Source: Gemmobacter megaterium (GTDB taxonomy: Bacteria > Pseudomonadota > Alphaproteobacteria > Rhodobacterales > Rhodobacteraceae). Taken from it: 64,000 nt of DNA. Below are positions 1 through 64,000 of this stretch, in pieces (position 1 is the first letter of the stretch; the number at the start of each line of letters is the position of its first letter). A program made the position numbers and the translations under genes. The notes under the pieces were generated by a model. The model was not told where the DNA came from, ran no database searches, and saw nothing but the letters and a program-made list of their open reading frames with translations. The stretch covers positions 496,001 through 560,000 of the forward strand of contig NZ_FTOT01000001.1 in the NCBI RefSeq assembly GCF_900156815.1, written 5' to 3'.

Positions 1-795
1 CCGGGGCAGGGTGGCACACAGCGCCACCAGCCGGGCATAAAGCTCGATCCCGTCAAGTCCGGCGATGCGCATGGCGGCCCCGACCGATCCCCCGGACAGT
101 TGCGCCATGGCCTGTGGCGTATCGACCTCTGCGCCAGCGGTTGCCAGCGCCTGCGCCATGGCCTCGGGCGACAGGGCCTGCAAGGACAGCACCCGACAGC
201 GCGACCGGATGGTCGGCAACAGCCGGGCCGGCTGATGCGAGATCAGCAGCATCGTCACACCGGGCGGCGGTTCTTCCAGCAGCTTCAGCAAGGCATTGGC
301 GGCGGCGGCGTTCAGATCGTCCGCCGCATCCACGATGGCCACGCGCCGCCCGCCGTCGGCGGCGGACAGGGTGAAGAACGACTTCATCTTGCGCACTTCA
401 CCAACGGTGATGTCACGGGTCAGCGCATCGCCCTTGTCGTTCGGCCCCCGGCGCAACAGGAACAGGCGCGGCTCGGACAAGGCGCGCAGGCGGCGGGCGA
501 CCGGATCGTCCTCGGGGATATCCAGGCTTTGCGGGGGGGGCGGTGCAAGGAACCCGCCCACCTCTTCGGAGGTGGCGAGCAGGAAGCGGGCGATCCGCCA
601 GGCCAGCGTTGCCTTTCCCACGCCCCTTGGGCCGGTCAGCAGCCAGCCATGATGCAGGCGGCCCGAGCCATAGGCCTCCAGAAACGCGGCCTCGGCCCGG
701 TCCTGGCCCAGCAGCAGGCGGGTTTCACGCGGGTGCGGGGCACCTTCGGCGCGGTCGGGTTCGGGCAGGTCGCGGGAGTCGGGGGATTTCGCCAT
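1..795 (-). CDS. holB: DNA polymerase III subunit delta' (3' part cut by window edge)
   Basis: Clamp-loader subunit of DNA polymerase III; delta' works with gamma/tau and delta to load the beta clamp. The visible 265 codons start MAKSPDSRDLPEPD and contain a P-loop-like segment LLTGPRGVGKATLAWRIARF (about residues 55-74), then VAIVDAADDLNAAAANALLK and LEEPPPGVTMLLISH, the usual Walker B and sensor region of delta'. The reading frame is open to base 1, so the C-terminal collar domain is missing. The start at 795 is the only ATG close to the conserved N-terminus. It is divergent from the NDUFS4-like gene at 1024. tmk is the usual neighbour in this family but lies outside the window. Confidence 0.9.
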   Translation of the reverse strand, partial: MAKSPDSRDLPEPDRAEGAPHPRETRLLLGQDRAEAAFLEAYGSGRLHHGWLLTGPRGVGKATLAWRIARFLLATSEEVGGFLAPPPPQSLDIPEDDPVARRLRALSEPRLFLLRRGPNDKGDALTRDITVGEVRKMKSFFTLSAADGGRRVAIVDAADDLNAAAANALLKLLEEPPPGVTMLLISHQPARLLPTIRSRCRVLSLQALSPEAMAQALATAGAEVDTPQAMAQLSGGSVGAAMRIAGLDGIELYARLVALCATLPR

Positions 796-871
796 TCGCG
801 TCACTATGCCGGTTTGTGCGGGAAGGGCAACCGGGGGCCGTGGCAGGCACATCCCGGCGCGCCCCCGGCAG

Positions 872-932
872 CCGGTTCAACCGGAGGAACCCGGCAGACG
901 CCTCCGGCGGGGGTATTTGGGGCAAGATGAAA
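872..932 (+). repeat. Dispersed intergenic element, copy A
   Basis: A small perfect hairpin (CCGGTT / AACCGG, 872-884) is followed by a 33-base block (900-932) containing the motif GGGTATTT, then GGGGCAAGATGAAA. It lies between divergent holB and the NDUFS4-like gene, so this copy cannot serve as a terminator for a gene ending just upstream on its strand. Related copies are at 5621, 8402, 14342 and, degenerate, 47537. Confidence 0.75.
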
Positions 933-1023
933 CGGCAGCCCGATGGCGGCTTGCGCGTCGGGCACCTCTTGCGTCGCGGGGGCTGTTCTGCCAGAACCGG
1001 GACACAATCCGACGGAGAGTTTC

Positions 1024-1335
1024 ATGCGCGCCCGCATCTATCAGCCTGCCCGCAACGCCATGCAATCCGGCATGGGCAAGACCCGCGACTGGGTGCTGGA
1101 ATTTGTCCAGGCCGAAGCGCGCGAGATCGACCCGCTGATGGGCTGGACCTCCTCGGGCGATACCCAGCGTCAGGTGCGGTTGCGCTTTGCCACGCGCGAG
1201 GCAGCCGAGGACTATGCCCGGTCCAAGGGGCTGGAGGTCGATGTGATCGGCGCCAACACCCGCGCGCCGAATATCCGGCCCGCCGGATATGGCGAGAATT
1301 TCGCCACCAACCGCCGGGGTGCCTGGACGCACTGA
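1024..1335 (+). CDS. ETC complex I subunit, NDUFS4-like (103 aa)
   Basis: Accessory subunit of respiratory NADH:ubiquinone oxidoreductase; the NDUS4 family (mitochondrial 18-kDa/AQDQ subunit) is present in alphaproteobacterial complex I and helps stabilise the NADH-binding arm. The protein starts [20 protein letters not shown] and carries the family signatures [16 protein letters not shown] and the C-terminal PKSYGENF-like segment here reading [14 protein letters not shown]. The length matches bacterial members (about 100 aa). The ATG at 1024 was chosen because GGAGAG lies just upstream and the conserved region begins at once; an in-frame start at 943 would add an unrelated 27-residue tail. 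The gene is monocistronic and far from any nuo operon in this window. Confidence 0.85.
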
Positions 1336-1476
1336 GGCGGCCTGTCGCAGTGTCGGGCGGCGGCCGGGCTCCGCCGACGCCGCCGATTCCGGCTGATCCG
1401 CAGTCTCACCTGTACGCGCGGCCGCCGCCGCCCGGCAGCGGGCCGTGACCTGGTGCGGCGCGGCCCCTTCTGCGGT

Positions 1477-2424
1477 TCAGCTGCGCCAGTCGAAGAACCC
1501 CGCCGGGGCCGCCGCCAGCAAGCGGCGTGCCAGATCCTCGCCCAGCGCGGCGGCCTCGGACATGGGGGCGCGTCCGTCCAGCGTGATCGCTTCGGATCCG
1601 TCAGGCCGCAGGATTTCGCCCCGCAGCCAGATCCGGTCGCCTTCGATCCGCGCAAGGCCCGCGATCGGCGTCTGGCACGAGCCGTCCAGCACCCGCAGCA
1701 TCGCGCGTTCGGCGCCAAGACGATGACCGGTTTCGGCGTGGTGGATCGGGTCAAGCAGGGCAGCGGTGCGCGCATCGCCCAGCCGCCGTTCGATCCCGAT
1801 GGCGCCCTGGCCGACAGCGGGCAGCATGTCGTCCGGGTCGATCGCCGAACGGGCCAACGGCGCCAGCCCCAGCCGGTTCAGCCCTGCCATGGCCAGGAAG
1901 GTGGCCACGGCCACACCGTCGCGCAGCTTTTGCAGCCGGGTCTGCACGTTGCCGCGGAATTCCACAACAATCAGATCCGGTCGGCGGTGGGTCAGCTGCG
2001 CTCGCCGGCGCAACGAGGAGGACCCGACGACAGCGCCCTGCGGCAGATCCGCCAGCCCCGTCGCCACATCGGACAGGAAGGCATCGCGCACATCCTCGCG
2101 TGGCAAGAAGCAGTCCAGCGTCAGCCCTTCGGGTTGCAGGGTCGGCATGTCCTTGGTGGAATGGACCGCGATGTCGATCCCGCCGTCCAGCAGCGCCTCT
2201 TCGATCTCGCGGGTGAACAGGCCCTTGCCGCCCGCCTCGCGCAGCGAGCGGTCCTGGATGCGGTCGCCGGTGACCTTGATCACCACGATCTCAAAGGCGG
2301 CCTCGGGCAGATCATGGGCGGCCATCAACCGGGCGCGGGTCTCGTAGGCCTGCGCAAGAGCCAGCGGCGAACCACGGGTGCCGATGCGAAGGGGCTGGGC
2401 GGGGGTGGGCAAGGGATGCGTCAT
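1477..2424 (-). CDS. hemC: Hydroxymethylbilane synthase (porphobilinogen deaminase)
   Basis: Cytoplasmic enzyme of tetrapyrrole synthesis that polymerises four porphobilinogens into hydroxymethylbilane. 315 aa, the usual family length. Visible signatures: [13 protein letters not shown] (14-26), the catalytic aspartate in HSTKDMP (Asp92), [11 protein letters not shown] (134-153), [10 protein letters not shown], and the dipyrromethane cofactor cysteine in [11 protein letters not shown] (Cys250). The start at 2424 gives a normal N-terminus; the frame stays open far upstream but runs antisense through hemE. It is divergent from hemE across 126 bp, so the two haem genes probably share a control region. 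Confidence 0.97.
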
Positions 2425-2550
2425 GCCTTTCTGTTTACGGGCCGCCCAAGAGCCTGTCCAGCGGGGCCAAGCGCCGCATCCCCCACCCGCGGCCTTGACA
2501 AGCGCGCCGCCGCAGTGGACCAACCCGCGACACCCGCATAGGAGGCCACC

Positions 2551-3579
2551 ATGACCGACAAGACCATCCTGCGCGCCCTTGCGGGCGAACGTCTGGACGT
2601 ACCGCCGGTCTGGCTGATGCGGCAGGCAGGGCGGTATCTGCCGGAATACCGGGCGACACGGGCCAAGGCCGGGGATTTCCTCACCCTGTGCTATACGCCG
2701 GATCTGGCGGCAGAGGTCACGTTGCAGCCGATCCGCCGCTATGGTTTTGACGCGGCGATCCTGTTTGCCGACATCCTCCTGATCGGACAGGCGCTGGGAT
2801 CGAAGCTGTGGTTCGCCGAAGGCGAAGGGCCGCGGATGTCCACCATCACCGATGCCGCCGGTGTGGCCGCCCTGCGCCCGGTCGAGGCGATTCACGAAAC
2901 GCTCTCGCCGGTCTACGAGACCGTGCGGATTCTTGCGCGTGAATTGCCCCGCGACACCACGCTGATCGGCTTTGCCGGGGCGCCATGGACGGTGGCCACC
3001 TACATGATCGCCGGGCGTGGCAAGGATGAACAGGCGGGCGCCCATGCGTTCAAGGCGGCGGACCGCACCGCCTTTTCCGCGCTGATCGACCGGATCGCCG
3101 AGGCGACGGTGGAATATCTGTCCGCCCAGATCACGGCGGGTGCCGAAGTGGTCAAACTGTTCGACAGCTGGGCCGGCAGCCTGTCGGGGCAGGATTTCAC
3201 CGATTTCGCCCTGGCCCCGACCGCCCGCATCATCGCGGCGCTCAAGGCCCGTCACCCCGGCATTCCGGTCATCGCCTTCCCGCGCGAGGCAGGGCAGGGC
3301 TATGTCGGATTTGCCCGTGCCACCGGGGCGGATTGCCTGGCGGTCGACAATTCGGTCAGCGCGGACTGGGCGGCGCAGCACCTGCAACCCGATGGCTGCG
3401 TGCAAGGCAATCTCGACCCGCGCCACATGGTGACAGGCGGACCGGCCCTGACCGCCGAGGCCCGGCGCATCATGCGCGCCTTTGCAGGGGGGCCGCATAT
3501 CTTCAACCTTGGCCATGGCATCACCCCGGATGCCGATCCCGACAACGTTCATCGCCTGCTGGAGGCGATCCGCGGCTGA
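2551..3579 (+). CDS. hemE: Uroporphyrinogen decarboxylase
   Basis: Converts uroporphyrinogen III to coproporphyrinogen III by removing four acetate carboxyls; cytoplasmic, cofactor-free. 342 aa as expected. Signatures: [16 protein letters not shown] (about 18-33), [32 protein letters not shown] and the C-terminal [17 protein letters not shown] strong ribosome site TAGGAGG lies 7 bases before the ATG. The gene is divergent from hemC and convergent with the ScfR-type regulator; its stop codon lies inside a 10-bp stem shared with the stop of that regulator (3577-3621). A TTGACA-like box at about 2493 is a possible -35, but I see no convincing -10. Confidence 0.97.
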
Positions 3580-3621
3580 TCCGGCGCCTGGGAACCGGGG
3601 GCATCGGGGCACGCCGGATCA
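3577..3621. terminator. Putative bidirectional terminator between convergent genes
   Basis: A perfect 10-bp inverted repeat TGATCCGGCG / CGCCGGATCA (3577-3586 and 3612-3621) with a 25-base loop. Each arm contains the TGA stop codon of one of the two convergent genes (hemE on +, ScfR-type regulator on -). No U-run follows, so it would be a weak intrinsic terminator or a transcript-end stabiliser. Confidence 0.5.
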
Positions 3622-4908
3622 CAGCGTGCCTTCTCCGGTGATCGCGGGTTCCCGCCGCGCGGTGCAATCATCGCGCGGGCAGATGCGGCACGAGGTTCCG
3701 ACAGGCCGACGCGGCGCCCCATCCCCTGACGCGGGCTGCAACAGCATGTAGGCCCGCATGACGCCGGGCGCCGCAAAACCGCGTGGATGCTCGAAGCTGC
3801 CCCAGGCCCAGGCATCGAACCCGGCAGCCAGACGCCCGGCCACTTCGATCCGCGCCTGTACCGGCTGTCCGGGGCGGCACAGCGCATCATACAGCGGCCA
3901 GAGCGGGCAGGCCGCCCCAAAGCGCGGCACTGGAAAACCGGGCAGGGGCTTGCGGAATACCAGGGTGCCCGACCCATCGCAGATCACCACCCCCAGGGGC
4001 CCGGTGTCGGGCGGCAGGGTGGCCAGGCGCCGGAACACCATCGCAGGCGTTGCGCCAAAGCGCGCGGCCAGCCGCCCCGGATCCATGCCGTCGCGCCGGA
4101 TCGCGGCCAGAAATCCCGGCAAGGGCAGGGCGCGGGCATCCTGTGCATAGGTCTCCAGCCAGTCGCGCGCCATCTGCCGCGCCGCGCGGCTGGCCAGTTC
4201 CGACGCCCCCTCCAGCACGCTTGCCGGATCCCCGCCTGCCTCCAACGACGGCAGGTGCCAGCCCTGAGCCGCCAGCCAGCTTTCCAGCTCTTCCTGCGGC
4301 GAGGCGATGCCCGTCTCCTGCGCGGCCACGCCGTCCAGATAGCCGACAAGCGCCTCGGCACCATTCGCCAGCCGCGCGGTATCTTCCGCCAGATTGCGCT
4401 CGAAGCGCGCGCGCCACTCGGGTTCGATATCCGGGGTATCGGCCAGAATGGCCGCGGTGGAACGCACGGATGTCGCGGCCGACAACAATTCGTGCAGACC
4501 GGCGGACAGATGCGGATCCTGGCTCATCCGGTCGCTCAGCGCCTCGACCGCCTGCTCCAGTTGCGCGATGCGCCGGTTCTGCGTGGCCACGAGCGCAGCC
4601 CAGCCCGGATAGCGGCCTGCGAATTCCTCTGCCCGATCCAGTTCGGCCGCGACACCCGCCGCCGCCGCCGCCTCGCGCAGCGCAGCGCCGGTATCGGCAT
4701 CATCGACCCCTTGCAGGGCGTCGGCCGACACCCCCAGCGCCAGGGCGATCCGCTCCAGCAGGTCGCCCGCAACCCGGCGGCGGTTGTGTTCGATCAGGTT
4801 GAGATAACTCGCCGACACACCGACGGCCTGGGCAAGCTCTGACTGACGCAGCCCGGTGCGGGTGCGGTGTTCGCGGATGCGGGTGCCAGTCAGGGCGTTC
4901 AGCGGCAT
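3619..4908 (-). CDS. XRE-type short-chain fatty acyl-CoA regulator (ScfR/PccR family)
   Basis: 429-aa DNA-binding regulator. An XRE helix-turn-helix sits at about residues 8-63 (TGTRIREHRTRTGLRQSELA, then ASYLNLIEHNRRR). A long middle region follows, then a DUF2083-like C-terminus ending in a cysteine cluster, TSCRICPRDDC. Family knowledge: PccR of Rhodobacter sphaeroides, same architecture, binds short-chain acyl-CoAs and controls propionyl-CoA carboxylase genes. I see no HExxH motif in the middle, so it is not an active ImmA/IrrE-type protease. The start at 4908 has GGAGGACC directly upstream. No propionyl-CoA or glyoxylate-bypass genes are adjacent, so the target is not evident from context. 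It may act on an unlinked carboxylase or on the carboxylase cluster at 55-64 kb; that is inference. Confidence 0.8.
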   Translation of the reverse strand: MPLNALTGTRIREHRTRTGLRQSELAQAVGVSASYLNLIEHNRRRVAGDLLERIALALGVSADALQGVDDADTGAALREAAAAAGVAAELDRAEEFAGRYPGWAALVATQNRRIAQLEQAVEALSDRMSQDPHLSAGLHELLSAATSVRSTAAILADTPDIEPEWRARFERNLAEDTARLANGAEALVGYLDGVAAQETGIASPQEELESWLAAQGWHLPSLEAGGDPASVLEGASELASRAARQMARDWLETYAQDARALPLPGFLAAIRRDGMDPGRLAARFGATPAMVFRRLATLPPDTGPLGVVICDGSGTLVFRKPLPGFPVPRFGAACPLWPLYDALCRPGQPVQARIEVAGRLAAGFDAWAWGSFEHPRGFAAPGVMRAYMLLQPASGDGAPRRPVGTSCRICPRDDCTARREPAITGEGTL

Positions 4909-5023
4909 GGGGTCCTCCGGCCATGTGCGGCACCATAAGGCCAATCGGCGCCAGCGTCACGCAGGCCCTTGGCGCGCGCGCCCCCCGCGCCTATAAGGTC
5001 GCCATCAGCCGAAGGAGCCCCCG

Positions 5024-5611
5024 ATGCGCGAGGCCACGATCACCCGCACCACTGCCGAAACCGAGATTTCCGTCGCGGTGACTCTCGATGGCACGGGCCG
5101 CTATGACATGGCGACCGGGGTGGGGTTCTTTGACCACATGCTGGACCAGCTTGCGCGGCATTCGCTGATCGACATCACCTTGCGCTGCAAGGGCGATCTG
5201 CATATCGACGACCACCACACGGTCGAGGATTGCGGCATCGCGCTGGGTCAGGCGCTGGCGCGCGCGCTGGGCGACAAACGCGGAATCCGCCGCTATGGCG
5301 AATGCACCCTGCCGATGGATGACGCGCGGGTGCAGGCCGCGCTCGATCTGTCGGGCCGCCCCTTCCTTGTCTGGGATGTCACCTTCCCGACCCAGAAGAT
5401 CGGCAGCTTCGATACCGAACTGGTGCGCGAATTCTTTCAGGCCCTGGCCACCCATGGCGGCATCACGCTGCATGTGACGCAAGCCGCCGGGATCAACAGC
5501 CACCATATCGCCGAGGCCGCGTTCAAGGCGGTGGCCCGCGCCCTGCGCGACGCGGTTGAAACCGATCTGCGCAAGGCCGACGCGATTCCCTCCACCAAGG
5601 GCATGCTCTGA
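5024..5611 (+). CDS. hisB: Imidazoleglycerol-phosphate dehydratase
   Basis: Sixth step of histidine synthesis: dehydrates imidazole glycerol phosphate to imidazole acetol phosphate using Mn. 195 aa, the monofunctional length with no phosphatase domain. Duplicated metal-binding histidine motifs are present: [14 protein letters not shown] and [14 protein letters not shown] in the first half, GGITLHV and [12 protein letters not shown] in the second. GAAGGAGC precedes the ATG. hisH follows 86 bp downstream on the same strand, separated by an inverted copy of the dispersed element, so the two may not be tightly coupled. Confidence 0.97.
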
Positions 5612-5620
5612 CCGCCGGTC

Positions 5621-5657
5621 TTTCATCTTGCCCCAAATACCCCCCCCGCCGGAGGCG
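5621..5657 (-). repeat. Dispersed intergenic element, copy B (inverted)
   Basis: On the - strand this reads CCTCCGGCGG, a G run, GGTATTTGGGG and CAAGATGAAA. Apart from a longer G run the core matches copy A. It lies between hisB and hisH, both on +, so it is antisense to this pair. Confidence 0.75.
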
Positions 5658-5697
5658 TCCGCACGCAGGTCCGGGTCCAAGGCCGAAAGGATAAGCG

Positions 5698-6336
5698 ATG
5701 CTGACCGTCCTCGTCGATTACGACAGCGGCAACCTGCATTCTGCTGAAAAAGCATTCCAGCGCATGGCGGCAGAGGTCGGTGCCGGCGAGGTTCTGGTCT
5801 CGTCACAGCCCGAAGATGTCGCCCGTGCAAACCGTATCGTGCTGCCCGGCGATGGCGCCTTTCCGGCCTGCCGGCAGGCGCTGTCCGATCATACCGGCCT
5901 GTTCGAGGCAATCGACGACGGCGTGCGCCGTCGTGGCGTGCCGTTTCTGGGCATCTGCGTCGGAATGCAGATGCTGGCCACCCGCGGGCTGGAATATCAC
6001 GAGACGCGCGGTTTTGGCTGGATCGGCGGCGATGTAACGCGCATCACCCCTGCCGATCCGGGCATGAAGGTGCCGCATATGGGCTGGAACGATCTGGTGA
6101 TCGACCGGCCCCATCCTGTGCTCGACGGGATTGCGACCGGCGATCATGCCTATTTCGTGCATTCCTACGCCATGCAGGTGACCGATCCGGCAGAGTTGCT
6201 GGCACATGTCGAGTATGCCGGTCCGGTCACGGCCATTGTCGGCCGCGACAATGTGGTGGGCACGCAATTCCACCCGGAAAAATCCCAGGCAACCGGATTG
6301 CGGCTGATTGCCAATTTCCTGCGCTGGCGGCCCTGA
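5698..6336 (+). CDS. hisH: Imidazole glycerol phosphate synthase, glutamine amidotransferase subunit
   Basis: Class I glutaminase that supplies ammonia to HisF for ring closure in histidine synthesis. 212 aa. The nucleophile cysteine is in FLGICVGMQML (Cys87), and the catalytic His/Glu pair is in GTQFHPEKSQATG near residue 195. The N-terminus VLVDYDSGNLHS is typical. Start at ATG 5698 after AAAGGATAAGCG. In relatives hisA and hisF usually follow; here the next genes are a 55-aa protein and murA, so the his genes are split. Confidence 0.96.
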   Translation: MLTVLVDYDSGNLHSAEKAFQRMAAEVGAGEVLVSSQPEDVARANRIVLPGDGAFPACRQALSDHTGLFEAIDDGVRRRGVPFLGICVGMQMLATRGLEYHETRGFGWIGGDVTRITPADPGMKVPHMGWNDLVIDRPHPVLDGIATGDHAYFVHSYAMQVTDPAELLAHVEYAGPVTAIVGRDNVVGTQFHPEKSQATGLRLIANFLRWRP

Positions 6337-6427
6337 TCCCTTGCAGGTCCGGGTCCGGCTGGCAGCCTGCCGCGCAAGGGCGGGCTGCGATCTGGACGGC
6401 TTGGCCGGCTTGGGCTACATCCCCGAC

Positions 6428-6595
6428 ATGACAGCCTCTGACCCTCCCAGGAAAAAGACGCCTGCGCCCGACAGCCGCGATGCGCGGCTCAAGGCGGCGC
6501 TGCGGGCCAATCTGGGCCGCCGCAAGGCGCAGGCCCGTGAACGTGCGGCGGGGGACGAGGACGAAGACAGCGATACAGGGCAGGACGAAGGATAA
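6428..6595 (+). CDS. Small conserved basic/acidic protein upstream of murA (55 aa)
   Basis: Begins [20 protein letters not shown] and continues [20 protein letters not shown] with an acidic tail. The [21 protein letters not shown] core is a pattern I recognise from unnamed small proteins next to murA in alphaproteobacteria. Function is unknown. There is no signal peptide or membrane segment; the composition suggests a soluble, largely helical or disordered protein. It ends 5 bp before murA and is likely co-transcribed. An in-frame upstream start at 6308 would overlap the hisH end and adds poor sequence, so 6428 is preferred. Confidence 0.65.
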
Positions 6596-6600
6596 CGGGC

Positions 6601-7869
6601 ATGGATGCGATTCTGGTGCGCGGTGGCGCGGAACTGAACGGGGAAATCCCCATTGCGGGCGCCAAGAACGCCTGCCTGACGCTGATGCCGGCGACGCTGC
6701 TGTCGGACGAACCGCTGACGCTGACCAATGCGCCGCGGCTGTCCGACATCCGCACCATGACCAGCCTGCTGCAATCGCTGGGCGCCGAAGTGCAGGCGCT
6801 GCAAGGCGGGCGCGTCCTGGCGCTGTCCTCGCATGACGTGACCAGCCAACATGCCGATTACGACATCGTGCGCAAGATGCGCGCCTCGATTCTGGTGCTG
6901 GGGCCGCTGCTGGCGCGGTTTGGCCGGGCCGAGGTCTCGTTGCCCGGTGGCTGTGCCATTGGCGCGCGGCCCGTCGACCTGCACCTCAGGGCGATGGAGG
7001 CCCTGGGGGCCGAAATGGACCTGCGCGACGGCTATGTCCATGCCAGGGCCCCTGCGGGAGGCTTGCGCGGGGCGGTGATCGACTTTCCCTTCGTCTCGGT
7101 CGGGGCGACGGAAAACGCGCTGATGGCCGCCGTTCTGGCGCGGGGAACCACCGAAATCCGCAATGCGGCGCGCGAGCCGGAAATCGTCGATCTGGTGCAC
7201 TGCCTGCGGCGGATGGGCGCGCAGATCGAGGGCGAGGGCACCTCGACCCTGACTGTCCAGGGTGTCACCAGCCTGTCGGGCGCCACGCATCCCGTGGTGA
7301 CGGACCGGATCGAGTTGGGCACCTACATGCTGGCCCCGGCGATCTGCGGCGGGACGGTCGAATGCCTGGGCGGACGGATGGACCTGGTCGCGGCCTTTGC
7401 CGAAAAGCTGGACCAGGCGGGTGTCTCGGTCGAAGAGACGGCGCGGGGCCTAAAGGTCAGCCGCAAGAATGGCCGGGTGTCGGCGGTGAACGTGGTAACA
7501 GAACCCTTCCCCGGCTTTCCGACCGATCTTCAGGCCCAGATGATGGCACTGCTGTGCACGGCCCAGGGGGTCTCGGTGCTGGAAGAGAAAATCTTTGAGA
7601 ACCGCTTCATGCATGCGCCCGAACTGATGCGGATGGGGGCAAGGATCGACGTGCATGGCGGCACTGCCACCGTGACCGGGGTGGACCGGCTGCGCGGTGC
7701 CCCGGTGATGGCCACCGACCTGCGCGCCAGCGTGTCCCTGATCCTGGCCGGTCTGGCCGCCGAAGGGGAAACGCTGGTCAAGCGGGTCTATCATCTGGAT
7801 CGTGGCTATGAGAGGGTCGAGGAGAAACTCGGCGCCTGCGGCGCCTCGATCGAGCGGGTGGCAGACTGA
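6601..7869 (+). CDS. murA: UDP-N-acetylglucosamine 1-carboxyvinyltransferase
   Basis: First committed step of peptidoglycan synthesis: transfers enolpyruvate from PEP to UDP-GlcNAc. 422 aa. The N-terminal substrate loop is [15 protein letters not shown] (20-34), and the PEP-attacking, fosfomycin-sensitive cysteine is Cys118 in [15 protein letters not shown]. RASxSLILAG-type and [14 protein letters not shown] signatures close the protein. The stop TGA overlaps the ATG of the DUF2948 gene by one base, so the two are translationally coupled. hisD often follows in relatives but is absent here. Confidence 0.97.
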
Positions 7870-8348
7870 TGGCGGATGCGCGGTTCGAAGACGGTGGCGA
7901 ACAGCCCCTGAGGCTGAAGGCAGAGGCGGCCGAGGACCTGCCGGTCCTGTCGGCCCTGTTGCAGGATGCGGTCTTTACCGGAACCGACATGGGCTGGTCG
8001 CGCAAGGGCCGCCGGTTTGACGTGCTGCTCAACCGTTTCCGCTGGGAAGATCGCGCGGCGGCCGCGCGCGATGGCCGGCCCTTCGAGCGGGTGCGCAGCG
8101 TGCTGAGCGTGCTGGACGTGCGGCAGGTGACGTCCCAGGGCCTGGACATGCGCGACCGGGACAGCATCCTGTCGGCGCTCGCGCTGGAGTTCGAACCGGG
8201 CGAGGACGGGACGGGTGTGCTGACGCTGGTGCTGGCTGGCGACGGGGCGCTGCGGCTGTCGGTGGAATGCGTGAACGTGATGCTGACCGATGTCACCCGC
8301 CCCTATCGTGCGCCGTCCGGCAAGGTGCCGCAGCATCCCGAAGGCTGA
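7869..8348 (+). CDS. DUF2948 family protein (159 aa)
   Basis: Conserved alphaproteobacterial protein of unknown function, typically placed directly after murA as here (TGATG overlap). Recognised by LKAEAAEDLPVLSALLQDAV, a following WSRKGRRFDVLLNRFRWE block and the end VECVNVMLTDVTRPY. No signal peptide or membrane segment is visible; probably a soluble cytoplasmic protein. The tight coupling suggests a cell-envelope or murA-associated role, but that is inference only. Confidence 0.85.
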   Translation: MADARFEDGGEQPLRLKAEAAEDLPVLSALLQDAVFTGTDMGWSRKGRRFDVLLNRFRWEDRAAAARDGRPFERVRSVLSVLDVRQVTSQGLDMRDRDSILSALALEFEPGEDGTGVLTLVLAGDGALRLSVECVNVMLTDVTRPYRAPSGKVPQHPEG

Positions 8349-8401
8349 GCACTGGTTATTCGCCCGCATCATGCTTAGGTGGGGGGTGCGGAGGCTGCGG
8401 G

Positions 8402-8451
8402 CCGGGGGGCTGGCCCCCCGGACCCCCCAGGGTATTTGAGGCAAGATGAAA
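8402..8451 (+). repeat. Dispersed intergenic element, copy C, with strong hairpin
   Basis: A perfect 9-bp inverted repeat CCGGGGGGC / GCCCCCCGG (8402-8421) is followed by GGGTATTT, GAGGCAAG, ATGAAA (8430-8451). It lies about 50 bp after the DUF2948 stop and 25 bp before ycjX. The hairpin could terminate the murA-DUF2948 transcript. Confidence 0.75.
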
Positions 8452-8476
8452 TGGCTGCCCCCGGAGGGGCTTTCCG

Positions 8477-9886
8477 ATGGGTGTGACCGAGTTTGCGCAG
8501 GACCTTGCACATGGGGTGGAAACGCGGGTCTCGGCCCTGTCGGGCGCCTTCCTTGATCCCGTGATCCGGCTGGGCGTGACCGGACTTGCGCGGGCAGGCA
8601 AGACGGTGTTCATCACCTCGCTGGTGTCGAACCTGCTGGATCGCGGGCGGATGCCGCAGTTGCGGGCCGCGGCCGATGGCCGGATCGAGGCGGCCTGGTT
8701 GCAGCCGCAGCCGGATGATACGATCCCCCGCTTTGACTATGAAGGTCATCGCGCTGCCCTGACCGGAGCATCGCCGCATTGGCCGGAGTCGACCCGCGCC
8801 GTATCGGAATTACGGTTGTCGCTGCGGTTGCGGCCAGCGGGGCTGTTCGGGCTGACCGGGCCGCGCAAGGTGCATATCGATATCATCGACTATCCGGGCG
8901 AATGGTTGCTGGATCTGTCGCTGATGGATCTGTCCTTTCAGCAATGGTCCGAGGGTGTCCTGGCGCGGGTGGCCTTGCGCGACGAGGCTGCGGGCTATCG
9001 GGCTTCCTTGCAGGGGCTGGTCGAGTCCGGCTGGGACGAGCCGGTGGCGCGGCGGCTGGCCGATGGCTGGCGCGCGGTGCTGGTGGCCTTGCGCAAGGCG
9101 GGTCTGTCGGATGTCACGCCGGGGCGGTTCCTGATGCCGGGAGAGCTGGAAGGGTCGCCTGCCTTGACCTTTGCGCCGCTTCCGCGTCCCGAGGCTCCGG
9201 CGCGCGGCGGGTTGTGGCGCGAGATGGAGCGCCGGTTCGAGGCCTACAAGGCCCGCGTCGTGCGTCCGTTCTTTCGCGATCATTTCGCACGCATCGACCG
9301 GCAGGTGGTGCTGGTCGATGCGCTGGAGGCGATCCATGCCGGGCCTGCCGCGCTGGAGGATATGCGCCGGGCCATGGCGGGTGTGTTGCAGGCGTTCCGG
9401 CCAGGGCGCGGGGGGCTGTTGGCCGAGTTGATTGGCGGCAAGCGGGTGGACCGGATCCTGTTTGCGGCGACGCGGGCCGACCATTTGCATCACAGCCAGC
9501 ACGCCCGGTTGTCCGCCATTCTGGCCGCCATGTTGCGCGAGGCGCGGGACCGGGCGGATTTCGCCGGGGCGCAGACGGCGGCGATGGCCATCGCCTCGTT
9601 GCGGGCCACGACCGAGGTCGATCTGTCACGCGGGGGCGAGACCATTCCCGCGGTGCAGGGTGTCTTGCAGGCCACGGGGCGGACAGCGGCGATGTATGCC
9701 GGGGATTTGCCGACCGATCCGACCCGTCTGCTGAGCCCGGCGCGCGAGGGGGCCGCAGGCTGGCTGGATGGGGATTATGCGGTGATGCGGCTGGCGCCGG
9801 CGCCGCTGGATCTGGCGCCGGGTCAGGGGTTGCCGCATATCCGGCTGGATCGGGCGGCGGAATTCCTGCTGGGCGACCGGCTGTAG
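8477..9886 (+). CDS. YcjX-family P-loop GTP-binding protein (DUF463)
   Basis: 469-aa nucleotide-binding protein. The Walker A region reads GLARAGKTVFITSLV (about 33-47) and a Walker B-like stretch reads KVHIDIIDYPGEWLLDL (about 131-147). YcjX proteins are stress-linked P-loop proteins usually followed by the membrane protein YcjF/TIGR01620, which is missing here. Start MGVTEFAQDLAHGVET lies after GGAGGGGCTTTCCG. The + strand is strikingly G-rich in third codon positions. The gene is convergent with the MFS gene, whose stop is only 2 bp away. Confidence 0.85.
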   Translation: MGVTEFAQDLAHGVETRVSALSGAFLDPVIRLGVTGLARAGKTVFITSLVSNLLDRGRMPQLRAAADGRIEAAWLQPQPDDTIPRFDYEGHRAALTGASPHWPESTRAVSELRLSLRLRPAGLFGLTGPRKVHIDIIDYPGEWLLDLSLMDLSFQQWSEGVLARVALRDEAAGYRASLQGLVESGWDEPVARRLADGWRAVLVALRKAGLSDVTPGRFLMPGELEGSPALTFAPLPRPEAPARGGLWREMERRFEAYKARVVRPFFRDHFARIDRQVVLVDALEAIHAGPAALEDMRRAMAGVLQAFRPGRGGLLAELIGGKRVDRILFAATRADHLHHSQHARLSAILAAMLREARDRADFAGAQTAAMAIASLRATTEVDLSRGGETIPAVQGVLQATGRTAAMYAGDLPTDPTRLLSPAREGAAGWLDGDYAVMRLAPAPLDLAPGQGLPHIRLDRAAEFLLGDRL

Positions 9887-9887
9887 G

Positions 9888-11105
9888 CTATTCCAGCCGC
9901 AGCCGCAGCAGGGCGTAGACCAGCAGCAACGCGCAGCCCGCCGAGGCCATCAGGAAGGGCGCTCGCAGTGCCATCTCGCGTCCGAGGCCCGGTTCGGCAA
10001 GGGCGACGATGGCGCCCCCGGCCAAGGCGCCCAAGGGCATTGAGCCCCAGCCGAAGAACCGATAGATGCTGTTCACCCGTCCCAGCAGCATCGGCGGAAT
10101 CCGGCGCTGGCGCCAGGAGACGGTGATCACATTCCAGACCATGGCCGCAGCCATCACGGCAAAGAGCGCAAGGGCCATGGTTGTGCCGGTGCCGGACAAG
10201 CCGACAAGGGCATATCCGGCCGACCAGGTGGCAATCGACAGGTAGAGACAGCCCATGCCACCCAACCGCCGGGCCAGATGCGGGGCCAGAAGGCTGCCGG
10301 TGATGGCCCCGGCAGCGGCCACCGACAGCACGACGCCATAGGCAGCCGCGGTCAGCGCCAGCACCTCTTGCGCCAGCAGCACCTGGATGGTGATCGTGGC
10401 AACGGCCATAAAGTTGGACAGGCCCAGCACCACCGCCAGCCGCAACAGCGGGCGGTCGGCGCGCATGAAGGCGATGCCCTCGACCAGCGCGGGCCAGAAC
10501 CGGGCCGTGCTGCGGATGTGGCCGGGCAGGGTGATCAGCCAGACCAGCCCCGCTGCCAGCACAAGGGCCGCAACATCGAGACCAAAGGGCACGGCGATAC
10601 CTGCCCCGATCAGCACCCCGGCGAGCGGCGGGCCGATGAACTGGCCGGTCAGTTGCTCGGCGCTCCACAGCTGGCCGTTCGCGGTCTCCAGATCGGCGCG
10701 AGCGACCAGGTCGGGCAGAATGGTCTGGGCCGCATTGTCCCGCAGCACCTCGGCCGAGCCGAGGAGAAAGGCAAGCGCGGCCAGCAGCCAGACCGCCTGC
10801 GGGGCCGGATCGCCAAGGGCCAGCATCAGGATGCCGCACACGATGGCCGCCCGCAGCAGATCGGCCCGCGCGATCAGGCGGCGACGGTCGGCGCGGTCGA
10901 TGATGACCCCGGCGGGAAGCGCAAAGATCAGCCATGGCAGGCGAGACGCAGCGGCCACGGCAGCAATGGCCAGCGGATCGCGGGTCATCAGCGTGGCAAG
11001 CCAAGGCAGCGCCAGCGCCACCACACCATCGCCCAGATTGGTCAGCGCCCCTGCGGCGAACAGCAGCCGGTAGTTGCGGTTGCGGATCAGGAGCGGTGCT
11101 GCCAT
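9888..11105 (-). CDS. MFS transporter, EntS/MFS_3-like
   Basis: 405-aa inner-membrane protein with about 12 hydrophobic segments. The N-terminus RNRNYRLLFAAGALTNLGDG and the cytoplasmic loop DRADRRRLIARADLLRAAIV match the enterobactin-exporter-like MFS_3 branch, which moves drugs, siderophores or unknown metabolites by proton antiport. Substrate cannot be read from the sequence. The start at 11105 (MAAPLLIRNRNYR) follows AAGGAACG; an in-frame codon at 11156 would add a charged, non-conserved leader. The gene is divergent from the agmatinase across about 130 bp. Confidence 0.8.
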   Translation of the reverse strand: MAAPLLIRNRNYRLLFAAGALTNLGDGVVALALPWLATLMTRDPLAIAAVAAASRLPWLIFALPAGVIIDRADRRRLIARADLLRAAIVCGILMLALGDPAPQAVWLLAALAFLLGSAEVLRDNAAQTILPDLVARADLETANGQLWSAEQLTGQFIGPPLAGVLIGAGIAVPFGLDVAALVLAAGLVWLITLPGHIRSTARFWPALVEGIAFMRADRPLLRLAVVLGLSNFMAVATITIQVLLAQEVLALTAAAYGVVLSVAAAGAITGSLLAPHLARRLGGMGCLYLSIATWSAGYALVGLSGTGTTMALALFAVMAAAMVWNVITVSWRQRRIPPMLLGRVNSIYRFFGWGSMPLGALAGGAIVALAEPGLGREMALRAPFLMASAGCALLLVYALLRLRLE

Positions 11106-11237
11106 CGTCGTTCCTTGCCTTGGGTCAGGCCAGACGGTGCGGCGCGGGGGCGCCATCTGTCAAGCGGGCGGCGTGCCCCATGGACAGCGGCGTCCGCGCG
11201 GTGTCTGATCCCTGGCGACGCAATCAATGGGGGCGCC

Positions 11238-12203
11238 ATGGCACTGGAAGATGCAAAATCGCAGGTCGATCTGGCGTTCACCCGCGCCGATCCGCGCGGA
11301 TTGGCCTATGAAAACGCCTTTGGCGGCGCCACCAGCTTTTTGCGGCGACGCTATACCAAGGACTTGTCCGGGGTTGATCTGGCGGTGACGGGGGTGCCGT
11401 TCGACCAGGCGGTGACGCATCGGACCGGCGCGCGGTTCGGGCCGCGTGCCATCCGCGAGGTGAGCACGCTGCAACCTTTTGATCCGCCGCACGGCTGGGG
11501 GTTTTCGCCGCTGGAGGAGCTGTCGGTGGTGGACTACGGCGATCTGGCCTTTGACTATGCCAGGATTGCCGCATTTCCCGAGGCACTGCGCGCCCATATC
11601 GCAGGCATCCTTGCGGCAGGGGCGGGGACGCTGGTGCTGGGTGGGGATCATTTCATCAGCCTGCCGATCCTGCGCGCCCATGCCGCGCGGCATGGGCCAC
11701 TGGCGCTGATCCAGTTCGATGCCCATTCCGACCTGTGGCCAGACGACGATATGGAACGGATCGACCATGGCACTTGGACCTACAAGGCGGTGCAGCAGGG
11801 CCTGATCGACCCGGCGCGGTCGGTCCAGGTTGGCATACGCACCCAGTGCGACGACTATTGCGGGCTGGAGATGATCGACGCCCGTGCGTGCCACGAGTTG
11901 AGGGCCGCCGCAGTGGCCGAACGCATCCGGGCGCGGGTGGGCGATGCGCCGTGCTATATCAGCTTTGACATCGACGCGCTGGACCCGGCCTTTGCGCCCG
12001 GCACCGGCACGCCGGTCTGGGGCGGGCTGGCCAGTTGGCAAGCCGCGGCCATCCTGCGCGATCTGGCCGGGATCCGGTTGATTGGGGGCGATGTGGTCGA
12101 GGTGTCGCCGCCCTATGACCATGGCATGATCACCGCCGTCGCAGGCGCCCATGTGGCGATGGAGTTGATCTGCCTTTATGCCTGGACCCGGAGGGCGGGG
12201 TGA
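11238..12203 (+). CDS. speB: Agmatinase-family ureohydrolase
   Basis: 321-aa member of the arginase/agmatinase superfamily, predicted to hydrolyse agmatine to putrescine and urea. Binuclear Mn ligands are visible: GGDHFISLP, QFDAHSDLW and SFDIDALDPAFAPGTGTP; VEVSPPYDHG closes the active site. Guanidinobutyrase or another guanidino substrate is possible, since specificity loops cannot be assigned by eye. Start at ATG 11238 (MALEDAKSQVDLA); another ATG 11 bases upstream is out of frame. The stop overlaps the GTG start of the DUF1499 gene by 4 bases. Confidence 0.88.
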   Translation: MALEDAKSQVDLAFTRADPRGLAYENAFGGATSFLRRRYTKDLSGVDLAVTGVPFDQAVTHRTGARFGPRAIREVSTLQPFDPPHGWGFSPLEELSVVDYGDLAFDYARIAAFPEALRAHIAGILAAGAGTLVLGGDHFISLPILRAHAARHGPLALIQFDAHSDLWPDDDMERIDHGTWTYKAVQQGLIDPARSVQVGIRTQCDDYCGLEMIDARACHELRAAAVAERIRARVGDAPCYISFDIDALDPAFAPGTGTPVWGGLASWQAAAILRDLAGIRLIGGDVVEVSPPYDHGMITAVAGAHVAMELICLYAWTRRAG

Positions 12204-12643
12204 AACTGGTGCTGTATCTCGTGGCGGCGGCCGGTATCGCGGTTGCGGGGCTGCTGGTCTGGGTCCGGGTGGCGCCGTCGGATCCGGCGCGCTGGCATGT
12301 CGATCCTGTGGTGGCGCCCGATCCGGCAACGCCGAACTGGGCGCGCATCCAGCCCGGCGAGATTGTGGCCCCCGAGGGAACCCTGGCCGCACGGCTGGAG
12401 GTGGCGCTGGCGCGCGAGCCCAACATGCGCCATCTGGCCGGATCGCTGCGCGAGGGCTGGGCGAGCTATGTGCAGCGGTCGCGGTGGATCGGCTATCCGG
12501 ACTATATATCGCTGCGGATCCTGCCGCACGCGGCAGGCGGGGAAACGCTGGCGGTTCTGTCGCGGTCACGCTTTGGCCGGTCGGATCTTGGGGTGAATAC
12601 GGCACGCTTGGCGCGTCTGCGCACGGCATTGCAAGGAGACTGA
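12200..12643 (+). CDS. DUF1499 family membrane-anchored protein (147 aa)
   Basis: Starts with GTG in the GTGA overlap with the agmatinase stop. One N-terminal hydrophobic helix ([20 protein letters not shown], residues 3-22) is followed by a periplasmic-type domain with [19 protein letters not shown] and [17 protein letters not shown], the signature of DUF1499. Function is unknown across the family. It sits between agmatinase and adenine deaminase with 4-base overlap and 1-base spacing, so the three are one operon. Confidence 0.85.
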
Positions 12644-12644
12644 C

Positions 12645-14342
12645 ATGACCCAACTGCACCATCGCATCCGTCAGGGTCGCGGGGCCGAACCCGCCGATCT
12701 GGTTCTGAAGGGCGGGCGGGTGTTCTGCGTCGTCACCGGCGACGCCATCGAGGGGGATGTGGCGATCTGCGGCGATACCATCGTCGGCATCGGCCACAGC
12801 TACAGCGGCAGGCGCGAAATCGACGTGGCTGGCAAATGGCTGGTGCCCGGCTTCATCGACACGCATCTGCATGTCGAAAGCTCGCTGGTCACACCGTTCG
12901 AATTCGACCGCTGCGTTGCCCCGCGCGGGGTGACAACGGCCATCTGCGATCCGCACGAGATTGCCAATGTCGCCGGGGTGCCGGGGATCCGGTATTTCCT
13001 GGAGGCCGCGCGGCATCTGGTGATGAGCCTGCGGGTCAATCTGTCGTCCTGCGTGCCGTCGAGCCCGATGGAAACCGCAGGCGCCCGGATCGAGGCGGCG
13101 GATCTGGTCCCGCTGATGGCGGATCCGGCGGTGATCGGCCTGGCCGAGTTCATGAATTATCCTGGCGTGATCCACGAGGATCCCGGCTGTATGGCCAAGC
13201 TGGAGGCATTTCAGGGCCGCCATATCGACGGCCATGCCCCGCTGTTGTCAGGGCGCGACCTGAACGCCTATATCGCGGCCGGCATTCGTACCGAACACGA
13301 GGCGACGACGGCGGCCGAGGCGCGGGAGAAGCTGCAAAAGGGCCTGCGCGTGCTGATCCGCGAAGGCTCCGTCTCCAAGGACATGGTGGCGCTGGCCCCG
13401 GTGCTGTCGCTGGCGACCAGCCCCTACATGTGCCTGTGCACCGATGACCGCAATCCGCTGGACATCGCCGAACATGGCCATCTGGACCATATGATCCGCT
13501 ATCTGATCGGCCAGGGCATTCCGCCGCTGGCCGTGTACCGCGCCGCCAGCCTGTCGGCGGCCGAAGCCTTTGGATTGAAGGATCGCGGACAGATCGTGGC
13601 CGGGCGGCGCGCGGATATTGTCGCCATGGACCGGCTGGAAGACTGCCGCGCCGATCTGGTGATCTGCGGCGGTGTTGTGGTTGGCGAGGCGGCCTTTGCC
13701 GCGCGGGGCCATGTGGCGCCGGTGGCGCGGCATTCGGTCAAGGCGGCGAAGGTTGCGGCACCGGATTTCCGCTATCGCGGCAATGGCGAGGAGGTGCCGG
13801 TGATCGGCATCTGGCCCGGCAAGATCCTGACCGAACATCTCCGCGAGACGGTGGCGCCAGTGGACGGCGACCGCCGCCCTGACCCTGCGCGCGATCTGAT
13901 GCGGATCGCGGTGATCGAGCGTCACGGCATCAACGGCAATATCGCCAATGGCTTCGTGCGCGGCTTCGGGATGCAGGCGGGGGCCATCGCCTCGACCGTC
14001 TGTCACGATCATCACAACATCGCGGTGGTCGGGGCGGATTATGCCGATATGGCACTGGCGGCGAACCGGCTGGGCGAGATCGAGGGCGGGTTCGTCGTGG
14101 TCCGGGACGGGCAGGTGCTGGCGGAACTGGCGCTGCCGGTGGCCGGGCTGATGAGCCTGGAGCCGTTCGAGGTGGTCCATGCCGCGTTGGAGCGGTTGCG
14201 CGCGGCGGCCGTGTCGCTGGGCGTGGTGCTGGAAGAGCCCTTCCTGCAACTCGCCTTCCTGGCGCTGCCGGTGATCCCGCATCTGAAGATCACCGACCGC
14301 GGCATGGTGGATGTGGACCGCTTTTGCCTGATCGAAGGATAG
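12645..14342 (+). CDS. ade: Adenine deaminase
   Basis: 565-aa amidohydrolase that converts adenine to hypoxanthine and ammonia for purine salvage. Metal-binding N-terminus [29 protein letters not shown], then [10 protein letters not shown] and [10 protein letters not shown], the CLCTDDRNP aspartate loop, and the C-terminal [11 protein letters not shown] / GGFVVV region typical of AdeC. GGAGACTG precedes ATG 12645. Last gene of the speB-DUF1499-ade operon; two hairpins of element copy D begin at its stop codon. Confidence 0.94.
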
Positions 14343-14413
14343 GGGGGCTGTCTGCCCCCCTCTGGCCCGTTCCGGGCCATTCACCCCCCGAGGGTATTTC
14401 TGGCAAGATGAAA
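14342..14413 (+). repeat. Dispersed intergenic element, copy D, with two hairpins; likely terminator of ade
   Basis: Hairpin 1 is GGGGGGC / GCCCCCC with a 5-base loop (14342-14360), hairpin 2 is GGCCCG / CGGGCC with loop TTC (14364-14378), then GGGTATTT, CTGGCAAG, ATGAAA (14392-14413). It starts on the last base of the ade stop codon. Copy E at 47537 (minus) has the same two-hairpin layout downstream of a crotonase gene. Confidence 0.75.
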
Positions 14414-14462
14414 CGCAGGCGGATCCTGCCGCCTGTCCTGCCAAGATGGCGCCGCCGGGGGA

Positions 14463-14933
14463 TCAGGTCGTGAAATCGGCGCGCATGGCGCCGGTGATGC
14501 GGACCAGCGTTTCCGCGTCGATGGAAAAGATATGCCGTGGCGTGCCTGCGGCGGCCCAGAGCAGGGGAAAGTCGAACAGGCGGGGGTCGATCCAGACGGG
14601 AAGCGCCGTCAGATGTCCGACGGGCGCGACACCGCCGATGGCAAAGCCGGTTTCGGCGCGGATCAGGGCCGCATCGGCCTTGCCCAGCGGCTCGCCGGCC
14701 AGGGCGCTGGCTTTGGCCGCATCGACCTGATTGCCGCCCGCAGTCAAGAACAGCTTGGCATGTCCGCTGTCCAGGCCCTTGAAGATGATGGATTTGGCGA
14801 TCTGGTCGATCTGACAATCCGCGGCGGCGGCGGCCTCGGCCGCGGTGCGGGTGCTGGCGGGCATCTCGCGCAGGTCGGCCGTCACGCCTGCGGCGGCAAG
14901 GGCGGCTTTCACCCGGTCCAGACTGCTGCTCAT
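14463..14933 (-). CDS. YbaK/ProX-type aminoacyl-tRNA deacylase
   Basis: 156-aa protein of the YbaK/EbsC domain family, which hydrolyses misacylated tRNA (Cys-tRNA-Pro, Ala-tRNA-Pro) in trans. The family core is visible: QIAKSIIFKG (conserved lysine), LFLTAGGNQVD, a KADAALIRAETGFAIGGVAP block and the closing PRHIFSID. Start at 14933 (MSSSLDRVKAALAAAG) is the only good N-terminus; the frame is open upstream but antisense to non-coding DNA. It is divergent from glnE across about 98 bp and convergent with ade. Confidence 0.9.
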   Translation of the reverse strand: MSSSLDRVKAALAAAGVTADLREMPASTRTAAEAAAAADCQIDQIAKSIIFKGLDSGHAKLFLTAGGNQVDAAKASALAGEPLGKADAALIRAETGFAIGGVAPVGHLTALPVWIDPRLFDFPLLWAAAGTPRHIFSIDAETLVRITGAMRADFTT

Positions 14934-15031
14934 CGGTGGCTCCTGTGATTGCGGACACAGGCTTAGCGGGCCGGTGGCGGGCCTGCAAGGCGGGCGTTGA
15001 CGGCGGCGGGGCGGCTGCGCATGGTGCTCGC

Positions 15032-17818
15032 ATGTCGTTTTCATCCCGCCTGACCCGCCAGCCGATCGCCTATGACCCCGATGCCGGTGCCGATGCCGCG
15101 CTGGCCTTTGGCGATCTCGCGCCGGAGGTGCGCGGGGTGATTGCGGGCGCCGCCGGGTGCAGCCCCTATCTGAAGGGGTTGATGGGGCGCGAGGCGGATT
15201 GGCTGCGGGCCGCGCTGGCCGCAGAGCCCGACGGGGTTCTGAACGGGGAACTGGACCCGCTGGGCGATGTTGCGCTGGCCGATCTGCCGGGGGCGCTGCG
15301 TCGGGCCAAGCGGCGCATCGCGCTCTATGCCGCGCTGGCCGATCTGGGGGGGGTCTGGCCGCTGGAGCGGGTGACCGGCGCGCTGACCGCACTGGCCGAC
15401 CGCGCCGTGGATCTGAGCCTGAAGCGGCTGGTGGCCGAGGAGATCCGGCGTGGCAAATTGCCGGGACAGCAGCCGGAGGATGCCGCGACGGCGGGCGGCA
15501 TGGTCGCCTTGGCGATGGGCAAGATGGGCGCGGGGGAGTTGAACTATTCGTCGGATATCGACCTGATCTGCCTGTTCGACGAAACCCGCTATTCCGGTAG
15601 CGATGCCCAGGAGGCGCGTGCGGCGTTTATCCGCGTCACGCGCAAGATGAGCGCGATCCTGTCCGATATCACGGGCGATGGCTATGTCTTTCGGTCCGAC
15701 CTGCGGCTGCGCCCCGATGCCAGTGTGACGCCGGTGTGCATTTCGATGGCGGCGGCCGAGCAATATTACGAATCCGTCGGACGCACCTGGGAGCGCGCCG
15801 CCTATATCAAGGCGCGGCCCTGCGGCGGGGACCTGGAGGCGGGGGGGCGGTTCCTGCGCACGCTGACGCCCTTTGTCTGGCGCCGCCATCTGGATTTCGC
15901 GGCCATTCAGGATGCGCATGACATGCGGCTGCGCATCCGCGACCACAAGGGGCTGGCCGGGCCGGTGGTGATCGCGGATCACGACATGAAACTGGGGATC
16001 GGCGGGATCCGCGAGATCGAGTTCTTCACGCAGACCCGGCAACTGATCGCAGGCGGGCGCGACCCGGATCTGCGCGACCGGACCACGGTGGGCGGGCTGG
16101 TCGCGTTGGCGGCCAAGGGCTGGATCCCGGCGGACGTGGCAGATGAATTGTCCGGGTTGTATCGCCAGCACCGCGAGGTGGAGCATCGCTTGCAGATGGT
16201 TAACGATGCCCAGACCCACCGGATGCCCGCGACCGCCGAGGGGATCGACCGGATCGCGCGGTTCTGCGGGAGTGGCGACACGGCGGCGTTTCGCGCGGTG
16301 CTGAAGGGCAGGCTGATGCGGGTGGCCGAGCTGACCGAGAGCTTTTTCGCACCTGGCGAGGCGGCGGACGGGCCGGAGCTGACGCCGCAGATGGCCGGGA
16401 TCGTCGATGGCTGGCGCAGTTATCCGGCCTTGCGTTCGGACCGGGCGCGGCAGATCTTCAAGCGGGTGCGCCCGCAGATTCTGGCGCGGCTGATGCGGGC
16501 TGCAAGCCCGGACGAGGCGTTGACCGCCTTTGACGGGTTCCTGTCGGGCCTGCCTGCCGGGGTGCAACTGTTTTCGCTGTTCGATGCCAACCCCTCGCTG
16601 ATCGAGCTGATCGTCGATATTGCCGGGACGGCCCCGGAACTCGCGCGGCACCTCAGCCGCAATTCCGCGGTGCTGGATGCGGTGATCGGTGGCAGCTTCT
16701 TTGCGCCCTGGCCGGGGGTGGCCGGATTGGTGCAGGGCCTGACCGCGCAGGTGGCGACGGTCGAGGATTACGAAAAGAAGCTCGACCTGACCCGCGCCTG
16801 GATGAAGGAATGGCATTTCCGAATTGGCGTTCATCATCTGCGCGGCCTGACCGATGCCTTCGAGGCCGGGAAAAGCTATGCCGAACTGGCCGAGGCGGTT
16901 GTCGTGGCGCTTTGGCCTGTGGTGGTGGCCGAATTCGCCCGCAAGCATGGGCCGCAGCCGGGCAGGGGGGCGGCGGTGCTGGGCATGGGCAGCCTGGGGG
17001 CCGGGCGGCTGAATGCCGGGTCGGATCTGGATCTGATCGTGATCTATGATGCCGACGGGATCGAGAGTTCGGAGGGGCCGCGCCCGCTGGCGACGCGGGC
17101 CTATTTCGCCCGTCTGACCCAGGCGCTGGTCACGGCGCTGACCGCGCCGATGCCGAACGGGCGCCTCTACGAGGTGGATATGCGGCTGCGCCCGTCGGGG
17201 CGGCAAGGGCCGGTGGCAACCTCCTGGGCCGCGTTCCGCAGCTATCAGGAAACCGAGGCCTGGACGTGGGAGCATCTGGCGCTGACGCGCGCGCGGATGC
17301 TGACGGGCAACCACGATCTGGGCGCCGAGATCAAGGCGTTTCGCCGGGCGCTGTTGGCAGACAAGGGCAAGGGGGCGACGGTGCGCGGTGATGTGGCCGA
17401 CATGCGCGCAAGGTTGCTCGCGCATCGGCCTGGTGGCGGGTGGGAGGCCAAGGCAGGCCCCGGTCGGATCATGGACATCGAACTCGCCGCCCAGACCTGC
17501 GCGCTGATTGCCGGAGATCCCGCGCGGCGGGTCGAGGCGCAACTGCGGGCTGGCGCGCGCGCCGGTGTGATCCGCCGGGCCGAGGAGGAGACATTGCTGG
17601 GCGCCTATCGTCTGCTGTGGCGGGTGCAGGCCGCCGGGCGGCTGCTGTCGGTGCCTGTCCCGGACCCGGACGGGATGGGCGAAGGTGCGCGCAGTTTTGT
17701 CCTGCGCGAATGCGGGGCCGAGACGGCAGAGGCCCTTGGGGCGCGGATCCTGGCACTGACCGTCGCCGCCGATGGGGTGATAGATGCGGTGATGTCGGAT
17801 CAGGCGGGCCGGGGATAG
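15032..17818 (+). CDS. glnE: Bifunctional glutamine synthetase adenylyltransferase / adenylyl-removing enzyme
   Basis: 928-aa regulator of nitrogen assimilation that adenylylates and deadenylylates glutamine synthetase in response to PII and glutamine. Two nucleotidyltransferase domains are visible: N-terminal AR domain with MGKMGAGELNYSSDIDL (about 162-178), C-terminal AT domain with GMGSLGAGRLNAGSDLDL (about 650-667), and the long linking helical region including GIGGIREIEFFTQTRQL. Start at ATG 15032 gives MSFSSRLTRQPIAYD; an earlier in-frame codon at 14936 would overlap the promoter of the divergent deacylase gene. No other nitrogen genes are adjacent. Confidence 0.95.
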   Translation: MSFSSRLTRQPIAYDPDAGADAALAFGDLAPEVRGVIAGAAGCSPYLKGLMGREADWLRAALAAEPDGVLNGELDPLGDVALADLPGALRRAKRRIALYAALADLGGVWPLERVTGALTALADRAVDLSLKRLVAEEIRRGKLPGQQPEDAATAGGMVALAMGKMGAGELNYSSDIDLICLFDETRYSGSDAQEARAAFIRVTRKMSAILSDITGDGYVFRSDLRLRPDASVTPVCISMAAAEQYYESVGRTWERAAYIKARPCGGDLEAGGRFLRTLTPFVWRRHLDFAAIQDAHDMRLRIRDHKGLAGPVVIADHDMKLGIGGIREIEFFTQTRQLIAGGRDPDLRDRTTVGGLVALAAKGWIPADVADELSGLYRQHREVEHRLQMVNDAQTHRMPATAEGIDRIARFCGSGDTAAFRAVLKGRLMRVAELTESFFAPGEAADGPELTPQMAGIVDGWRSYPALRSDRARQIFKRVRPQILARLMRAASPDEALTAFDGFLSGLPAGVQLFSLFDANPSLIELIVDIAGTAPELARHLSRNSAVLDAVIGGSFFAPWPGVAGLVQGLTAQVATVEDYEKKLDLTRAWMKEWHFRIGVHHLRGLTDAFEAGKSYAELAEAVVVALWPVVVAEFARKHGPQPGRGAAVLGMGSLGAGRLNAGSDLDLIVIYDADGIESSEGPRPLATRAYFARLTQALVTALTAPMPNGRLYEVDMRLRPSGRQGPVATSWAAFRSYQETEAWTWEHLALTRARMLTGNHDLGAEIKAFRRALLADKGKGATVRGDVADMRARLLAHRPGGGWEAKAGPGRIMDIELAAQTCALIAGDPARRVEAQLRAGARAGVIRRAEEETLLGAYRLLWRVQAAGRLLSVPVPDPDGMGEGARSFVLRECGAETAEALGARILALTVAADGVIDAVMSDQAGRG

Positions 17819-17999
17819 ACCGGCTGTCCCATGCCGGACGCCGCTGCCGTCTGCGTCAGGCGCGGTCCTGGCCAACCCTCTGCGTCACCGGGGCCGTGAC
17901 GATGCCATTGGCGGGCAAGGCCACGGCGCGATCTGGCGGGCGGTAGGCCATCTGCCGGAGCGCCAAGCCCGCCGGCACAGGGCCGCAAGTGCCGGGCGA

Positions 18000-18617
18000 T
18001 CAGCCGTCAGGGAAGAAGTCACCGGGGCTTTGCATCGCGGGCAGGGCGCGCATCCGGTCCAGCCAGCCCGAAAGGGCTACATTCGGCGTGACCCCTGCCT
18101 TTGGCAGCCACTGGGCATAGCCCCAGACAGCGCAATCCCCGATGCCCGGCGCATCACCATGCAAAAAGGGCGCATCGCCCAGCAGCGCGGCAAAGCGCGC
18201 CTTGTCGGTGTCATAGCGCATCCGCAGCCAGTCCACCGCCCCAGGCGGAAAGCCGGCACCGCCGACGCGCCTGGCCTCTATCAACTGCGGCAGGCACATC
18301 CCGATGCGGTTCGCCTCCCACATCAGGATTTCACGGCCACGGCGCAGGCCCTGGGCGCTTTCTGCGCCAAGCACGCCGAAGCGGGTGGCAAGTTCCAGCA
18401 GGATGGCCCCCGACTGCACATAGGCCCCGCCATCGAGGATCAGCAGCGGCACTTCTGCAAACGGGCTGGCCGCAAGGAAGGCGGCAGGCCGCGTGCCCGG
18501 ATCCGCCCAGATGTCGACCCCGACAGTGCGGTGCGGCACACCGGCCAGCGCCAATGCCAGCGCCACCTTGCACGCATGGCCGGAGTCGGCATGACCATAA
18601 AGTAGAATCTCTGCCAT
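18000..18617 (-). CDS. Glutathione S-transferase-like protein
   Basis: 205 aa with an N-terminal thioredoxin-fold GST domain: LLYGHADSGHACKVALALAL, then SPFAEVPLLILDGGAYVQSGAILLEL carries the cis-Pro and the Glu/Ser glutathione-binding pair (here QSG). The C-terminal all-helical domain ends with IGDCAVWGYAQWLP. Substrate and physiological role cannot be told. The chosen ATG at 18617 (MAEILLYGHADSG) matches GST N-termini; the frame continues upstream but antisense to the MoxR leader. Confidence 0.85.
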   Translation of the reverse strand: MAEILLYGHADSGHACKVALALALAGVPHRTVGVDIWADPGTRPAAFLAASPFAEVPLLILDGGAYVQSGAILLELATRFGVLGAESAQGLRRGREILMWEANRIGMCLPQLIEARRVGGAGFPPGAVDWLRMRYDTDKARFAALLGDAPFLHGDAPGIGDCAVWGYAQWLPKAGVTPNVALSGWLDRMRALPAMQSPGDFFPDG

Positions 18618-18718
18618 CGCGTGATCCTTTGGTATTACGACCCAATCCCGCGCAGGGGCCTTGCCCCTTGTCAAGTGGGCGCGCTGGCCGCAGGTTGGGG
18701 CCAGCCAGGGAGGATCAC

Positions 18719-19630
18719 GTGCACCAACCCATCGCTTCGATCGAGGCCGTACAGCAGATGCTTGCGGCGCAATCCTATGTCTGCGGCAGGCCCTTGGCGA
18801 CGGTGCTGTTTCTGGCGCTGCGGCTGGGGCGCCCCTTGTTTCTGGAAGGCGAGGCCGGCACCGGCAAGACCGAGATCGCCAAGGCCATCGCCGCGGCGCT
18901 TGGCCGCCGCCTGATCCGGCTGCAATGCTACGAGGGGCTGGATGCTGCGTCGGCGGTCTATGAATGGAACTTCGCGGCGCAGATGGTGGCGATCCGGGCG
19001 GCCGAAGCGGCACAGGATGCGCAGCACCTGCGCACCGGGCTGTTCGGGCCGGAATTCCTGATTGAACGTCCCTTGCTGCAAGCGATGCGCCCGCAGGATG
19101 GTGGCGCCCCCGTGCTGCTGATTGACGAGATCGACCGGACGGATGAACCGTTCGAGGCCTTTCTGCTGGAGGCGCTGTCGGATTTTCAGGTCACGATCCC
19201 CGAGCTTGGCACGATCAAGGCGCCCGAAGCACCCATCGTGATCCTGACATCGAACCGAACGCGCGAGGTGCATGATGCCCTGAAGCGGCGCTGCCTGTAC
19301 CACTGGGTCGATTATCCGGGGTTCGAGCGCGAGATCGAGATCCTTCACGCACGCGCCCCCGATGCCTCCGAGGCGCTCAGCCGCGAGGTGGTCGCCTTTG
19401 TCCAGCGTCTGCGCAGCGAGGATCTGTTCAAGAAGCCCGGCGTCGCGGAAACCATTGATTGGGCCAAGTGCCTGTTGGCGCTGGATGTCCTGACCCTGTC
19501 GCCCGAAGTGATCGCCGATACGCTGGGGGCTATTCTGAAGTATCAGGACGACATCGCGCGCCTGCAAGGCACCGAGGCCAAGCGCCTGCTGGACGAGGCC
19601 CGGCGCAGCCTGGTGCCCGCCGGGACTTGA
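18719..19630 (+). CDS. MoxR-family AAA+ ATPase
   Basis: 303-aa AAA+ chaperone-type ATPase. Walker A EGEAGTGKTEIAKA (about 43-56), Walker B VLLIDEID, sensor VILTSNRTRE and the arginine finger region ALKRRCLYHWVDYP are all present. MoxR ATPases work with VWA-domain partners in metalloenzyme maturation; the CoxD group acts in CO dehydrogenase-type operons. GTG 18719 is preferred as start because GGGAGGATCAC sits directly upstream. No VWA partner follows: the next gene is a tRNA. A second MoxR gene is at 28530, and the cox-type hydroxylase at 37325 lacks a linked one. Confidence 0.88.
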   Translation: MHQPIASIEAVQQMLAAQSYVCGRPLATVLFLALRLGRPLFLEGEAGTGKTEIAKAIAAALGRRLIRLQCYEGLDAASAVYEWNFAAQMVAIRAAEAAQDAQHLRTGLFGPEFLIERPLLQAMRPQDGGAPVLLIDEIDRTDEPFEAFLLEALSDFQVTIPELGTIKAPEAPIVILTSNRTREVHDALKRRCLYHWVDYPGFEREIEILHARAPDASEALSREVVAFVQRLRSEDLFKKPGVAETIDWAKCLLALDVLTLSPEVIADTLGAILKYQDDIARLQGTEAKRLLDEARRSLVPAGT

Positions 19631-19857
19631 GCGCGCCCGGCCCGGCGATTCGGCCCACCCGGCCCTGGCACCGCAATGCTGGCACCGTCGTTGCAGGTTC
19701 CCGGCCGGGATCAGGCGCCGCCGGTATCGACCTGATCCATCCCCAGGCCAGCGCCGTTTGTGGCTCCGGCCTGTATTGCCTGGTGCTGTGTCACCACCGC
19801 AGCAGAGTGGCTGCATGGGCAGGCGGTTCGATGATGGCGGGAGTTGACGTTTTCCCC

Positions 19858-19886
19858 TTGACGCTGTCCGCGCCTCACCTTAGGAC
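19858..19886 (+). promoter_or_regulatory. Sigma-70-type promoter of tRNA-Met
   Basis: TTGACG (19858-19863), 17-bp spacer, TAGGAC (19881-19886), ending 10 bp before the mature tRNA start. A second TTGACG at 19844 lies further upstream. Confidence 0.6.
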
Positions 19887-19896
19887 GCCCCCCAGT

Positions 19897-19973
19897 GGCT
19901 AGGTAGCTCAGCTGGTTAGAGCGTGCGACTCATAATCGCAAGGTCGAGGGTTCGAGTCCCTCCCTCGCCACCA
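19897..19973 (+). tRNA. tRNA-Met (CAT), elongator type, CCA encoded
   Basis: 77 nt including CCA. Cloverleaf: acceptor GGCTAGG / CCTCGCC, D-arm GCTC-GAGC, anticodon stem TGCGA / TCGCA with loop CTCATAA (anticodon CAT at 19931-19933), T-arm GAGGG-TTCGAGT-CCCTC. The 5' half closely resembles E. coli elongator tRNA-Met. The acceptor stem has one T-C mismatch at the fourth pair, where relatives would have T-A. Confidence 0.95.
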
Positions 19974-20436
19974 CTGCTCCCCGACGTGTCGTGGCGCGTG
20001 ATAGATATGCCCCCCAAAAGCAGCGCAGCAGGCCCGAGAGCGGGCGCATCGCACCCCGGTTCGGCGTGATCGCGCAGGCGTGGGACGATCATGGCCTGCA
20101 CATTCGGGCCGCGCCTGCGAAGGCGCAGAAAATGCGTCGGATCCCCCCAGGCTTCTTCGTCGATACCCCGCAGGCTGCCCCCTTGAACCGGGTCGGGGTG
20201 ACAACAAGATGGGCGCGAGGTCGTCACGACATCCTGCGCACCCAAGTGCCGCGCGCAACACCGCGCGCGGACCAGCCCAACATGCGGCGGATTGATCGCC
20301 AGGCCGGATCGTTGCAAGGGAAAACGCTTGATCGGTCCGCAAGATCAGTCAATCCTGACACAACGCGGCAGGCCGAATGGGGAATGTCGATTGATCCCTC
20401 GGGCCCAAGGCAGACAAGAGTGCAAGGGATTTAACG
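19974..20436. other. Non-coding stretch between tRNA-Met and the RTX gene
   Basis: 463 bp with no supported gene. The open frames crossing it are translations of the tRNA or of low-quality sequence. Near 20150-20225 a GC-rich segment (CCCCTTGAACCGGGTCGGGG) looks like a dispersed intergenic repeat, but no second copy is in the window. AAGGGAT just before 20437 is the RTX ribosome site. Confidence 0.6.
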
Positions 20437-22713
20437 ATGGCATTTGTTTTCGATTATTCAGGTTCCAGGCTTGGGCTGCCCGGCTACGCCGCCGAGAATG
20501 ATTTGTTGTTCGGGCAGTTCTACGGTGCGCTGGCAATGCCGGCAGATTACTGGTCGGCAGAAGGCGGCCTGATTGGTGCCGTCAGCTGGTTTGAATATGA
20601 CTACTCTGTGTCTCCGCCTCGCAGGTTCGTGCAGACGGGTCAAAGCCTCCTCGATTCCTATGGATCAGACCAGACAATCGGGCCTGGCGAGTCCTTCTTT
20701 CCGGTGGAAAGTGCGCGAACCCACAGGCAAGAGGCGCCCGCGAGTTACTTCGATGCGTCCGGGCAGTTCGTTCTGAGCAGCATCTACAATGGCTACAGCT
20801 ATGGCTCGTTCCTCGCCTTTTCCGGCATCAGCGCACCCAGCCGGGCTCTCGGCGCCCACCCCGTCCGGCCTTACGACAGTTTCGGATCGGCCGCCTGGGG
20901 CGTGCGTGATCGGGCGACGGCGGCGAACGAACAGTTCCAGAAAGACCTGATCGCGATCGGAGAGACGCGACTTTCGGACGCCGGAACCCTCACCGTTCGG
21001 GCTTGGGCGAGCAACCCCCGGCGAGGCGACGATTTCGTACTCGTGATGACACCCGACGCGCATTCGCAAAAGACCATCGCCGATCTCATTGATTTTGATG
21101 TGGCGGGGGTATCGCCAGGCTACGGACAGTCGATCATCGGCACCGACATTGTTCGCGGCGAGGATATAGAGATCATTGGCACTGCCAAAGCAGATCATAT
21201 GAGTTTCGCGGCCTTCCCGGCGCGCAGCCTGGCCGTGTCACTGGGGGCGGGCAACGACACATTCTATCTTTATGGCGAAGGGGACGGCGCGGACCGGATT
21301 GCAAGCCTGCCGGACAGGGTGACGGTTTCGGGCGGCGGTGGCAACGACTGGATTGATGTCGTCGCAGCCGGCGCGGTAACCATCGAAGGCGGCGGCGGCG
21401 ACGACTATATCTATCTGACCTCGGCGACCGAAACCATCTCCAGGGTGTCTGTGCTGCGCGGTGGCAGGGGGCAGGATACGATCACCGCAGATCAGAGCCC
21501 GACCCGACAGTTCGGCGGTGCAGGCGATGACTTGCTGACCGGCGGGACGGGCAACGATACGCTACGCGGCGGATCGGGGGATGACTTCCTGTCCGATATG
21601 GTCATCAGCCGCGGCGGGCTTACGCGCTGGTTCGGATCGCCGAATGTTCTGCATGGTGAAGGCGGCAATGATCACATCTGGGGCGCTATTGGTGACGACT
21701 CGCTCTACGGCGGGCGGGGTGACGACACGCTCTGGGGCGCGCTTGGCGACGATGTGATGGCTGGGGGCGAGGGCAGAGACGCCTATGAATGGGGCACCGT
21801 GTATCGTGGTTTCAACGTCCCCCTTGGTGACAGCACGGTGATTGACAATGGCGGGCTGATCGTGATGTCCGATTTCTCCCCCTTCGGCTCGATCGGGCAG
21901 GACGACATGCTCCGCATCGGCAACGATCTGATCTTGGGGGATCCCGGAGATACGAGCCTTCGGATTGTGGATTTCTACAGCAATTCAGGGCGCTGGAGCG
22001 GCGCTTTCGATCAGGGCCTCGGTCCTGTACGTGACGCTGGCGTCATCGACATGGCGGCCGCACGAGCTCTGGCCCAAACGGCGACACTGGGCACCAACGC
22101 GGCCGATACGATCCAACTGTCTGCGCCCGGCGTTGCGTCTGGCCGGGGCGGTAACGATCATATGGTCGCAGCGAATGGTGCCAGCATGTTGTTCGGAGAC
22201 GACGGCAACGATATGTTGAGGGGAGGCAGGGCTGCGGATACGCTCCTTGGTGGCGCGGGCGCGGATACGTTGCGGGGCAACAACGGCAATGACATCCTTG
22301 CCGGAAACGGGGCGGACGACGTGCTGTTCGGCGGCAAGGGCGGCGACCGCCTTTTCGGCGGCGGGGGCAATGACCGGCTGGATGGTGGCGGCGGGGCGGA
22401 TACCCTATATGGCGGTTCCGGCAACGATACGCTGACCGGCGGCGGTGGCGCGGACCGATTCGTGTTTGCCATGGGATTTGGTGAGACCCATATCACCGAC
22501 CTGAGCCTTCGGCAGGATGATGTCATCGCGATCTCTGGTTTCATGCTGGCTGGCCTGCCCAATCCTGGCATCGTCACACCAGCCTCGCTGGTGCAACTTT
22601 ACGGCACGGTCGAAGACGGGCAGGTGGTGCTCGATTTCGGCTATGGCGACCGGATTGTCATCGAGAACGTCGCGAGGCTTGCCAACGTTGCTGCCGCCAT
22701 AGAGATATTCTAG
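20437..22713 (+). CDS. Large RTX (hemolysin-type calcium-binding repeat) protein, 758 aa
   Basis: Predicted secreted protein. Residues 1-260 form a unique N-terminal region (MAFVFDYSGSRLGLPGYAAE) that I do not recognise. Two blocks of glycine-rich nonapeptides follow: about 285-450 (GGGGNDWIDVV, GGTGNDTLRGGSGDDFL, GGRGDDTLWGALGDD) and about 565-680 (GDDGNDMLRGGRAADTLLGG to GGSGNDTLTGGGGADRFVF). These are parallel beta-roll Ca2+ sites. No Sec signal is seen; RTX proteins normally leave by a type I secretion system with a C-terminal signal, here ending VARLANVAAAIEIF. No type I exporter is nearby. Codon use is less GC-biased than the flanks and the gene is boxed between two tRNAs, suggesting acquisition. 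Activity (adhesin, enzyme, S-layer-like) cannot be stated. Confidence 0.85.
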   Translation: MAFVFDYSGSRLGLPGYAAENDLLFGQFYGALAMPADYWSAEGGLIGAVSWFEYDYSVSPPRRFVQTGQSLLDSYGSDQTIGPGESFFPVESARTHRQEAPASYFDASGQFVLSSIYNGYSYGSFLAFSGISAPSRALGAHPVRPYDSFGSAAWGVRDRATAANEQFQKDLIAIGETRLSDAGTLTVRAWASNPRRGDDFVLVMTPDAHSQKTIADLIDFDVAGVSPGYGQSIIGTDIVRGEDIEIIGTAKADHMSFAAFPARSLAVSLGAGNDTFYLYGEGDGADRIASLPDRVTVSGGGGNDWIDVVAAGAVTIEGGGGDDYIYLTSATETISRVSVLRGGRGQDTITADQSPTRQFGGAGDDLLTGGTGNDTLRGGSGDDFLSDMVISRGGLTRWFGSPNVLHGEGGNDHIWGAIGDDSLYGGRGDDTLWGALGDDVMAGGEGRDAYEWGTVYRGFNVPLGDSTVIDNGGLIVMSDFSPFGSIGQDDMLRIGNDLILGDPGDTSLRIVDFYSNSGRWSGAFDQGLGPVRDAGVIDMAAARALAQTATLGTNAADTIQLSAPGVASGRGGNDHMVAANGASMLFGDDGNDMLRGGRAADTLLGGAGADTLRGNNGNDILAGNGADDVLFGGKGGDRLFGGGGNDRLDGGGGADTLYGGSGNDTLTGGGGADRFVFAMGFGETHITDLSLRQDDVIAISGFMLAGLPNPGIVTPASLVQLYGTVEDGQVVLDFGYGDRIVIENVARLANVAAAIEIF

Positions 22714-23141
22714 TCAAAGGCGTGCGAATGCCGTCGTTCCCCCGAGCGCCTCGGCCTTGCGCAGTGCGGCTGGCAGATCGAGGGTGCCCTGCGATCATAA
22801 CGGCAACCGGCGGTGTCACGTGGTCCCCGGTTGGGTGGACGGCGTGCTGACCAGCACCGTCGCAGGGCCGGTCTGGGACGATGGCCCCTGGCTCGCGGGC
22901 ATCCGATGCACGCGCCCAGCGGTCGCGGGGCCAATGTCAGGCGGCAGGAGTGCTAGGGGGCCTTCATGTGCAGCTAAACCGCACTGCCGTGCGGACATTG
23001 CATGGCTGTACCGCCCCCCTCGCCCTGTAGCGGACTGAAATCCATTCAGGTGCTGGAGGTCCGACCTTCTCGGAACAGCGGACCACCTTGCACTTCGCAT
23101 GGGTCCTGGCGCATTGATATTCAGCGACCTATTCAGAAAAC
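22714..23141. other. Non-coding stretch between RTX gene and tRNA-Thr, possible decayed gene
   Basis: 428 bp without a supported gene. On the - strand a 26-codon frame ending at 22714 reads LDLPAALRKAEALGGTTAFA, which resembles a helix-loop of VOC/glyoxalase-fold proteins. It is preceded by a stop and has no partner domain, so it may be a remnant. The rest shows no recognisable coding or repeat structure. Confidence 0.4.
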
Positions 23142-23216
23142 TGGTGCCGGCAGAGGGAATTGAACCCCCGACCCCCTGCTTACAAGGCAGACGCTCTACC
23201 GCTGAGCTATGCCGGC
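23142..23216 (-). tRNA. tRNA-Thr (TGT), CCA encoded
   Basis: 75 nt including CCA, on the - strand. Acceptor GCCGGCA / TGCCGGC, D-arm GCTC-GAGC, anticodon stem TCTGC / GCAGG (one G-T pair) with loop CTTGTAA (anticodon TGT), T-arm GGGGG-TTCAATT-CCCTC with one pairing irregularity. Confidence 0.95.
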
Positions 23217-23225
23217 GCCACGTCT

Positions 23226-23254
23226 GTGATAGCCGCGCTGCGGGGCCAAGGCAA
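23226..23254 (-). promoter_or_regulatory. Sigma-70-type promoter of tRNA-Thr
   Basis: On the - strand TTGCCT (-35), 17-bp spacer, TATCAC (-10), ending 9 bp before the tRNA 5' end. Confidence 0.6.
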
Positions 23255-23265
23255 GTCGGCTTCTG

Positions 23266-24939
23266 TCAGCCGCGGGTGCCGCCAGCCTCGCGGGCGCTGC
23301 GGGCCAGCAGGCCAACGGCGATCAGGCTGACCGCGATGACCAGCAGCGCGGCGGGCGACGCTTCGGCCAGCGCCTCGACGCTGGCGCGCTCATGCACGCG
23401 GGTGGCCAGCGTGTCGTAGTTGAAGGGGCGCAACAGCAACGTGGCGGGCAGTTCCTTGACGCAATCGACAAAGACGACCAGCAGCGCCACACCGACCGAA
23501 CCGCGCATCAGCGGCAGATGGACGGCGCGCAGCACCCCGCCACTGGTCCGCCCGAGCGACCGCGCGGCCAGCGGCAGCGAGGGCGCGATGCGGTCCATCG
23601 CGCTGTCGGTCGCCCCTTGGGCGATGGCGAAGAACCGCACGACATAGGCCAGCACGATCAGGCTGGCCGAGCCGGTCAGCAAAAGGCCGGGATCACGCCC
23701 TGTCAGCCATTGGACGGCATCGGCCATGCGGTGATCCAGCGCCGCCATCGGAATCAGCAGCCCGACGGCCAGCACGGCCCCCGGCGCCGCATAGCCGATT
23801 CCGGTCAGCGGCAGCATCAGTTGCGGCAGGCGCCGCCGGGACAGCCGGGCGCCATAGACGACAACCAGTGCGGCCCCCACGCATAGAACCGAGGCCAGCC
23901 CGCCAGTGACCATGGTATGGCCCAGTGCGCGGCCCAAGCCAGGGGTCAGCCAATGTTCGGGCTTGGACAGGGCGTGATGCGCGATCACCGCAACAGGCAG
24001 CACGAACCCGGCCGCAAATGGCAGGGCGCACAGCGCGGTTGCCAGCCATCCACGCCATCCGAGCAGCCGACGCGGCATGATGGGGCGCGATTGCCGCGCC
24101 GCGCGGTGAAAGCGCAGATTGCGCCGCCCCGCGCGTTCCACCCCCATCAGGGCCAGAATCACGCCCAGGCTGACCAGCGACAACTGCGCCGCGCCCCCTG
24201 CATTTCCGGCCGTCAGCCAGACCGAGAAAATTCCCGTCGTCAGCGTCTGGACACCGAAATAGCTGACTGCGCCGAAATCGTTCACCGTTTCCATGCAGGC
24301 CAGTGCCACACCTGCGGCAATCGCGGGTCGTGCCAGCGGCAGGCCGATGCGCAGGAACATGCCCCATGGGCCGGTCCCCAGCGCGCGGGCCACCTCGTAG
24401 GCATTGCCGGATTGCTCGCGGAATGCCGCGCGGGCCAGCAGATAGACATAGGGGTAATAGGCCGAGGACAGCACCAGAATGGCCGAGCCACGCGAACGCA
24501 CTGCCGGAAACCAGTAGTCACGCGGCGTGACCCAGCCCATCCATCCACGCAAGGCCGTCTGGACCGGCCCCGCGAATTCGAACAGATCGACCAGTGCGTA
24601 GGCACCGATATAGGCCGGGACCGCCAGCGGCAGCAAAAGCGCGATCTCCAGAATCCGTGCGCCCGGAAAGCGGTACATCGCCACCAGCCAGGCCGCGCCG
24701 GCACCCACCGCAGCGGTCAGCACACCGACCCCCGCCATCAGGATGCCGGTATTGCTCAGATACCGGGGCAGGGTGGTGGCCATCATGTGGGGCCAGATAT
24801 TCTCGACCGGATTGAACGCCAGCCAGACCACGGCGGCAACCGGCATCAGCACCATAGCGGCAATCAGGACAGAGGCCACCGACCAGGGGTCGGGCCGGAC
24901 CAGGCGGCGGGGCGGGGGGGCTGTCGTGGGCTCGGCCAT
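23266..24939 (-). CDS. Iron(III)-type ABC transporter permease (FbpB/SfuB-like)
   Basis: 557-aa inner-membrane protein with about 12 transmembrane segments in two fused permease halves. Each half has an EAA-type loop: EVARALGTGPWGMFLRIGLP in the first and AARSLGRTSGGVLRAVHLP in the second. The fused FbpB/SfuB architecture is typical of ferric-ion (or thiamine/putrescine-related) importers. No binding protein or ATPase gene is adjacent, so its partners must be encoded elsewhere. The ATG at 24939 has no Shine-Dalgarno and lies only about 8 bases after a TTTATAG -10-like box, so the mRNA may be near leaderless. It is divergent from the 25036 gene across a short palindrome. Confidence 0.85.
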   Translation of the reverse strand: MAEPTTAPPPRRLVRPDPWSVASVLIAAMVLMPVAAVVWLAFNPVENIWPHMMATTLPRYLSNTGILMAGVGVLTAAVGAGAAWLVAMYRFPGARILEIALLLPLAVPAYIGAYALVDLFEFAGPVQTALRGWMGWVTPRDYWFPAVRSRGSAILVLSSAYYPYVYLLARAAFREQSGNAYEVARALGTGPWGMFLRIGLPLARPAIAAGVALACMETVNDFGAVSYFGVQTLTTGIFSVWLTAGNAGGAAQLSLVSLGVILALMGVERAGRRNLRFHRAARQSRPIMPRRLLGWRGWLATALCALPFAAGFVLPVAVIAHHALSKPEHWLTPGLGRALGHTMVTGGLASVLCVGAALVVVYGARLSRRRLPQLMLPLTGIGYAAPGAVLAVGLLIPMAALDHRMADAVQWLTGRDPGLLLTGSASLIVLAYVVRFFAIAQGATDSAMDRIAPSLPLAARSLGRTSGGVLRAVHLPLMRGSVGVALLVVFVDCVKELPATLLLRPFNYDTLATRVHERASVEALAEASPAALLVIAVSLIAVGLLARSAREAGGTRG

Positions 24940-24954
24940 GCGATGGTCTATAAA

Positions 24955-24979
24955 GCGGTTTCTCTGCCGGGAAAACCGC
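24955..24979. promoter_or_regulatory. Inverted repeat between divergent promoters (possible operator)
   Basis: GCGGTTT (24955-24961) and AAACCGC (24973-24979) form a perfect 7-bp inverted repeat with an 11-bp centre. It is flanked by a - strand TTTATAG box towards the ABC permease and a + strand TATACT box (24981-24986) towards the 25036 gene. Confidence 0.4.
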
Positions 24980-25035
24980 CTATACTGCCCATGGACAAGG
25001 GGCCGCAGAGCCTTGTTGCGAAAGGTGCAGGCAGG

Positions 25036-25920
25036 ATGCAGATCGTCTATCACCTCGGGGTGCATTGCACGGACGATGGCGGGCTGTTGCGCGTGTTGCT
25101 GCGCAACCGTGCGCTGTTGCGGCAAGAGCGCATCGCCGTGCCGGAACCTGACCGCTACCCCGATCTGCTGCGTGCTGCCGCATCTGTCTTTGCAGGGCGC
25201 GCGGCGGATGCGGCAGGGGCGGAACAATTGCTCGACGGTCTGTTGCCCGGTGCCGACGAGGATGAAACCGCGCGGCTGATCCTGTCGTTCGAAGGCTTCC
25301 TGGCCTTTCCCCGCGATGCCGTGACGCAAAGCCAGCTTTATCCCGCCGCAGCCGCACGCAGCCGCGGTCTGGCAGCGCTGTTCCCCGAGGACGGGGTAGA
25401 GTTCCATCTGGCGATCCGCAATCCCGCCACCTTCCTTCCGGCGCTGTCCGCCCGCCGCAAGGCCAAGGGGCAGGAGCCGTTGCCCGACGGCTTCGATGCC
25501 CAGGCGCTGCGCTGGTCCGAATTGCTGGAGCGCATCCACGCGGCCTGTCCCGAGGCGGGCCTGACCGTCTGGTGCGACGAGGACACGCCGTTGATCTGGC
25601 ATTCTGTTCTGCGCGCGGTTTCCGGCCATGACGAGGGGATAGAGCTGGCCCATGCGCTGGATCTGCCGGCCAGCCTGATGTCGGAAGTGGGCCAGCGCCG
25701 CATGGCCGCATGGCTGGCCGAAACCAAACCCCTGACCGATGCCGAGCGCCGCCGTGGGATCGCCGATTATCTGGAGCGTTTTGCCCTGCCCGAAAGGCTG
25801 GAGGTCGAGGTCGATCTGCCCGGCTGGACCGACGAGACCGTCGCCCGGCTGACCGAAGCCTACGAGGCCGATTGCGCCCGGATTGCCGGATTGCCCTGGG
25901 TTCGGTTCCTGACACCCTGA
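25036..25920 (+). CDS. Uncharacterised protein, 294 aa, possibly degenerate sulfotransferase-like
   Basis: Not recognised with confidence. The protein starts MQIVYHLGVHCTDDGGLLRV and continues with a leucine-rich region and ALLRQERIAVPEPDRYPDL. That layout (beta strand, HxGxH, then helix, then GI-VP) recalls bacterial sulfotransferase-like proteins, whose first loop would read HxGxxKTGTT; here the P-loop Lys/Thr are replaced by CTDDGG, so PAPS binding is doubtful. A middle block EGFLAFPRDAVTQSQLYPAA and a C-terminal charged region follow. No signal peptide or membrane segment. ATG 25036 has CAGG upstream. It is divergent from the iron-type permease; a functional link is unproven. Confidence 0.6.
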   Translation: MQIVYHLGVHCTDDGGLLRVLLRNRALLRQERIAVPEPDRYPDLLRAAASVFAGRAADAAGAEQLLDGLLPGADEDETARLILSFEGFLAFPRDAVTQSQLYPAAAARSRGLAALFPEDGVEFHLAIRNPATFLPALSARRKAKGQEPLPDGFDAQALRWSELLERIHAACPEAGLTVWCDEDTPLIWHSVLRAVSGHDEGIELAHALDLPASLMSEVGQRRMAAWLAETKPLTDAERRRGIADYLERFALPERLEVEVDLPGWTDETVARLTEAYEADCARIAGLPWVRFLTP

Positions 25921-26019
25921 CCCGCGCGTCCGCGCCCGCCCGCCTTGCGCGCATGTGACACATGGCCGGATGCCATGGGCCCCGGCAATCTTGGGCAATT
26001 CCCGCGCGAAGGTTCCGCC

Positions 26020-26502
26020 ATGACGATGGTTCTGCCCAATACCAACAGCCACATTCTGGGCGCGACAGAGCACCTGGATTTTCTGGATCGCCAGACCGTG
26101 CGCCTGCCGCGACCCTTGGGCGCGCTGGAGGCCTGGAACCTCCTCATGGCGCGTCCGTTGCCGTTCATGGCACTCGCCTTTCGCATCCGCGACGCGGTGT
26201 CGTCGCGCTTTGGCGTGCGCCGGATCGGCGGGTTCAGCGGGGCGCGGCGCGACAGCGTGGCGGTTGGCGACCGGCTGGAGTTCTTTCTGGTGGAGCACAG
26301 CGCCCCGGATGTTCTGGTTCTGACAGAGCGCGACCGCCATCTCGACGTGATGACCTGCATTTCGACCATGGGTGAAGAGCTGGCCATAACATCTTCGGTT
26401 AAAACGCATAATTTCTTTGGCCGGCTCTATATGCTGCCTGTCGCCCCGGCGCATCGCCTGATCGTGCGGACGATGTTGCGCCGCATGGCACAGATGGCAT
26501 AG
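26020..26502 (+). CDS. DUF2867 family protein (160 aa)
   Basis: Soluble protein of unknown function. The family pattern is visible: a PRPLGALEAWNLLMARPLPF stretch, then FRIRDAVSSRFGVRRIGGF, ERDRHLDVMTCIS and the closing KTHNFFGRLYMLPVAPAHRL block, all typical of DUF2867 proteins. The start at 26020 follows GAAGGTTCC; an upstream in-frame codon at 25945 would add a non-conserved 25-residue leader. It stands alone between the 25036 gene and the convergent monooxygenase gene. Confidence 0.7.
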   Translation: MTMVLPNTNSHILGATEHLDFLDRQTVRLPRPLGALEAWNLLMARPLPFMALAFRIRDAVSSRFGVRRIGGFSGARRDSVAVGDRLEFFLVEHSAPDVLVLTERDRHLDVMTCISTMGEELAITSSVKTHNFFGRLYMLPVAPAHRLIVRTMLRRMAQMA

Positions 26503-26591
26503 CACCGCATCGCGGACCGCCGCCGGGCATCCGGCGCGCGCGTCTGATCACGGCGCCGGGCGCCCCGGATCGGGGCCAACGCCAGAGGCGT

Positions 26592-27782
26592 CTAGCCTGC
26601 GGCCACATTCATGCCGTGGATCCAGTCATAGCGCCGAAGCAACTGGCCGGGCGCCAGTCTGGAGATGGTGCGCAGCCCCAGATGTGCCACCTCGCGCATC
26701 GGGCTGCGCAGGTGATAGTTGCGGGCATTGGCCGTGGCAGCGGCCACGATCCGCGCCGTGCGCCCCGCCCGCGCCGATTGATACCCCGCCAATGCGGCCG
26801 CCAACGACGTGTGATTGGCAAGAGACGAAGCCAGAACCCAGGCATCCTCCAACGCCATATTCGCACCTTGTGCCAGAAAGGGCAGGGTCGGATGCGCCGC
26901 ATCGCCCAGCAAGGCCACGCCGCGGGTGGTGGCCTCGGGTGCGACCCATCCCCAGCGTTTGGCCACCGGATGCCGGAACAGCCCCCACAACCAGCATTCG
27001 TCCACCTGCTCCAGCCAGCCCTGCACACGCGGTGCGAAACTTTCGAAGGCAAGACGCAGTTCCATCGCATCGTCCTTCAGCGCCCAGCCTTCCTCGACCC
27101 AGGTGCTGCGCTCCTCGACGGCGACAATGTTGCGCAGCCGACCGTCGCGCAAGGGATAGCTGACCAGATGGCGGCCGGGGCCCATATGGACCTCTGCCAC
27201 GGGGGCGCAATCCGCCTCGGCGGGAATCACCGCGCGCCAGGCGACCTGCCGGGTGAACAGCGGATCGGCGGCGCCGTTCAAGGCGCTGCGCACGACGGAA
27301 TGCAGGCCATCGGCCCCGATCAGCAAGCCGGGGCGCAGTTCGGCCCCCTGCGCGGTGACAAGCACGGGGCCTGCCTCGGTCAGGGCGACCCGCTCCGCCC
27401 GTTGCAACAGTCGCAACTCCACCCCGGCATCCCGCGCCGCCTGCAACAAGACCGCGATCAGATCGGCGCGATGGAGAAAATGCCAGACCTGCCCCGGTCG
27501 CAACTGCGCCAGATCCAGCCGCGCGATCAGGTCGCCATAGAGGCCGTCCCGCAACTCGACCGCTTCCGACGCGAGCCCGGCGGCAGCCAGGGCCCCGCCA
27601 AGTCCCAGCGCCGCCAGCACGGCCGCACCGTTCGGGGTGATCTGCAATCCTGCGCCGACCTCGCGCACGGCCTCGGCCTGTTCAAGGACAGTGACCTTTG
27701 CGCCGCGCAACGCCAGGGCCCGCGCCACCGCCAGCCCGGCGATGCCCGCCCCAAGAACCGTGATCTCCTGCCCGATCAGCAT
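26592..27782 (-). CDS. FAD-dependent monooxygenase, salicylate-hydroxylase-like
   Basis: 396-aa class A flavoprotein monooxygenase. The N-terminal FAD-binding GXGXXG motif is VLGAGIAGLAVARALALRG (about 8-26), the second FAD contact is the GD motif RPGLLIGADGLHSVVR, and the third is GVALLGDAAHPTLPFLAQGA. Such enzymes hydroxylate aromatic or ring substrates with NAD(P)H and O2. No aromatic catabolism genes are near, so the substrate is unknown. It starts MLIGQEITVLGAG at 27782 and is followed downstream on the same strand only by non-coding DNA. Confidence 0.85.
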   Translation of the reverse strand: MLIGQEITVLGAGIAGLAVARALALRGAKVTVLEQAEAVREVGAGLQITPNGAAVLAALGLGGALAAAGLASEAVELRDGLYGDLIARLDLAQLRPGQVWHFLHRADLIAVLLQAARDAGVELRLLQRAERVALTEAGPVLVTAQGAELRPGLLIGADGLHSVVRSALNGAADPLFTRQVAWRAVIPAEADCAPVAEVHMGPGRHLVSYPLRDGRLRNIVAVEERSTWVEEGWALKDDAMELRLAFESFAPRVQGWLEQVDECWLWGLFRHPVAKRWGWVAPEATTRGVALLGDAAHPTLPFLAQGANMALEDAWVLASSLANHTSLAAALAGYQSARAGRTARIVAAATANARNYHLRSPMREVAHLGLRTISRLAPGQLLRRYDWIHGMNVAAG

Positions 27783-27858
27783 TGCTGCCCCCTGAAACGG
27801 ACACGCCGGGGAATGGCCCCGGCGCGCTCAATCGCTGTGAATGGCCGGCCCGCCGGGG

Positions 27859-28281
27859 TCAGTCGTCGCGGTGAACACGCTCGCGCCGCTCGTGACGCTC
27901 TTGCGCCTCCAGCGTCATCGTGGCGATGGGGCGCGCATCCAGCCGCTTGAGGCTGATCGGTTCGCCCGTCATCTCGCAATAGCCGTATTCGCCATTCTCG
28001 ATCCGCCGCACTGCCGCGTCGATCTTGGCGATCAGCTTGCGCTGACGGTCACGAGTCCGAAGCTCCAGCGCGCGATCGGTCTCTTCACTGGCGCGATCCG
28101 CCAGATCAGGAACATTGCGGGCGCTTTCGCCAAGCGTGTCCAGCGTCTCGGCGCTTTGACCAAGCAATTCTGCTTTCCAGATCAACAGCTTGCGGCGGAA
28201 ATATTCCAACTGCCGCGCGTTCATGAAAGGTTCGTCCTCGGCCGGACGGTAATCCTCTGGAAGGAAGGTTTCCGCTTTCAT
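27859..28281 (-). CDS. dksA: RNA polymerase-binding transcription factor DksA (zinc-less alphaproteobacterial type)
   Basis: 140-aa coiled-coil protein that enters the RNA polymerase secondary channel and, with ppGpp, resets rRNA and amino acid promoters. The tip motif DxxDxA is present as DLADRASEETDRALELR. The globular end reads GEYGYCEMTGEPISLKRLDA and ends EAQERHERRERVHRDD: only one cysteine remains of the four zinc ligands of E. coli DksA, as in Rhodobacter homologues that still function. The start at 28281 (MKAETFLPEDYRPAEDEPFM) has GAGGTAGCCAGG upstream and matches relatives; 28314 would add 11 residues. Confidence 0.92.
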   Translation of the reverse strand: MKAETFLPEDYRPAEDEPFMNARQLEYFRRKLLIWKAELLGQSAETLDTLGESARNVPDLADRASEETDRALELRTRDRQRKLIAKIDAAVRRIENGEYGYCEMTGEPISLKRLDARPIATMTLEAQERHERRERVHRDD

Positions 28282-28529
28282 CCTGGCTACCTCTTCAAAA
28301 CCGGATCGCGGCATGGTCCGTCACCGCCGATCCCCGGTACCTGTGCGCGCTGCACTTAGCCCATGGTCCCGGCAATGTCACTACACATTGCGCCCGCGCG
28401 ACCGCTTTTGCCCGGCTTGCACGAATTGTGGGCGCGTGCACCCGGCGCGGGCGGCCCACGGGACAGCGGTGCTTGCAAATGCGGTTGCGGCTGGGTAACC
28501 CGGCAGCAGCACAAGGGAGGAATGTCCGG

Positions 28530-29381
28530 ATGACCATGCGCTTTCAGGGGACCGAAGCCTATGTCGCAACCGAGGATCTGACGGTTGCCGTCAACGCGGC
28601 TGTCACCCTGCAACGCCCGCTTCTGGTCAAGGGCGAACCCGGAACCGGCAAGACGGAACTCGCCCGCCAGGTCGCCCAGGCGCTGGGTCTGCCGATGCTG
28701 GAATGGCATGTCAAATCGACCACCCGCGCGCAACAGGGGCTGTACGAATATGATGCCGTATCGCGCCTACGCGACAGCCAGTTGGGCGACGAACGGGTCA
28801 AGGACGTCAGAAACTACATTCGCAAGGGCAAGCTCTGGCAGGCGTTCGAGGCCGAGGGCCGCGTGGTGTTGCTCATCGACGAAATCGACAAGGCCGACAT
28901 CGAATTCCCGAACGATCTGCTTCAGGAACTCGACCGGATGGAGTTTTTCGTCTACGAAACCGGCGAGACGATCCGGGCCAGACAGCGGCCCATCGTCATC
29001 ATCACCTCCAACAACGAAAAGGAACTGCCCGACGCCTTTCTGCGCCGCTGTTTCTTTCACTACATCCGCTTCCCGGACATGGAGACGATGCGCCGCATCG
29101 TGGCGGTGCACTTCCCCCAGATCAAGGATGCGGTGCTGACAACGGCGCTGACCCAGTTCTATGAATTGCGCGAACAGCCGGGGCTGAAAAAGAAACCCTC
29201 GACCTCCGAGGTGCTGGACTGGCTGAAGCTGCTGCTTGCCGAGGATCTCTCGCCGGAGGATCTGAAGCGCGAAGGGACCAGCCTGTTGCCAAAGCTTCAC
29301 GGCGCATTGCTGAAGAACGAACAGGATGTTCACCTGTTCGAACGCCTTGCCTTCATGGCGCGGCGTCAGCAGGGCCGCTAG
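28530..29381 (+). CDS. MoxR/CoxD-type AAA+ ATPase
   Basis: 283-aa AAA+ ATPase: Walker A KGEPGTGKTELARQVA (about 34-49), Walker B VVLLIDEIDKAD, sensor IVIITSNNEKELPDAFLRRC. The QLGDERVKDVRNYIRKGKLW insert and the C-terminal STSEVLDWLKLLLAEDLSPE mark the subfamily commonly found with a VWA (CoxE-like) protein; that partner is not adjacent here, since the convergent hflX follows. ATG 28530 has GGGAGGAATGTCC upstream. Probably a chaperone-like remodeller of a metalloenzyme or membrane complex; target unknown. Confidence 0.88.
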   Translation: MTMRFQGTEAYVATEDLTVAVNAAVTLQRPLLVKGEPGTGKTELARQVAQALGLPMLEWHVKSTTRAQQGLYEYDAVSRLRDSQLGDERVKDVRNYIRKGKLWQAFEAEGRVVLLIDEIDKADIEFPNDLLQELDRMEFFVYETGETIRARQRPIVIITSNNEKELPDAFLRRCFFHYIRFPDMETMRRIVAVHFPQIKDAVLTTALTQFYELREQPGLKKKPSTSEVLDWLKLLLAEDLSPEDLKREGTSLLPKLHGALLKNEQDVHLFERLAFMARRQQGR

Positions 29382-29426
29382 GCGCATCAGGATCAGAGCG
29401 GGGGCCCCGGTCGGTTCTGCGCCGGC

Positions 29427-30710
29427 TCAGAGCGCGCGGAACTGATGGGCCTGTCGGTCCGTCCACAGCACGGTCATGGACCAGCTGTCCTCGGTTTCGC
29501 GTTCTTCGCTGATCAGCCCGCGCTCGTGCAACCAGGCCCGCTTGCGTCCGTCCGAGAACGGCAAGGACAGCGCGCGTTCATGCCGTTCCTCGCCCAGGTG
29601 GTCATTGACGACATCCAGCAGGCGGTCAATTCCCTCGCCGGTCAGCGCAGAGACGGGCAGCACATCGGCGCGCAGCCCGGCATTGGCCATCATGGCGTCG
29701 CGTGCCGTGTCCGCCACCTGATCCAGCTTGTTCCAGACCTCCAGGACCGGCACATCCGGCCTTACGCCCAGCGAGCCCAGAATCTCGGCCACATCCGCCG
29801 CCTGTTCGGATGTCTCGGGATGCGAGATGTCGCGGACATGCAGGATCAGATCCGCCTCAAGCACCTCTTCAAGGGTGGCGCGGAATGCGGCGACCAGTTG
29901 GGTTGGCAGATCGGAAATGAATCCGACGGTGTCGGACAGGATGATCCGCCGCCCCGAGGGCAACACGACACCGCGCATGGTAGGATCGAGAGTGGCAAAC
30001 AGCATGTCCTTGGCCATAACCTCGGCGCCGGTCATGCGGTTGAACAGCGTGGATTTTCCGGCGTTGGTATAGCCAGCAAGCGCCACGATGGGAAAGGGAA
30101 CCTTGCGCCGGGCGGCCCGGTGCAGTTCACGGGTTTTCGCCACCTTGTCGAGCTGGCGTTTCAGCCGGATGATCTGCTCGTCGATGGCGCGGCGGTCGGC
30201 CTCGATCTGGGTTTCACCGGGGCCGCCGACAAAGCCAAAGCCACCGCGCTGGCGTTCCAGGTGGGTCCAGGCCCGCACCAGCCGCGTGCGTTGATAGCTG
30301 ATTGCGGCCAGTTCCACCTGCAACACGCCCTCTCGGGTGCGCGCGCGATCGGCAAAGATCTCCAAGATCAGGCCGGTGCGATCCAGCAGTTTGACGCCCC
30401 ATTCCTTTTCCAGATTGCGCTGCTGGACTGGCGTCACCGGGCCATCGACCAGCACGAGGTCTACCTCGGCCTCCTTGAGGCGGGATTTGAGATCCTCGAC
30501 CTTGCCCGAGCCGAACAGCATTCCCGGCTGGGCCCGCGGCAAACGCACGATTTCAGCGCCGCAGACCTGCATTTCGGGCAGGGCGGCTGCCAGGGATACC
30601 GCTTCGGCCAGTCTATGCTCTGGCAGGCGGCGTCCCGGATCGGACTTCAGGTCGGGGTGAATGACCCAGGCGCGCGTATCGCGCCCGGCGGTGTTGAAAA
30701 CCTCGGTCAA
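29427..30710 (-). CDS. hflX: Ribosome-associated GTPase HflX
   Basis: 427-aa GTPase that splits stalled or heat-damaged 70S ribosomes. N-terminal HflX domain with [14 protein letters not shown] and [19 protein letters not shown], then the glycine-rich linker [21 protein letters not shown]1 motif [13 protein letters not shown]3 SDTVGFI, G4 NKLD are intact. The start overlaps the hfq stop by 4 bases, giving the conserved hfq-hflX pair of proteobacteria. Confidence 0.97.
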
Positions 30711-30940
30711 TCGTCGCCTTCATACAGGCTGATCGGCTGGCCCGGCATGATGGTCGAGATCGCGTGCTTGTAGACAAGCTGCGACTGTCCATCCCGGCGC
30801 AGAAGCACGCAGAAATTGTCGAACCAGGTGATCACGCCCTGCAGCTTCACCCCGTTGATCAGGAAGATGGTCACCGGAATCTTGGCCTTGCGGACGTGGT
30901 TCAGGAATGCGTCCTGCAGGTTCTGTTTGTCACCAGCCAT
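30707..30940 (-). CDS. hfq: RNA chaperone Hfq
   Basis: 77-aa hexameric Sm-like RNA chaperone that pairs small RNAs with mRNAs. Sm1 region [20 protein letters not shown] and the Sm2 box [13 protein letters not shown] are visible; the C-terminus is short, as usual in alphaproteobacteria. AGGCAATAAAAC upstream of ATG 30940 is a modest ribosome site. It overlaps hflX by 4 bases. Upstream on the - strand lie a three-part alternative hairpin (31045-31066) and the presumed trkAH terminator (31069-31090). Confidence 0.97.
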
Positions 30941-31044
30941 GTTTTATTGCCTTTGTCGCGCGTTCTTATTGGCGTTTATGTCGCGGTTCCTCCCCGCGCA
31001 GTGAATATGGGCCGGGTTGGCGGGAGATTCCAGCCCAAAAAACA

Positions 31045-31066
31045 GTCCGTTACGGACCTAAGTCCG
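31045..31066 (-). promoter_or_regulatory. Mutually exclusive hairpins upstream of hfq
   Basis: Segments GTCCG (31045-31049), CGGAC (31053-31057) and GTCCG (31062-31066) are arranged so that the middle one can pair perfectly with either neighbour (loops of 3 or 4 bases). On the - strand this lies about 105-125 bases before the hfq start, in its probable leader or promoter. Confidence 0.4.
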
Positions 31067-31068
31067 AA

Positions 31069-31090
31069 TTTCCCCGGAAACCGGGGGAAA
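31069..31090 (-). terminator. Hairpin after trkH, probable terminator of trkA-trkH
   Basis: TTTCCCC..GG, loop of three bases, CC..GGGGAAA with one bulged C, immediately after the trkH stop at 31098. No long U-run follows. Confidence 0.5.
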
Positions 31091-31097
31091 CACCTTG

Positions 31098-32615
31098 CTA
31101 GCGGCGCCAGGCGGCAGGCAGAAAAAACGCCAGCAAGGCCAGTGTTTCAAGGCGTCCGACGACCATGGCGAGGGCAAGAACCGCCTTGGCGGCGGGAACA
31201 AGATTGCTCCACCCGGTTTCCGAAAGTTGACTGGCGGCCGCCATCGGCCCCGTGGTGGTCAACGCAGAGACCGACAGGACCAGACCGCGCTCGAAGGGAA
31301 TTCCCAGCAAGGCCAGGATCAGGTTCACAACGCCAAGCGACAGCGCAAACAGCATGAAAAAGACAAATGCGATGAACGCCCCTTCGCCTCGCATCTGCCG
31401 CGCTGCCGGCCCGCCGCCGCCCACCGATGACGGCTCCGACAGCCGGTCGAGCTCGCGGCGGCCGAGTTTGTACAGCGCATAGACCCGCAACAGCTTGACC
31501 CCGCCTGCGGTGGTTGCCACCCCACCCCCGATCATCGACAGGCCAAGCAGGATCAGCCAGGGCGCATCCATCCCCGACCAGGCGCGGGCATCCGCCCAAC
31601 CTGCGGATTCGAATCCCGTCGTGGTCAGGAAGGACAGCACCGTGAACGCCGCGCCCCACAGGGCCTGAACAGCCTGCCAGGCATCGTTGGTCAGTTGCCC
31701 CTCGAATGCGCCGATCCAGTGGCGCAGAAACAGGGCCACCGGGACCAGAATCAGGAACGCCATGCCAACCCGCAGTTCGGGATCGCGGATCAGCGGCACT
31801 TCGGTTTCGATCCGCGCGGCGCCGGGCATGAAGCGGCGGGTCAGCGCAAACAGCAGGGCCAGCGCGATGATCATCTCGCCCATGGTGCCCGACGGAGCAT
31901 CGGACAGGCGCAGCAGCGGAGAGACGCCAGAGGTTGAAACGGTCGCCATGGCATGCATCAGCGCGACCAGGCCCGGATCCCCCGCGATGCGCAGCGCAAT
32001 CCAGACCAGGGCGGTCAACGCCGCATACACCGGCAATAGGGTCGCGGCATGACGCAACAGGCGTTGCGACGGTTCTGTCACCGGCCCGGTTTGTCCGGGC
32101 TCCAGGCGCACCCGTCCAATGGCGCGCGGCGCATAGAGTTCGAAGCCGCCAAGATGTTGCGAGGCCAGGATTCCCGTTGCCGAGACCAGGATGAAGAACC
32201 CGCCGAACCAGCCGACCAGCCCGCGCCACAGATGCACCGGGTCCGGCAGGCGCCCCGGCGTGTCATACAGCGTGGCCCCCGTGGTGGTAAAGGCGGACAC
32301 CATTTCGAACCAGGCGTTGAAATAGCTGGTGTCCCGCACCGCCTCGGAGAACGGCAGCGCCAGGACCGGCGGCAGAAAGGCATAGACCAGCACGAAGCTT
32401 CGCAGGTGGCTGCGCGCGGGATTGTGGGGCTTCCACCCCGCAGTGGCGATGGCCACAAGCACCGTCAGCACCAGAATCAGCGTCGCCGGGTAAAAGAAGG
32501 CGCGCGCAATACGGTGTTGGTCCAGCGACAGGGCGTGAATCGCCGGCACATACATGGCCAGCGCGGCAAGTCCCGTCAGCACCACCGGCAAGGGCAGGGC
32601 GGTCAGGCGCAACAT
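31098..32615 (-). CDS. trkH: Trk-type potassium uptake membrane protein TrkH
   Basis: 505-aa integral membrane K+ translocating subunit with about ten hydrophobic segments. Selectivity-filter-type loops are visible as SAFTTTGATLYD, ATVSTSGVSPL, LSFLTTTGFESAGW and VSALTTTGPM, the fourfold pore loops of TrkH/KtrB. Its start (32615) directly abuts the trkA stop (32616), so they form one operon with the NAD-gated regulator. Some relatives annotate it as TrkG/TrkH without distinction. Confidence 0.95.
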   Translation of the reverse strand: MLRLTALPLPVVLTGLAALAMYVPAIHALSLDQHRIARAFFYPATLILVLTVLVAIATAGWKPHNPARSHLRSFVLVYAFLPPVLALPFSEAVRDTSYFNAWFEMVSAFTTTGATLYDTPGRLPDPVHLWRGLVGWFGGFFILVSATGILASQHLGGFELYAPRAIGRVRLEPGQTGPVTEPSQRLLRHAATLLPVYAALTALVWIALRIAGDPGLVALMHAMATVSTSGVSPLLRLSDAPSGTMGEMIIALALLFALTRRFMPGAARIETEVPLIRDPELRVGMAFLILVPVALFLRHWIGAFEGQLTNDAWQAVQALWGAAFTVLSFLTTTGFESAGWADARAWSGMDAPWLILLGLSMIGGGVATTAGGVKLLRVYALYKLGRRELDRLSEPSSVGGGGPAARQMRGEGAFIAFVFFMLFALSLGVVNLILALLGIPFERGLVLSVSALTTTGPMAAASQLSETGWSNLVPAAKAVLALAMVVGRLETLALLAFFLPAAWRR

Positions 32616-33992
32616 CTAGAAATAGTCGATGGAGACCTGCAACAGGCGCTCCACCTCTGGGACATCGGCGGCCATGGCGAACAGGGCGATGATATCGCCC
32701 TCCTCGATCCGCAAGGAAGGGTGGGCCCGCACCACTTCGCTGCCCTTCATCACCATGCCGACCAGCACACCTTCGGGAAACGCGATGTCGCGCACCAGCT
32801 TGCCGGCGATCGACGAGGTGGACAGTACCTGCGCCTCGATCACCTCGGCCTCGGAATCGCCAAGCGAATAGATGGCGCGCACCCGGCCATGGCGGATATG
32901 CTTGAGAATGGAGGAAACCGTCGTGGCCCGCGGGTTGATATAGGCATCCACGTCCAGCACATCGGTCAACGGCACCAGCGTTGGATCATTGACCAGCGCA
33001 ATGGCCAGTTGGCACCCCATCTGTTTGGCGCGCACCGATACCAGCAGGTTGGTCCGGTCGTCTTCGGTCACGGCAAGAATGGCATCGGCGCGGTCGATAT
33101 CGGCCTCTTCGAGGATTTCCATGTCAAGGCCGTCGCCGTTCAGCACGATGGAGCGTTCCAGCGCGTCGGCGGCCAGTTCGGCCCGCTGACGGTTGCGCTC
33201 GATCACGCGCACGCGCACCCGCTCTGCCCGCTGTTCCAGCGCCTGCGCAACGGCAAGGCCCACGTTGCCCGCGCCCACCACGACCACGCGCTCTTGCTTT
33301 TTTGTCGCTTTTCCAAATATTTCCAGGGTTCTCTTCACGTCATCGACATGGCTGAAGACATAAATCCGGTCTTCTGCAAGCAACTGGTCGCCGGGGTCCG
33401 GGGCAAACAGTCGGCCATCGCGGCGAATGCCGACGACCACGGCCCGCAGGGTCGAGAACAGATCGGTCAACTGGCGCAGGGGTGTGTTCAGCACCGGGCA
33501 ATCGGCATCCAGCGCGAGCCCCAGAAGCTGCGCCCGACCGTCCAGAAACGCCTCTGTGTCAAAGGCCGCAGGCGCCGCGATGCGTTGCAAGGCGGCTTCG
33601 GCGACTTCGCGTTCCGGGCTGATCACCACGTCAATCGGCAGATGGTCCTGCCGGTACAGGTCGGCGTGCATCGCCTCCAGATAGGCGCGGGCGCGCAGGC
33701 GGGCGATCTTGCGCGGCACGCCGAACATGGAATGCGCGACCTGGCAGGTGACCATGTTCACCTCGTCGGAATAGGTGGCGGCGATGAGCATGTCTGCATC
33801 GCGCGCCCCAGCCTTTTCCAGCACCGAAGGCCAGGAGGCGAATCCCGCGATGCCCTGCACGTCCAGCGTATCGGCCGCGCGCCGCACCAGATCGGCGTTG
33901 GAATCAACGATGGTGACATCGTTGTTTTCGCCCGCCAGTTGACGGGCGATCTGCCAGCCGACCTGGCCGGCACCGCAGATGATGACCTTCAT
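32616..33992 (-). CDS. trkA: Trk system potassium transporter regulatory subunit TrkA
   Basis: 458-aa peripheral membrane protein that gates TrkH through NAD(H)/ATP binding. Two RCK_N-RCK_C units are visible; Rossmann glycine motifs are VIICGAGQVGWQIARQLAGE (about 3-22) and VVVVGAGNVGLAVAQALEQR in the second half. Start at 33992 (MKVIICGAGQ) was chosen; 34025 would add 11 residues without homology. In Rhodobacter relatives ntrX usually precedes trkA; here an RTX gene on the same strand lies just beyond (upstream of trkA), with 92 bp between. Confidence 0.96.
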   Translation of the reverse strand: MKVIICGAGQVGWQIARQLAGENNDVTIVDSNADLVRRAADTLDVQGIAGFASWPSVLEKAGARDADMLIAATYSDEVNMVTCQVAHSMFGVPRKIARLRARAYLEAMHADLYRQDHLPIDVVISPEREVAEAALQRIAAPAAFDTEAFLDGRAQLLGLALDADCPVLNTPLRQLTDLFSTLRAVVVGIRRDGRLFAPDPGDQLLAEDRIYVFSHVDDVKRTLEIFGKATKKQERVVVVGAGNVGLAVAQALEQRAERVRVRVIERNRQRAELAADALERSIVLNGDGLDMEILEEADIDRADAILAVTEDDRTNLLVSVRAKQMGCQLAIALVNDPTLVPLTDVLDVDAYINPRATTVSSILKHIRHGRVRAIYSLGDSEAEVIEAQVLSTSSIAGKLVRDIAFPEGVLVGMVMKGSEVVRAHPSLRIEEGDIIALFAMAADVPEVERLLQVSIDYF

Positions 33993-34084
33993 GTTCTGCC
34001 GTTCCGTCCTGTGCCGTGCCTGCAACTTGCATCGCAGAAAGGCGATCAGCGGTCAACACGGGCGCTATGGGCGGCCGCTCGCCG

Positions 34085-34993
34085 CTACCAGATGATGAAC
34101 ATCGAGGAGGTGAAATCCTCCTTGATCATGTTTTCAACGATCACCGTGCCGGTGTCGAAGGTGAATACCGTGTCGCCATCGACTGTCGCGGCATTGTCCA
34201 TCAACTCGGCATAGTTGGTGGCCACGCGATAGAAATACAGCCTGTCGCCTTCCGCCGCATCAAAGTCGGTCACAAGATTAGTGTCGAAGATCGACCAGAA
34301 GGTAAAGATGTCCGCGCCCTTGCCGCCGGTCAGCGTATCGCTGCCGGGCCCGCCCCGCAGGTCATCGTTGCCTGCGCCGCCATACAGCCGGTCGTCCCCG
34401 TCGCTGCCATCCAGCGTGTCCTTGCCCTTGCCGCCAAACAGCCGGTCATCCCCCTGATCGCCGCGCAATGAATCGTTGCCGCCGCCGCCATACTGCCGGT
34501 CGTTTCCCAACCCGCCGATCAGCACGTCATTGCCCGCCTCGCCATACAGGCGGTCATCACCGCTCCAGCCGCCGAGCATGTCGTTGCCCTTGCCGCCGCG
34601 TATGGTTTCCTCGGCGCTGCTGCCGGTGATCGTGTCGTCAAAGCGCGAGCCAAGGATGATCTCGATCCCGCTGAACGTATGGCCTGCGGCCCAGCCGAAC
34701 CCATAGCCGCCCGGCAGGTTCATCTGGACCGTGACACCCTGCGAGGCGTTGGCGTAGCTTACGGTATCCACCCCGTCGCCGCCGATGTGATGGTCGCGCC
34801 CGGTCGAGGCCATGAACAGATCGTTGCCCTTTTGGCCGGACAGCACATCATTGCCGTCGCCGCCATCCAGTCGGTCCCGCCCCTTGCCACCGGCCAGCGT
34901 ATCATTGCCGCCCAGGCCGATCAGATCGTCAGATCCGGGCGTTCCTGTCAGCTTGTTGTTCCCGGCGTCGCCGCGAATGCGATTGTCATACAT
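34085..34993 (-). CDS. RTX calcium-binding repeat protein, 302 aa
   Basis: Predicted type I-secreted protein consisting almost entirely of hemolysin-type nonapeptides: GTPGSDDLIGLGGNDTLAGG, GGDGNDVLSGQKGND in the first third, then GGKGNDMLGGWSGDDRLYGE to GGPGSDTLTGGKGADIFTF. Between the blocks sits VTVQMNLPGGYGFGWAAGHT, a short non-repeat insert often seen in RTX serralysin-like C-terminal regions. The end FTSSMFIIW resembles RTX secretion signals. Start MYDNRIRGDAGNN at 34993 has ACAGGGG upstream; alternative start at 35038 lacks one. No catalytic domain, so it may be a structural or adhesive protein. Confidence 0.85.
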   Translation of the reverse strand: MYDNRIRGDAGNNKLTGTPGSDDLIGLGGNDTLAGGKGRDRLDGGDGNDVLSGQKGNDLFMASTGRDHHIGGDGVDTVSYANASQGVTVQMNLPGGYGFGWAAGHTFSGIEIILGSRFDDTITGSSAEETIRGGKGNDMLGGWSGDDRLYGEAGNDVLIGGLGNDRQYGGGGNDSLRGDQGDDRLFGGKGKDTLDGSDGDDRLYGGAGNDDLRGGPGSDTLTGGKGADIFTFWSIFDTNLVTDFDAAEGDRLYFYRVATNYAELMDNAATVDGDTVFTFDTGTVIVENMIKEDFTSSMFIIW

Positions 34994-35201
34994 GACTTGC
35001 CCCTGTCGGAGTTGCGTATCATTCGGTGGAGTATGCATCGTGTCGAATAGTCCAAGCGTAGCGGACGGCCCGCAGTTCGCAAAGCCCTTGTTTTTCTGGT
35101 CATGGCAGGTTGTGCGCAGCGCCGTCGCCCCAGATCGGGTGCCCCCTTTCCCCCGTCCCGGCGTCGGCGCATAGTCGGGTATCGGCAAGGAGGAGGCCGC
35201 G

Positions 35202-36188
35202 ATGGACAACCGGCACGACCGTATCGCAGAAATCGCGCTCGACTGGCACCGCCAGGGCAGGGGCGCCGCGCTGGCCACGGTGGTGGAGACCTGGGGCTCT
35301 GCCCCACGCCAGGCCGGCAGCCAACTGGCGGTGTCGGGCACCGGCGAGATCATGGGGTCGGTCTCGGGCGGATGCGTCGAAAGCGCCGTCGTGACCGAGG
35401 CGATCGAGGCGATGGCCGATGGCCGGAACCGGCTGCTGACCTTTGGCGTCGCGGACGAGACGGCGTTTTCGGTCGGGCTGGCCTGTGGTGGCACCATCCG
35501 CGTTCTGGTCGAGCCCGTGGGCGGGGCGCAGGGCCTGCCCGATACGATGCTGGCCGATCTGGTGGCGGCCCGTGCCAGCCGCCAGCCCCGCGCCTATGGG
35601 GTGAACCTGTCGGACTGGTCGCGCCGCCTGATGTCGCCCGCAGAGGCGCCCGAGCCGGTGCTGCGCCGCTTGCGTCTGGATCGCTCTGGCCTGGAGGAGG
35701 ACGGCACGTTCATCGCCGTTCACAATCCGCCGCTGCGCCTGATCGTCGTGGGGGCCGTGCACATTGCCCAGGCGCTTTTGCCGATGGCCCGGATCGCGGG
35801 GTTCGATCCTATCCTGATCGACCCGCGCGATGCCTTTGGGTCTGGCGCGCGCTTTCCCGGCGAAACCATCCTGCACGACTGGCCGGACGAGGCACTGGCG
35901 GCCCTTGCACCGGATGCGCGGACAGCCGTGGTCACGCTGACCCATGATTCGAAACTGGACGATCCTGCTATTCTGGCGGCACTGGCCAGCGAGTGTTTCT
36001 ATCTTGGCTGTCTGGGCTCGACCCGCACCCACGCCAAACGGCTGGAGCGGTTGCAGGCGGCGGGCGTCGGCGCGGATCTTGTCGCCCGGATTCGTGCCCC
36101 TGTGGGGCTGGACATCGGCGCGGCCACCCCTGCCGAAATTGCGGTTTCGGTGCTGGCACAGATCGTCGAGACGCTGAGGAGGGGCTGA
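35202..36188 (+). CDS. XdhC/CoxI-family molybdenum hydroxylase maturation protein
   Basis: 328-aa chaperone that binds molybdenum cofactor, promotes its sulfuration and inserts it into xanthine-dehydrogenase-family enzymes. The N-terminal XdhC/CoxI domain reads AALATVVETWGSAPRQAGSQ and SVSGGCVESAVV (conserved cysteine); the C-terminal Rossmann domain reads RLIVVGAVHIAQALLPMA with ATHDSKLDDPA-like VTLTHDSKLDDPAI and YLGCLGSTRTHAKR. GGCAAGGAGGAGGCC precedes the ATG. It overlaps the next gene by one base and precedes coxSLM, the likely client. Confidence 0.92.
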   Translation: MDNRHDRIAEIALDWHRQGRGAALATVVETWGSAPRQAGSQLAVSGTGEIMGSVSGGCVESAVVTEAIEAMADGRNRLLTFGVADETAFSVGLACGGTIRVLVEPVGGAQGLPDTMLADLVAARASRQPRAYGVNLSDWSRRLMSPAEAPEPVLRRLRLDRSGLEEDGTFIAVHNPPLRLIVVGAVHIAQALLPMARIAGFDPILIDPRDAFGSGARFPGETILHDWPDEALAALAPDARTAVVTLTHDSKLDDPAILAALASECFYLGCLGSTRTHAKRLERLQAAGVGADLVARIRAPVGLDIGAATPAEIAVSVLAQIVETLRRG

Positions 36189-37198
36189 TGCGGTTCGGCC
36201 CGGTCTCTGTCGATCAGGCGTTGGGCGCGGTGCTTGCGCATTCGGTGCACCTGCCCACGGGCCGATTGCGCAAGGGGCAGGTGCTGGAGGCCGCGCATCT
36301 GGACATGCTTGCAGCGGCCGGTCTGGCGGAAATCACCGTGGCGCGGCTTGACCCCGCAGATGTGGCCGAGGATGCCGCCGCCTTGCGGCTGGCGCGGGCT
36401 TTGGTGGCAGGTAGTGGCCTGCGCATACAGCCGGTGGGGACCGGGCGCGTCAACATACATGCCGAAGGTCCGGGGCTGCTGCGGGTCGCAGCACAGGCAG
36501 TGCACGCGCTGAACGCCGTGGATCCGATGATCACGGTGGCGACAGTGCCGGAATGGCAGCGGCTGGAATCGGGGACGATGGCCGCAACGGTCAAGATCAT
36601 CGCCTATGCGGTTGCGGGCGCGGCGCTGGAGCGCGCCTGTCAGGCCGGGCAGGGCGCGCTGAGCCTGTGCCCCCCGGTTCTGCACCGCGCGGTGCTGATC
36701 GAAACGCTCATCGGGGACGGGCCTGCACCGCCAAAGGGCGCCCGCGTGACCGCCGCGCGGCTGGAACGGCTGGGGATGCGGCTGGAGGCGCATCACACCG
36801 TACCGCACCGGGCCGATGCGCTGGCGGACAGGCTGCGTCAGGTTGCGGGGACGGACCTGATCCTCATCCTCACCGGCTCTGCCACCTCTGATCCGATGGA
36901 TGTCGCGCCTCAGGCGGTGCGGCAGGCCGGCGGGCAGGTGGACCATGTGGGAATGCCGGTCGATCCGGGCAATCTGCTGTTTGTGGGCCGTCTGGGGCCG
37001 CGCCCGGTGATCGGCCTGCCAGGATGCGCGCGATCCCCCGCGCTGAATGGTGCCGACTGGGTGCTGGAGCGGGTGGCCTGTGGCCTGACCGTCGGGGCCG
37101 ATCAGATCACGCGGATGGGCGTCGGCGGGCTGCTGACCGAAATCCCCACTCGCCCGCGCCCGCGCACCCGCGCCGAACCGCGCCCGGATCCGGCCTGA
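36188..37198 (+). CDS. Molybdopterin-binding protein (MoeA/MoCF-like), 336 aa
   Basis: Starts in the TGATG overlap with the XdhC-type gene. The protein starts RFGPVSVDQALGAVLAHSV and continues with the LRKGQVLEAAHLDMLAAAG region, resembling the MoeA-like N-terminus of molybdopterin-binding proteins. The C-terminal MoCF_biosynth-like domain has DLILILTGSATSDPMDVAPQ and VGMPVDPGNLLFVGRLGPRP with VIGLPGCARSPALNG. Such proteins sit beside Mo-hydroxylase operons and are thought to handle or modify the cofactor (some relatives are fused to a cytidylyltransferase domain, not present here). Its role with coxSLM is inferred from position. Confidence 0.85.
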   Translation: MRFGPVSVDQALGAVLAHSVHLPTGRLRKGQVLEAAHLDMLAAAGLAEITVARLDPADVAEDAAALRLARALVAGSGLRIQPVGTGRVNIHAEGPGLLRVAAQAVHALNAVDPMITVATVPEWQRLESGTMAATVKIIAYAVAGAALERACQAGQGALSLCPPVLHRAVLIETLIGDGPAPPKGARVTAARLERLGMRLEAHHTVPHRADALADRLRQVAGTDLILILTGSATSDPMDVAPQAVRQAGGQVDHVGMPVDPGNLLFVGRLGPRPVIGLPGCARSPALNGADWVLERVACGLTVGADQITRMGVGGLLTEIPTRPRPRTRAEPRPDPA

Positions 37199-37324
37199 AC
37201 CGGGACGGCCGCGCGCGGCGAATTCTCTGCAAAGTGAGTCACATGGCGCAAGGCGGCTGTAGACGCATGGGATCCGCCGTGCTTAACTCCCCCTGCCAGC
37301 CAGCTACATCAGGGAGGAGCACGC

Positions 37325-37816
37325 GTGGCGAAAGTGACCATGACGGTGAATGGCCGCACCATGTCGGCCGAGGCAGAGGGGCGGACGCTGCTGTCCGATT
37401 TCCTGCGCCAGGGCCTGGGACTGACGGGCACCCATGTCGGCTGCGATACCAGCCAATGCGGCGCCTGCACGGTGCATGTGGACGGGCTTGCCGTGAAAAG
37501 CTGTTCGGTTCTTGCGCAGGATGTCGCAGGCGCAGCCGTGACCACCATCGAAGGAATGGCGAACCCCGACGGCTCGCTCTCGACGCTGCAACAGGCGTTC
37601 CAGGACCATCACGGGCTGCAATGCGGATTCTGCACACCCGGCATGGTGATGTCGGCCGCCGCGCTTCTGGCCGAGAATGCCGCCCCGACCGAGGCCGAGG
37701 TGCGCCACCATCTGGAAGGCAACATCTGCCGCTGCACGGGCTACCACAACATCGTCAAGGCGGTGCTGGCGGCCTCTGGTCAGGATGTGGGCAAGATCGG
37801 CATCGCCGCCGAATAG
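37325..37816 (+). CDS. coxS: Molybdenum hydroxylase iron-sulfur subunit (CoxS-like)
   Basis: 163-aa electron-transfer subunit with two [2Fe-2S] clusters. The plant-type ferredoxin cluster uses CDTSQCGAC (Cys40, 45, 48) and Cys60; the second cluster uses CGFC (Cys100, 103) and CRC (Cys135, 137). The start is GTG 37325 with GGGAGGAGCACGC upstream; the translation [19 protein letters not shown] matches the family. First gene of coxS-coxL-coxM. The 126-bp region upstream has no clear promoter boxes. Confidence 0.94.
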
Positions 37817-37888
37817 CCCGTCGCAGTTTGCACGGATCTGCACGGTGGGCCCATGTCCCGCCATGCCAATCATTTCAGGGAGGATTCC

Positions 37889-40264
37889 ATGCCAAAAGAT
37901 GGTGGCATCGGCGCCAGCACCAAGCGGCGCGAGGACGTGCGGTTCCTGACCGGGAACGGGCGCTATACCGACGACATCAACCTGCGTGGCCAGCTTCATG
38001 CGCATTTCCTGCGCAGCGAAGTGGCCCATGGCCGGATCCGCGGGCTGGAGACCTCTGCCGCGGCCGACATGCCCGGCGTGGTCCGCATCTTCAGCGCCGC
38101 GGATTTCGCAGCCGTGGGCGGGTTGCCCTGTGGCTGGCAGGTGACGGATCGCCATGGCAACCCGATGCAGGAACCCAAGCATCCGGTTCTGGCCGATGGC
38201 AAGGTGCGCCATGTGGGCGACCCCATCGCGGTTGTGGTGGCCGAGACGCTTGAACAGGCCCGCGATGCCGCAGAGGCCATCACTGTAGATATCGAAGACC
38301 TGCCAGCCGTCATCGACATGAAGGCCGCCTTGGCGCCCGATGCTGTCAAAGTGCATGAGGATTTGACGTCAAACCTATGCTATGACTGGGGTTTTGTCGA
38401 AGAGAACCGCGAGGCGGTCAACGAGGCGTTCAGCAAGGCGGCGCATAAGGTCAGCCTTGATCTGGTCAACAACCGCCTGATCGCCAATCCGATGGAGCCG
38501 CGCGTTGCCGTCGGGGATTATGATCCGTGGAACGACATGTCCACGCTGTATACCACCAGCCAGAACCCGCATGTGATCCGCTTGCTCATGGGGGCCTTCG
38601 TGCTGGGCATTCCCGAACATCGCCTGCGGGTGGTGGCACCCGATGTGGGAGGCGGATTCGGGTCCAAGATTTACCACTATGCCGAAGAAGCCTTCTGCAC
38701 TTTCGCTGCCAGAGCTTTGAAAAGGCCCGTGAAATGGACATCCAGCCGGTCCGAGGCATTCATCTCGGACGCACATGGCCGCGATCATGTGACCCGGATT
38801 GAACTGGCGCTGGATGCCGATCTGAACTTTACCGCGCTGCGGACGGAAACCCTGGCCAACATGGGGGCCTATCTTTCGACCTTTGCCCCGTCGATCCCGA
38901 CCTGGCTGCATGGCACGCTGATGGCGGGCAATTACCGCACGCCGCTGATCTATGTGAACGTCAAGGCGGTGTTTACCAATACGGTTCCGGTCGATGCCTA
39001 TCGCGGCGCTGGCCGCCCCGAGGCGACGTTCCAACTGGAACGTCTGATCGACAAGGCCGCGCGCGAATTGGGCGTCGATCCGATCGAGCTGCGCCGCAAG
39101 AACTTCATCCAGCCGGACCAGTTTCCGTATCAGACGCCTGTTGCGGTGGTCTATGATACCGGAAACTATCAGGCGACGATGAACAAGTTGCTGGAAATCT
39201 CTGATCATGCAGGATTTTCCGAACGTGCGGCAGAATCGAAAGCCCGTGGCAAGCTGCGCGGTTTCGGCATCGCCCATTACATCGAGGCCTGTGGGATCGC
39301 CCCGTCGAACCTGGTCGGGCAACTGGGTGCCCGCGCGGGCCTGTATGAAAGCGCCACGGTCCGGGTGAATGCCACGGGGTCGATTTCGGTGTTCACCGGC
39401 AGCCACAGCCACGGACAGGGGCACGAAACCACCTTTGCCCAGGTGGTTGCCGAGATGATCGGGATTGATGCCGGACAGGTGGAAATCGTTCATGGCGATA
39501 CCTCCAACACCCCCATGGGCATGGGCACCTATGGCAGCCGCAGCCTTGCGGTGGGCGGATCGGCGCTGGTCAAGGCCACCAACAAGATCATCAACAAAGC
39601 CAAGAAGATAGCCGCGCATCTTCTTGAAGCATCCGAAGACGACATCGAGCTGAAGGACGGCAAATTTTCGGTCGCGGGGACCGACAAGTCGGTGGATTGG
39701 GCGGGGGTGACGCTGGCCGCCTATGTGCCGCACAACTACCCGCTCGAAAGCATGGAGCCGGGGCTGGAGGAAACCGCCTTCTACGATCCTTCCAACTTTA
39801 CCTATCCGTCCGGTGCCTATGGCTGCGAGGTGGAGGTGGACCCCGACACCGGCAAGGTCGAGATCGTGGCCTTTACCGCTGCGGACGATTTCGGCAATGT
39901 CGTCAACCCGATGATCGTCGAAGGTCAGGTGCATGGCGGTCTGGCCCAGGGGATCGGGCAGGCGCTGCTGGAAAACTGTGTCTATGACGAAACCGGCCAG
40001 CTTTTGACCGGATCCTACATGGATTACGCGATGCCGCGCGCCGATGACCTGCCGTTCTACAAGGTCGATCATTCCTGCGTCACGCCGTGCACCCACAACC
40101 CGCTGGGCGTCAAGGGCTGTGGCGAGGCAGGGGCCATCGGCTCGCCCCCGGCTGTGGTCAATGCGGTGATCGACGCGCTGCACCGGGGCGGACACACCCA
40201 TATCAGCCATATCGACATGCCCGTATCACCGGCCCGCGTCTGGGCCGCGATGAACGCGAAATAA
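37889..40264 (+). CDS. coxL: Molybdenum hydroxylase large subunit, form II CoxL-like
   Basis: 791-aa molybdopterin cytosine dinucleotide-binding catalytic subunit. The active-site loop reads AYRGAGR (Ala370-Arg376), the form II signature, not the AYxCSFR of proven (form I) CO dehydrogenases that carries the Cu-ligating cysteine. Catalytic Glu is Glu746 in [28 protein letters not shown] and [15 protein letters not shown] are other cofactor-binding loops. So it may oxidise an aldehyde, purine-like or unknown substrate; CO oxidation is not supported. Start at 37889 ([10 protein letters not shown]) has GGGAGGATTCC upstream; 37853 would add 12 residues. Confidence 0.92.
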
Positions 40265-40277
40265 GCGAGGCAAAGCC

Positions 40278-41066
40278 ATGTATGATTTCGAATTTGTCAA
40301 ACCTGCCTCGTTGGCCGATGCCATCGCGGCCATGGGGCGCGAGGGGGCCCAGGCGCTGGCAGGTGGCATGACGCTGCTGCCCACGATGAAGCAACGCCTG
40401 AACCAGCCCGACAGCCTTGTCAGCCTGAATGGACTGGCAGAGTTGAAGGGAGTGTCGGCGGCGGATGGGGTGCTGACGGTGGGCGCGGGCACCACGCATG
40501 CGGTCGTGGCCGCCACAGCCGCAGCGCATTACCCGGCGCTGGCCGCACTTGCCGGGCAGATCGGCGATCCGATGGTGCGCAATCGTGGCACCCTTGGCGG
40601 CTCTCTGGCCAACAACGATCCGGCGGCCTGCTATCCCTCGGCGGTGCTGGCCTCGGGCGCAACCATTGTCACCAACAGCCGCGAGATTGCGGCGGATGAT
40701 TACTTCCAGGGCATGTTCGCCACTGCGCTGGACGATGGCGAGATCATCACGGCGGTGAAATTCCCGATCCCGGACAAGGCCGCCTATGTAAAGTTTGCCC
40801 AGCCCGCCTCGCGCTTTGCCCTGACCGGCGTGTTCGTGGCCAAGGGGGCAAGTGGCGTGCGGGTGGCCGTCACCGGCGCATCCGAAGAGGGTGTCTTTCG
40901 CTGGACCGAGGCGGAACAGGCCCTGAGCGGCCGGTTTGATGCCTCGGCGCTGGAGGGGCTGAGTGTCGGCGCGGATGGCATGATCGGGGATATGCACGGC
41001 ACGCCGGAGTATCGCGCGCATCTGGTCAAGGTGATGACGAAACGCGCGGTCGCCGCCGCAGGGTGA
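40278..41066 (+). CDS. coxM: Molybdenum hydroxylase FAD-binding subunit (CoxM-like)
   Basis: 262-aa flavoprotein subunit that accepts electrons from the 2Fe-2S clusters and passes them to the quinone or another acceptor. FAD pyrophosphate motifs [14 protein letters not shown] (about 28-41) and [18 protein letters not shown] (about 106-123) are present. It starts 13 bp after coxL with an AAGCC spacer and has the typical C-terminal CO_deh_flav_C region. The medium subunit is about 20 residues shorter than CO dehydrogenase CoxM. Confidence 0.93.
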
Positions 41067-41166
41067 ACCGCAAGTGACGTAACGGCGCCCCCCATTGGCA
41101 GGGGCGCCGTCTGGACAGTGCCGCGCCGCTTTGCCATCACCACCCTGCGCACAGCAGGAGACCGCG

Positions 41167-41652
41167 ATGACCAGAGCCATCTATGCCAGCCGCCCGGAAG
41201 ACCTGCCATCGCGGGATATACTCCTGTCCATGTCGGGGCTGGAGTTCATGCAAGCCATGCTGGAAGGGCGCTTTCCCGGCCCGGCCATTGCAGAAACGCT
41301 GAACTTTACCCTCGCCGCCATCGACAAGGGCCATGCCGTGTTTCACGGCACCCCGAGCTTTGCCTTCACCAACCCCATGGGGGGCGTGCATGGCGGCTGG
41401 TATGGGGCGGTGCTCGATTCGGCGCTTGGCTGTGCTGCGATGACCATGGTGCCCAAGGGCAGTTGGTACACCACCCTTGAATACAAGGTGAACATCGCCC
41501 GCGCCCTGCCTGTCGGGATGGAGGTCGAATGCATCGCCAACGTGCAGCACGCGGGCCGCTCCACGGTCGTGGCCGAGGCGGTTCTGCGCGGGGCGATGGA
41601 TGGCAAGGTCTATGCCACCGGGTCCACCACCTGCATCATCATCGCGGGCTAA
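41167..41652 (+). CDS. PaaI-family thioesterase
   Basis: 161-aa hotdog-fold acyl-CoA thioesterase. The core NPMGGVHGGWYGAVLDSALG carries the usual HGG loop, followed by TTLEYKVNIARALPVG and the STVVAEAVLRG strand. The start at 41167 (MTRAIYASRPEDLPSRDIL) follows CAGGAGACC; an earlier in-frame start at 41095 lacks support. It is about 100 bp downstream of coxM on the same strand, so it may be co-transcribed, but its substrate is unknown. It is convergent with sufE, overlapping by 4 bases. Confidence 0.85.
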   Translation: MTRAIYASRPEDLPSRDILLSMSGLEFMQAMLEGRFPGPAIAETLNFTLAAIDKGHAVFHGTPSFAFTNPMGGVHGGWYGAVLDSALGCAAMTMVPKGSWYTTLEYKVNIARALPVGMEVECIANVQHAGRSTVVAEAVLRGAMDGKVYATGSTTCIIIAG

Positions 41653-42056
41653 GCCGCTGCTGCCAGACGACGAATCCGTTCCACCATGGCGCGGACACCG
41701 TTAGAGCGTTGCGAGGACAGATGGTCATGCAGCCCCAGCCGGCCAAGTTCGGCATGGGCATCAATCCGGCTGACCTCTGCCACCGGGACGCCGGAATACA
41801 GCGCGTGAAGAACAGCGATCAATCCGCGAACGATCAGGGCGTCGCTGTCACCCTGAAACCCGAACCGGCCGCCCTCGATCGCAGGGTGCAGCCAGACCTG
41901 TGAGGCACAGCCGTCCACCTTGGTCGCAGGCACCTTCAGCGCCTCGGGCATTGGCGGCATCGCCTTGCCCAGTTCGATCACATGGCGATAGCGCTCCTCC
42001 CAGTCGTCGAGGAATTCGAACGTTTCGGCAATGTCTTCGAAGGCGGTCGTGGCCAT
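41649..42056 (-). CDS. sufE: SufE-family sulfur acceptor protein
   Basis: 135-aa cytoplasmic protein that accepts persulfide sulfur from the cysteine desulfurase SufS for Fe-S cluster assembly. The active cysteine is in TKVDGCASQVWL (Cys50-51). The N-terminus ETFEFLDDWEERYRHVIELG is the classic SufE opening. Start at 42056; the frame is open upstream but adds non-conserved sequence. It is not in a suf operon here, as often in alphaproteobacteria, and overlaps the thioesterase gene tail to tail by 4 bases. Confidence 0.93.
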   Translation of the reverse strand: MATTAFEDIAETFEFLDDWEERYRHVIELGKAMPPMPEALKVPATKVDGCASQVWLHPAIEGGRFGFQGDSDALIVRGLIAVLHALYSGVPVAEVSRIDAHAELGRLGLHDHLSSQRSNGVRAMVERIRRLAAAA

Positions 42057-42182
42057 GGCGGTCTCCGGCTGATGCCCTTGACCTAAGATGCGCAGGGCGA
42101 AACGTCCAGTCTCGGACGGCAGGCTTTTCAAACCGCCCGCCTTCGGCTAGGCAGGGGGCAGAGATGCGGAACGGAGGGGCGG

Positions 42183-42638
42183 ATGCGCAAGAGCCTATTG
42201 GCAGCCTTGGCGGCGGTGATGGTCGTAAGCGGCTGCGCAACGGTACGCGAGTCGCGCCTGAACCCGTTCAACTGGTTCGGCCGGTCAGAGCGGGCCGCAG
42301 CGGTGCCCGCACAGCCCGCCCGCGATGGCGGCCGCATTCCGGTGGCGCAGGTCACGGAACTGTTCGTCGAACCGGCAAGCGGCGGCGCGATCATCCGCGC
42401 CAAGGGTGTGCCGCCGACGCAGGGATGGTATTCCGCCGAACTGGTGCGTGAGGACGGCGCGAGGGAAGATGAGATGATCTTTCGGTTCGTGCTGAAGGAA
42501 CCGCAAGACGCGGTTCAGGGCACGCCTCTGTCGCGCGAGGTGACGGTGGCCACCTTTGTCACCACGCAGCGCCTTGAAGCGATCCGCACGATCACCGTCA
42601 CTGGCTCTGACAACGCACGGTCGATCCGCCGGCGCTGA
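42183..42638 (+). CDS. Predicted outer-membrane lipoprotein (151 aa)
   Basis: Signal peptide MRKSLLAALAAVMVVSGCAT with a lipobox ending at Cys18 (VSGC), so it should be lipidated and probably sorted to the outer membrane because Ala follows. The mature part carries VAQVTELFVEPASGGAIIRA and WYSAELVREDGAREDEMIF with no family I can name. Likely a conserved hypothetical in this group. Its stop abuts the kpsC stop, the two lying in a near-perfect palindrome. Confidence 0.75.
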   Translation: MRKSLLAALAAVMVVSGCATVRESRLNPFNWFGRSERAAAVPAQPARDGGRIPVAQVTELFVEPASGGAIIRAKGVPPTQGWYSAELVREDGAREDEMIFRFVLKEPQDAVQGTPLSREVTVATFVTTQRLEAIRTITVTGSDNARSIRRR

Positions 42639-42647
42639 TCAGCGCCG
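42630..42647. terminator. Palindrome across two abutting stop codons
   Basis: A perfect 18-bp palindrome centred on GATC; the lipoprotein TGA and the kpsC TGA (on -) abut in its middle. It resembles the shared stop-codon stem at 3577-3621. Its ability to terminate is uncertain because a GATC loop and no U-run would form. Confidence 0.3.
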
Positions 42648-44684
42648 CCAGATCCAGGCGTGACCGGCCAGCGCCCCTTGGGCCAGCGCCAGCACGCGCA
42701 TCACTGCGGAACGGGGCAGGGTCTGGCCGTCGGCGATACGCTCTACAATCAGCTCTACCGGGCAGGGCCTGCCGGTGATCGGATCGCGGTAGCGCGGATA
42801 GCCGATGAGCGCGGCATAGGCCAATGCCGCTGGCGTCGGTCGCGCCTGACGGCGGGCAGGAACCGGGCCCAGATCCCGCGTCAGCCCCCAGCCGGCATAG
42901 AACGGCGCCCCAAGGCAGGTGACAGGAAGGCCGCGCAGCACCGCCTCGAACCCAAGGCCCGAGGTCATTGTCCACACCTCATCCGCCAGCCCGAGGGCCG
43001 CTGCGGCATCGACCCCTGAGAGCGTGGCATCCACCAGCCCGTGCAGACGTTCCGCCGGAACCTTGCCGGGGCGCAGGCCCGCCTCGACATCGGGATGCGG
43101 TTTCCACAGCAGGATCGCACCGGGGTTTTCGGCGCGCGCCCGTTCCAGCAGCGCCAGATTCGTGCGCACATCGCCGCCGCCCAGACGGAGGCTGGCGTCA
43201 TCCTCGACCTGACCGGGCACAAGGATCCGGTGCCCCTCTGGCACCTGGGGCGCGGCGCCGCCAAGATTGTACTTCGTCACCCCCGATGCGATCAGCCGTG
43301 CGACCAGCCGTTCGGCGCGCAACTCCTGACCAGGGCGCAGTGGCCGTGCGATCAGGTGTTCGAGCCGGCTGGGGCGTGTGGGGTCGTAGTAGATGCCCAG
43401 ATCGTCCAGGACCAGCGACAGCGGCGGCACCAGATCGGCACCAAGACCGCGCGAGCGGATCAACCCGTCCTCGACCCGCCATACCGCACCGGGACCGGAC
43501 TCGGCGCTGCCCTTGTCCGCCCAGATCAGCCGTCCGCGCCCCTGCGCCTGCGCGATTCGGGCGGCCTTGTGCGGGGCGGCAAAGCGCAGAGGCTTTTCGC
43601 GCCCGAAAACCCCCTGCAACGGGCCGCGTTTCCACATCCGCATTCCGGTTGCGACATGGCCTGCGCGATCGTCGCGGAAGGCGCGGACCTCGGCCTGCAA
43701 CTGGTCGAGTGCTGTTTCGAAACCGCACAGCCGATCCCGGCAGGGATCGTACCAGGTCGGCGCGAGGATCATCGCCGCTGCGAACATCTGGGCCCGCGTC
43801 AGGTTCCGGTGGCGGCGCGGCAGCGGGCCGCCATGATCCTCGGTCAGCCCCCAGCCCGCATAGAAGGGCCGCCCGAACACCTGCGGCTTGTGGCCCGCCA
43901 GAACAGCCTCGAATCCAAGGTGCGAACTGACCGTATAGACCGCAATCGCCCCCTCCAGCAGCACCTGCGGTGCGACCGGGTCGGTCAGCAGGACAATGCC
44001 GTCGCGCATATCCTCGGGGCCGAAATGTCCGGGGCGCCGGTTGGCGATGGTGTCGGGGTGCGGGCGGATCACGACCGGACGGCCAGGATGATCATCCATC
44101 GCGCGGAACAGCATTTCGCGGAAGGTGCCATAGCCTGCGCCACTGGCCCGGATCGAGGCGGCATCGCGCGGCTGGTCCACGATCAGCACATAGCCAGGCG
44201 GCGGGCCGGGCAGGGCGGGGTCATGCGGATTGACCTGCGACAGGCTGTGTTCGGCCAGGCGGGCCATGCCCTCGCGCGCGCGGTCCAGCAGCGCAGACTC
44301 ATCCAGCGGGTGCCGGGCGAGCAGCGTTTCCAGATCCGACGGGGCGGACGGGTCGAAATGCATCCCCCCGCTGCGGTCGATCAGCAGGCCGAACGGGCCG
44401 TCACCGCGGCGTTGGGCAAGCGCCGGGGCGACAGACCGCAAAAAGGCATCTTCCACCCGCACGACGTGCAGGCCCCGTGCCTTGGCCCAGGTTTCGGCCC
44501 TTGGCGCAGGTTCGGCCCGGCCCCAGACCCCGGCCTGGTCCCCGGCATGCGGCGCGCGGCCGGGGAGAACGGGGGCCGGCGGCAGCCCTGACAGCGTCAG
44601 GATGCGCTGCACCGCGCCCGGCCGCCAAAGGCGGGGATCCGTGCACCACAGGCGCTGCGCCGCCTTGGGGGTAGGGCTGTCCAT
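42639..44684 (-). CDS. kpsC: Capsular polysaccharide beta-Kdo transferase KpsC-like
   Basis: 681-aa cytoplasmic glycosyltransferase with two duplicated capsule-synthesis domains, as in KpsC, which builds the poly-Kdo linker that anchors group 2 capsules to lipid. Each half ends with the same motif: GRPFYAGWGLTEDHGG near residue 275 and GAPFYAGWGLTRDLGP near 600; RPHPDTIANRR and WKPHPDVEAGL are the corresponding phosphate-binding loops. Start MDSPTPKAAQRLWCTD at 44684. No kpsS, kpsM/T or other capsule genes are in the window, so it is detached from its usual locus or serves another surface polymer. Confidence 0.88.
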   Translation of the reverse strand: MDSPTPKAAQRLWCTDPRLWRPGAVQRILTLSGLPPAPVLPGRAPHAGDQAGVWGRAEPAPRAETWAKARGLHVVRVEDAFLRSVAPALAQRRGDGPFGLLIDRSGGMHFDPSAPSDLETLLARHPLDESALLDRAREGMARLAEHSLSQVNPHDPALPGPPPGYVLIVDQPRDAASIRASGAGYGTFREMLFRAMDDHPGRPVVIRPHPDTIANRRPGHFGPEDMRDGIVLLTDPVAPQVLLEGAIAVYTVSSHLGFEAVLAGHKPQVFGRPFYAGWGLTEDHGGPLPRRHRNLTRAQMFAAAMILAPTWYDPCRDRLCGFETALDQLQAEVRAFRDDRAGHVATGMRMWKRGPLQGVFGREKPLRFAAPHKAARIAQAQGRGRLIWADKGSAESGPGAVWRVEDGLIRSRGLGADLVPPLSLVLDDLGIYYDPTRPSRLEHLIARPLRPGQELRAERLVARLIASGVTKYNLGGAAPQVPEGHRILVPGQVEDDASLRLGGGDVRTNLALLERARAENPGAILLWKPHPDVEAGLRPGKVPAERLHGLVDATLSGVDAAAALGLADEVWTMTSGLGFEAVLRGLPVTCLGAPFYAGWGLTRDLGPVPARRQARPTPAALAYAALIGYPRYRDPITGRPCPVELIVERIADGQTLPRSAVMRVLALAQGALAGHAWIWRR

Positions 44685-44759
44685 GATCTGTCCTGCGTGG
44701 GATCCCGACGATCCGGCCGACCCTAGCGCAAGGCGCGGGCCATGGCCACCGGGGGCGCC

Positions 44760-45806
44760 CTAGTCATCCTCGATCACAAGCTGGAGCTCGCCTTGCGATT
44801 CCAGCGTCCGCACCGCCTCTACCACCATGGAATGTGCCGCTTCGGCATCCTTGTCGCGGACCTTGTCCCTGGCGGCCATTTCCTCGCGCAGGCTCTGGGC
44901 CATGCGTTGGCTCATGTTGCTCAGGATGAAGTCGGCAACGGGCGCCAACGGGCCGGTTGCGCCGACCAATGCGGTGATCAGCGTCGCCTGGTCGACCATG
45001 CGCACAACCTTGGGGACGTCGCGGGGGGTAACGCGCGCCGGGATATGGCCAAAGGTGAAAATGGCCTTGCGCACCTTGCCCGCAAAAACCGCATCTTCGG
45101 CCCCCAGCCCGTCAAGCAGCGCATCGCGCACCGCCGCCGTGCTGACGTTCAGGATCGCCCCGACCCGTTCTTCCGGCCCGGTCTCGAAGGCTTTGGGAGG
45201 CTGGGCATCCAGTTGACCGGCAAGCGACAGACCGATCCGCCGCACCGTATCGGGGTCGATGTTGCCGGTCAGCGACACGGCATGGGCGACGCGGCGCGCC
45301 TTGTCCCCCGGCAGTTTTCCCAACAGATCCGCAGCCTTGGCGACGGGAAGTTTCGACAGCAACACCGCGCCAATCTCAACCGCCTCGTCTTCAAGGACGG
45401 GCAGCAGGCGGTCTGCGGGCAGCGGAATGATGCGTTCCCACGGATCGACCTTGCCCGAGGCACCTGCAAGGCGCCGCAACCGCGTCGCCGCCGATGGGCT
45501 GATATGTCCGTCCAGCATGGACAGCGCCCCTTCCAGCCCGCCGGGAAAGGACAGGCCGACAGATTCAAGCTGGGACAGGAATTCCTGCACCACCGCCTGC
45601 ATCGTATCGCGGTCCACCAGCCGCATGGCAGCCATCTGTTCGGTCAATGCGGCCTGCATGTGATCCGGCAACGCCGACAGCGGCAGCGGCGCCCCTTCGG
45701 CCAGCAGCAATCGCACGATGATTGCCGCCTTTTCGCGGTTGGTCAGCGGGACAGGATCGGGCGCGGCAATGCGCTGTGGCGTGATCCGGGCCAGGGCCTG
45801 CGGCAT
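44760..45806 (-). CDS. fliG: Flagellar motor switch protein FliG-like
   Basis: 348-aa protein of the FliG family, rotor component that interacts with FliM/FliN, the MS ring and the stator. Features: N-terminal LTNREKAAIIVRLLLAEGAP, the middle ARM-type helices, and C-terminal KIR-like DIPKVVRMVDQ equivalent reading DVPKVVRMVDQATLI with NMSQRMAQSLREEMA. The ATG at 45806 (MPQALARITP) has GGAGGTTCCA directly upstream; a TTG codon at 45821 covers the Shine-Dalgarno. No other flagellar gene is near, so it is isolated from the flagellar cluster. Confidence 0.85.
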   Translation of the reverse strand: MPQALARITPQRIAAPDPVPLTNREKAAIIVRLLLAEGAPLPLSALPDHMQAALTEQMAAMRLVDRDTMQAVVQEFLSQLESVGLSFPGGLEGALSMLDGHISPSAATRLRRLAGASGKVDPWERIIPLPADRLLPVLEDEAVEIGAVLLSKLPVAKAADLLGKLPGDKARRVAHAVSLTGNIDPDTVRRIGLSLAGQLDAQPPKAFETGPEERVGAILNVSTAAVRDALLDGLGAEDAVFAGKVRKAIFTFGHIPARVTPRDVPKVVRMVDQATLITALVGATGPLAPVADFILSNMSQRMAQSLREEMAARDKVRDKDAEAAHSMVVEAVRTLESQGELQLVIEDD

Positions 45807-45863
45807 TGGAACCTCCGACAAGGGTTTTCCGCAGCTTGACAGGCCCTGGTTAAGACGAGGTTA

Positions 45864-46022
45864 TCAGCTATGAACCGGCTTGGTGCACTGGCCAGAGGCC
45901 GGATCGCGCATCTCACCTGCGGCGCAATCAACCACCTTTTCGTGCCGGTCAGAACACATCGCCATCACGGCGCCCGGCGCGAAGGCCAGGACGAGGGCGG
46001 TCAGCAGAAATTTTGTCTTCAT
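45864..46022 (-). CDS. Small secreted cysteine protein (52 aa)
   Basis: Found by reading the - strand directly; below usual gene-calling length. MKTKFLLTALVLAFAPGAVM then AMCSDRHEKVVDCAAGEMRD and PASGQCTKPVHS: a clean Sec signal peptide (about 21 residues, cleavage after VMA) followed by a 31-residue mature peptide with cysteines at 23, 33 and 46. AGGGAGACGACGC upstream is a good ribosome site. The spacing (Cys-x9-Cys-x12-Cys) recalls small secreted proteins beside purB in relatives and may form one disulfide; odd number suggests one free or a dimer bond. Function unknown. Codons are typical of the genome. Confidence 0.65.
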   Translation of the reverse strand: MKTKFLLTALVLAFAPGAVMAMCSDRHEKVVDCAAGEMRDPASGQCTKPVHS

Positions 46023-46102
46023 GCGTCGTCTCCCTGTTGCCGGGGCACCAGGCGCCCCGACATCAGACTAGCACGGACTCCCGCAGATGGCGTGTCCGCC
46101 GT

Positions 46103-46122
46103 GCATCACGGATGCGTGATGC
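46103..46122 (-). terminator. Hairpin after purB
   Basis: GCATCAC / GTGATGC, 7 bp with a 6-base loop, starting 2 bp after the purB stop on the - strand. No U-run follows. Confidence 0.45.
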
Positions 46123-46124
46123 GC

Positions 46125-47429
46125 TCAGCTGCCAAAAACGCGGGCAAAGATCGTATCGACATGCTTGGTGTGATAGCCAAGGTCGAATTTCTCCTCGATC
46201 TCGGCCGGGCTCAGCGCCGCGGTCACTTCGGGGTCGGCCAGCAGTTCGGTCTTGAAATCGGCCCCCGTCTCCCAGACCTTCATGGCATTGCGCTGCACCA
46301 ACCTGTAGCTGTCCTCGCGCGAGACACCGGCCTGGGTCAGCGCCAGAAGCACACGCTGCGACATGACCAGGCCCTTGAACTTGTTCATGTTCTTCAGCAT
46401 CGTTTCTGGGTAGATCACCAGCTTTTCCACCACACCGGCCAGACGGTTCAGCGCGAAGTCCAGCGTGATCGTAGTGTCCGGGCCGATCGCACGCTCTACC
46501 GAGGAATGCGAGATATCGCGTTCGTGCCACAGCGCCACATTCTCCAGCGCCGGAATGACCGACATGCGCACCAGCCGCGCAAGGCCGGTCAGGTTTTCGG
46601 TCAGCACCGGGTTGCGCTTGTGCGGCATTGCCGAGGAGCCCTTTTGGCCGGGGCTGAAATATTCCTCGGCTTCCAGCACTTCGGTGCGCTGCATGTGGCG
46701 GATCTCGATGGCGATATTCTCGATGCTGCTGGCGATCACCCCCAGCGTGGCAAAGAACATGGCATGTCGGTCGCGCGGGATCACCTGGGTGGAAATCGTC
46801 TCGGGTTCCAGCCCCAGCTTGTCGCAGACATAGGCCTCGACCTGAGGGTCGATGTTGGCAAAGGTTCCCACGGCACCGGAAATCGCGCCGGTGCGGATTT
46901 CCTCGCGCGCGGCTTCGAGCCGTTTGCGCCCTCGCGCCATCTCGGCGTAAAAGCGGGCAAAGGTCAGGCCCATGGTCGTCGGTTCGGCGTGAATGCCGTG
47001 CGACCGCCCGATCCGCACGGTGTCCTTGTGCTCCAACGCGCGCGCCTTCAGCGCGGCCAGCACCCGGTCCATTCCGGCCAGCAGAATATCCGAGGCGCGC
47101 ACAAGCTGGATGTTCAGCGTGGTGTCCAGCACATCCGAACTTGTCATGCCCTGATGCACGAACCGCGCCTCGTCGGCGCCGACATGTTCGGCCAGATGGG
47201 TCAGAAAGGCGATGACGTCATGCTTGGTCACGGCCTCGATCTCGTCGATGCGGGCGACGTCGAACTCCACATCCTTCGCGCGCCAGACCGCTTCGGCATT
47301 GGCCTTCGGGATCACGCCAAGTGCGGCCTGCGCGTCGCAGGCATGGGCTTCGATCTCGAACCAGATGCGGAACTTCGTCTCGGGCGACCAGATGGCAACC
47401 ATCTCGGGGCGGGAATAGCGGGGGATCAT
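46125..47429 (-). CDS. purB: Adenylosuccinate lyase
   Basis: 434-aa tetrameric fumarase-superfamily enzyme acting twice in purine synthesis (SAICAR to AICAR and adenylosuccinate to AMP). Signature GSSAMPHKRNPVLTENL (flexible catalytic loop), the HGIHAEPTTMGLTFA region and HQGMTSSDVLDTT are intact. The start at 47429 (MIPRYSRPEMVAIW) is standard. It ends 1 bp before a 20-bp hairpin. Downstream on the same strand is the 52-aa secreted protein, possibly its own unit. Confidence 0.97.
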   Translation of the reverse strand: MIPRYSRPEMVAIWSPETKFRIWFEIEAHACDAQAALGVIPKANAEAVWRAKDVEFDVARIDEIEAVTKHDVIAFLTHLAEHVGADEARFVHQGMTSSDVLDTTLNIQLVRASDILLAGMDRVLAALKARALEHKDTVRIGRSHGIHAEPTTMGLTFARFYAEMARGRKRLEAAREEIRTGAISGAVGTFANIDPQVEAYVCDKLGLEPETISTQVIPRDRHAMFFATLGVIASSIENIAIEIRHMQRTEVLEAEEYFSPGQKGSSAMPHKRNPVLTENLTGLARLVRMSVIPALENVALWHERDISHSSVERAIGPDTTITLDFALNRLAGVVEKLVIYPETMLKNMNKFKGLVMSQRVLLALTQAGVSREDSYRLVQRNAMKVWETGADFKTELLADPEVTAALSPAEIEEKFDLGYHTKHVDTIFARVFGS

Positions 47430-47536
47430 GGCGGGCCTCTCCGGCAACAGCGGCAATCGCCGCCCCCTTAGCCGCCCATGGCCAGCAGGGCAAGCGGCGT
47501 GGGGGAAAAAGCGGCCCTGCCGTTGCTGTGATCCGG

Positions 47537-47588
47537 CTATCCCTGGGCAGGAATGGCCCAGCATGGGCCAGAGGGGGCATCTGCCCCC
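47537..47588 (-). repeat. Dispersed intergenic element, copy E (degenerate)
   Basis: On the - strand: hairpin 1 GGGGGC / GCCCCC (47573-47588), then TCTGGCCC..GGGCCATTC (hairpin 2, 47554-47570... TGGCCC / GGGCCA at 47554-47559 and 47565-47570), then CAGGGAT instead of GAGGGTATTT. It matches copy D in layout and in the TCTGGCCC and GGGCCATTC blocks but has lost the AAGATGAA tail. It begins 9 bp past the crotonase stop. Confidence 0.6.
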
Positions 47589-47597
47589 GGCTTATCC

Positions 47598-48395
47598 CTA
47601 GCCGGTGAATTTCGGCGCGCGGTTCTGCATGCCGGCCGTCACGGCCTCGATCTGGTTCGGACTTGCGATCAGATCGGCCTGCAAGGCCGCCTCGATCGAC
47701 AGCCCTTCGCCGGGTGCAAGCGTCCAGGTCTCTTCCACCAGCCGCTTGCCCGCCCGCAACACATCGGGGGAGAGTTGGGCAAACCGTGCCGCCATCGCGC
47801 GCGCCTCGGCCAGCGGATCCTCGGCCAATCGGGTAATCAGCCCCAGCGCCAGCGCCTCGGGGGCATCGAGGACACGGGCCGACAGGATCAGTTCCTTGGC
47901 CAGATCGGCCCGCATCAGGCGCGGCAGGCTTTGGGTCAGGCCCATGTCCGGGATCAGCCCCCAGCGCGCCTCCATGATCGACAGTTTCGCATCCGGGGCG
48001 GCGATGCGGAAATCGGCCCCCAACGCCAGTTGCAGCCCGGCGCCAAAGGCCACCCCGTGCACGGCCGCGATCACCGGCACCCCCAGTTCGGCCCAGACCG
48101 TCACCGGGCGCTGAAAGCGGTTCGGCTGCCCGCGCGCCGGGGCCAGCATCTCGGCTTTGACAGTGGCCAGGGACTGCGCCATGCGCAGGAATTCGGCGGT
48201 GTCGATGCCCGCACAGAACGCGGCCCCCGCGCCATGCAGGATCACCGCGCGCAGGCCGGTCGCGCCTTTCAGGCTGTCCCCGGCCGCTGCCAGCGCGTCG
48301 AACAGGCCCATGTCCAGCGCGTTGCGCTTGTCCGGGCGGTTCAACATGATCTCGGCCAACGGGCCGTTGCGGGTGATCGTCAGTCGCGGGTCCAT
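47598..48395 (-). CDS. Enoyl-CoA hydratase/isomerase (crotonase) family protein
   Basis: 265 aa. The oxyanion-hole segments are visible: GAAFCAGIDTAEFLR and VIAAVHGVAFGAGLQLALGA, and EARWGLIPDMGLTQSLPRLM follows in the second half. The product may be a hydratase, isomerase or dehydratase; the subfamily cannot be set by eye. Start MDPRLTITRNGPLAEI at 48395; the reading frame continues far upstream antisense to the AsmA gene. Stands alone; element copy E lies just downstream and may terminate it. Confidence 0.85.
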   Translation of the reverse strand: MDPRLTITRNGPLAEIMLNRPDKRNALDMGLFDALAAAGDSLKGATGLRAVILHGAGAAFCAGIDTAEFLRMAQSLATVKAEMLAPARGQPNRFQRPVTVWAELGVPVIAAVHGVAFGAGLQLALGADFRIAAPDAKLSIMEARWGLIPDMGLTQSLPRLMRADLAKELILSARVLDAPEALALGLITRLAEDPLAEARAMAARFAQLSPDVLRAGKRLVEETWTLAPGEGLSIEAALQADLIASPNQIEAVTAGMQNRAPKFTG

Positions 48396-48525
48396 GGCAC
48401 ACTCCCTTGTCCGGCCAAAGGTGGGCCATAGGCGGGGCGCCGCGCAAGCAGAACGTCGCGGCAGCGCCCCGCGTTGAGCCAGAGCGCCGCGCAGGGTAAA
48501 CTCGGCCCATTGCCGGAGGATTGCA

Positions 48526-50457
48526 ATGCGTTGGATCGTACGAATTTTGTCGGGTATTGTCATGCTGCTGCTGATCGTGGCGGCAACACTCTTTCTGATC
48601 CCGACCGAAGAGGTCGCACGGATCGCCGCGCGCCAGGTGCAGGCCACCACCAACCGCGCCTTGACCATCGAAGGGCCGGTCAAGGCCAGTTTCTGGCCCG
48701 GTATCGCGGTTGAGACCAGCCCTGTGCGGCTGGCCAACGCCGAATGGGCAGGCGAGGCCCCGATGATCGAGGCGGAATCGCTGCGCATTTCGCTGGATGC
48801 GGCGTCGCTGCTGCGTGGCGATATCCGCATCACCGGGCTGGAGCTGCAGGCACCGCGCCTGAGGCTGGAGCGCCACAAGGATGGCCGCGCGAACTGGGAT
48901 CTGGTGCCTGCCACATCTGACGCGGCGGGCGATGCACCGGCGGCGCGGCGCGGCATCTTGCTGTCCGAGGCGCGTATCACGGATGGTGAGTTGAGCTTTG
49001 CCGACGGGGTCAGCGGCGCGCGCTACGATCTTGTGCATGTCGGGGCGGTGCTGCGGCTGCCCGACCTTGCGGGACCGGCGCATCTTGCACTGACGGGCCA
49101 GGTCCGGGGGCAACGGGTTGCGGTCGATCTGTCGGCCAGTCCGGCGGCGGCTTTGCTGTCTGGGGACATGGTCACGGCAAAGATCAACCTGGCGGCGGGC
49201 CGCAACGCGCTGGGGTTCGAGGGCAGTTTCGGCCATACGCCGCTGAAGGCGGACGGCGCCCTGCATCTGGACGCCGCAGACCATGCGGCGTTGGCGGCCG
49301 TGCTGGGCCTGCCGGTGCCCGAGGTGCCGCCGGGTTTCGGCGCGCGCCAGGCCACGCTGGATGGCCGTGCGGTGCTGTCGCCGGATTTGCGGCTGGTGTT
49401 GCGCGATGGTCTGCTGATCCTGGACGACAACCGGCTGCGGGTGAATGCCGATGTGCAGACCGCTGGCCTTCGTCCCAGCGTGGCGGCCACGCTGACCGCC
49501 GAAACGGCGCTGGTCGTGCCTTTGGCCGCAGGGCATGGCGGGGCAGGTGACGGGCAGGGCAGCGCGGGCGGTGGCTGGTCGAAGGCCCCCATCGACCTTT
49601 CGCCCCTGAAGGCCCTGAATGCCGACATCACCTTTGCCGCCCCCGCCGTGACAGCCGGACCATTCCGCCTTGGCACATTGCGCGGCAGGCTTGCGCTGAC
49701 GGACGGGCGGGCCGTCGTCACGCTGTCGGAGCTTGCGGCCTATGACGGGCGGGTCAGCGGAACGGTGATCGCCAATTCTGCCGGTCGTGGATCGGCACGG
49801 GCGGATCTGGTGGTCGAAGACCTTGCCTTGCAGCCGCTGCTGCGTGATGCGGCGGGCAGCGACCGGCTGCTGGCCTCGGTCAACGGCACCGTTTCGGTGA
49901 TATCCTCCACCGCATCGGTCCATGACATGATGCACCGCCTGCAAGGCGAGGGGCGCTTTTCCATGGGCAAGGGAGAGCTGCGCGGGCTGGATCTGCTTGG
50001 CATGTTGCGCACGCTTGATGCAGGATATGTCGGCGAGGGCCAGAAGACGATATTCGACAGCGTATCCACCGGATTTTCCATTGCCGACGGGGTGTTGCGC
50101 GCCGACGACCTGACGCTGAGCGCGCCCTATCTGCGCGTTGCGGGAACCGGGACCGTCGGGATCGGCAGCCAGATCCTGGATTACCGGCTGGTGCCCGTCG
50201 CCTTGCAGAATACTGACGGGACGGGCGGGCTGAGCGTGCCGCTGAAAATCACCGGGCCATGGGCTGCGCCCCGGTTCCAGCTTGATACGGGCGCATTGGC
50301 CAAACCGAAACTCGATGCCGAGCGGGCCCGTGCAGAGCGCCGACTGGCCGAGCGGCTGGGCGCGGATGCCGAAAACGGCGAGACACTGGAAGACGCGGCC
50401 AAGCGCAAGCTGGAGACCGAACTGCGCCGGGGCCTGGGCAAGTTGTTCGGCAACTAG
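48526..50457 (+). CDS. AsmA family protein (643 aa)
   Basis: Inner-membrane anchored, periplasmic AsmA-like protein. N-terminal helix WIVRILSGIVMLLLIVAATL (about 3-22), then the AsmA N-domain PTEEVARIAARQVQATTNRA followed by LTIEGPVKASFWPGI, and a C-terminal AsmA_2 region with LQGEGRFSMGKGELRGLDLL and the LRVAGTGTVGIGSQILDYRL strand. Members are implicated in outer-membrane assembly and lipid transport (bridge-like beta-groove proteins). GGAGGATTGCA precedes ATG 48526. Convergent with hrpB with 11 bp between. Confidence 0.88.
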   Translation: MRWIVRILSGIVMLLLIVAATLFLIPTEEVARIAARQVQATTNRALTIEGPVKASFWPGIAVETSPVRLANAEWAGEAPMIEAESLRISLDAASLLRGDIRITGLELQAPRLRLERHKDGRANWDLVPATSDAAGDAPAARRGILLSEARITDGELSFADGVSGARYDLVHVGAVLRLPDLAGPAHLALTGQVRGQRVAVDLSASPAAALLSGDMVTAKINLAAGRNALGFEGSFGHTPLKADGALHLDAADHAALAAVLGLPVPEVPPGFGARQATLDGRAVLSPDLRLVLRDGLLILDDNRLRVNADVQTAGLRPSVAATLTAETALVVPLAAGHGGAGDGQGSAGGGWSKAPIDLSPLKALNADITFAAPAVTAGPFRLGTLRGRLALTDGRAVVTLSELAAYDGRVSGTVIANSAGRGSARADLVVEDLALQPLLRDAAGSDRLLASVNGTVSVISSTASVHDMMHRLQGEGRFSMGKGELRGLDLLGMLRTLDAGYVGEGQKTIFDSVSTGFSIADGVLRADDLTLSAPYLRVAGTGTVGIGSQILDYRLVPVALQNTDGTGGLSVPLKITGPWAAPRFQLDTGALAKPKLDAERARAERRLAERLGADAENGETLEDAAKRKLETELRRGLGKLFGN

Positions 50458-50468
50458 CCTGGCGCGGG

Positions 50469-52919
50469 TCAGGTGCCGCGCGGTTTGGCGCGCAGCGTGG
50501 GATCGGCCTGCAACGGGTCTTCGGGCCAGGGATGACGAGGATAGCGGCCGCGCATGTCCTTGCGCACATCGGTATAGCTGCCCTGCCAGAACCCCGGCAG
50601 ATCCGACGTCACCGCAATGGGCTTGCCGCCTGGTGACAGCAGCGACAGCTTCAGCGGCGTGCGGCCCGGTCCGACAACAGGATGCGTGGCCTGCCCGAAC
50701 AGCTCTTGCAGGCGCAGTTCCACCTGTGGCGTATCCCCGTCGTAGTCGATCGGAATGCGACGCCCCAGCGGGGTGGTGAAATGCGAGGGGTAAAGCGCGT
50801 CGAGCCGTGCGCAGACTTCCCAGCCCAGATACAGCCTGAACGGCTCCAGCAGATCAAGCGCCCGCAGGTCGGCACGGGTGCGCACCGATGGCAGGGCGGG
50901 CATCAGCCAGTCGGCCGCCGCCTCAAGCAGGCTGGCATCATCAGCGGGGGGGACGTCCTCGCCGGCCTCGGCGGCGGAAAGCGCACGTTTGCGCAGCCGG
51001 GCCGCGGCCCCGTTGAACGGCAGGCCATTGCCCTGTCGCACCTCGTCCCGCAGGCCTTCCAGTGCCGCGGCGGCCATCGCTTCGGGCGGCGGGTCGGGCC
51101 AGATGCGGTCCTCAAGGACAAGCGCGCCCAGACGTTCCTGCCGCCGCGCAACAATGCGTCCCTCGCGCCGCGACCAGTCGCAGATCTCGAGCCATGCGAT
51201 GCGGTCGGCACATAGCGCACGCAGATCGCCTTCGGTCAGTGCCACGGCCTGGCGGATGCCGGCCTCGCGCGCGTCGCCATCCAGATCGGTTGCGACCAGC
51301 AACCGGGCCCCGGCCAGCGGCGTGCCCGGTGCCATGGTCGCGCCTTTTCCGCCCGACAGAACCCATCGCGGTGCCTCGCCCTTGCGGCGCAATCCGATGC
51401 GGTCGGGATAGGCCATGGCAGCCATCGCGCCGGGGCTGAGGGCAGGGCGGTCGGGTGCCATGCGGGCCAGGCGCCTGCCCTCGGCCCGGATGCGTTCCAA
51501 GGCATCGCGATTCACCGCCCAAGGATGCCGATCCGCGTAGGAGGATATATTTTCAAGGGCTTGCAGTCGCAAGCTCAGGTCCGGCGGCGCCCCGATCAGC
51601 GGATCGCGGTCCGCCATCAGCGCCGCAAGCGGCGCCGCGGCGCGGCCCGCGCCCAGCAACATATGGGCAAGTCGGGGATGCAGCGGCAGCGCCGCCATGG
51701 CCCGACCGTGGTCCGTGATCCGGCCCTGGTGCAGCGCGCCCAGATTGGTCAGCAAGGCCCGTGCCTCGGCCAGGGCGCCCGCAGGGGGCGGTGTCAGAAA
51801 GGCCAACCCCTCGTCCGAGCCCCAAAGCGCAAGATCCAACGCAAGACCGGCCAGATCTGCGGTGGCAATTTCGGGCGGTGGAAAGGCGGGCAGGGCGCCC
51901 TCTTCGGCCTTGGCCCACAGACGATAGCAGATGCCGGGGGCCACGCGACCGGCCCGTCCACGGCGCTGCTCCGCCTCGGCCCGGCTGACCCGTTCCGTGA
52001 CCAGCCGCGACATGCCGGACCCCGGATCGAACCGTGCACGGCGAGCACGCCCCGCATCGACCACCACCCGGATATCGGGAATGGTCAGGGAGGTTTCGGC
52101 AATCGACGTGGCCAGAACCACCTTGCGCAGGCCCCGAGATGGCGCAAGCGCCGCACGCTGGGCGCGAAAATCCATTGCACCGTAAAGAGGTTGCACGTCA
52201 CAGCTCACAAGCGGGCCAAGCTGCGCCGCGACACGCCGGATCTCGCCCTCGCCAGGCAAGAAGACCAGAACACCGCCGTCGGTTTCCGCAATCGCCTGCT
52301 GCACCAGTGCCGCGACCTCGCGTTCAAGCCGCGCAGCTGCGGGCAATGGACGCGGCAACCAGCGGGTTTCCACGGGAAAGGCCCGGCCATCCGAGGTGAT
52401 CAACGGGGCATCCCCCATCAGCGCAGCGACCGGCCCGGCATCCAGCGTTGCCGACATCACCAGCACCCACAGATCCGGCCGAAGCGCGGCACGCGCCTCC
52501 AGCACCAAGGCAAGGCCCAGATCGGCATTCAGGCTGCGTTCGTGAAATTCATCGAAGATGACGGCACTTACGCCGGAAAGCTCCGGGTCGGACTGAATCA
52601 TCCGGGTCAGGATGCCTTCGGTCACAACCTCGATCCGTGTCTGGGAGGAGACCCTGGACTCGCCGCGGATCCGGTAGCCGACGCGCTGGCCGACAGCTTC
52701 GCCCAGCGTCTGTGCCATGCGTTCGGCAGCCGCGCGGGCCGCCAGTCGGCGCGGCTCCAGCATCAGGATGCGTCCCTGGACATCCGGCAGCAGCGCCAGC
52801 GGCACCCGAGTTGTCTTGCCGGCACCCGGTGGCGCCTGCAACACCGCGCGGCCCTGACGGCGCAGGGCCTGGCCAAGGTCGTGAAGGCAATCGTCAATCG
52901 GCAGACTGTCGTTCAGCAT
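50469..52919 (-). CDS. hrpB: ATP-dependent helicase HrpB (DEAH-box)
   Basis: 816-aa DExH helicase. Motif I APPGAGKTTRVPLALL (about 29-44), DEFH in VIFDEFHERSLNAD, SAT motif VMSATLD, motif VI EQRRGRAGRVAPG, and the C-terminal HrpB domain with LPEWRK-like segments. RNA or nucleic-acid unwinding role; phenotype mild in E. coli. Start at 52919 (MLNDSLPIDDCLHDLG) gives the family N-terminus; there is no clear Shine-Dalgarno and 52955 is an alternative. The dif-like site lies 87 bp beyond its start. Confidence 0.95.
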   Translation of the reverse strand: MLNDSLPIDDCLHDLGQALRRQGRAVLQAPPGAGKTTRVPLALLPDVQGRILMLEPRRLAARAAAERMAQTLGEAVGQRVGYRIRGESRVSSQTRIEVVTEGILTRMIQSDPELSGVSAVIFDEFHERSLNADLGLALVLEARAALRPDLWVLVMSATLDAGPVAALMGDAPLITSDGRAFPVETRWLPRPLPAAARLEREVAALVQQAIAETDGGVLVFLPGEGEIRRVAAQLGPLVSCDVQPLYGAMDFRAQRAALAPSRGLRKVVLATSIAETSLTIPDIRVVVDAGRARRARFDPGSGMSRLVTERVSRAEAEQRRGRAGRVAPGICYRLWAKAEEGALPAFPPPEIATADLAGLALDLALWGSDEGLAFLTPPPAGALAEARALLTNLGALHQGRITDHGRAMAALPLHPRLAHMLLGAGRAAAPLAALMADRDPLIGAPPDLSLRLQALENISSYADRHPWAVNRDALERIRAEGRRLARMAPDRPALSPGAMAAMAYPDRIGLRRKGEAPRWVLSGGKGATMAPGTPLAGARLLVATDLDGDAREAGIRQAVALTEGDLRALCADRIAWLEICDWSRREGRIVARRQERLGALVLEDRIWPDPPPEAMAAAALEGLRDEVRQGNGLPFNGAAARLRKRALSAAEAGEDVPPADDASLLEAAADWLMPALPSVRTRADLRALDLLEPFRLYLGWEVCARLDALYPSHFTTPLGRRIPIDYDGDTPQVELRLQELFGQATHPVVGPGRTPLKLSLLSPGGKPIAVTSDLPGFWQGSYTDVRKDMRGRYPRHPWPEDPLQADPTLRAKPRGT

Positions 52920-53005
52920 GATGCGGTTATGGCGTGGTCGATCGAAAACCGCCATAGCCCAGAACAGACCGCGCCACGGTCGGATTTCGGCTTCCACAGG
53001 TCATT

Positions 53006-53033
53006 TATTAACATAATACCGATTATGCGAATC
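53006..53033 (-). other. dif: dif-like XerC/XerD recombination site (chromosome dimer resolution)
   Basis: 28 bp on the - strand with the exact dif layout: 11-bp XerC-type arm GATTCGCATAA, 6-bp centre TCGGTA, 11-bp XerD-type arm TTATGTTAATA. E. coli dif, from memory, has the arms GGTGCGCATAA and TTATGTTAAAT with centre TGTATA: the inner CGCATAA and TTATGTTAA are identical. Inner arms form the inverted repeat CATAAT / ATTATG. It lies between divergent-facing hrpB and a 55-aa gene, in AT-richer DNA. KOPS-type octamers switch strand at this point. Confidence 0.85.
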
Positions 53034-53171
53034 CAATTTACCCATTTCTGCACACCCACAGGATTCCGCCCCAGCTTTGGCATTTTGCGGCCTTGCGGTG
53101 TTTTTGTGCCCTGCGGGCCTGGAAACATGCTACAGCCCCTTTGGCAGCACTTCGCTGCCACAGGAGCGCCC

Positions 53172-53339
53172 ATGCAGATGTTTTCTCGAAAGCCTCCGTT
53201 TGACTTGGCCGAGTTTCTTGCCAAGCCAGCCACACCCGCAGAGATCAAACGCGCCGCAGATGCCCGCCGCAGGCATGTCCAGTACATGCAGCGGCTTGAA
53301 GATGCCCGCGAAAGGAGCAGCGCAAAGTCGCAAAGATAG
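53172..53339 (+). CDS. Small basic protein near the dif site (55 aa)
   Basis: Starts MQMFSRKPPFDLAEFLAKPA and continues TPAEIKRAADARRRHVQYMQ with a basic, serine-rich tail. Not recognised. It has a plausible ribosome site AGGAGCGCCC and codons typical of coding DNA, and the region upstream (GTTTTTGTG..) is AT-richer than the flanks. No signal peptide or membrane segment; probably helical and nucleic-acid or protein binding by charge, which is only inference. It starts 138 bp from dif, in the terminus. Confidence 0.45.
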   Translation: MQMFSRKPPFDLAEFLAKPATPAEIKRAADARRRHVQYMQRLEDARERSSAKSQR

Positions 53340-53454
53340 CAAGCGCCCGGCGCGGCTTGTGGCGGAACCGGTCAGCGATCTGTTCCGCCGCGCACGCCTG
53401 CAAGACTGGCCTGAGCCGCCGTGGCACAATATGCCTGCCAGCCGGAATCTTGTG

Positions 53455-54093
53455 TCATTCGCCGGACATTCGGGCGAACAGGCGCAGCGCATGGGCCGGG
53501 TCGCGTGACGCCGCGGGCATGACCGGATCATAGGCCGCCCTGATCACGGCGCCGATCTGCGGGCCAAGCACGGCATCGCTCTGCTCGGTCCGGACCAGAA
53601 CGCCCTGTGCAAGGGCATCATCGCCCCACAGGCAGATCAACCGCACCGCCTGATCCAGTGCCAGCACCTCGGCGGACACCTCTGCAAGGGCTGCATCGAC
53701 GCGGATGAACACAAAGACAGCGCGGATCGCCCCATGTTCGTCAAAGCGGAACATGCGGTACTGGTTCGCCTCTTGCGCCTCCAGCCGGGTCACAAGCGAT
53801 GCCAGCCCGTCGACCAGCCGATCAAGGTTCGGCACCTGCACAAGTTCGGACCAGTCGCGGCAGAAGAACATCATCAGATTCGCGCCAAGCTCTGGGTCGT
53901 GATCCGCGATCTGATGACCGGCCAAGGCCACGACCGCCTCGATGGCGCCCTTGAAGACGGCCAGCGTGGCCTCTTCGACCCCGAAAATTACCGGCACTAT
54001 GGGGCGGCCCCACCGTGCAAACACATACCCTTCGGGCCGGGTGAACAACGCCTCGACCGTTGCGGGGCTGGCTGGGGCGGATGGTTGGCACAT
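53455..54093 (-). CDS. Uncharacterised protein (212 aa)
   Basis: Not recognised as a named family. Starts MCQPSAPASPATVEALFTRP, includes YVFARWGRPIVPVIFGVEEA, GANLMMFFCRDWSELVQVPN and ends PAHALRLFARMSGE. It has a mixed alpha/beta composition with no signal peptide or membrane helices, so probably soluble. ATG at 54093 follows GGAGACCGTC. Divergent from the M48 protease gene with 89 bp between. A conserved unknown of the family is my best guess; no function offered. Confidence 0.75.
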   Translation of the reverse strand: MCQPSAPASPATVEALFTRPEGYVFARWGRPIVPVIFGVEEATLAVFKGAIEAVVALAGHQIADHDPELGANLMMFFCRDWSELVQVPNLDRLVDGLASLVTRLEAQEANQYRMFRFDEHGAIRAVFVFIRVDAALAEVSAEVLALDQAVRLICLWGDDALAQGVLVRTEQSDAVLGPQIGAVIRAAYDPVMPAASRDPAHALRLFARMSGE

Positions 54094-54182
54094 GACGGTC
54101 TCCTTTGGGATGTTTCAACCGCGAGTGCCGCGCCGATGCAAGCGGGTTTGACTTGGCGCCGCCCTGCCCCCATCTTCCCCGC

Positions 54183-54890
54183 ATGATCAAACTCGCCCCC
54201 CTTCTGCTTGCTGTCGGCTATGCGGTCGCGCTGTATCTGTTTTCGGCCTGGCGCACCAAGCGGGTGCTGGACCAGCAATCGACCCCCCTGCGCGACCCGG
54301 AGCTGGAACGTTTGACCGGCCAAATGGCGCAGGCGCTGGATCTGCCACAGGTACCCGTGTCGATTTTCGAGATCGAGCCGATCAACGGGCTTGCGGCGCC
54401 CGATGGCCGCATCTTCCTGACGCGGGGATTCTATCAGAAATACCGTCGCGGCGAGGTCACGGCCGAAGAGCTGGCCAGTGTCATTGCGCATGAGCTTGGC
54501 CACGTGGCGCTTGGCCATACCAGGCGGCGCATGATCGACTTTTCCGGGCAGAATGCCGTGTTCGTGTCGCTTGTCGCCTTGTTCCTGCGGGCGATTCCGG
54601 TCGTCGGTCCGCTGCTGGCGGTCTGGCTGGCGAACTTCATCACCTCGATTCTGGCGGCCCGGCTGTCGCGGCGCGACGAATACGAAGCCGATGCCTGGGC
54701 CTCTGCCCTGCTGATGAAGGCCGGAATCGGCACGGCACCGCAAAAGTCGCTGTTCCGCAAACTGGATGCCCTGACAGGGTCACGGCTGGCCGGGGCCCCC
54801 GCCTGGCTGCTGAGCCACCCCAAAACCGCCGAACGCATCGCGGCGATCGAGGCGAACGAGGCCCGCTGGACCTCTGCCGGTACGGAATAG
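54183..54890 (+). CDS. M48-family zinc metalloprotease
   Basis: 235-aa membrane-anchored protease. N-terminal hydrophobic helix APLLLAVGYAVALYLFSAW (about 5-23), the HEXXH zinc motif HELGH in SVIAHELGHVALGH, and the third ligand Glu in RRDEYEADAWAS. A second hydrophobic stretch AIPVVGPLLAVWLANFITSI follows the motif. HtpX-like relatives degrade misfolded membrane or surface proteins; this one is shorter. Start MIKLAPLLLA at 54183 gives a normal N-terminus; 54105 would add 26 residues. Confidence 0.87.
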   Translation: MIKLAPLLLAVGYAVALYLFSAWRTKRVLDQQSTPLRDPELERLTGQMAQALDLPQVPVSIFEIEPINGLAAPDGRIFLTRGFYQKYRRGEVTAEELASVIAHELGHVALGHTRRRMIDFSGQNAVFVSLVALFLRAIPVVGPLLAVWLANFITSILAARLSRRDEYEADAWASALLMKAGIGTAPQKSLFRKLDALTGSRLAGAPAWLLSHPKTAERIAAIEANEARWTSAGTE

Positions 54891-55034
54891 TTCGGGGGCG
54901 AAAGCCGCATTGTGCGTCGGCGCCCCGGCGGGCGAATGCGCCGGGGCGGGCGCACCTTCGGTGTGACAGGGATCATGCCGTCAGCGAAGCGGAGGTCGCC
55001 CCCTGACACCCATGCCCGGCAGGTTCCGGCCCGG

Positions 55035-55895
55035 TCAGCCGGGTTGGAACCAGTCCGGCCGCCCGGTTGTCCAGGTTTCCCCCCACAACTGGCTGCCGCC
55101 TGCGACGTTTATGGTCTCGCCCGTCACATAGCCGCCCGACGTTCCGCCGACCCAGATCACCGATTCCGCGATGTCCCAGGTCGTGCCCGCCCGCATCATC
55201 GGGTTGGATCTGGCATAGGTCGCCCGTGCCTCGGGTGCATAGACCCGCCAGCCAGGGGTTTCGATGGCACCCGGTGCGATGCAGTTGACCCGGATCCCCA
55301 GGGGCGCCCATTCGACCGCCACCGCCCGGCTGACCCCGATCACGCCCGAGCGCGCGGCAATGGTATGCGCCACGCCATACAGGCCATGTTCGACCACCAC
55401 CACGATATTGACAATGCTGCCGGGGCGCGACGTATCCCGCCAGTGCCGGGCGGCGGCCTGCATCATGTGCCAGGTGCCGTTCAAGTTGTTGTCGATGACG
55501 GCATTCCAGCCCTTGGCCGAAAAGTCGATGGCCGCCTGTGGAAATTGCCCGCCTGCGGAGTTGACCAGCAGGTCGATTCCCCCCGCCTCTGTCACCGGCC
55601 CGGCGAACAGGTCTGCCACCGTTTCGGGCTTGCGGATGTCAACGACATGGCCCTGCACCTGTAGCCCGGCGGCGGTCATGGCCTGAACCGCGCTGTCCAG
55701 CTTGCCCGCATCGCGCCCGGTCAGGATCAGCTCTGCCCCGCAGCGTCCGGCCAGCCAGGCCACCGCCCGGCCGATGCCGCCTGCCCCGCCCGACACCAGC
55801 ACCCGCTTGCCCGCCAGCGCATCGGCGGCAAAGACCGTAGGATGCACGGCCAGCGCCGCATCATCCAGCCCCAGCTTCATCGGGTCGTCAGTCAC
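55035..55895 (-). CDS. SDR-family protein with degenerate catalytic triad (AtuB/AtuG or dienoyl-CoA-reductase-like)
   Basis: 286 aa. The Rossmann motif is intact: VSGGAGGIGRAVA (Gly36-Gly42) and NSAGG (112-116). The catalytic Ser-Tyr-x3-Lys is absent: by alignment to NIxx.. and the AVEW anchor, the positions are Val165, Thr178 and Arg182 (HTIAARSGVIGVSRAVAVEW). Peroxisomal-type 2,4-dienoyl-CoA reductases also lack the tyrosine, so an enoyl or dienoyl reductase is possible; a non-catalytic role cannot be excluded. The start is GTG 55895, overlapping the dehydrogenase stop by 8 bases (the alternative ATG is 55880). Last gene of the - strand arm of the catabolic cluster. Confidence 0.8.
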   Translation of the reverse strand: MTDDPMKLGLDDAALAVHPTVFAADALAGKRVLVSGGAGGIGRAVAWLAGRCGAELILTGRDAGKLDSAVQAMTAAGLQVQGHVVDIRKPETVADLFAGPVTEAGGIDLLVNSAGGQFPQAAIDFSAKGWNAVIDNNLNGTWHMMQAAARHWRDTSRPGSIVNIVVVVEHGLYGVAHTIAARSGVIGVSRAVAVEWAPLGIRVNCIAPGAIETPGWRVYAPEARATYARSNPMMRAGTTWDIAESVIWVGGTSGGYVTGETINVAGGSQLWGETWTTGRPDWFQPG

Positions 55896-57084
55896 GCGCC
55901 ATTCCCCGCAGCAGCTCTCCGGCGATGATCATCTTGCGCACCTCGGTCGTGCCTGCCCCGATCTCCAGCAGCTTGATGGAGCGGTACAGGCGGTTGATCT
56001 CCGCCTCCCAGATATAGCCCGATCCGCCATGCACCTGCACCGCCAGATCCAGCACCTTGTGCAGTTCGTTGGCCACGAACATCACGGCCGAGGCGGTCAG
56101 CATGTGGATGTATCCGCGTCCGCCGCCGCCCTGTTCCAGCGGGCCGGCCTCGGCCAGCACGCGATAGGTATAGGCGCGCATCGCCTCGACCGAGGTGTAC
56201 ATGTCCGCCAGATGTGACTGCACCATCTGAAAGCTGCCGATCGGCTTGCCGAACTGCTTGCGCGTCTTGGCAAAGTCCACCGACAGATCCAGCGCGCGTT
56301 CCGCGATGCCCAGACAGATCGGCGTGATCATGGCGCGTTCCAGATCCAGCCCGCTCATCACCACGGCGACACCGCGGTTTTCACCACCTACCAGGTTCTC
56401 GGCCGGAACACGGCAGTTGTCGAACACCAGCTCTCCCGTGGTGCTGCCGCGAAAGCCCATCTTGACCAGCTTCTGCGCCACGGAAAATCCCGGCATCCCC
56501 TTTTCCACGATAAAGGCGGAAATGCCGTGGGCGCCCGCCTCCTTGTCGGTCTTGGCATAGACCAGCAGCACATCGGCCACCGGGCCGTTGGTGATATACA
56601 GCTTCTGCCCGTTCAGAATGTAGTCGTCCCCGTCCCGCCGCGCCGTGGTGCGCATGGATCCCAGCGCGTCGGATCCGGCCCCCGGCTCGGTCAGGCCAAG
56701 CGCGCCGACCGTCTTGCCCGCGCACAGATCCGGCAGGTACTTGCGCCGCTGCGCCTCTGTGCCGTTGCGATAGATGTTGTTGGCGCACAGGTTGTCATGC
56801 GCCACCCAGGACAGTGCCAGCGCGTGGTTCCAGCGCGCCATCGCCTGCAAGGTCAGGCCCGAAGACAGCAGATCCATCCCCGTGCCGCCGAATTCCTCCG
56901 GGATGGTGCCGCCGAACATGCCCATCTCGCCGATACGGGCAAAGATGTGGTCGGGCCACCATTCCTCGGCATCCATGCGTTCGGCCAGCGGATACAGCTC
57001 TGCCTTTGAAAAGCGGTCGACCTGATCCAGCAGCGCCTGCTGGTCGGGGGTCAGGGCGAAAAGGTTGGTCTCGGTCCCGGTCAT
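55888..57084 (-). CDS. Acyl-CoA dehydrogenase, isovaleryl/citronellyl-CoA type
   Basis: 398-aa FAD flavoprotein. ACAD signatures GALGLTEPGAGSDALGSMRT and RKQFGKPIGSFQMVQSHLAD are present. The catalytic base appears as Glu249 in SGLDLERAMITP, the position used by isovaleryl-CoA dehydrogenase, while the usual C-terminal Glu of straight-chain enzymes is Ala377 in LLEIGAGTTE. This favours branched substrates such as isovaleryl- or citronellyl-CoA (LiuA/AtuD). ATG 57084 with GGGAGGACATGC upstream; a start at 57105 is less likely. The divergent partner operon starts at 57325. Confidence 0.9.
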   Translation of the reverse strand: MTGTETNLFALTPDQQALLDQVDRFSKAELYPLAERMDAEEWWPDHIFARIGEMGMFGGTIPEEFGGTGMDLLSSGLTLQAMARWNHALALSWVAHDNLCANNIYRNGTEAQRRKYLPDLCAGKTVGALGLTEPGAGSDALGSMRTTARRDGDDYILNGQKLYITNGPVADVLLVYAKTDKEAGAHGISAFIVEKGMPGFSVAQKLVKMGFRGSTTGELVFDNCRVPAENLVGGENRGVAVVMSGLDLERAMITPICLGIAERALDLSVDFAKTRKQFGKPIGSFQMVQSHLADMYTSVEAMRAYTYRVLAEAGPLEQGGGGRGYIHMLTASAVMFVANELHKVLDLAVQVHGGSGYIWEAEINRLYRSIKLLEIGAGTTEVRKMIIAGELLRGMARD

Positions 57085-57117
57085 CGTCGCATGTCCTCCC
57101 TTCACCGCACGGGCGGT

Positions 57118-57141
57118 GTTATTGAACTTGGCTCATCTGTA
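57118..57141. promoter_or_regulatory. Repeat 1 of twin operator-like direct repeats
   Basis: 24 bp beginning GTTATTGAA and ending with GCTCAT, CTGTA; 19 of 24 positions match repeat 2 (57257-57280), same orientation. It overlaps the -10 side of the minus-strand promoter of the dehydrogenase gene (TACAGA, rc of 57136-57141). The core TGA..7 bases..TCA is an imperfect palindrome. Confidence 0.5.
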
Positions 57142-57165
57142 CCATCCGGGGCTTACCCAGGTCAA
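57136..57165 (-). promoter_or_regulatory. Candidate sigma-70 promoter of the acyl-CoA dehydrogenase-SDR unit
   Basis: On the - strand TTGACC (57160-57165), 18-bp spacer, TACAGA (57136-57141). Repeat 1 covers the -10 and initiation region, as expected for repressor control. Confidence 0.5.
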
Positions 57166-57249
57166 TCGCTGCACTTGCAACGAAACCCCACGTCATTTGC
57201 TGGTTTCATTGTGCTTTCGCAGCATTTCTGGTAGAGGGTCGGCAGTCGG

Positions 57250-57282
57250 TTGACAGGTTATTGAATGTTGCTCATTTATAGT
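57250..57282 (+). promoter_or_regulatory. Candidate promoter and operator of the carboxylase operon
   Basis: TTGACA at 57250-57255 is a perfect -35. TTTATA (57275-57280, spacer 19) or TATAGT (57277-57282, spacer 21) may be the -10. Repeat 2 (57257-57280) fills the spacer, typical of repressor binding. Confidence 0.5.
57257..57280. promoter_or_regulatory. Repeat 2 of twin operator-like direct repeats
   Basis: 24 bp beginning GTTATTGAA and ending GCTCAT, TTATA. Same orientation as repeat 1, starts 139 bp later. Both share the TGA..7..TCA core. Confidence 0.5.
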
Positions 57283-57324
57283 CGGAACGATGCGCGGCAC
57301 CGACTCGCCCGCAGGGAGGATCGC

Positions 57325-58104
57325 ATGACCACAGTCGAAACCGTCCGCGAGGGCGCGGTGCTGACCATCCGCATCAACCGCCCCGAACTGCGCAATGCGC
57401 TGAACGAAGCCGTGGCGCTGGGTATCGAAGCCGCGCTGGATGCAGGCGAATCCGATCCCGGCATCCGTGCCGTGGTGTTGACCGGCGCGGGGGACAAGGC
57501 ATTCTGCGCCGGGGGCGACCTGCGGCCCGCCGCCGACGGCACCCCCTTTGCCATCGACGCGGCCGACCCCCGGCATTACGTCGCGCGCCTGCTGCGGCGG
57601 ATGGATGCCTGCCGCCTGCCGCTGATCGCCAGGGTCAACGGCCATGCGCTGGCGGGCGGCATGGGGTTGGTCTGCGCCTGTGACATGGCCGTGATGGTGG
57701 ACAGCGCCCTGATCGGTGTGACCGAGGTGCGGGTGGGCCTGTTCCCGGCGATGATCCTGCCGTTCCTGCTGCGCGTCGTGCCCCCCCGCCGCATGATGGA
57801 ACTGTGCCTGACCGGAGAGCCGGTGACAGGCGCCGAGGCTGCGGCCGAGGGCTGGGTCAACTATGCCGTGCCCGCCGATCAGCTTGATGCGAAACTGGAC
57901 TGGCTGCTGGGCCGGATCACCGACAAGTCGCCCACCGGCATCCGGCTGGGCAAGCAGGGCCTGCGCAAGGTGCGCGAAATGGCCACCGATCCGGCGCTGG
58001 AATATGCCCAGTTCCTGCTGGCCAACATGGCCCGGACCGAGGATGCGCGCGAAGGCTTTGCCGCCTTTGCCGAAAAGCGCAAACCCGACTGGACGGGGCG
58101 CTGA
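57325..58104 (+). CDS. Enoyl-CoA hydratase/isomerase family protein (cluster gene 1)
   Basis: 259-aa crotonase-fold protein. Oxyanion hole GDKAFCAGGDLRPA and IARVNGHALAGGMGLVCAC, followed by VTEVRVGLFPAMILPFLLRV with the first catalytic-Glu region (Glu in GVTEVRVG). Subfamily: AtuE or methylglutaconyl-CoA hydratase-like is likely from the cluster, but this cannot be proved by eye. ATG 57325 has AGGGAGGATCGC upstream. First gene of the + strand operon, which continues with 2-bp spacing then 1- to 4-base overlaps. Confidence 0.87.
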   Translation: MTTVETVREGAVLTIRINRPELRNALNEAVALGIEAALDAGESDPGIRAVVLTGAGDKAFCAGGDLRPAADGTPFAIDAADPRHYVARLLRRMDACRLPLIARVNGHALAGGMGLVCACDMAVMVDSALIGVTEVRVGLFPAMILPFLLRVVPPRRMMELCLTGEPVTGAEAAAEGWVNYAVPADQLDAKLDWLLGRITDKSPTGIRLGKQGLRKVREMATDPALEYAQFLLANMARTEDAREGFAAFAEKRKPDWTGR

Positions 58105-58106
58105 GC

Positions 58107-59909
58107 ATGGGCCGCATCGTTCGCATCGGCTGCGGGGCAGGCTTCTGGGGCGATACCCCCGAAGGCCCGGCGCAACTCGTTCGCTCCGGCGGGATCGACT
58201 ATCTGGTGATGGACTATCTGGCCGAGATCACCATGTCGATCCTGGCCCGGATGAAGGCCCGCGACCCGGCCGCAGGCTATGCGACCGATTTCGTCTCGCT
58301 GGTCATGCGCCCGCTGGCGGCCGAGATCGCGGCGGGAAAGATCCGCGTTGTGACCAATGCGGGCGGGGTTAACCCCGGCGCCTGCCGCGATGCGCTGGTC
58401 ACGCTGTTTGCCGAGTTGGGCCTGCCGTTGAAGGTGGCGCTGGTCGAAGGCGATGATCTGTCCCCCCGGATCGAGGAGATGCGCCCCGGCGTGACCGAAA
58501 TGTTCACCGGCGCCGCCCTGCCCGGCAAACTGGCCAGCGTCAACGCCTATCTGGGGGCCTTTCCCGTTGCGCAGGCACTGGCGCGCGGGGCGGATGTGGT
58601 GATCACCGGGCGCTGCGTGGATTCCGCGCTGGTGCTTGGGCCGCTGATCCATGAATTCGGCTGGGGCCCGCAGGATTTCGACCAACTTTCGGGCGGGTCG
58701 CTGGCCGGACATGTCATCGAATGCGGCACGCAATGCACCGGCGGCATTGTCACCGACTGGCGCGCGGTGCCGGGCTGGGACAACATGGGCTTTCCCATTG
58801 CGCTCTGCGCCGCCGATGGCAGTTTCGAGATTGTCAAACCTGACGGGACCGGCGGCCTGATCAGCCCTGCGACCATCGCCGAACAGGTGGTCTACGAGGT
58901 GGGCGACCCCGGCGCCTATGTCCTGCCTGATGTCACCTGCGACTGGCGCGATGTGTCGATCGTTGCGACAGGCGACAACCGCGTGCGGGTCAGCGGCGCC
59001 CGTGGCCGCGCGCCGACCGGCACACTCAAGGTATCGGCCACCTATGGCGATGGCTGGCGCAGTTCCATCACCATGATGATCGCGGGGCGCGAGGCCGTGG
59101 CACGGGCCGAGGCGGTGGCCGCCGCCATTCTGAGCCGCACCTCACGGCTGATCGCCGAGGCGGGGCTGCCCGGCTTCAGCGAAACCTCGGTCGAGGTTCT
59201 GGGGGCGGAGTCCGTTTATGGCGCACAGTCGCAGGCCCGGTCCACCCGCGAGGTGGTGTTGAAGATCGCCGTGCGCAGCCCCTCCAAAGACGCGCTGGAG
59301 ATCTTCGGGCGCGAGATCTTTCCCGCCGCCACCGCCATGGCGCAAAGCCTGACGGGATTTGCCGGCGGGCGCCCGAAACCGCAGCCCGTGGTGCGGCTGT
59401 TCAGCTTTCTGGCCGACAAGGCGCAGGTGGTCCCGGTGGTGCAGGACGCCGGCGGGCAATGCGCCGTGCCCTTTGCTGTCTTGCCCGCACCTGCGCCCTG
59501 CCCCGCCGCCCCCATCGACGCGCCGCCGCTGTCGGGCCCCACCGTGCCGCTGATCGCGCTGGCGCATGGCCGCTCGGGCGACAAGGGCGACATGGCGAAT
59601 ATCGGCATCATCGCCCGCGATCCCGCCTTTGTGCCTGCGATCCTGTCGGGGGTCACGCCGGAACGGGTGGGCGCATGGTTCGCCCATTATGCCCCGACGC
59701 GGGTGGAACGGTTCGGCTGGCCGGGGCTGCCGGGGCTGAACCTGTTGTTGCATGGGGTGCTGGGCGGCGGCGGCGTTGCCTCGTTGCGGCATGATCCGCA
59801 AGGCAAGGCACTGGCACAGGTACTGCTGGATCTGCCGGTGGCCGTGCCCGCCGACTGGCTGGCCCCCGGCGGCCCCCTGGAGACCTGGGCAAAGGAGGCC
59901 CGCACATGA
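58107..59909 (+). CDS. atuA: Acyclic terpene utilization AtuA-family protein (DUF1446 + AtuA-like C-terminus)
   Basis: 600 aa. The N-terminal AtuA domain starts IGCGAGFWGDTPEGPAQLVR, with LVMDYLAEITMSILARM, VVTNAGGVNPGACRDAL and ITGRCVDSALVLGPLIHEFG. The C-terminal ferredoxin-fold-like part starts HGRSGDKGDMANIGIIARDP (about 487-506). AtuA proteins sit in citronellol/geraniol (atu) loci of Pseudomonas and in related carboxylase clusters; their biochemistry is not settled. It starts 2 bp after the hydratase stop and overlaps the biotin carboxylase gene by 4 bases. This gene points to an atu-like rather than a plain leucine pathway. Confidence 0.88.
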   Translation: MGRIVRIGCGAGFWGDTPEGPAQLVRSGGIDYLVMDYLAEITMSILARMKARDPAAGYATDFVSLVMRPLAAEIAAGKIRVVTNAGGVNPGACRDALVTLFAELGLPLKVALVEGDDLSPRIEEMRPGVTEMFTGAALPGKLASVNAYLGAFPVAQALARGADVVITGRCVDSALVLGPLIHEFGWGPQDFDQLSGGSLAGHVIECGTQCTGGIVTDWRAVPGWDNMGFPIALCAADGSFEIVKPDGTGGLISPATIAEQVVYEVGDPGAYVLPDVTCDWRDVSIVATGDNRVRVSGARGRAPTGTLKVSATYGDGWRSSITMMIAGREAVARAEAVAAAILSRTSRLIAEAGLPGFSETSVEVLGAESVYGAQSQARSTREVVLKIAVRSPSKDALEIFGREIFPAATAMAQSLTGFAGGRPKPQPVVRLFSFLADKAQVVPVVQDAGGQCAVPFAVLPAPAPCPAAPIDAPPLSGPTVPLIALAHGRSGDKGDMANIGIIARDPAFVPAILSGVTPERVGAWFAHYAPTRVERFGWPGLPGLNLLLHGVLGGGGVASLRHDPQGKALAQVLLDLPVAVPADWLAPGGPLETWAKEART

Positions 59910-61387
59910 CCCGCAAGATCACCAAGGTGCTGATCGCCAACCGGGGCGAGATCGCGGCCCGCATCATCCGCACGCTGGACCGGCTGGGCATTGCCTCTGT
60001 CGCGGTTCATCACGCCGCAGAGGCGCGCGCCGCCCATGTCCGCATGGCTGGGCAGGCGGTGGAACTTGTCGGCGCCACCCCCGTGGCCGCCCATCTGGAC
60101 GCCGGGCAGATCATCGCCGCCGCACAGGCGGCGGGCGCGGATGCCATTCACCCCGGCTATGGCTTTCTGTCGGAAAACGCCCGCTTTGCCCGCGCGGTCG
60201 AAGATGCGGGGCTTGTGTTCATCGGTCCGTCGGCGGATGTGATCGACCTGATGGGCGACAAGATTTCCGCCCGGACCTTCGCGGAACGGCAGGGGGTTCC
60301 GGTTGCCCCCTCTGTCATGCCGACCGAGGATCTGGATACCTTTGCCCGTGAGGCCGAACAGATCGGCTTTCCGCTGCTGATCAAGGCGGCGGCTGGGGGC
60401 GGCGGCAAGGGCATGTCCATCGTGCGGTCGGCCGCAGAAATGCGCGAAGCGGCCCGCATCGCCTCGGGCGAGGCGCTGCGCTATTTCGGCGATGGCCGGG
60501 TCTATGCCGAACTGTTCGTCGAAAACCCCCGCCACATCGAGGTGCAGGTGCTGGGCGACGGCGCGGGGAATGCCATCCATCTGTGGGAACGCGAATGTTC
60601 CGTCCAGCGCCGGTTCCAGAAGATCATCGAGGAGGCGCCGGCCGCCAACCTGCCCGCCGCCCTGCGGGATGCCATCTGCGACTCGGCCGTTCGGCTGGCA
60701 TCGGCGGCGAACTATCGCAATGCGGGCACGGTGGAATATATCCTGGGGGCCGACGGGCGGTTCTTCTTTCTGGAAATGAACACCCGGCTACAGGTGGAAC
60801 ATCCTGTCACCGAGGAAATCACCGGGCTGGATCTGGTGGAAACGCAACTGGCCATCGCCGAAGGGCGCGGATTGCCGATGGCGCAGGCCGATGTGCCGCT
60901 GTCGGGCCATGCCATCGAATGCCGGATCTGCGCCGAAGATCCCGAGAACGGCTTTCTGCCCGAAACCGGGCGCATCCTGCGGCTGGACGTGCCGCAGGCC
61001 GAGTGGCTGCGGTTCGAAAACGCGCTGGACACCGGGCAAAGGGTGACATCGGACTTTGACCCGATGCTGGCCAAGCTGGTGGTGCGGGGCGACGACCGCG
61101 CACAGGCGATCGGGCGGTCCATTGCGGCGCTGCGGGATCTGGCCTTGCTGGGGGTGGGCACGAACATCGACTATCTGGCCCGCGTGCTGGATCATCCGGC
61201 CTTTCGCACCGGCGATCTGTCCACCGGATTCGTGGCCACCCACGCCGCCGATCTGGCCGAACCCGCGCCGGACCCGGCGACACTGGACCAGGTGCTGATC
61301 GCTGCGGCGCTGGCCGATCACCACTTTGCCGCGCTGATCGACAGCGTGCCCGAACTGCACGCCCGCATGGGACAGTGGAGGAACTGA
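59906..61387 (+). CDS. Acyl-CoA carboxylase, biotin carboxylase subunit (stand-alone)
   Basis: 493-aa biotin carboxylase. N-terminus KVLIANRGEIAARIIRTLDR, ATP-grasp AAAGGGGKGM (Gly164-Met170), ELFVENPRHIEVQVLGDGAG and FLEMNTRLQVEHPVTE. Unlike MccA/LiuD/AtuF alpha subunits (about 650 aa), it ends after the biotin carboxylase C-domain and lacks the BT and biotin carrier parts; these are on the next gene. Together the pair (493 + 153) equals a normal alpha subunit. The start overlaps atuA by 4 bases and the stop overlaps the carrier ATG by one base. Confidence 0.92.
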   Translation: MTRKITKVLIANRGEIAARIIRTLDRLGIASVAVHHAAEARAAHVRMAGQAVELVGATPVAAHLDAGQIIAAAQAAGADAIHPGYGFLSENARFARAVEDAGLVFIGPSADVIDLMGDKISARTFAERQGVPVAPSVMPTEDLDTFAREAEQIGFPLLIKAAAGGGGKGMSIVRSAAEMREAARIASGEALRYFGDGRVYAELFVENPRHIEVQVLGDGAGNAIHLWERECSVQRRFQKIIEEAPAANLPAALRDAICDSAVRLASAANYRNAGTVEYILGADGRFFFLEMNTRLQVEHPVTEEITGLDLVETQLAIAEGRGLPMAQADVPLSGHAIECRICAEDPENGFLPETGRILRLDVPQAEWLRFENALDTGQRVTSDFDPMLAKLVVRGDDRAQAIGRSIAALRDLALLGVGTNIDYLARVLDHPAFRTGDLSTGFVATHAADLAEPAPDPATLDQVLIAAALADHHFAALIDSVPELHARMGQWRN

Positions 61388-61848
61388 TGGCCGTCAAATT
61401 CACTCTTGGCCCCGCAACGCACGAAATCGCTGTGCTGGCCCGCCACCCGCTGACCCTGTCGGTGGACGGACGCATCCATCTTGTGGAACGTGCCGCCCCC
61501 GGCCCGGTTCTGGCCGGGGATGACAGCGAAACCATGGTCCGCCTGCATGGCCGCACCTATCGCCTGCGCCGGATCGACCCGCGCGCCGAGGCGGCGGGCA
61601 CCGGGGCGGCAGAGGATGAACTGCGCGCGCCCATGCCCGGCGCCGTGGTCTCGGTCCATGCCACCCCCGGAGAGGCGGTGACCGCAGGCCAGACTCTCGT
61701 GACCATCGAAAGCATGAAGTTGCAGACCGCGCTTCAGGCACCGCGTGACGGGGTGCTGGCCGAAATCGCCTATGCCGAAGGCGCCACATTCGAGAAAGAC
61801 GCCGTGATCGCCCGGCTGGAAACACTGCCCAAAGGGGAACCGGCATGA
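61387..61848 (+). CDS. Biotin/lipoyl attachment carrier protein (BT-BCCP piece of the carboxylase alpha subunit)
   Basis: 153 aa. Biotinylated lysine is Lys111 in TIESMKLQTALQAP, framed by the PMPGAVVSVHATPGEAV hammerhead strand. Residues 1-75 (VKFTLGPATHEIAVLARHPL and following) resemble the BT linker domain that docks to the beta subunit. The ATG lies in TGATG with GGAGG upstream, so it is a genuine separate start and not a frameshift. It overlaps the carboxyltransferase gene by 4 bases. Confidence 0.88.
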   Translation: MAVKFTLGPATHEIAVLARHPLTLSVDGRIHLVERAAPGPVLAGDDSETMVRLHGRTYRLRRIDPRAEAAGTGAAEDELRAPMPGAVVSVHATPGEAVTAGQTLVTIESMKLQTALQAPRDGVLAEIAYAEGATFEKDAVIARLETLPKGEPA

Positions 61849-63449
61849 GAAAGATCGTCTCGCGCCTCAACAGCTCGTCGCCCGAATACCACCGCTATGC
61901 CGCGCACAACCGCGCGCTGGTGGCCGAGTTCCGCGCCCGCCAGCAGGCCGCGCGCCACGACCGCCCGGCCCGCGATCTGGACCGGCTGGCCCGGCAGGGC
62001 AAGATGCACCCGCGCGCGCGCATCGAAAAGCTGCTCGATCCCGGAACGCCGTTTCTGGAGCTGTCCTCGCTGGCGGCCAATATGGCGTATGATGGCGAAA
62101 GCCCCTCGGCCAGTTGCATCGTCGGTATCGGCGTGGTTTCGGGGCGCGAGGTGATCATCCGCGCCGATGATCCGACCGTGAAGGGCGGCGCCTGGTATCC
62201 GCTGACGATCAAAAAGATCGTGCGCGCGCTGGATATCGCTGTCGAGAACCGTATGCCGATGATCCATCTGTGCGACAGCGCGGGCGGCAACCTGACACTG
62301 CAATCCGACCTGTTCCCCGACAAGCACATGGCAGGGCGCATCTTCCGCAACCAGTCGCTTCTGTCGAAGATGGGGGTCAAGCAGTTGTCGCTGGTCTTTG
62401 GCCATTGCACGGCAGGCGGGGCCTATATTCCGGCACTGTCGGATTATTCGGTGATCGTACAGGGCACAGGCGCGGTGTTTCTGGGCGGCCCGCCCCTGGT
62501 CAAGGCCGCAACCGGAGAGATCGTCAGCACCGAGGATCTGGGGGGCGCGCGGATGCATACCTCGGTGTCGGGCACCTGCGACTATCCGGCGGCGACCGAG
62601 GACGAGGCCATCCTGATCGGCCGCGAGATCGTGGCGCAATGGGAACATCCGCAGAAATGGGCCATCCAGCGCGAGACACCCGAGCCACCCGCCTACGACC
62701 CGGACGAGCTGTACGGAATCATCCCCGACAATATCAAGACCGCCTTTGACATGCGCGAGGTGATCGCCCGGATCGTCGATGGCAGCCGCTTTCACGAATA
62801 CCAGCCGAACTATGGCACCACGCTGGTCTGTGGTTTTGCCAATATCTGGGGCTACAAGGTGGGCATCCTGGGCAACAACGGGGTATTGTTCAACGATTCC
62901 AGCCTCAAGGGCGCGCATTTCATCGAACTGTGCAACCAGAACAATACCCCGCTGATTTTCCTGCAAAACATCACCGGCTACATGATCGGGCAAGAATATG
63001 AACGGCGCGGCATCACCAAGGATGGTGCCAAGATGATCATGGCGCAAAGCTGTTCGCATGTGCCGAAATTCACCGTCATGGTGAACGGCAGCTTTGGTGC
63101 CGGGAATTATGGCATGTGCGGCCGTGCCTTTGATGCGCGGTTCCTGTTCGCCTGGCCCAACCACCAGATCGGCGTGATGGGGGGCGATCAGGCCGCCAAC
63201 ACGCTGATGGAGGTCAAGGCCAATCAGATGAAACGTGCCGGCCATGTCGATCAGGCCGAACTCGACACGCTGTGGCACACCACGCGCGACGCCTATCAGG
63301 ATCAGCTCTCGGCCTATTATTCCACCTCGCAGATCTGGGACGATGGGCTGATCGACCCGGTGGATACCCGCAATGCCCTTGGCATTTCCATCTCGGCAGC
63401 CTTGAATGCACCTCCGGGGCCGCAGGGCTATGGCGTGTTCCGCTTCTGA
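61845..63449 (+). CDS. Acyl-CoA carboxylase, carboxyltransferase subunit (methylcrotonyl/geranyl type)
   Basis: 534-aa beta subunit that transfers carboxyl from carboxybiotin to an acyl-CoA. CT-N includes GKMHPRARIEKLLDPGTPFL and FGHCTAGGAYIPALSDY; CT-C includes GNNGVLFNDSSLKGAHFIEL and FAWPNHQIGVMGGDQAANTL. The substrate-pocket loop reads HLCDSAGGNLTLQ (Asp144-Asn149), whereas methylcrotonyl-CoA carboxylases usually have DSGGAFLP with a Phe. That and the AtuA neighbour favour a geranyl-CoA-like or other substrate, a guess to test. Overlaps its neighbours at the 5' end. Confidence 0.92.
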   Translation: MRKIVSRLNSSSPEYHRYAAHNRALVAEFRARQQAARHDRPARDLDRLARQGKMHPRARIEKLLDPGTPFLELSSLAANMAYDGESPSASCIVGIGVVSGREVIIRADDPTVKGGAWYPLTIKKIVRALDIAVENRMPMIHLCDSAGGNLTLQSDLFPDKHMAGRIFRNQSLLSKMGVKQLSLVFGHCTAGGAYIPALSDYSVIVQGTGAVFLGGPPLVKAATGEIVSTEDLGGARMHTSVSGTCDYPAATEDEAILIGREIVAQWEHPQKWAIQRETPEPPAYDPDELYGIIPDNIKTAFDMREVIARIVDGSRFHEYQPNYGTTLVCGFANIWGYKVGILGNNGVLFNDSSLKGAHFIELCNQNNTPLIFLQNITGYMIGQEYERRGITKDGAKMIMAQSCSHVPKFTVMVNGSFGAGNYGMCGRAFDARFLFAWPNHQIGVMGGDQAANTLMEVKANQMKRAGHVDQAELDTLWHTTRDAYQDQLSAYYSTSQIWDDGLIDPVDTRNALGISISAALNAPPGPQGYGVFRF

Positions 63450-63462
63450 GGGAGGATCACAG

Positions 63463-64000
63463 ATGACATGGGACGATGTACGGCTGGAAATCGCGGACGG
63501 GATCGCCCGCATCACCGTGACCCGCGCCGACAAGCTGAACGCCATGCGCGACCAGACGGCGGACGAACTGCTGGCCGCGATCCGGGGCGCCGAACAGGGT
63601 GGCGCACGGGCCATCCTGCTGACCGGCGAGGGACGGGCCTTTGGCGCAGGCTATGACCTGTCCACGCTCGACCCCGGCGCGGTGCCCGATCTGGCCCGCG
63701 TGCTGGAAGATCATTTCAACCCGGTCGTGCGGGCGATGCGCAGCTCCCCCCTGCCGATCGTGGCGGCGGTGAACGGCGCCTGTGCCGGGGCCTCGGTCGG
63801 TCTGGCGCTGGCGGCGGATATCGTCATCGCCGCCCGGTCGGCCTTTTTCTATGAACCCTTCGTGGGTATCGCCCTGGTGCCCGATGCGGGCAACACCCTG
63901 TTCCTGCCCCGCATGGCGGGCCGCATCCGCGCCTCGGCCGCGATGCTGCTGGGCGACCGGATCACGGCAGAGCAGGCGGAACGCTGGGGCCTGGTCTGGC
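63463..64000 (+). CDS. Enoyl-CoA hydratase/isomerase family protein (cluster gene 2, cut by window edge)
   Basis: 179 codons visible, 3' end missing. MTWDDVRLEIADGIARITVT opens a crotonase fold; EGRAFGAGYDLSTLD replaces the usual CAG by GAG in the first oxyanion loop; AAVNGACAGASVGLALAADI and VGIALVPDAGNTLFLPRMAG follow, the last resembling the PaaG/isomerase-type signature. GGGAGGATCACAG precedes ATG 63463, 13 bp after the carboxyltransferase. Second hydratase of the cluster, probably AtuE- or LiuC-equivalent. Confidence 0.85.
   Translation, partial: MTWDDVRLEIADGIARITVTRADKLNAMRDQTADELLAAIRGAEQGGARAILLTGEGRAFGAGYDLSTLDPGAVPDLARVLEDHFNPVVRAMRSSPLPIVAAVNGACAGASVGLALAADIVIAARSAFFYEPFVGIALVPDAGNTLFLPRMAGRIRASAAMLLGDRITAEQAERWGLVW

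Follow-up and report, generated by a model that had tools for sequence, protein, structure and literature searches.

The window, by which we mean the whole 64-kb stretch of DNA analysed here (C27:496001-560000 of a genome of 4,168,088 bases in 45 contigs), carries the helicase gene hrpB on the minus strand and, just upstream of it, a 28-bp sequence with the exact 11-6-11 layout of a dif site (53006-53033, minus strand; C27:549006-549033). dif is a short site found in most bacteria that serves to separate accidentally joined chromosome copies before cell division. The site consists of a predicted XerC-binding arm (GATTCGCATAA, 53023-53033, minus strand), a central region of 6 bp (TCGGTA, 53017-53022, minus strand), and a predicted XerD-binding arm (TTATGTTAATA, 53006-53016, minus strand). 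Compared with the dif sites given in Table 1 of PMC2731167, the XerC arm is the same as that of Pseudomonas aeruginosa PAO1, the XerD arm shares 9 of its 11 letters with E. coli dif (GGTGCGCATAATGTATATTATGTTAAAT), and the centre has the 6 bp that this source reports for all the proteobacterial genomes it covers.

The hrpB gene spans 50469-52997 as its longest open reading frame and scores 883.5 bits with the HrpB model TIGR01970 (over the cut-off, with the alignment beginning at residue 32) besides matching Pfam HrpB_C. The dif site begins 8 bp upstream of this longest frame, which starts at 52997, and by hand count 86 bp upstream of the likelier ATG at 52919. Three further open reading frames beside dif (53172-53339, 53130-53531, and 53455-54093) gave no Pfam match; the first of them, a 55-codon frame on the plus strand between dif and the next gene, gave no NCBIfam match either. 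The site itself is AT-rich, with 8 G+C letters out of 28 in surroundings of about 66% G+C. A preliminary description of the window had placed a dif of 11-6-11 layout at exactly these positions in AT-richer DNA beside hrpB, and had given its inner blocks CGCATAA and TTATGTTAA as identical to those of E. coli dif; our analysis bears out each of these points, the identity of the blocks by comparison with Table 1 of PMC2731167.

Other readings of the same DNA were tried and rejected. A stem-loop is poorly supported, given that the fold is weak (z -1.1) and that 26 of 200 shuffled sequences fold as well. The stretch 52800-53500 contains no promoter-like or terminator-like site, and no Rfam family matches at the site.

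A single dif-like site in the genome

When the window was searched for the 28-mer with up to 3 mismatches, a single match was found, compared with none in 100 shuffled versions. The two inner blocks with their spacing (CGCATAA-N6-TTATGTTAA) likewise matched once at up to 3 mismatches where 0.02 matches were expected. Across the whole genome this pattern has one exact match, against an order-0 expectation of 6e-5, and one match with 3 mismatches, which we regard as noise because the reversed control pattern gives 5 genome matches at that stringency. A relaxed pattern (ATAA-N6-TTATG-NNA) found the dif site only, read on both strands, and its control found nothing; the pattern is not exhaustive, since the site next to hrpB in congener G150 escapes it. 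The scan of all 4,168,088 bases, a check suggested in the preliminary description, therefore gave one dif per genome at the stringencies tested, where very divergent copies would escape the patterns.

The genome also encodes XerC-like, XerD-like, and FtsK genes. The XerC-like gene (C27:221741-222619; 300.9 compared with an NCBIfam equivalog cut-off of 335.15) and the XerD-like gene (C27:725258-726139; 301.7 compared with 329.6) lie on the same 931-kb contig C27 as dif, and each of the two proteins gets a higher score from its own model than from that of the other; the XerD-like protein additionally passes the subfamily model NF001399. An FtsK gamma domain is encoded on contig C24 (92.9 bits, over the cut-off), and the available part of this protein best matches FtsK with 570 bits, under the cut-off of the full-length model. 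In this draft, dnaA is found on contig C19, separate from dif. A third integrase, of phage type, is encoded at C27:591635, about 43 kb to the right of dif. The region C27 ~589000-669000, outside the window, has a lower G+C content (0.59-0.64) and only 2 KOPS in 80 kb, and probably represents an island or prophage that entered the terminus region recently.

KOPS motifs converge on the site

KOPS motifs steer FtsK towards dif, and the motif GGGNAGGG should point to dif from either side. We used KOPS since GC skew proved too weak to place the terminus: it is mostly positive to the left of dif and mostly negative to the right, with exceptions, and over 580 kb its cumulative maximum lies at C27:518960, 30 kb left of dif. 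All polarity counts were made on sequence stretches around the sites and not on the genome-wide KOPS search, which counted 460 forward and 631 reverse motifs (reversed control, 247 and 323). Within 580 kb of C27, the motif occurs 68 times forward and 6 times reverse to the left of dif, and 4 times forward and 74 times reverse to the right (Fisher p = 1.1e-30). The maximum-likelihood position of the switch is a gap of 2,274 bp (C27:547888 to 550162) that contains dif and runs from the last forward KOPS on the left (GGGCAGGG, 51888-51895, plus strand) to the first reverse KOPS on the right (54162-54169, minus strand), both of which point towards dif. The reversed motif, used as a control, gave 17/7 (forward/reverse) left and 20/33 right, with a p value of 0.013 and a peak elsewhere. 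KOPS polarity thus inverts at dif, as is expected of a chromosomal dif, and work with the same motif that includes Paracoccus replicons describes such a switch as a structural hallmark of dif (PMC13342612).

A shared position in the genus and a shared polarity in six relatives

Each of the four other genus genomes examined likewise has, a short distance upstream of hrpB, a dif-like site that is oriented as it is here. Over the 16 arm letters, the sites of G151 (CGTATAA GAAGTA TTATGTTAA) and G152 (CGCATAA TCTGTA TTATGTTAT) have 1 mismatch each, and those of G149 (CGTGTAA TCAGTA TTATGTAAA) and G150 (CTAATAA TTAGTA TTATGTTTA) have 3 mismatches each, so that 3 of the 5 genus genomes, the window's own included, match the pattern at up to 1 mismatch. 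By sequence alone the G149 and G150 sites would be weak candidates, and their identification rests on their place. The five genomes have five different centres (TCGGTA, GAAGTA, TCTGTA, TTAGTA, and TCAGTA). Arms and centre thus vary at a conserved location, which also accounts for the failure of strict patterns in many genomes. Drift of the centre is in itself already known, since the dif centre has been reported to be conserved within species and only weakly between them (PMC2731167). In G151, contig C34 carries another dif-like site that fits the arm consensus no worse than the hrpB-linked one, both having one mismatch.

At family level, an arm match with up to 1 mismatch was found in 56 of 149 genomes (own included), the other 93 having none at that stringency, and in 53 of the 132 genomes of good quality. 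For KOPS polarity we chose six relatives by hand whose candidate lies on a contig of more than 1.6 Mb and read 20 kb to either side; other candidates, among them G009, G057, G018, G075, G120, G127, and G038 and including some that also lie on long contigs, were left out of this reading. All six show a KOPS switch at dif, with forward/reverse counts left and right of the site of 7/0 and 0/12 (G003, main site), 6/1 and 0/5 (G013, main site), 7/0 and 0/8 (G093), 13/0 and 0/6 (G049), 7/0 and 0/10 (G070), and 7/0 and 0/8 (G140). We also searched for dnaA in nine relatives and the own genome. In five of the nine (all except G070, G140, G057, and G018), dnaA and the candidate dif are on one contig of 3.2-4.3 Mb, and dif lies opposite dnaA in each of these measurable cases. 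Calculated by hand as the shorter of the two arcs, expressed as a fraction of the contig with contigs taken as circular, the distance is 0.449 in G003, 0.460 in G049, 0.445 in G093, 0.462 in G013, and 0.419 in G009, i.e., 0.42-0.46 of the contig.

Synteny beyond the genus was examined with nine window proteins as blast queries (E 1e-10) against 165 dif-like loci, most of which had flanks between 1.5 and 20 kb; none of these loci outside the genus had hrpB nearby. Matches to acyl-CoA dehydrogenase (26-33%) and short-chain dehydrogenase (28-31%) in the same search were rejected as synteny evidence and are probably paralogues. An information profile was built from the window, 40 contigs picked by title as probable Rhodobacterales among at least 117 listed matches, and 7 further loci, which together held 44 pattern sites with full flanks, 43 of them distinct. 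The letters fixed by the search pattern are circular in such a profile, so only the drop in the flanks is informative: beyond the 28 bp, the 43 distinct sites resemble each other no more than background.

Secondary dif-like sites and viral contigs

Two of the relatives carry additional dif-like sites. The KOPS counts around those of G003 are 0/6 left and 2/4 right (G003:C1:2165295) and 0/5 left and 0/2 right (G003:C1:2763680), i.e., there is no switch at either, and the one of G013 (G013:C1:388884) has 1/0 left and 0/1 right, two KOPS in all. The G003 site at 2165k abuts a Fic/DOC gene, and no more than about 6 kb away lie genes for a resolvase and for transposases of the Mutator and Tn3 types, surroundings that may be seen as reminiscent of Acinetobacter plasmid dif modules. 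The idea that the secondary sites of G003 and G013 mark low-G+C DNA was rejected (0.52-0.59 compared with 0.53-0.56 around the main sites). An identical dif-like core with the centre TGAAGT (CGCATAATGAAGTTTATGTTAA) was observed in three genera (G072, G081, and G035). G072 carries three copies, two exact and one with a mismatch, and for two of the three the start of a contig is no more than 30 bases away. The core may be a recombination site that is mobile or carried by plasmids.

Among viral contigs, 81 stretches carry a TCNRTA-type dif core. The centres in 80 scanned viral pieces were TCTATA (33), TCGATA (26), TCTGTA (10), and others (11). These contigs probably stem either from phages that integrate through the XerCD of their host or from host DNA assigned to viruses in error.

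Discussion

The structure of the site, its single copy, the convergence of KOPS on it, the presence of XerC-, XerD-, and FtsK-like genes, and its genus-wide position are what we obtained here, and we are almost certain that it is the ordinary dif of the chromosome, i.e., its dimer-resolution site, where XerC and XerD would bind and recombine. The site shares its 28 bp and 11-6-11 organization with the proteobacterial dif sites collected by Carnoy and Roten (2009, PMC2731167) and Kono et al. (2011, PMC3025954), and has in common with them the inner arms CGCATAA and TTATGTTAA, a single copy, and an intergenic location, as well as the KOPS convergence named as a hallmark in PMC13342612. It differs in that its centre TCGGTA is not among the entries of Table 1 of PMC2731167 and in that the XerD arm ends in TA instead of the AT of E. 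coli dif, both being positions that this source reports as variable. The chromosome 1 dif of Rhodobacter sphaeroides (GAGTCGGATAATCTGTATTATGTATTCT, PMC2731167), which presumably comes from the same order as our genome, has the same TC-N-N-TA type of centre and the inner XerD block TTATGT, but in its XerC arm and the outer part of its XerD arm it departs further from E. coli dif than the site described here. In Dinoroseobacter shibae, a probable relative, the chromosomal dif similarly lies in the terminus region, and vesicle DNA peaks at it (PMC7901474), an experimental enrichment in contrast to the purely sequence-based evidence of our study.

On established Xer and FtsK knowledge, the site would act when an odd number of crossovers has joined sister chromosomes into one dimer. 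At the septum, FtsK would translocate DNA along the polarity of the KOPS motifs as far as dif and would there activate XerD. With XerC and XerD bound to both dif copies, XerD would exchange one strand pair and XerC the other, yielding two monomers. The single copy and the sharp KOPS switch support the claim of the preliminary description that the window includes the place of dimer resolution. Its further statement that the site marks the replication terminus holds in the sense of a dimer-resolution site in the terminus region but not of a strict point where forks stop, and we have reworded it in this way because published work finds that replication need not terminate at dif (PMC3025954, PMC13342612).

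The preliminary description had also offered an integrated element, a plasmid, or a chromid as alternatives, all of which we disfavour given the adjoining hrpB, the place shared among congeners, and the even G+C level. Some observations would fit an XerCD-using element: the Rhodobacter capsulatus phage Jorvik inserts at dif-like sites and is believed to employ the XerCD of its host (PMC10589892), the viral stretches described above carry a core of the same type, and extra dif-like sites occur in G003 and G013, one of them beside Fic/DOC, resolvase, and transposase genes. Such phages and the pdif modules of Acinetobacter plasmids have dif-like arms and a published or proposed use of host XerCD in common with the site studied here, but they are mobile, whereas the site here is the only one found and sits where the KOPS polarity of a chromosome changes. 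An attachment site or scar of a phage or pdif-type module is very hard to reconcile with the locus: no second dif-like boundary was found in the genome with the patterns used, the G+C content shows no jump across the site (0.664 left and 0.662 right per 20 kb), hrpB adjoins it directly, the four other congeners have a site at the same place, and the KOPS switch seen here is absent from two of the three secondary sites, the third having just two KOPS.

We rate as equally improbable that the dif belongs to a chromid or megaplasmid instead of the main chromosome. Large extrachromosomal replicons, including those of Paracoccus, do have a dif with a KOPS switch (PMC13342612), a dif is listed for chromosome 2 of R. 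sphaeroides (PMC2731167), and dnaA lies on a different contig in our draft. Yet the site is the sole dif-like one found in the genome, also with the relaxed, non-exhaustive pattern, its 931-kb contig bears the xerC- and xerD-like genes, and the window has purB, an 86%-identical copy of which lies about 12 kb from dif in G093, a relative assembled as a single contig. That the AT-richer intergenic DNA matches dif by chance, finally, has in its favour only that the motif was at first noticed by eye; the negligible expectation of exact matches, the blank result in 100 shuffles, the independent KOPS switch, and the same-place sites of the congeners leave this reading practically no room.

As a chromosomal dif, the site provides a landmark for dimer resolution and for the junction of the replichores that helps to order contigs. 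We suggest a KOPS switch together with a conserved place, and not the consensus alone, as a cheap test for a true dif within the family. Phages that integrate via host XerCD presumably depend on a centre matching their own, and one could for this reason imagine that the dif centre turns over as an escape from them, a scenario that we consider very unlikely and for which the hrpB-linked dif sites of the genus would form a natural test series. The centre TCGGTA of this genome occurs in 1 of the 80 viral pieces, all of which had been preselected for a TCNRTA-type core.
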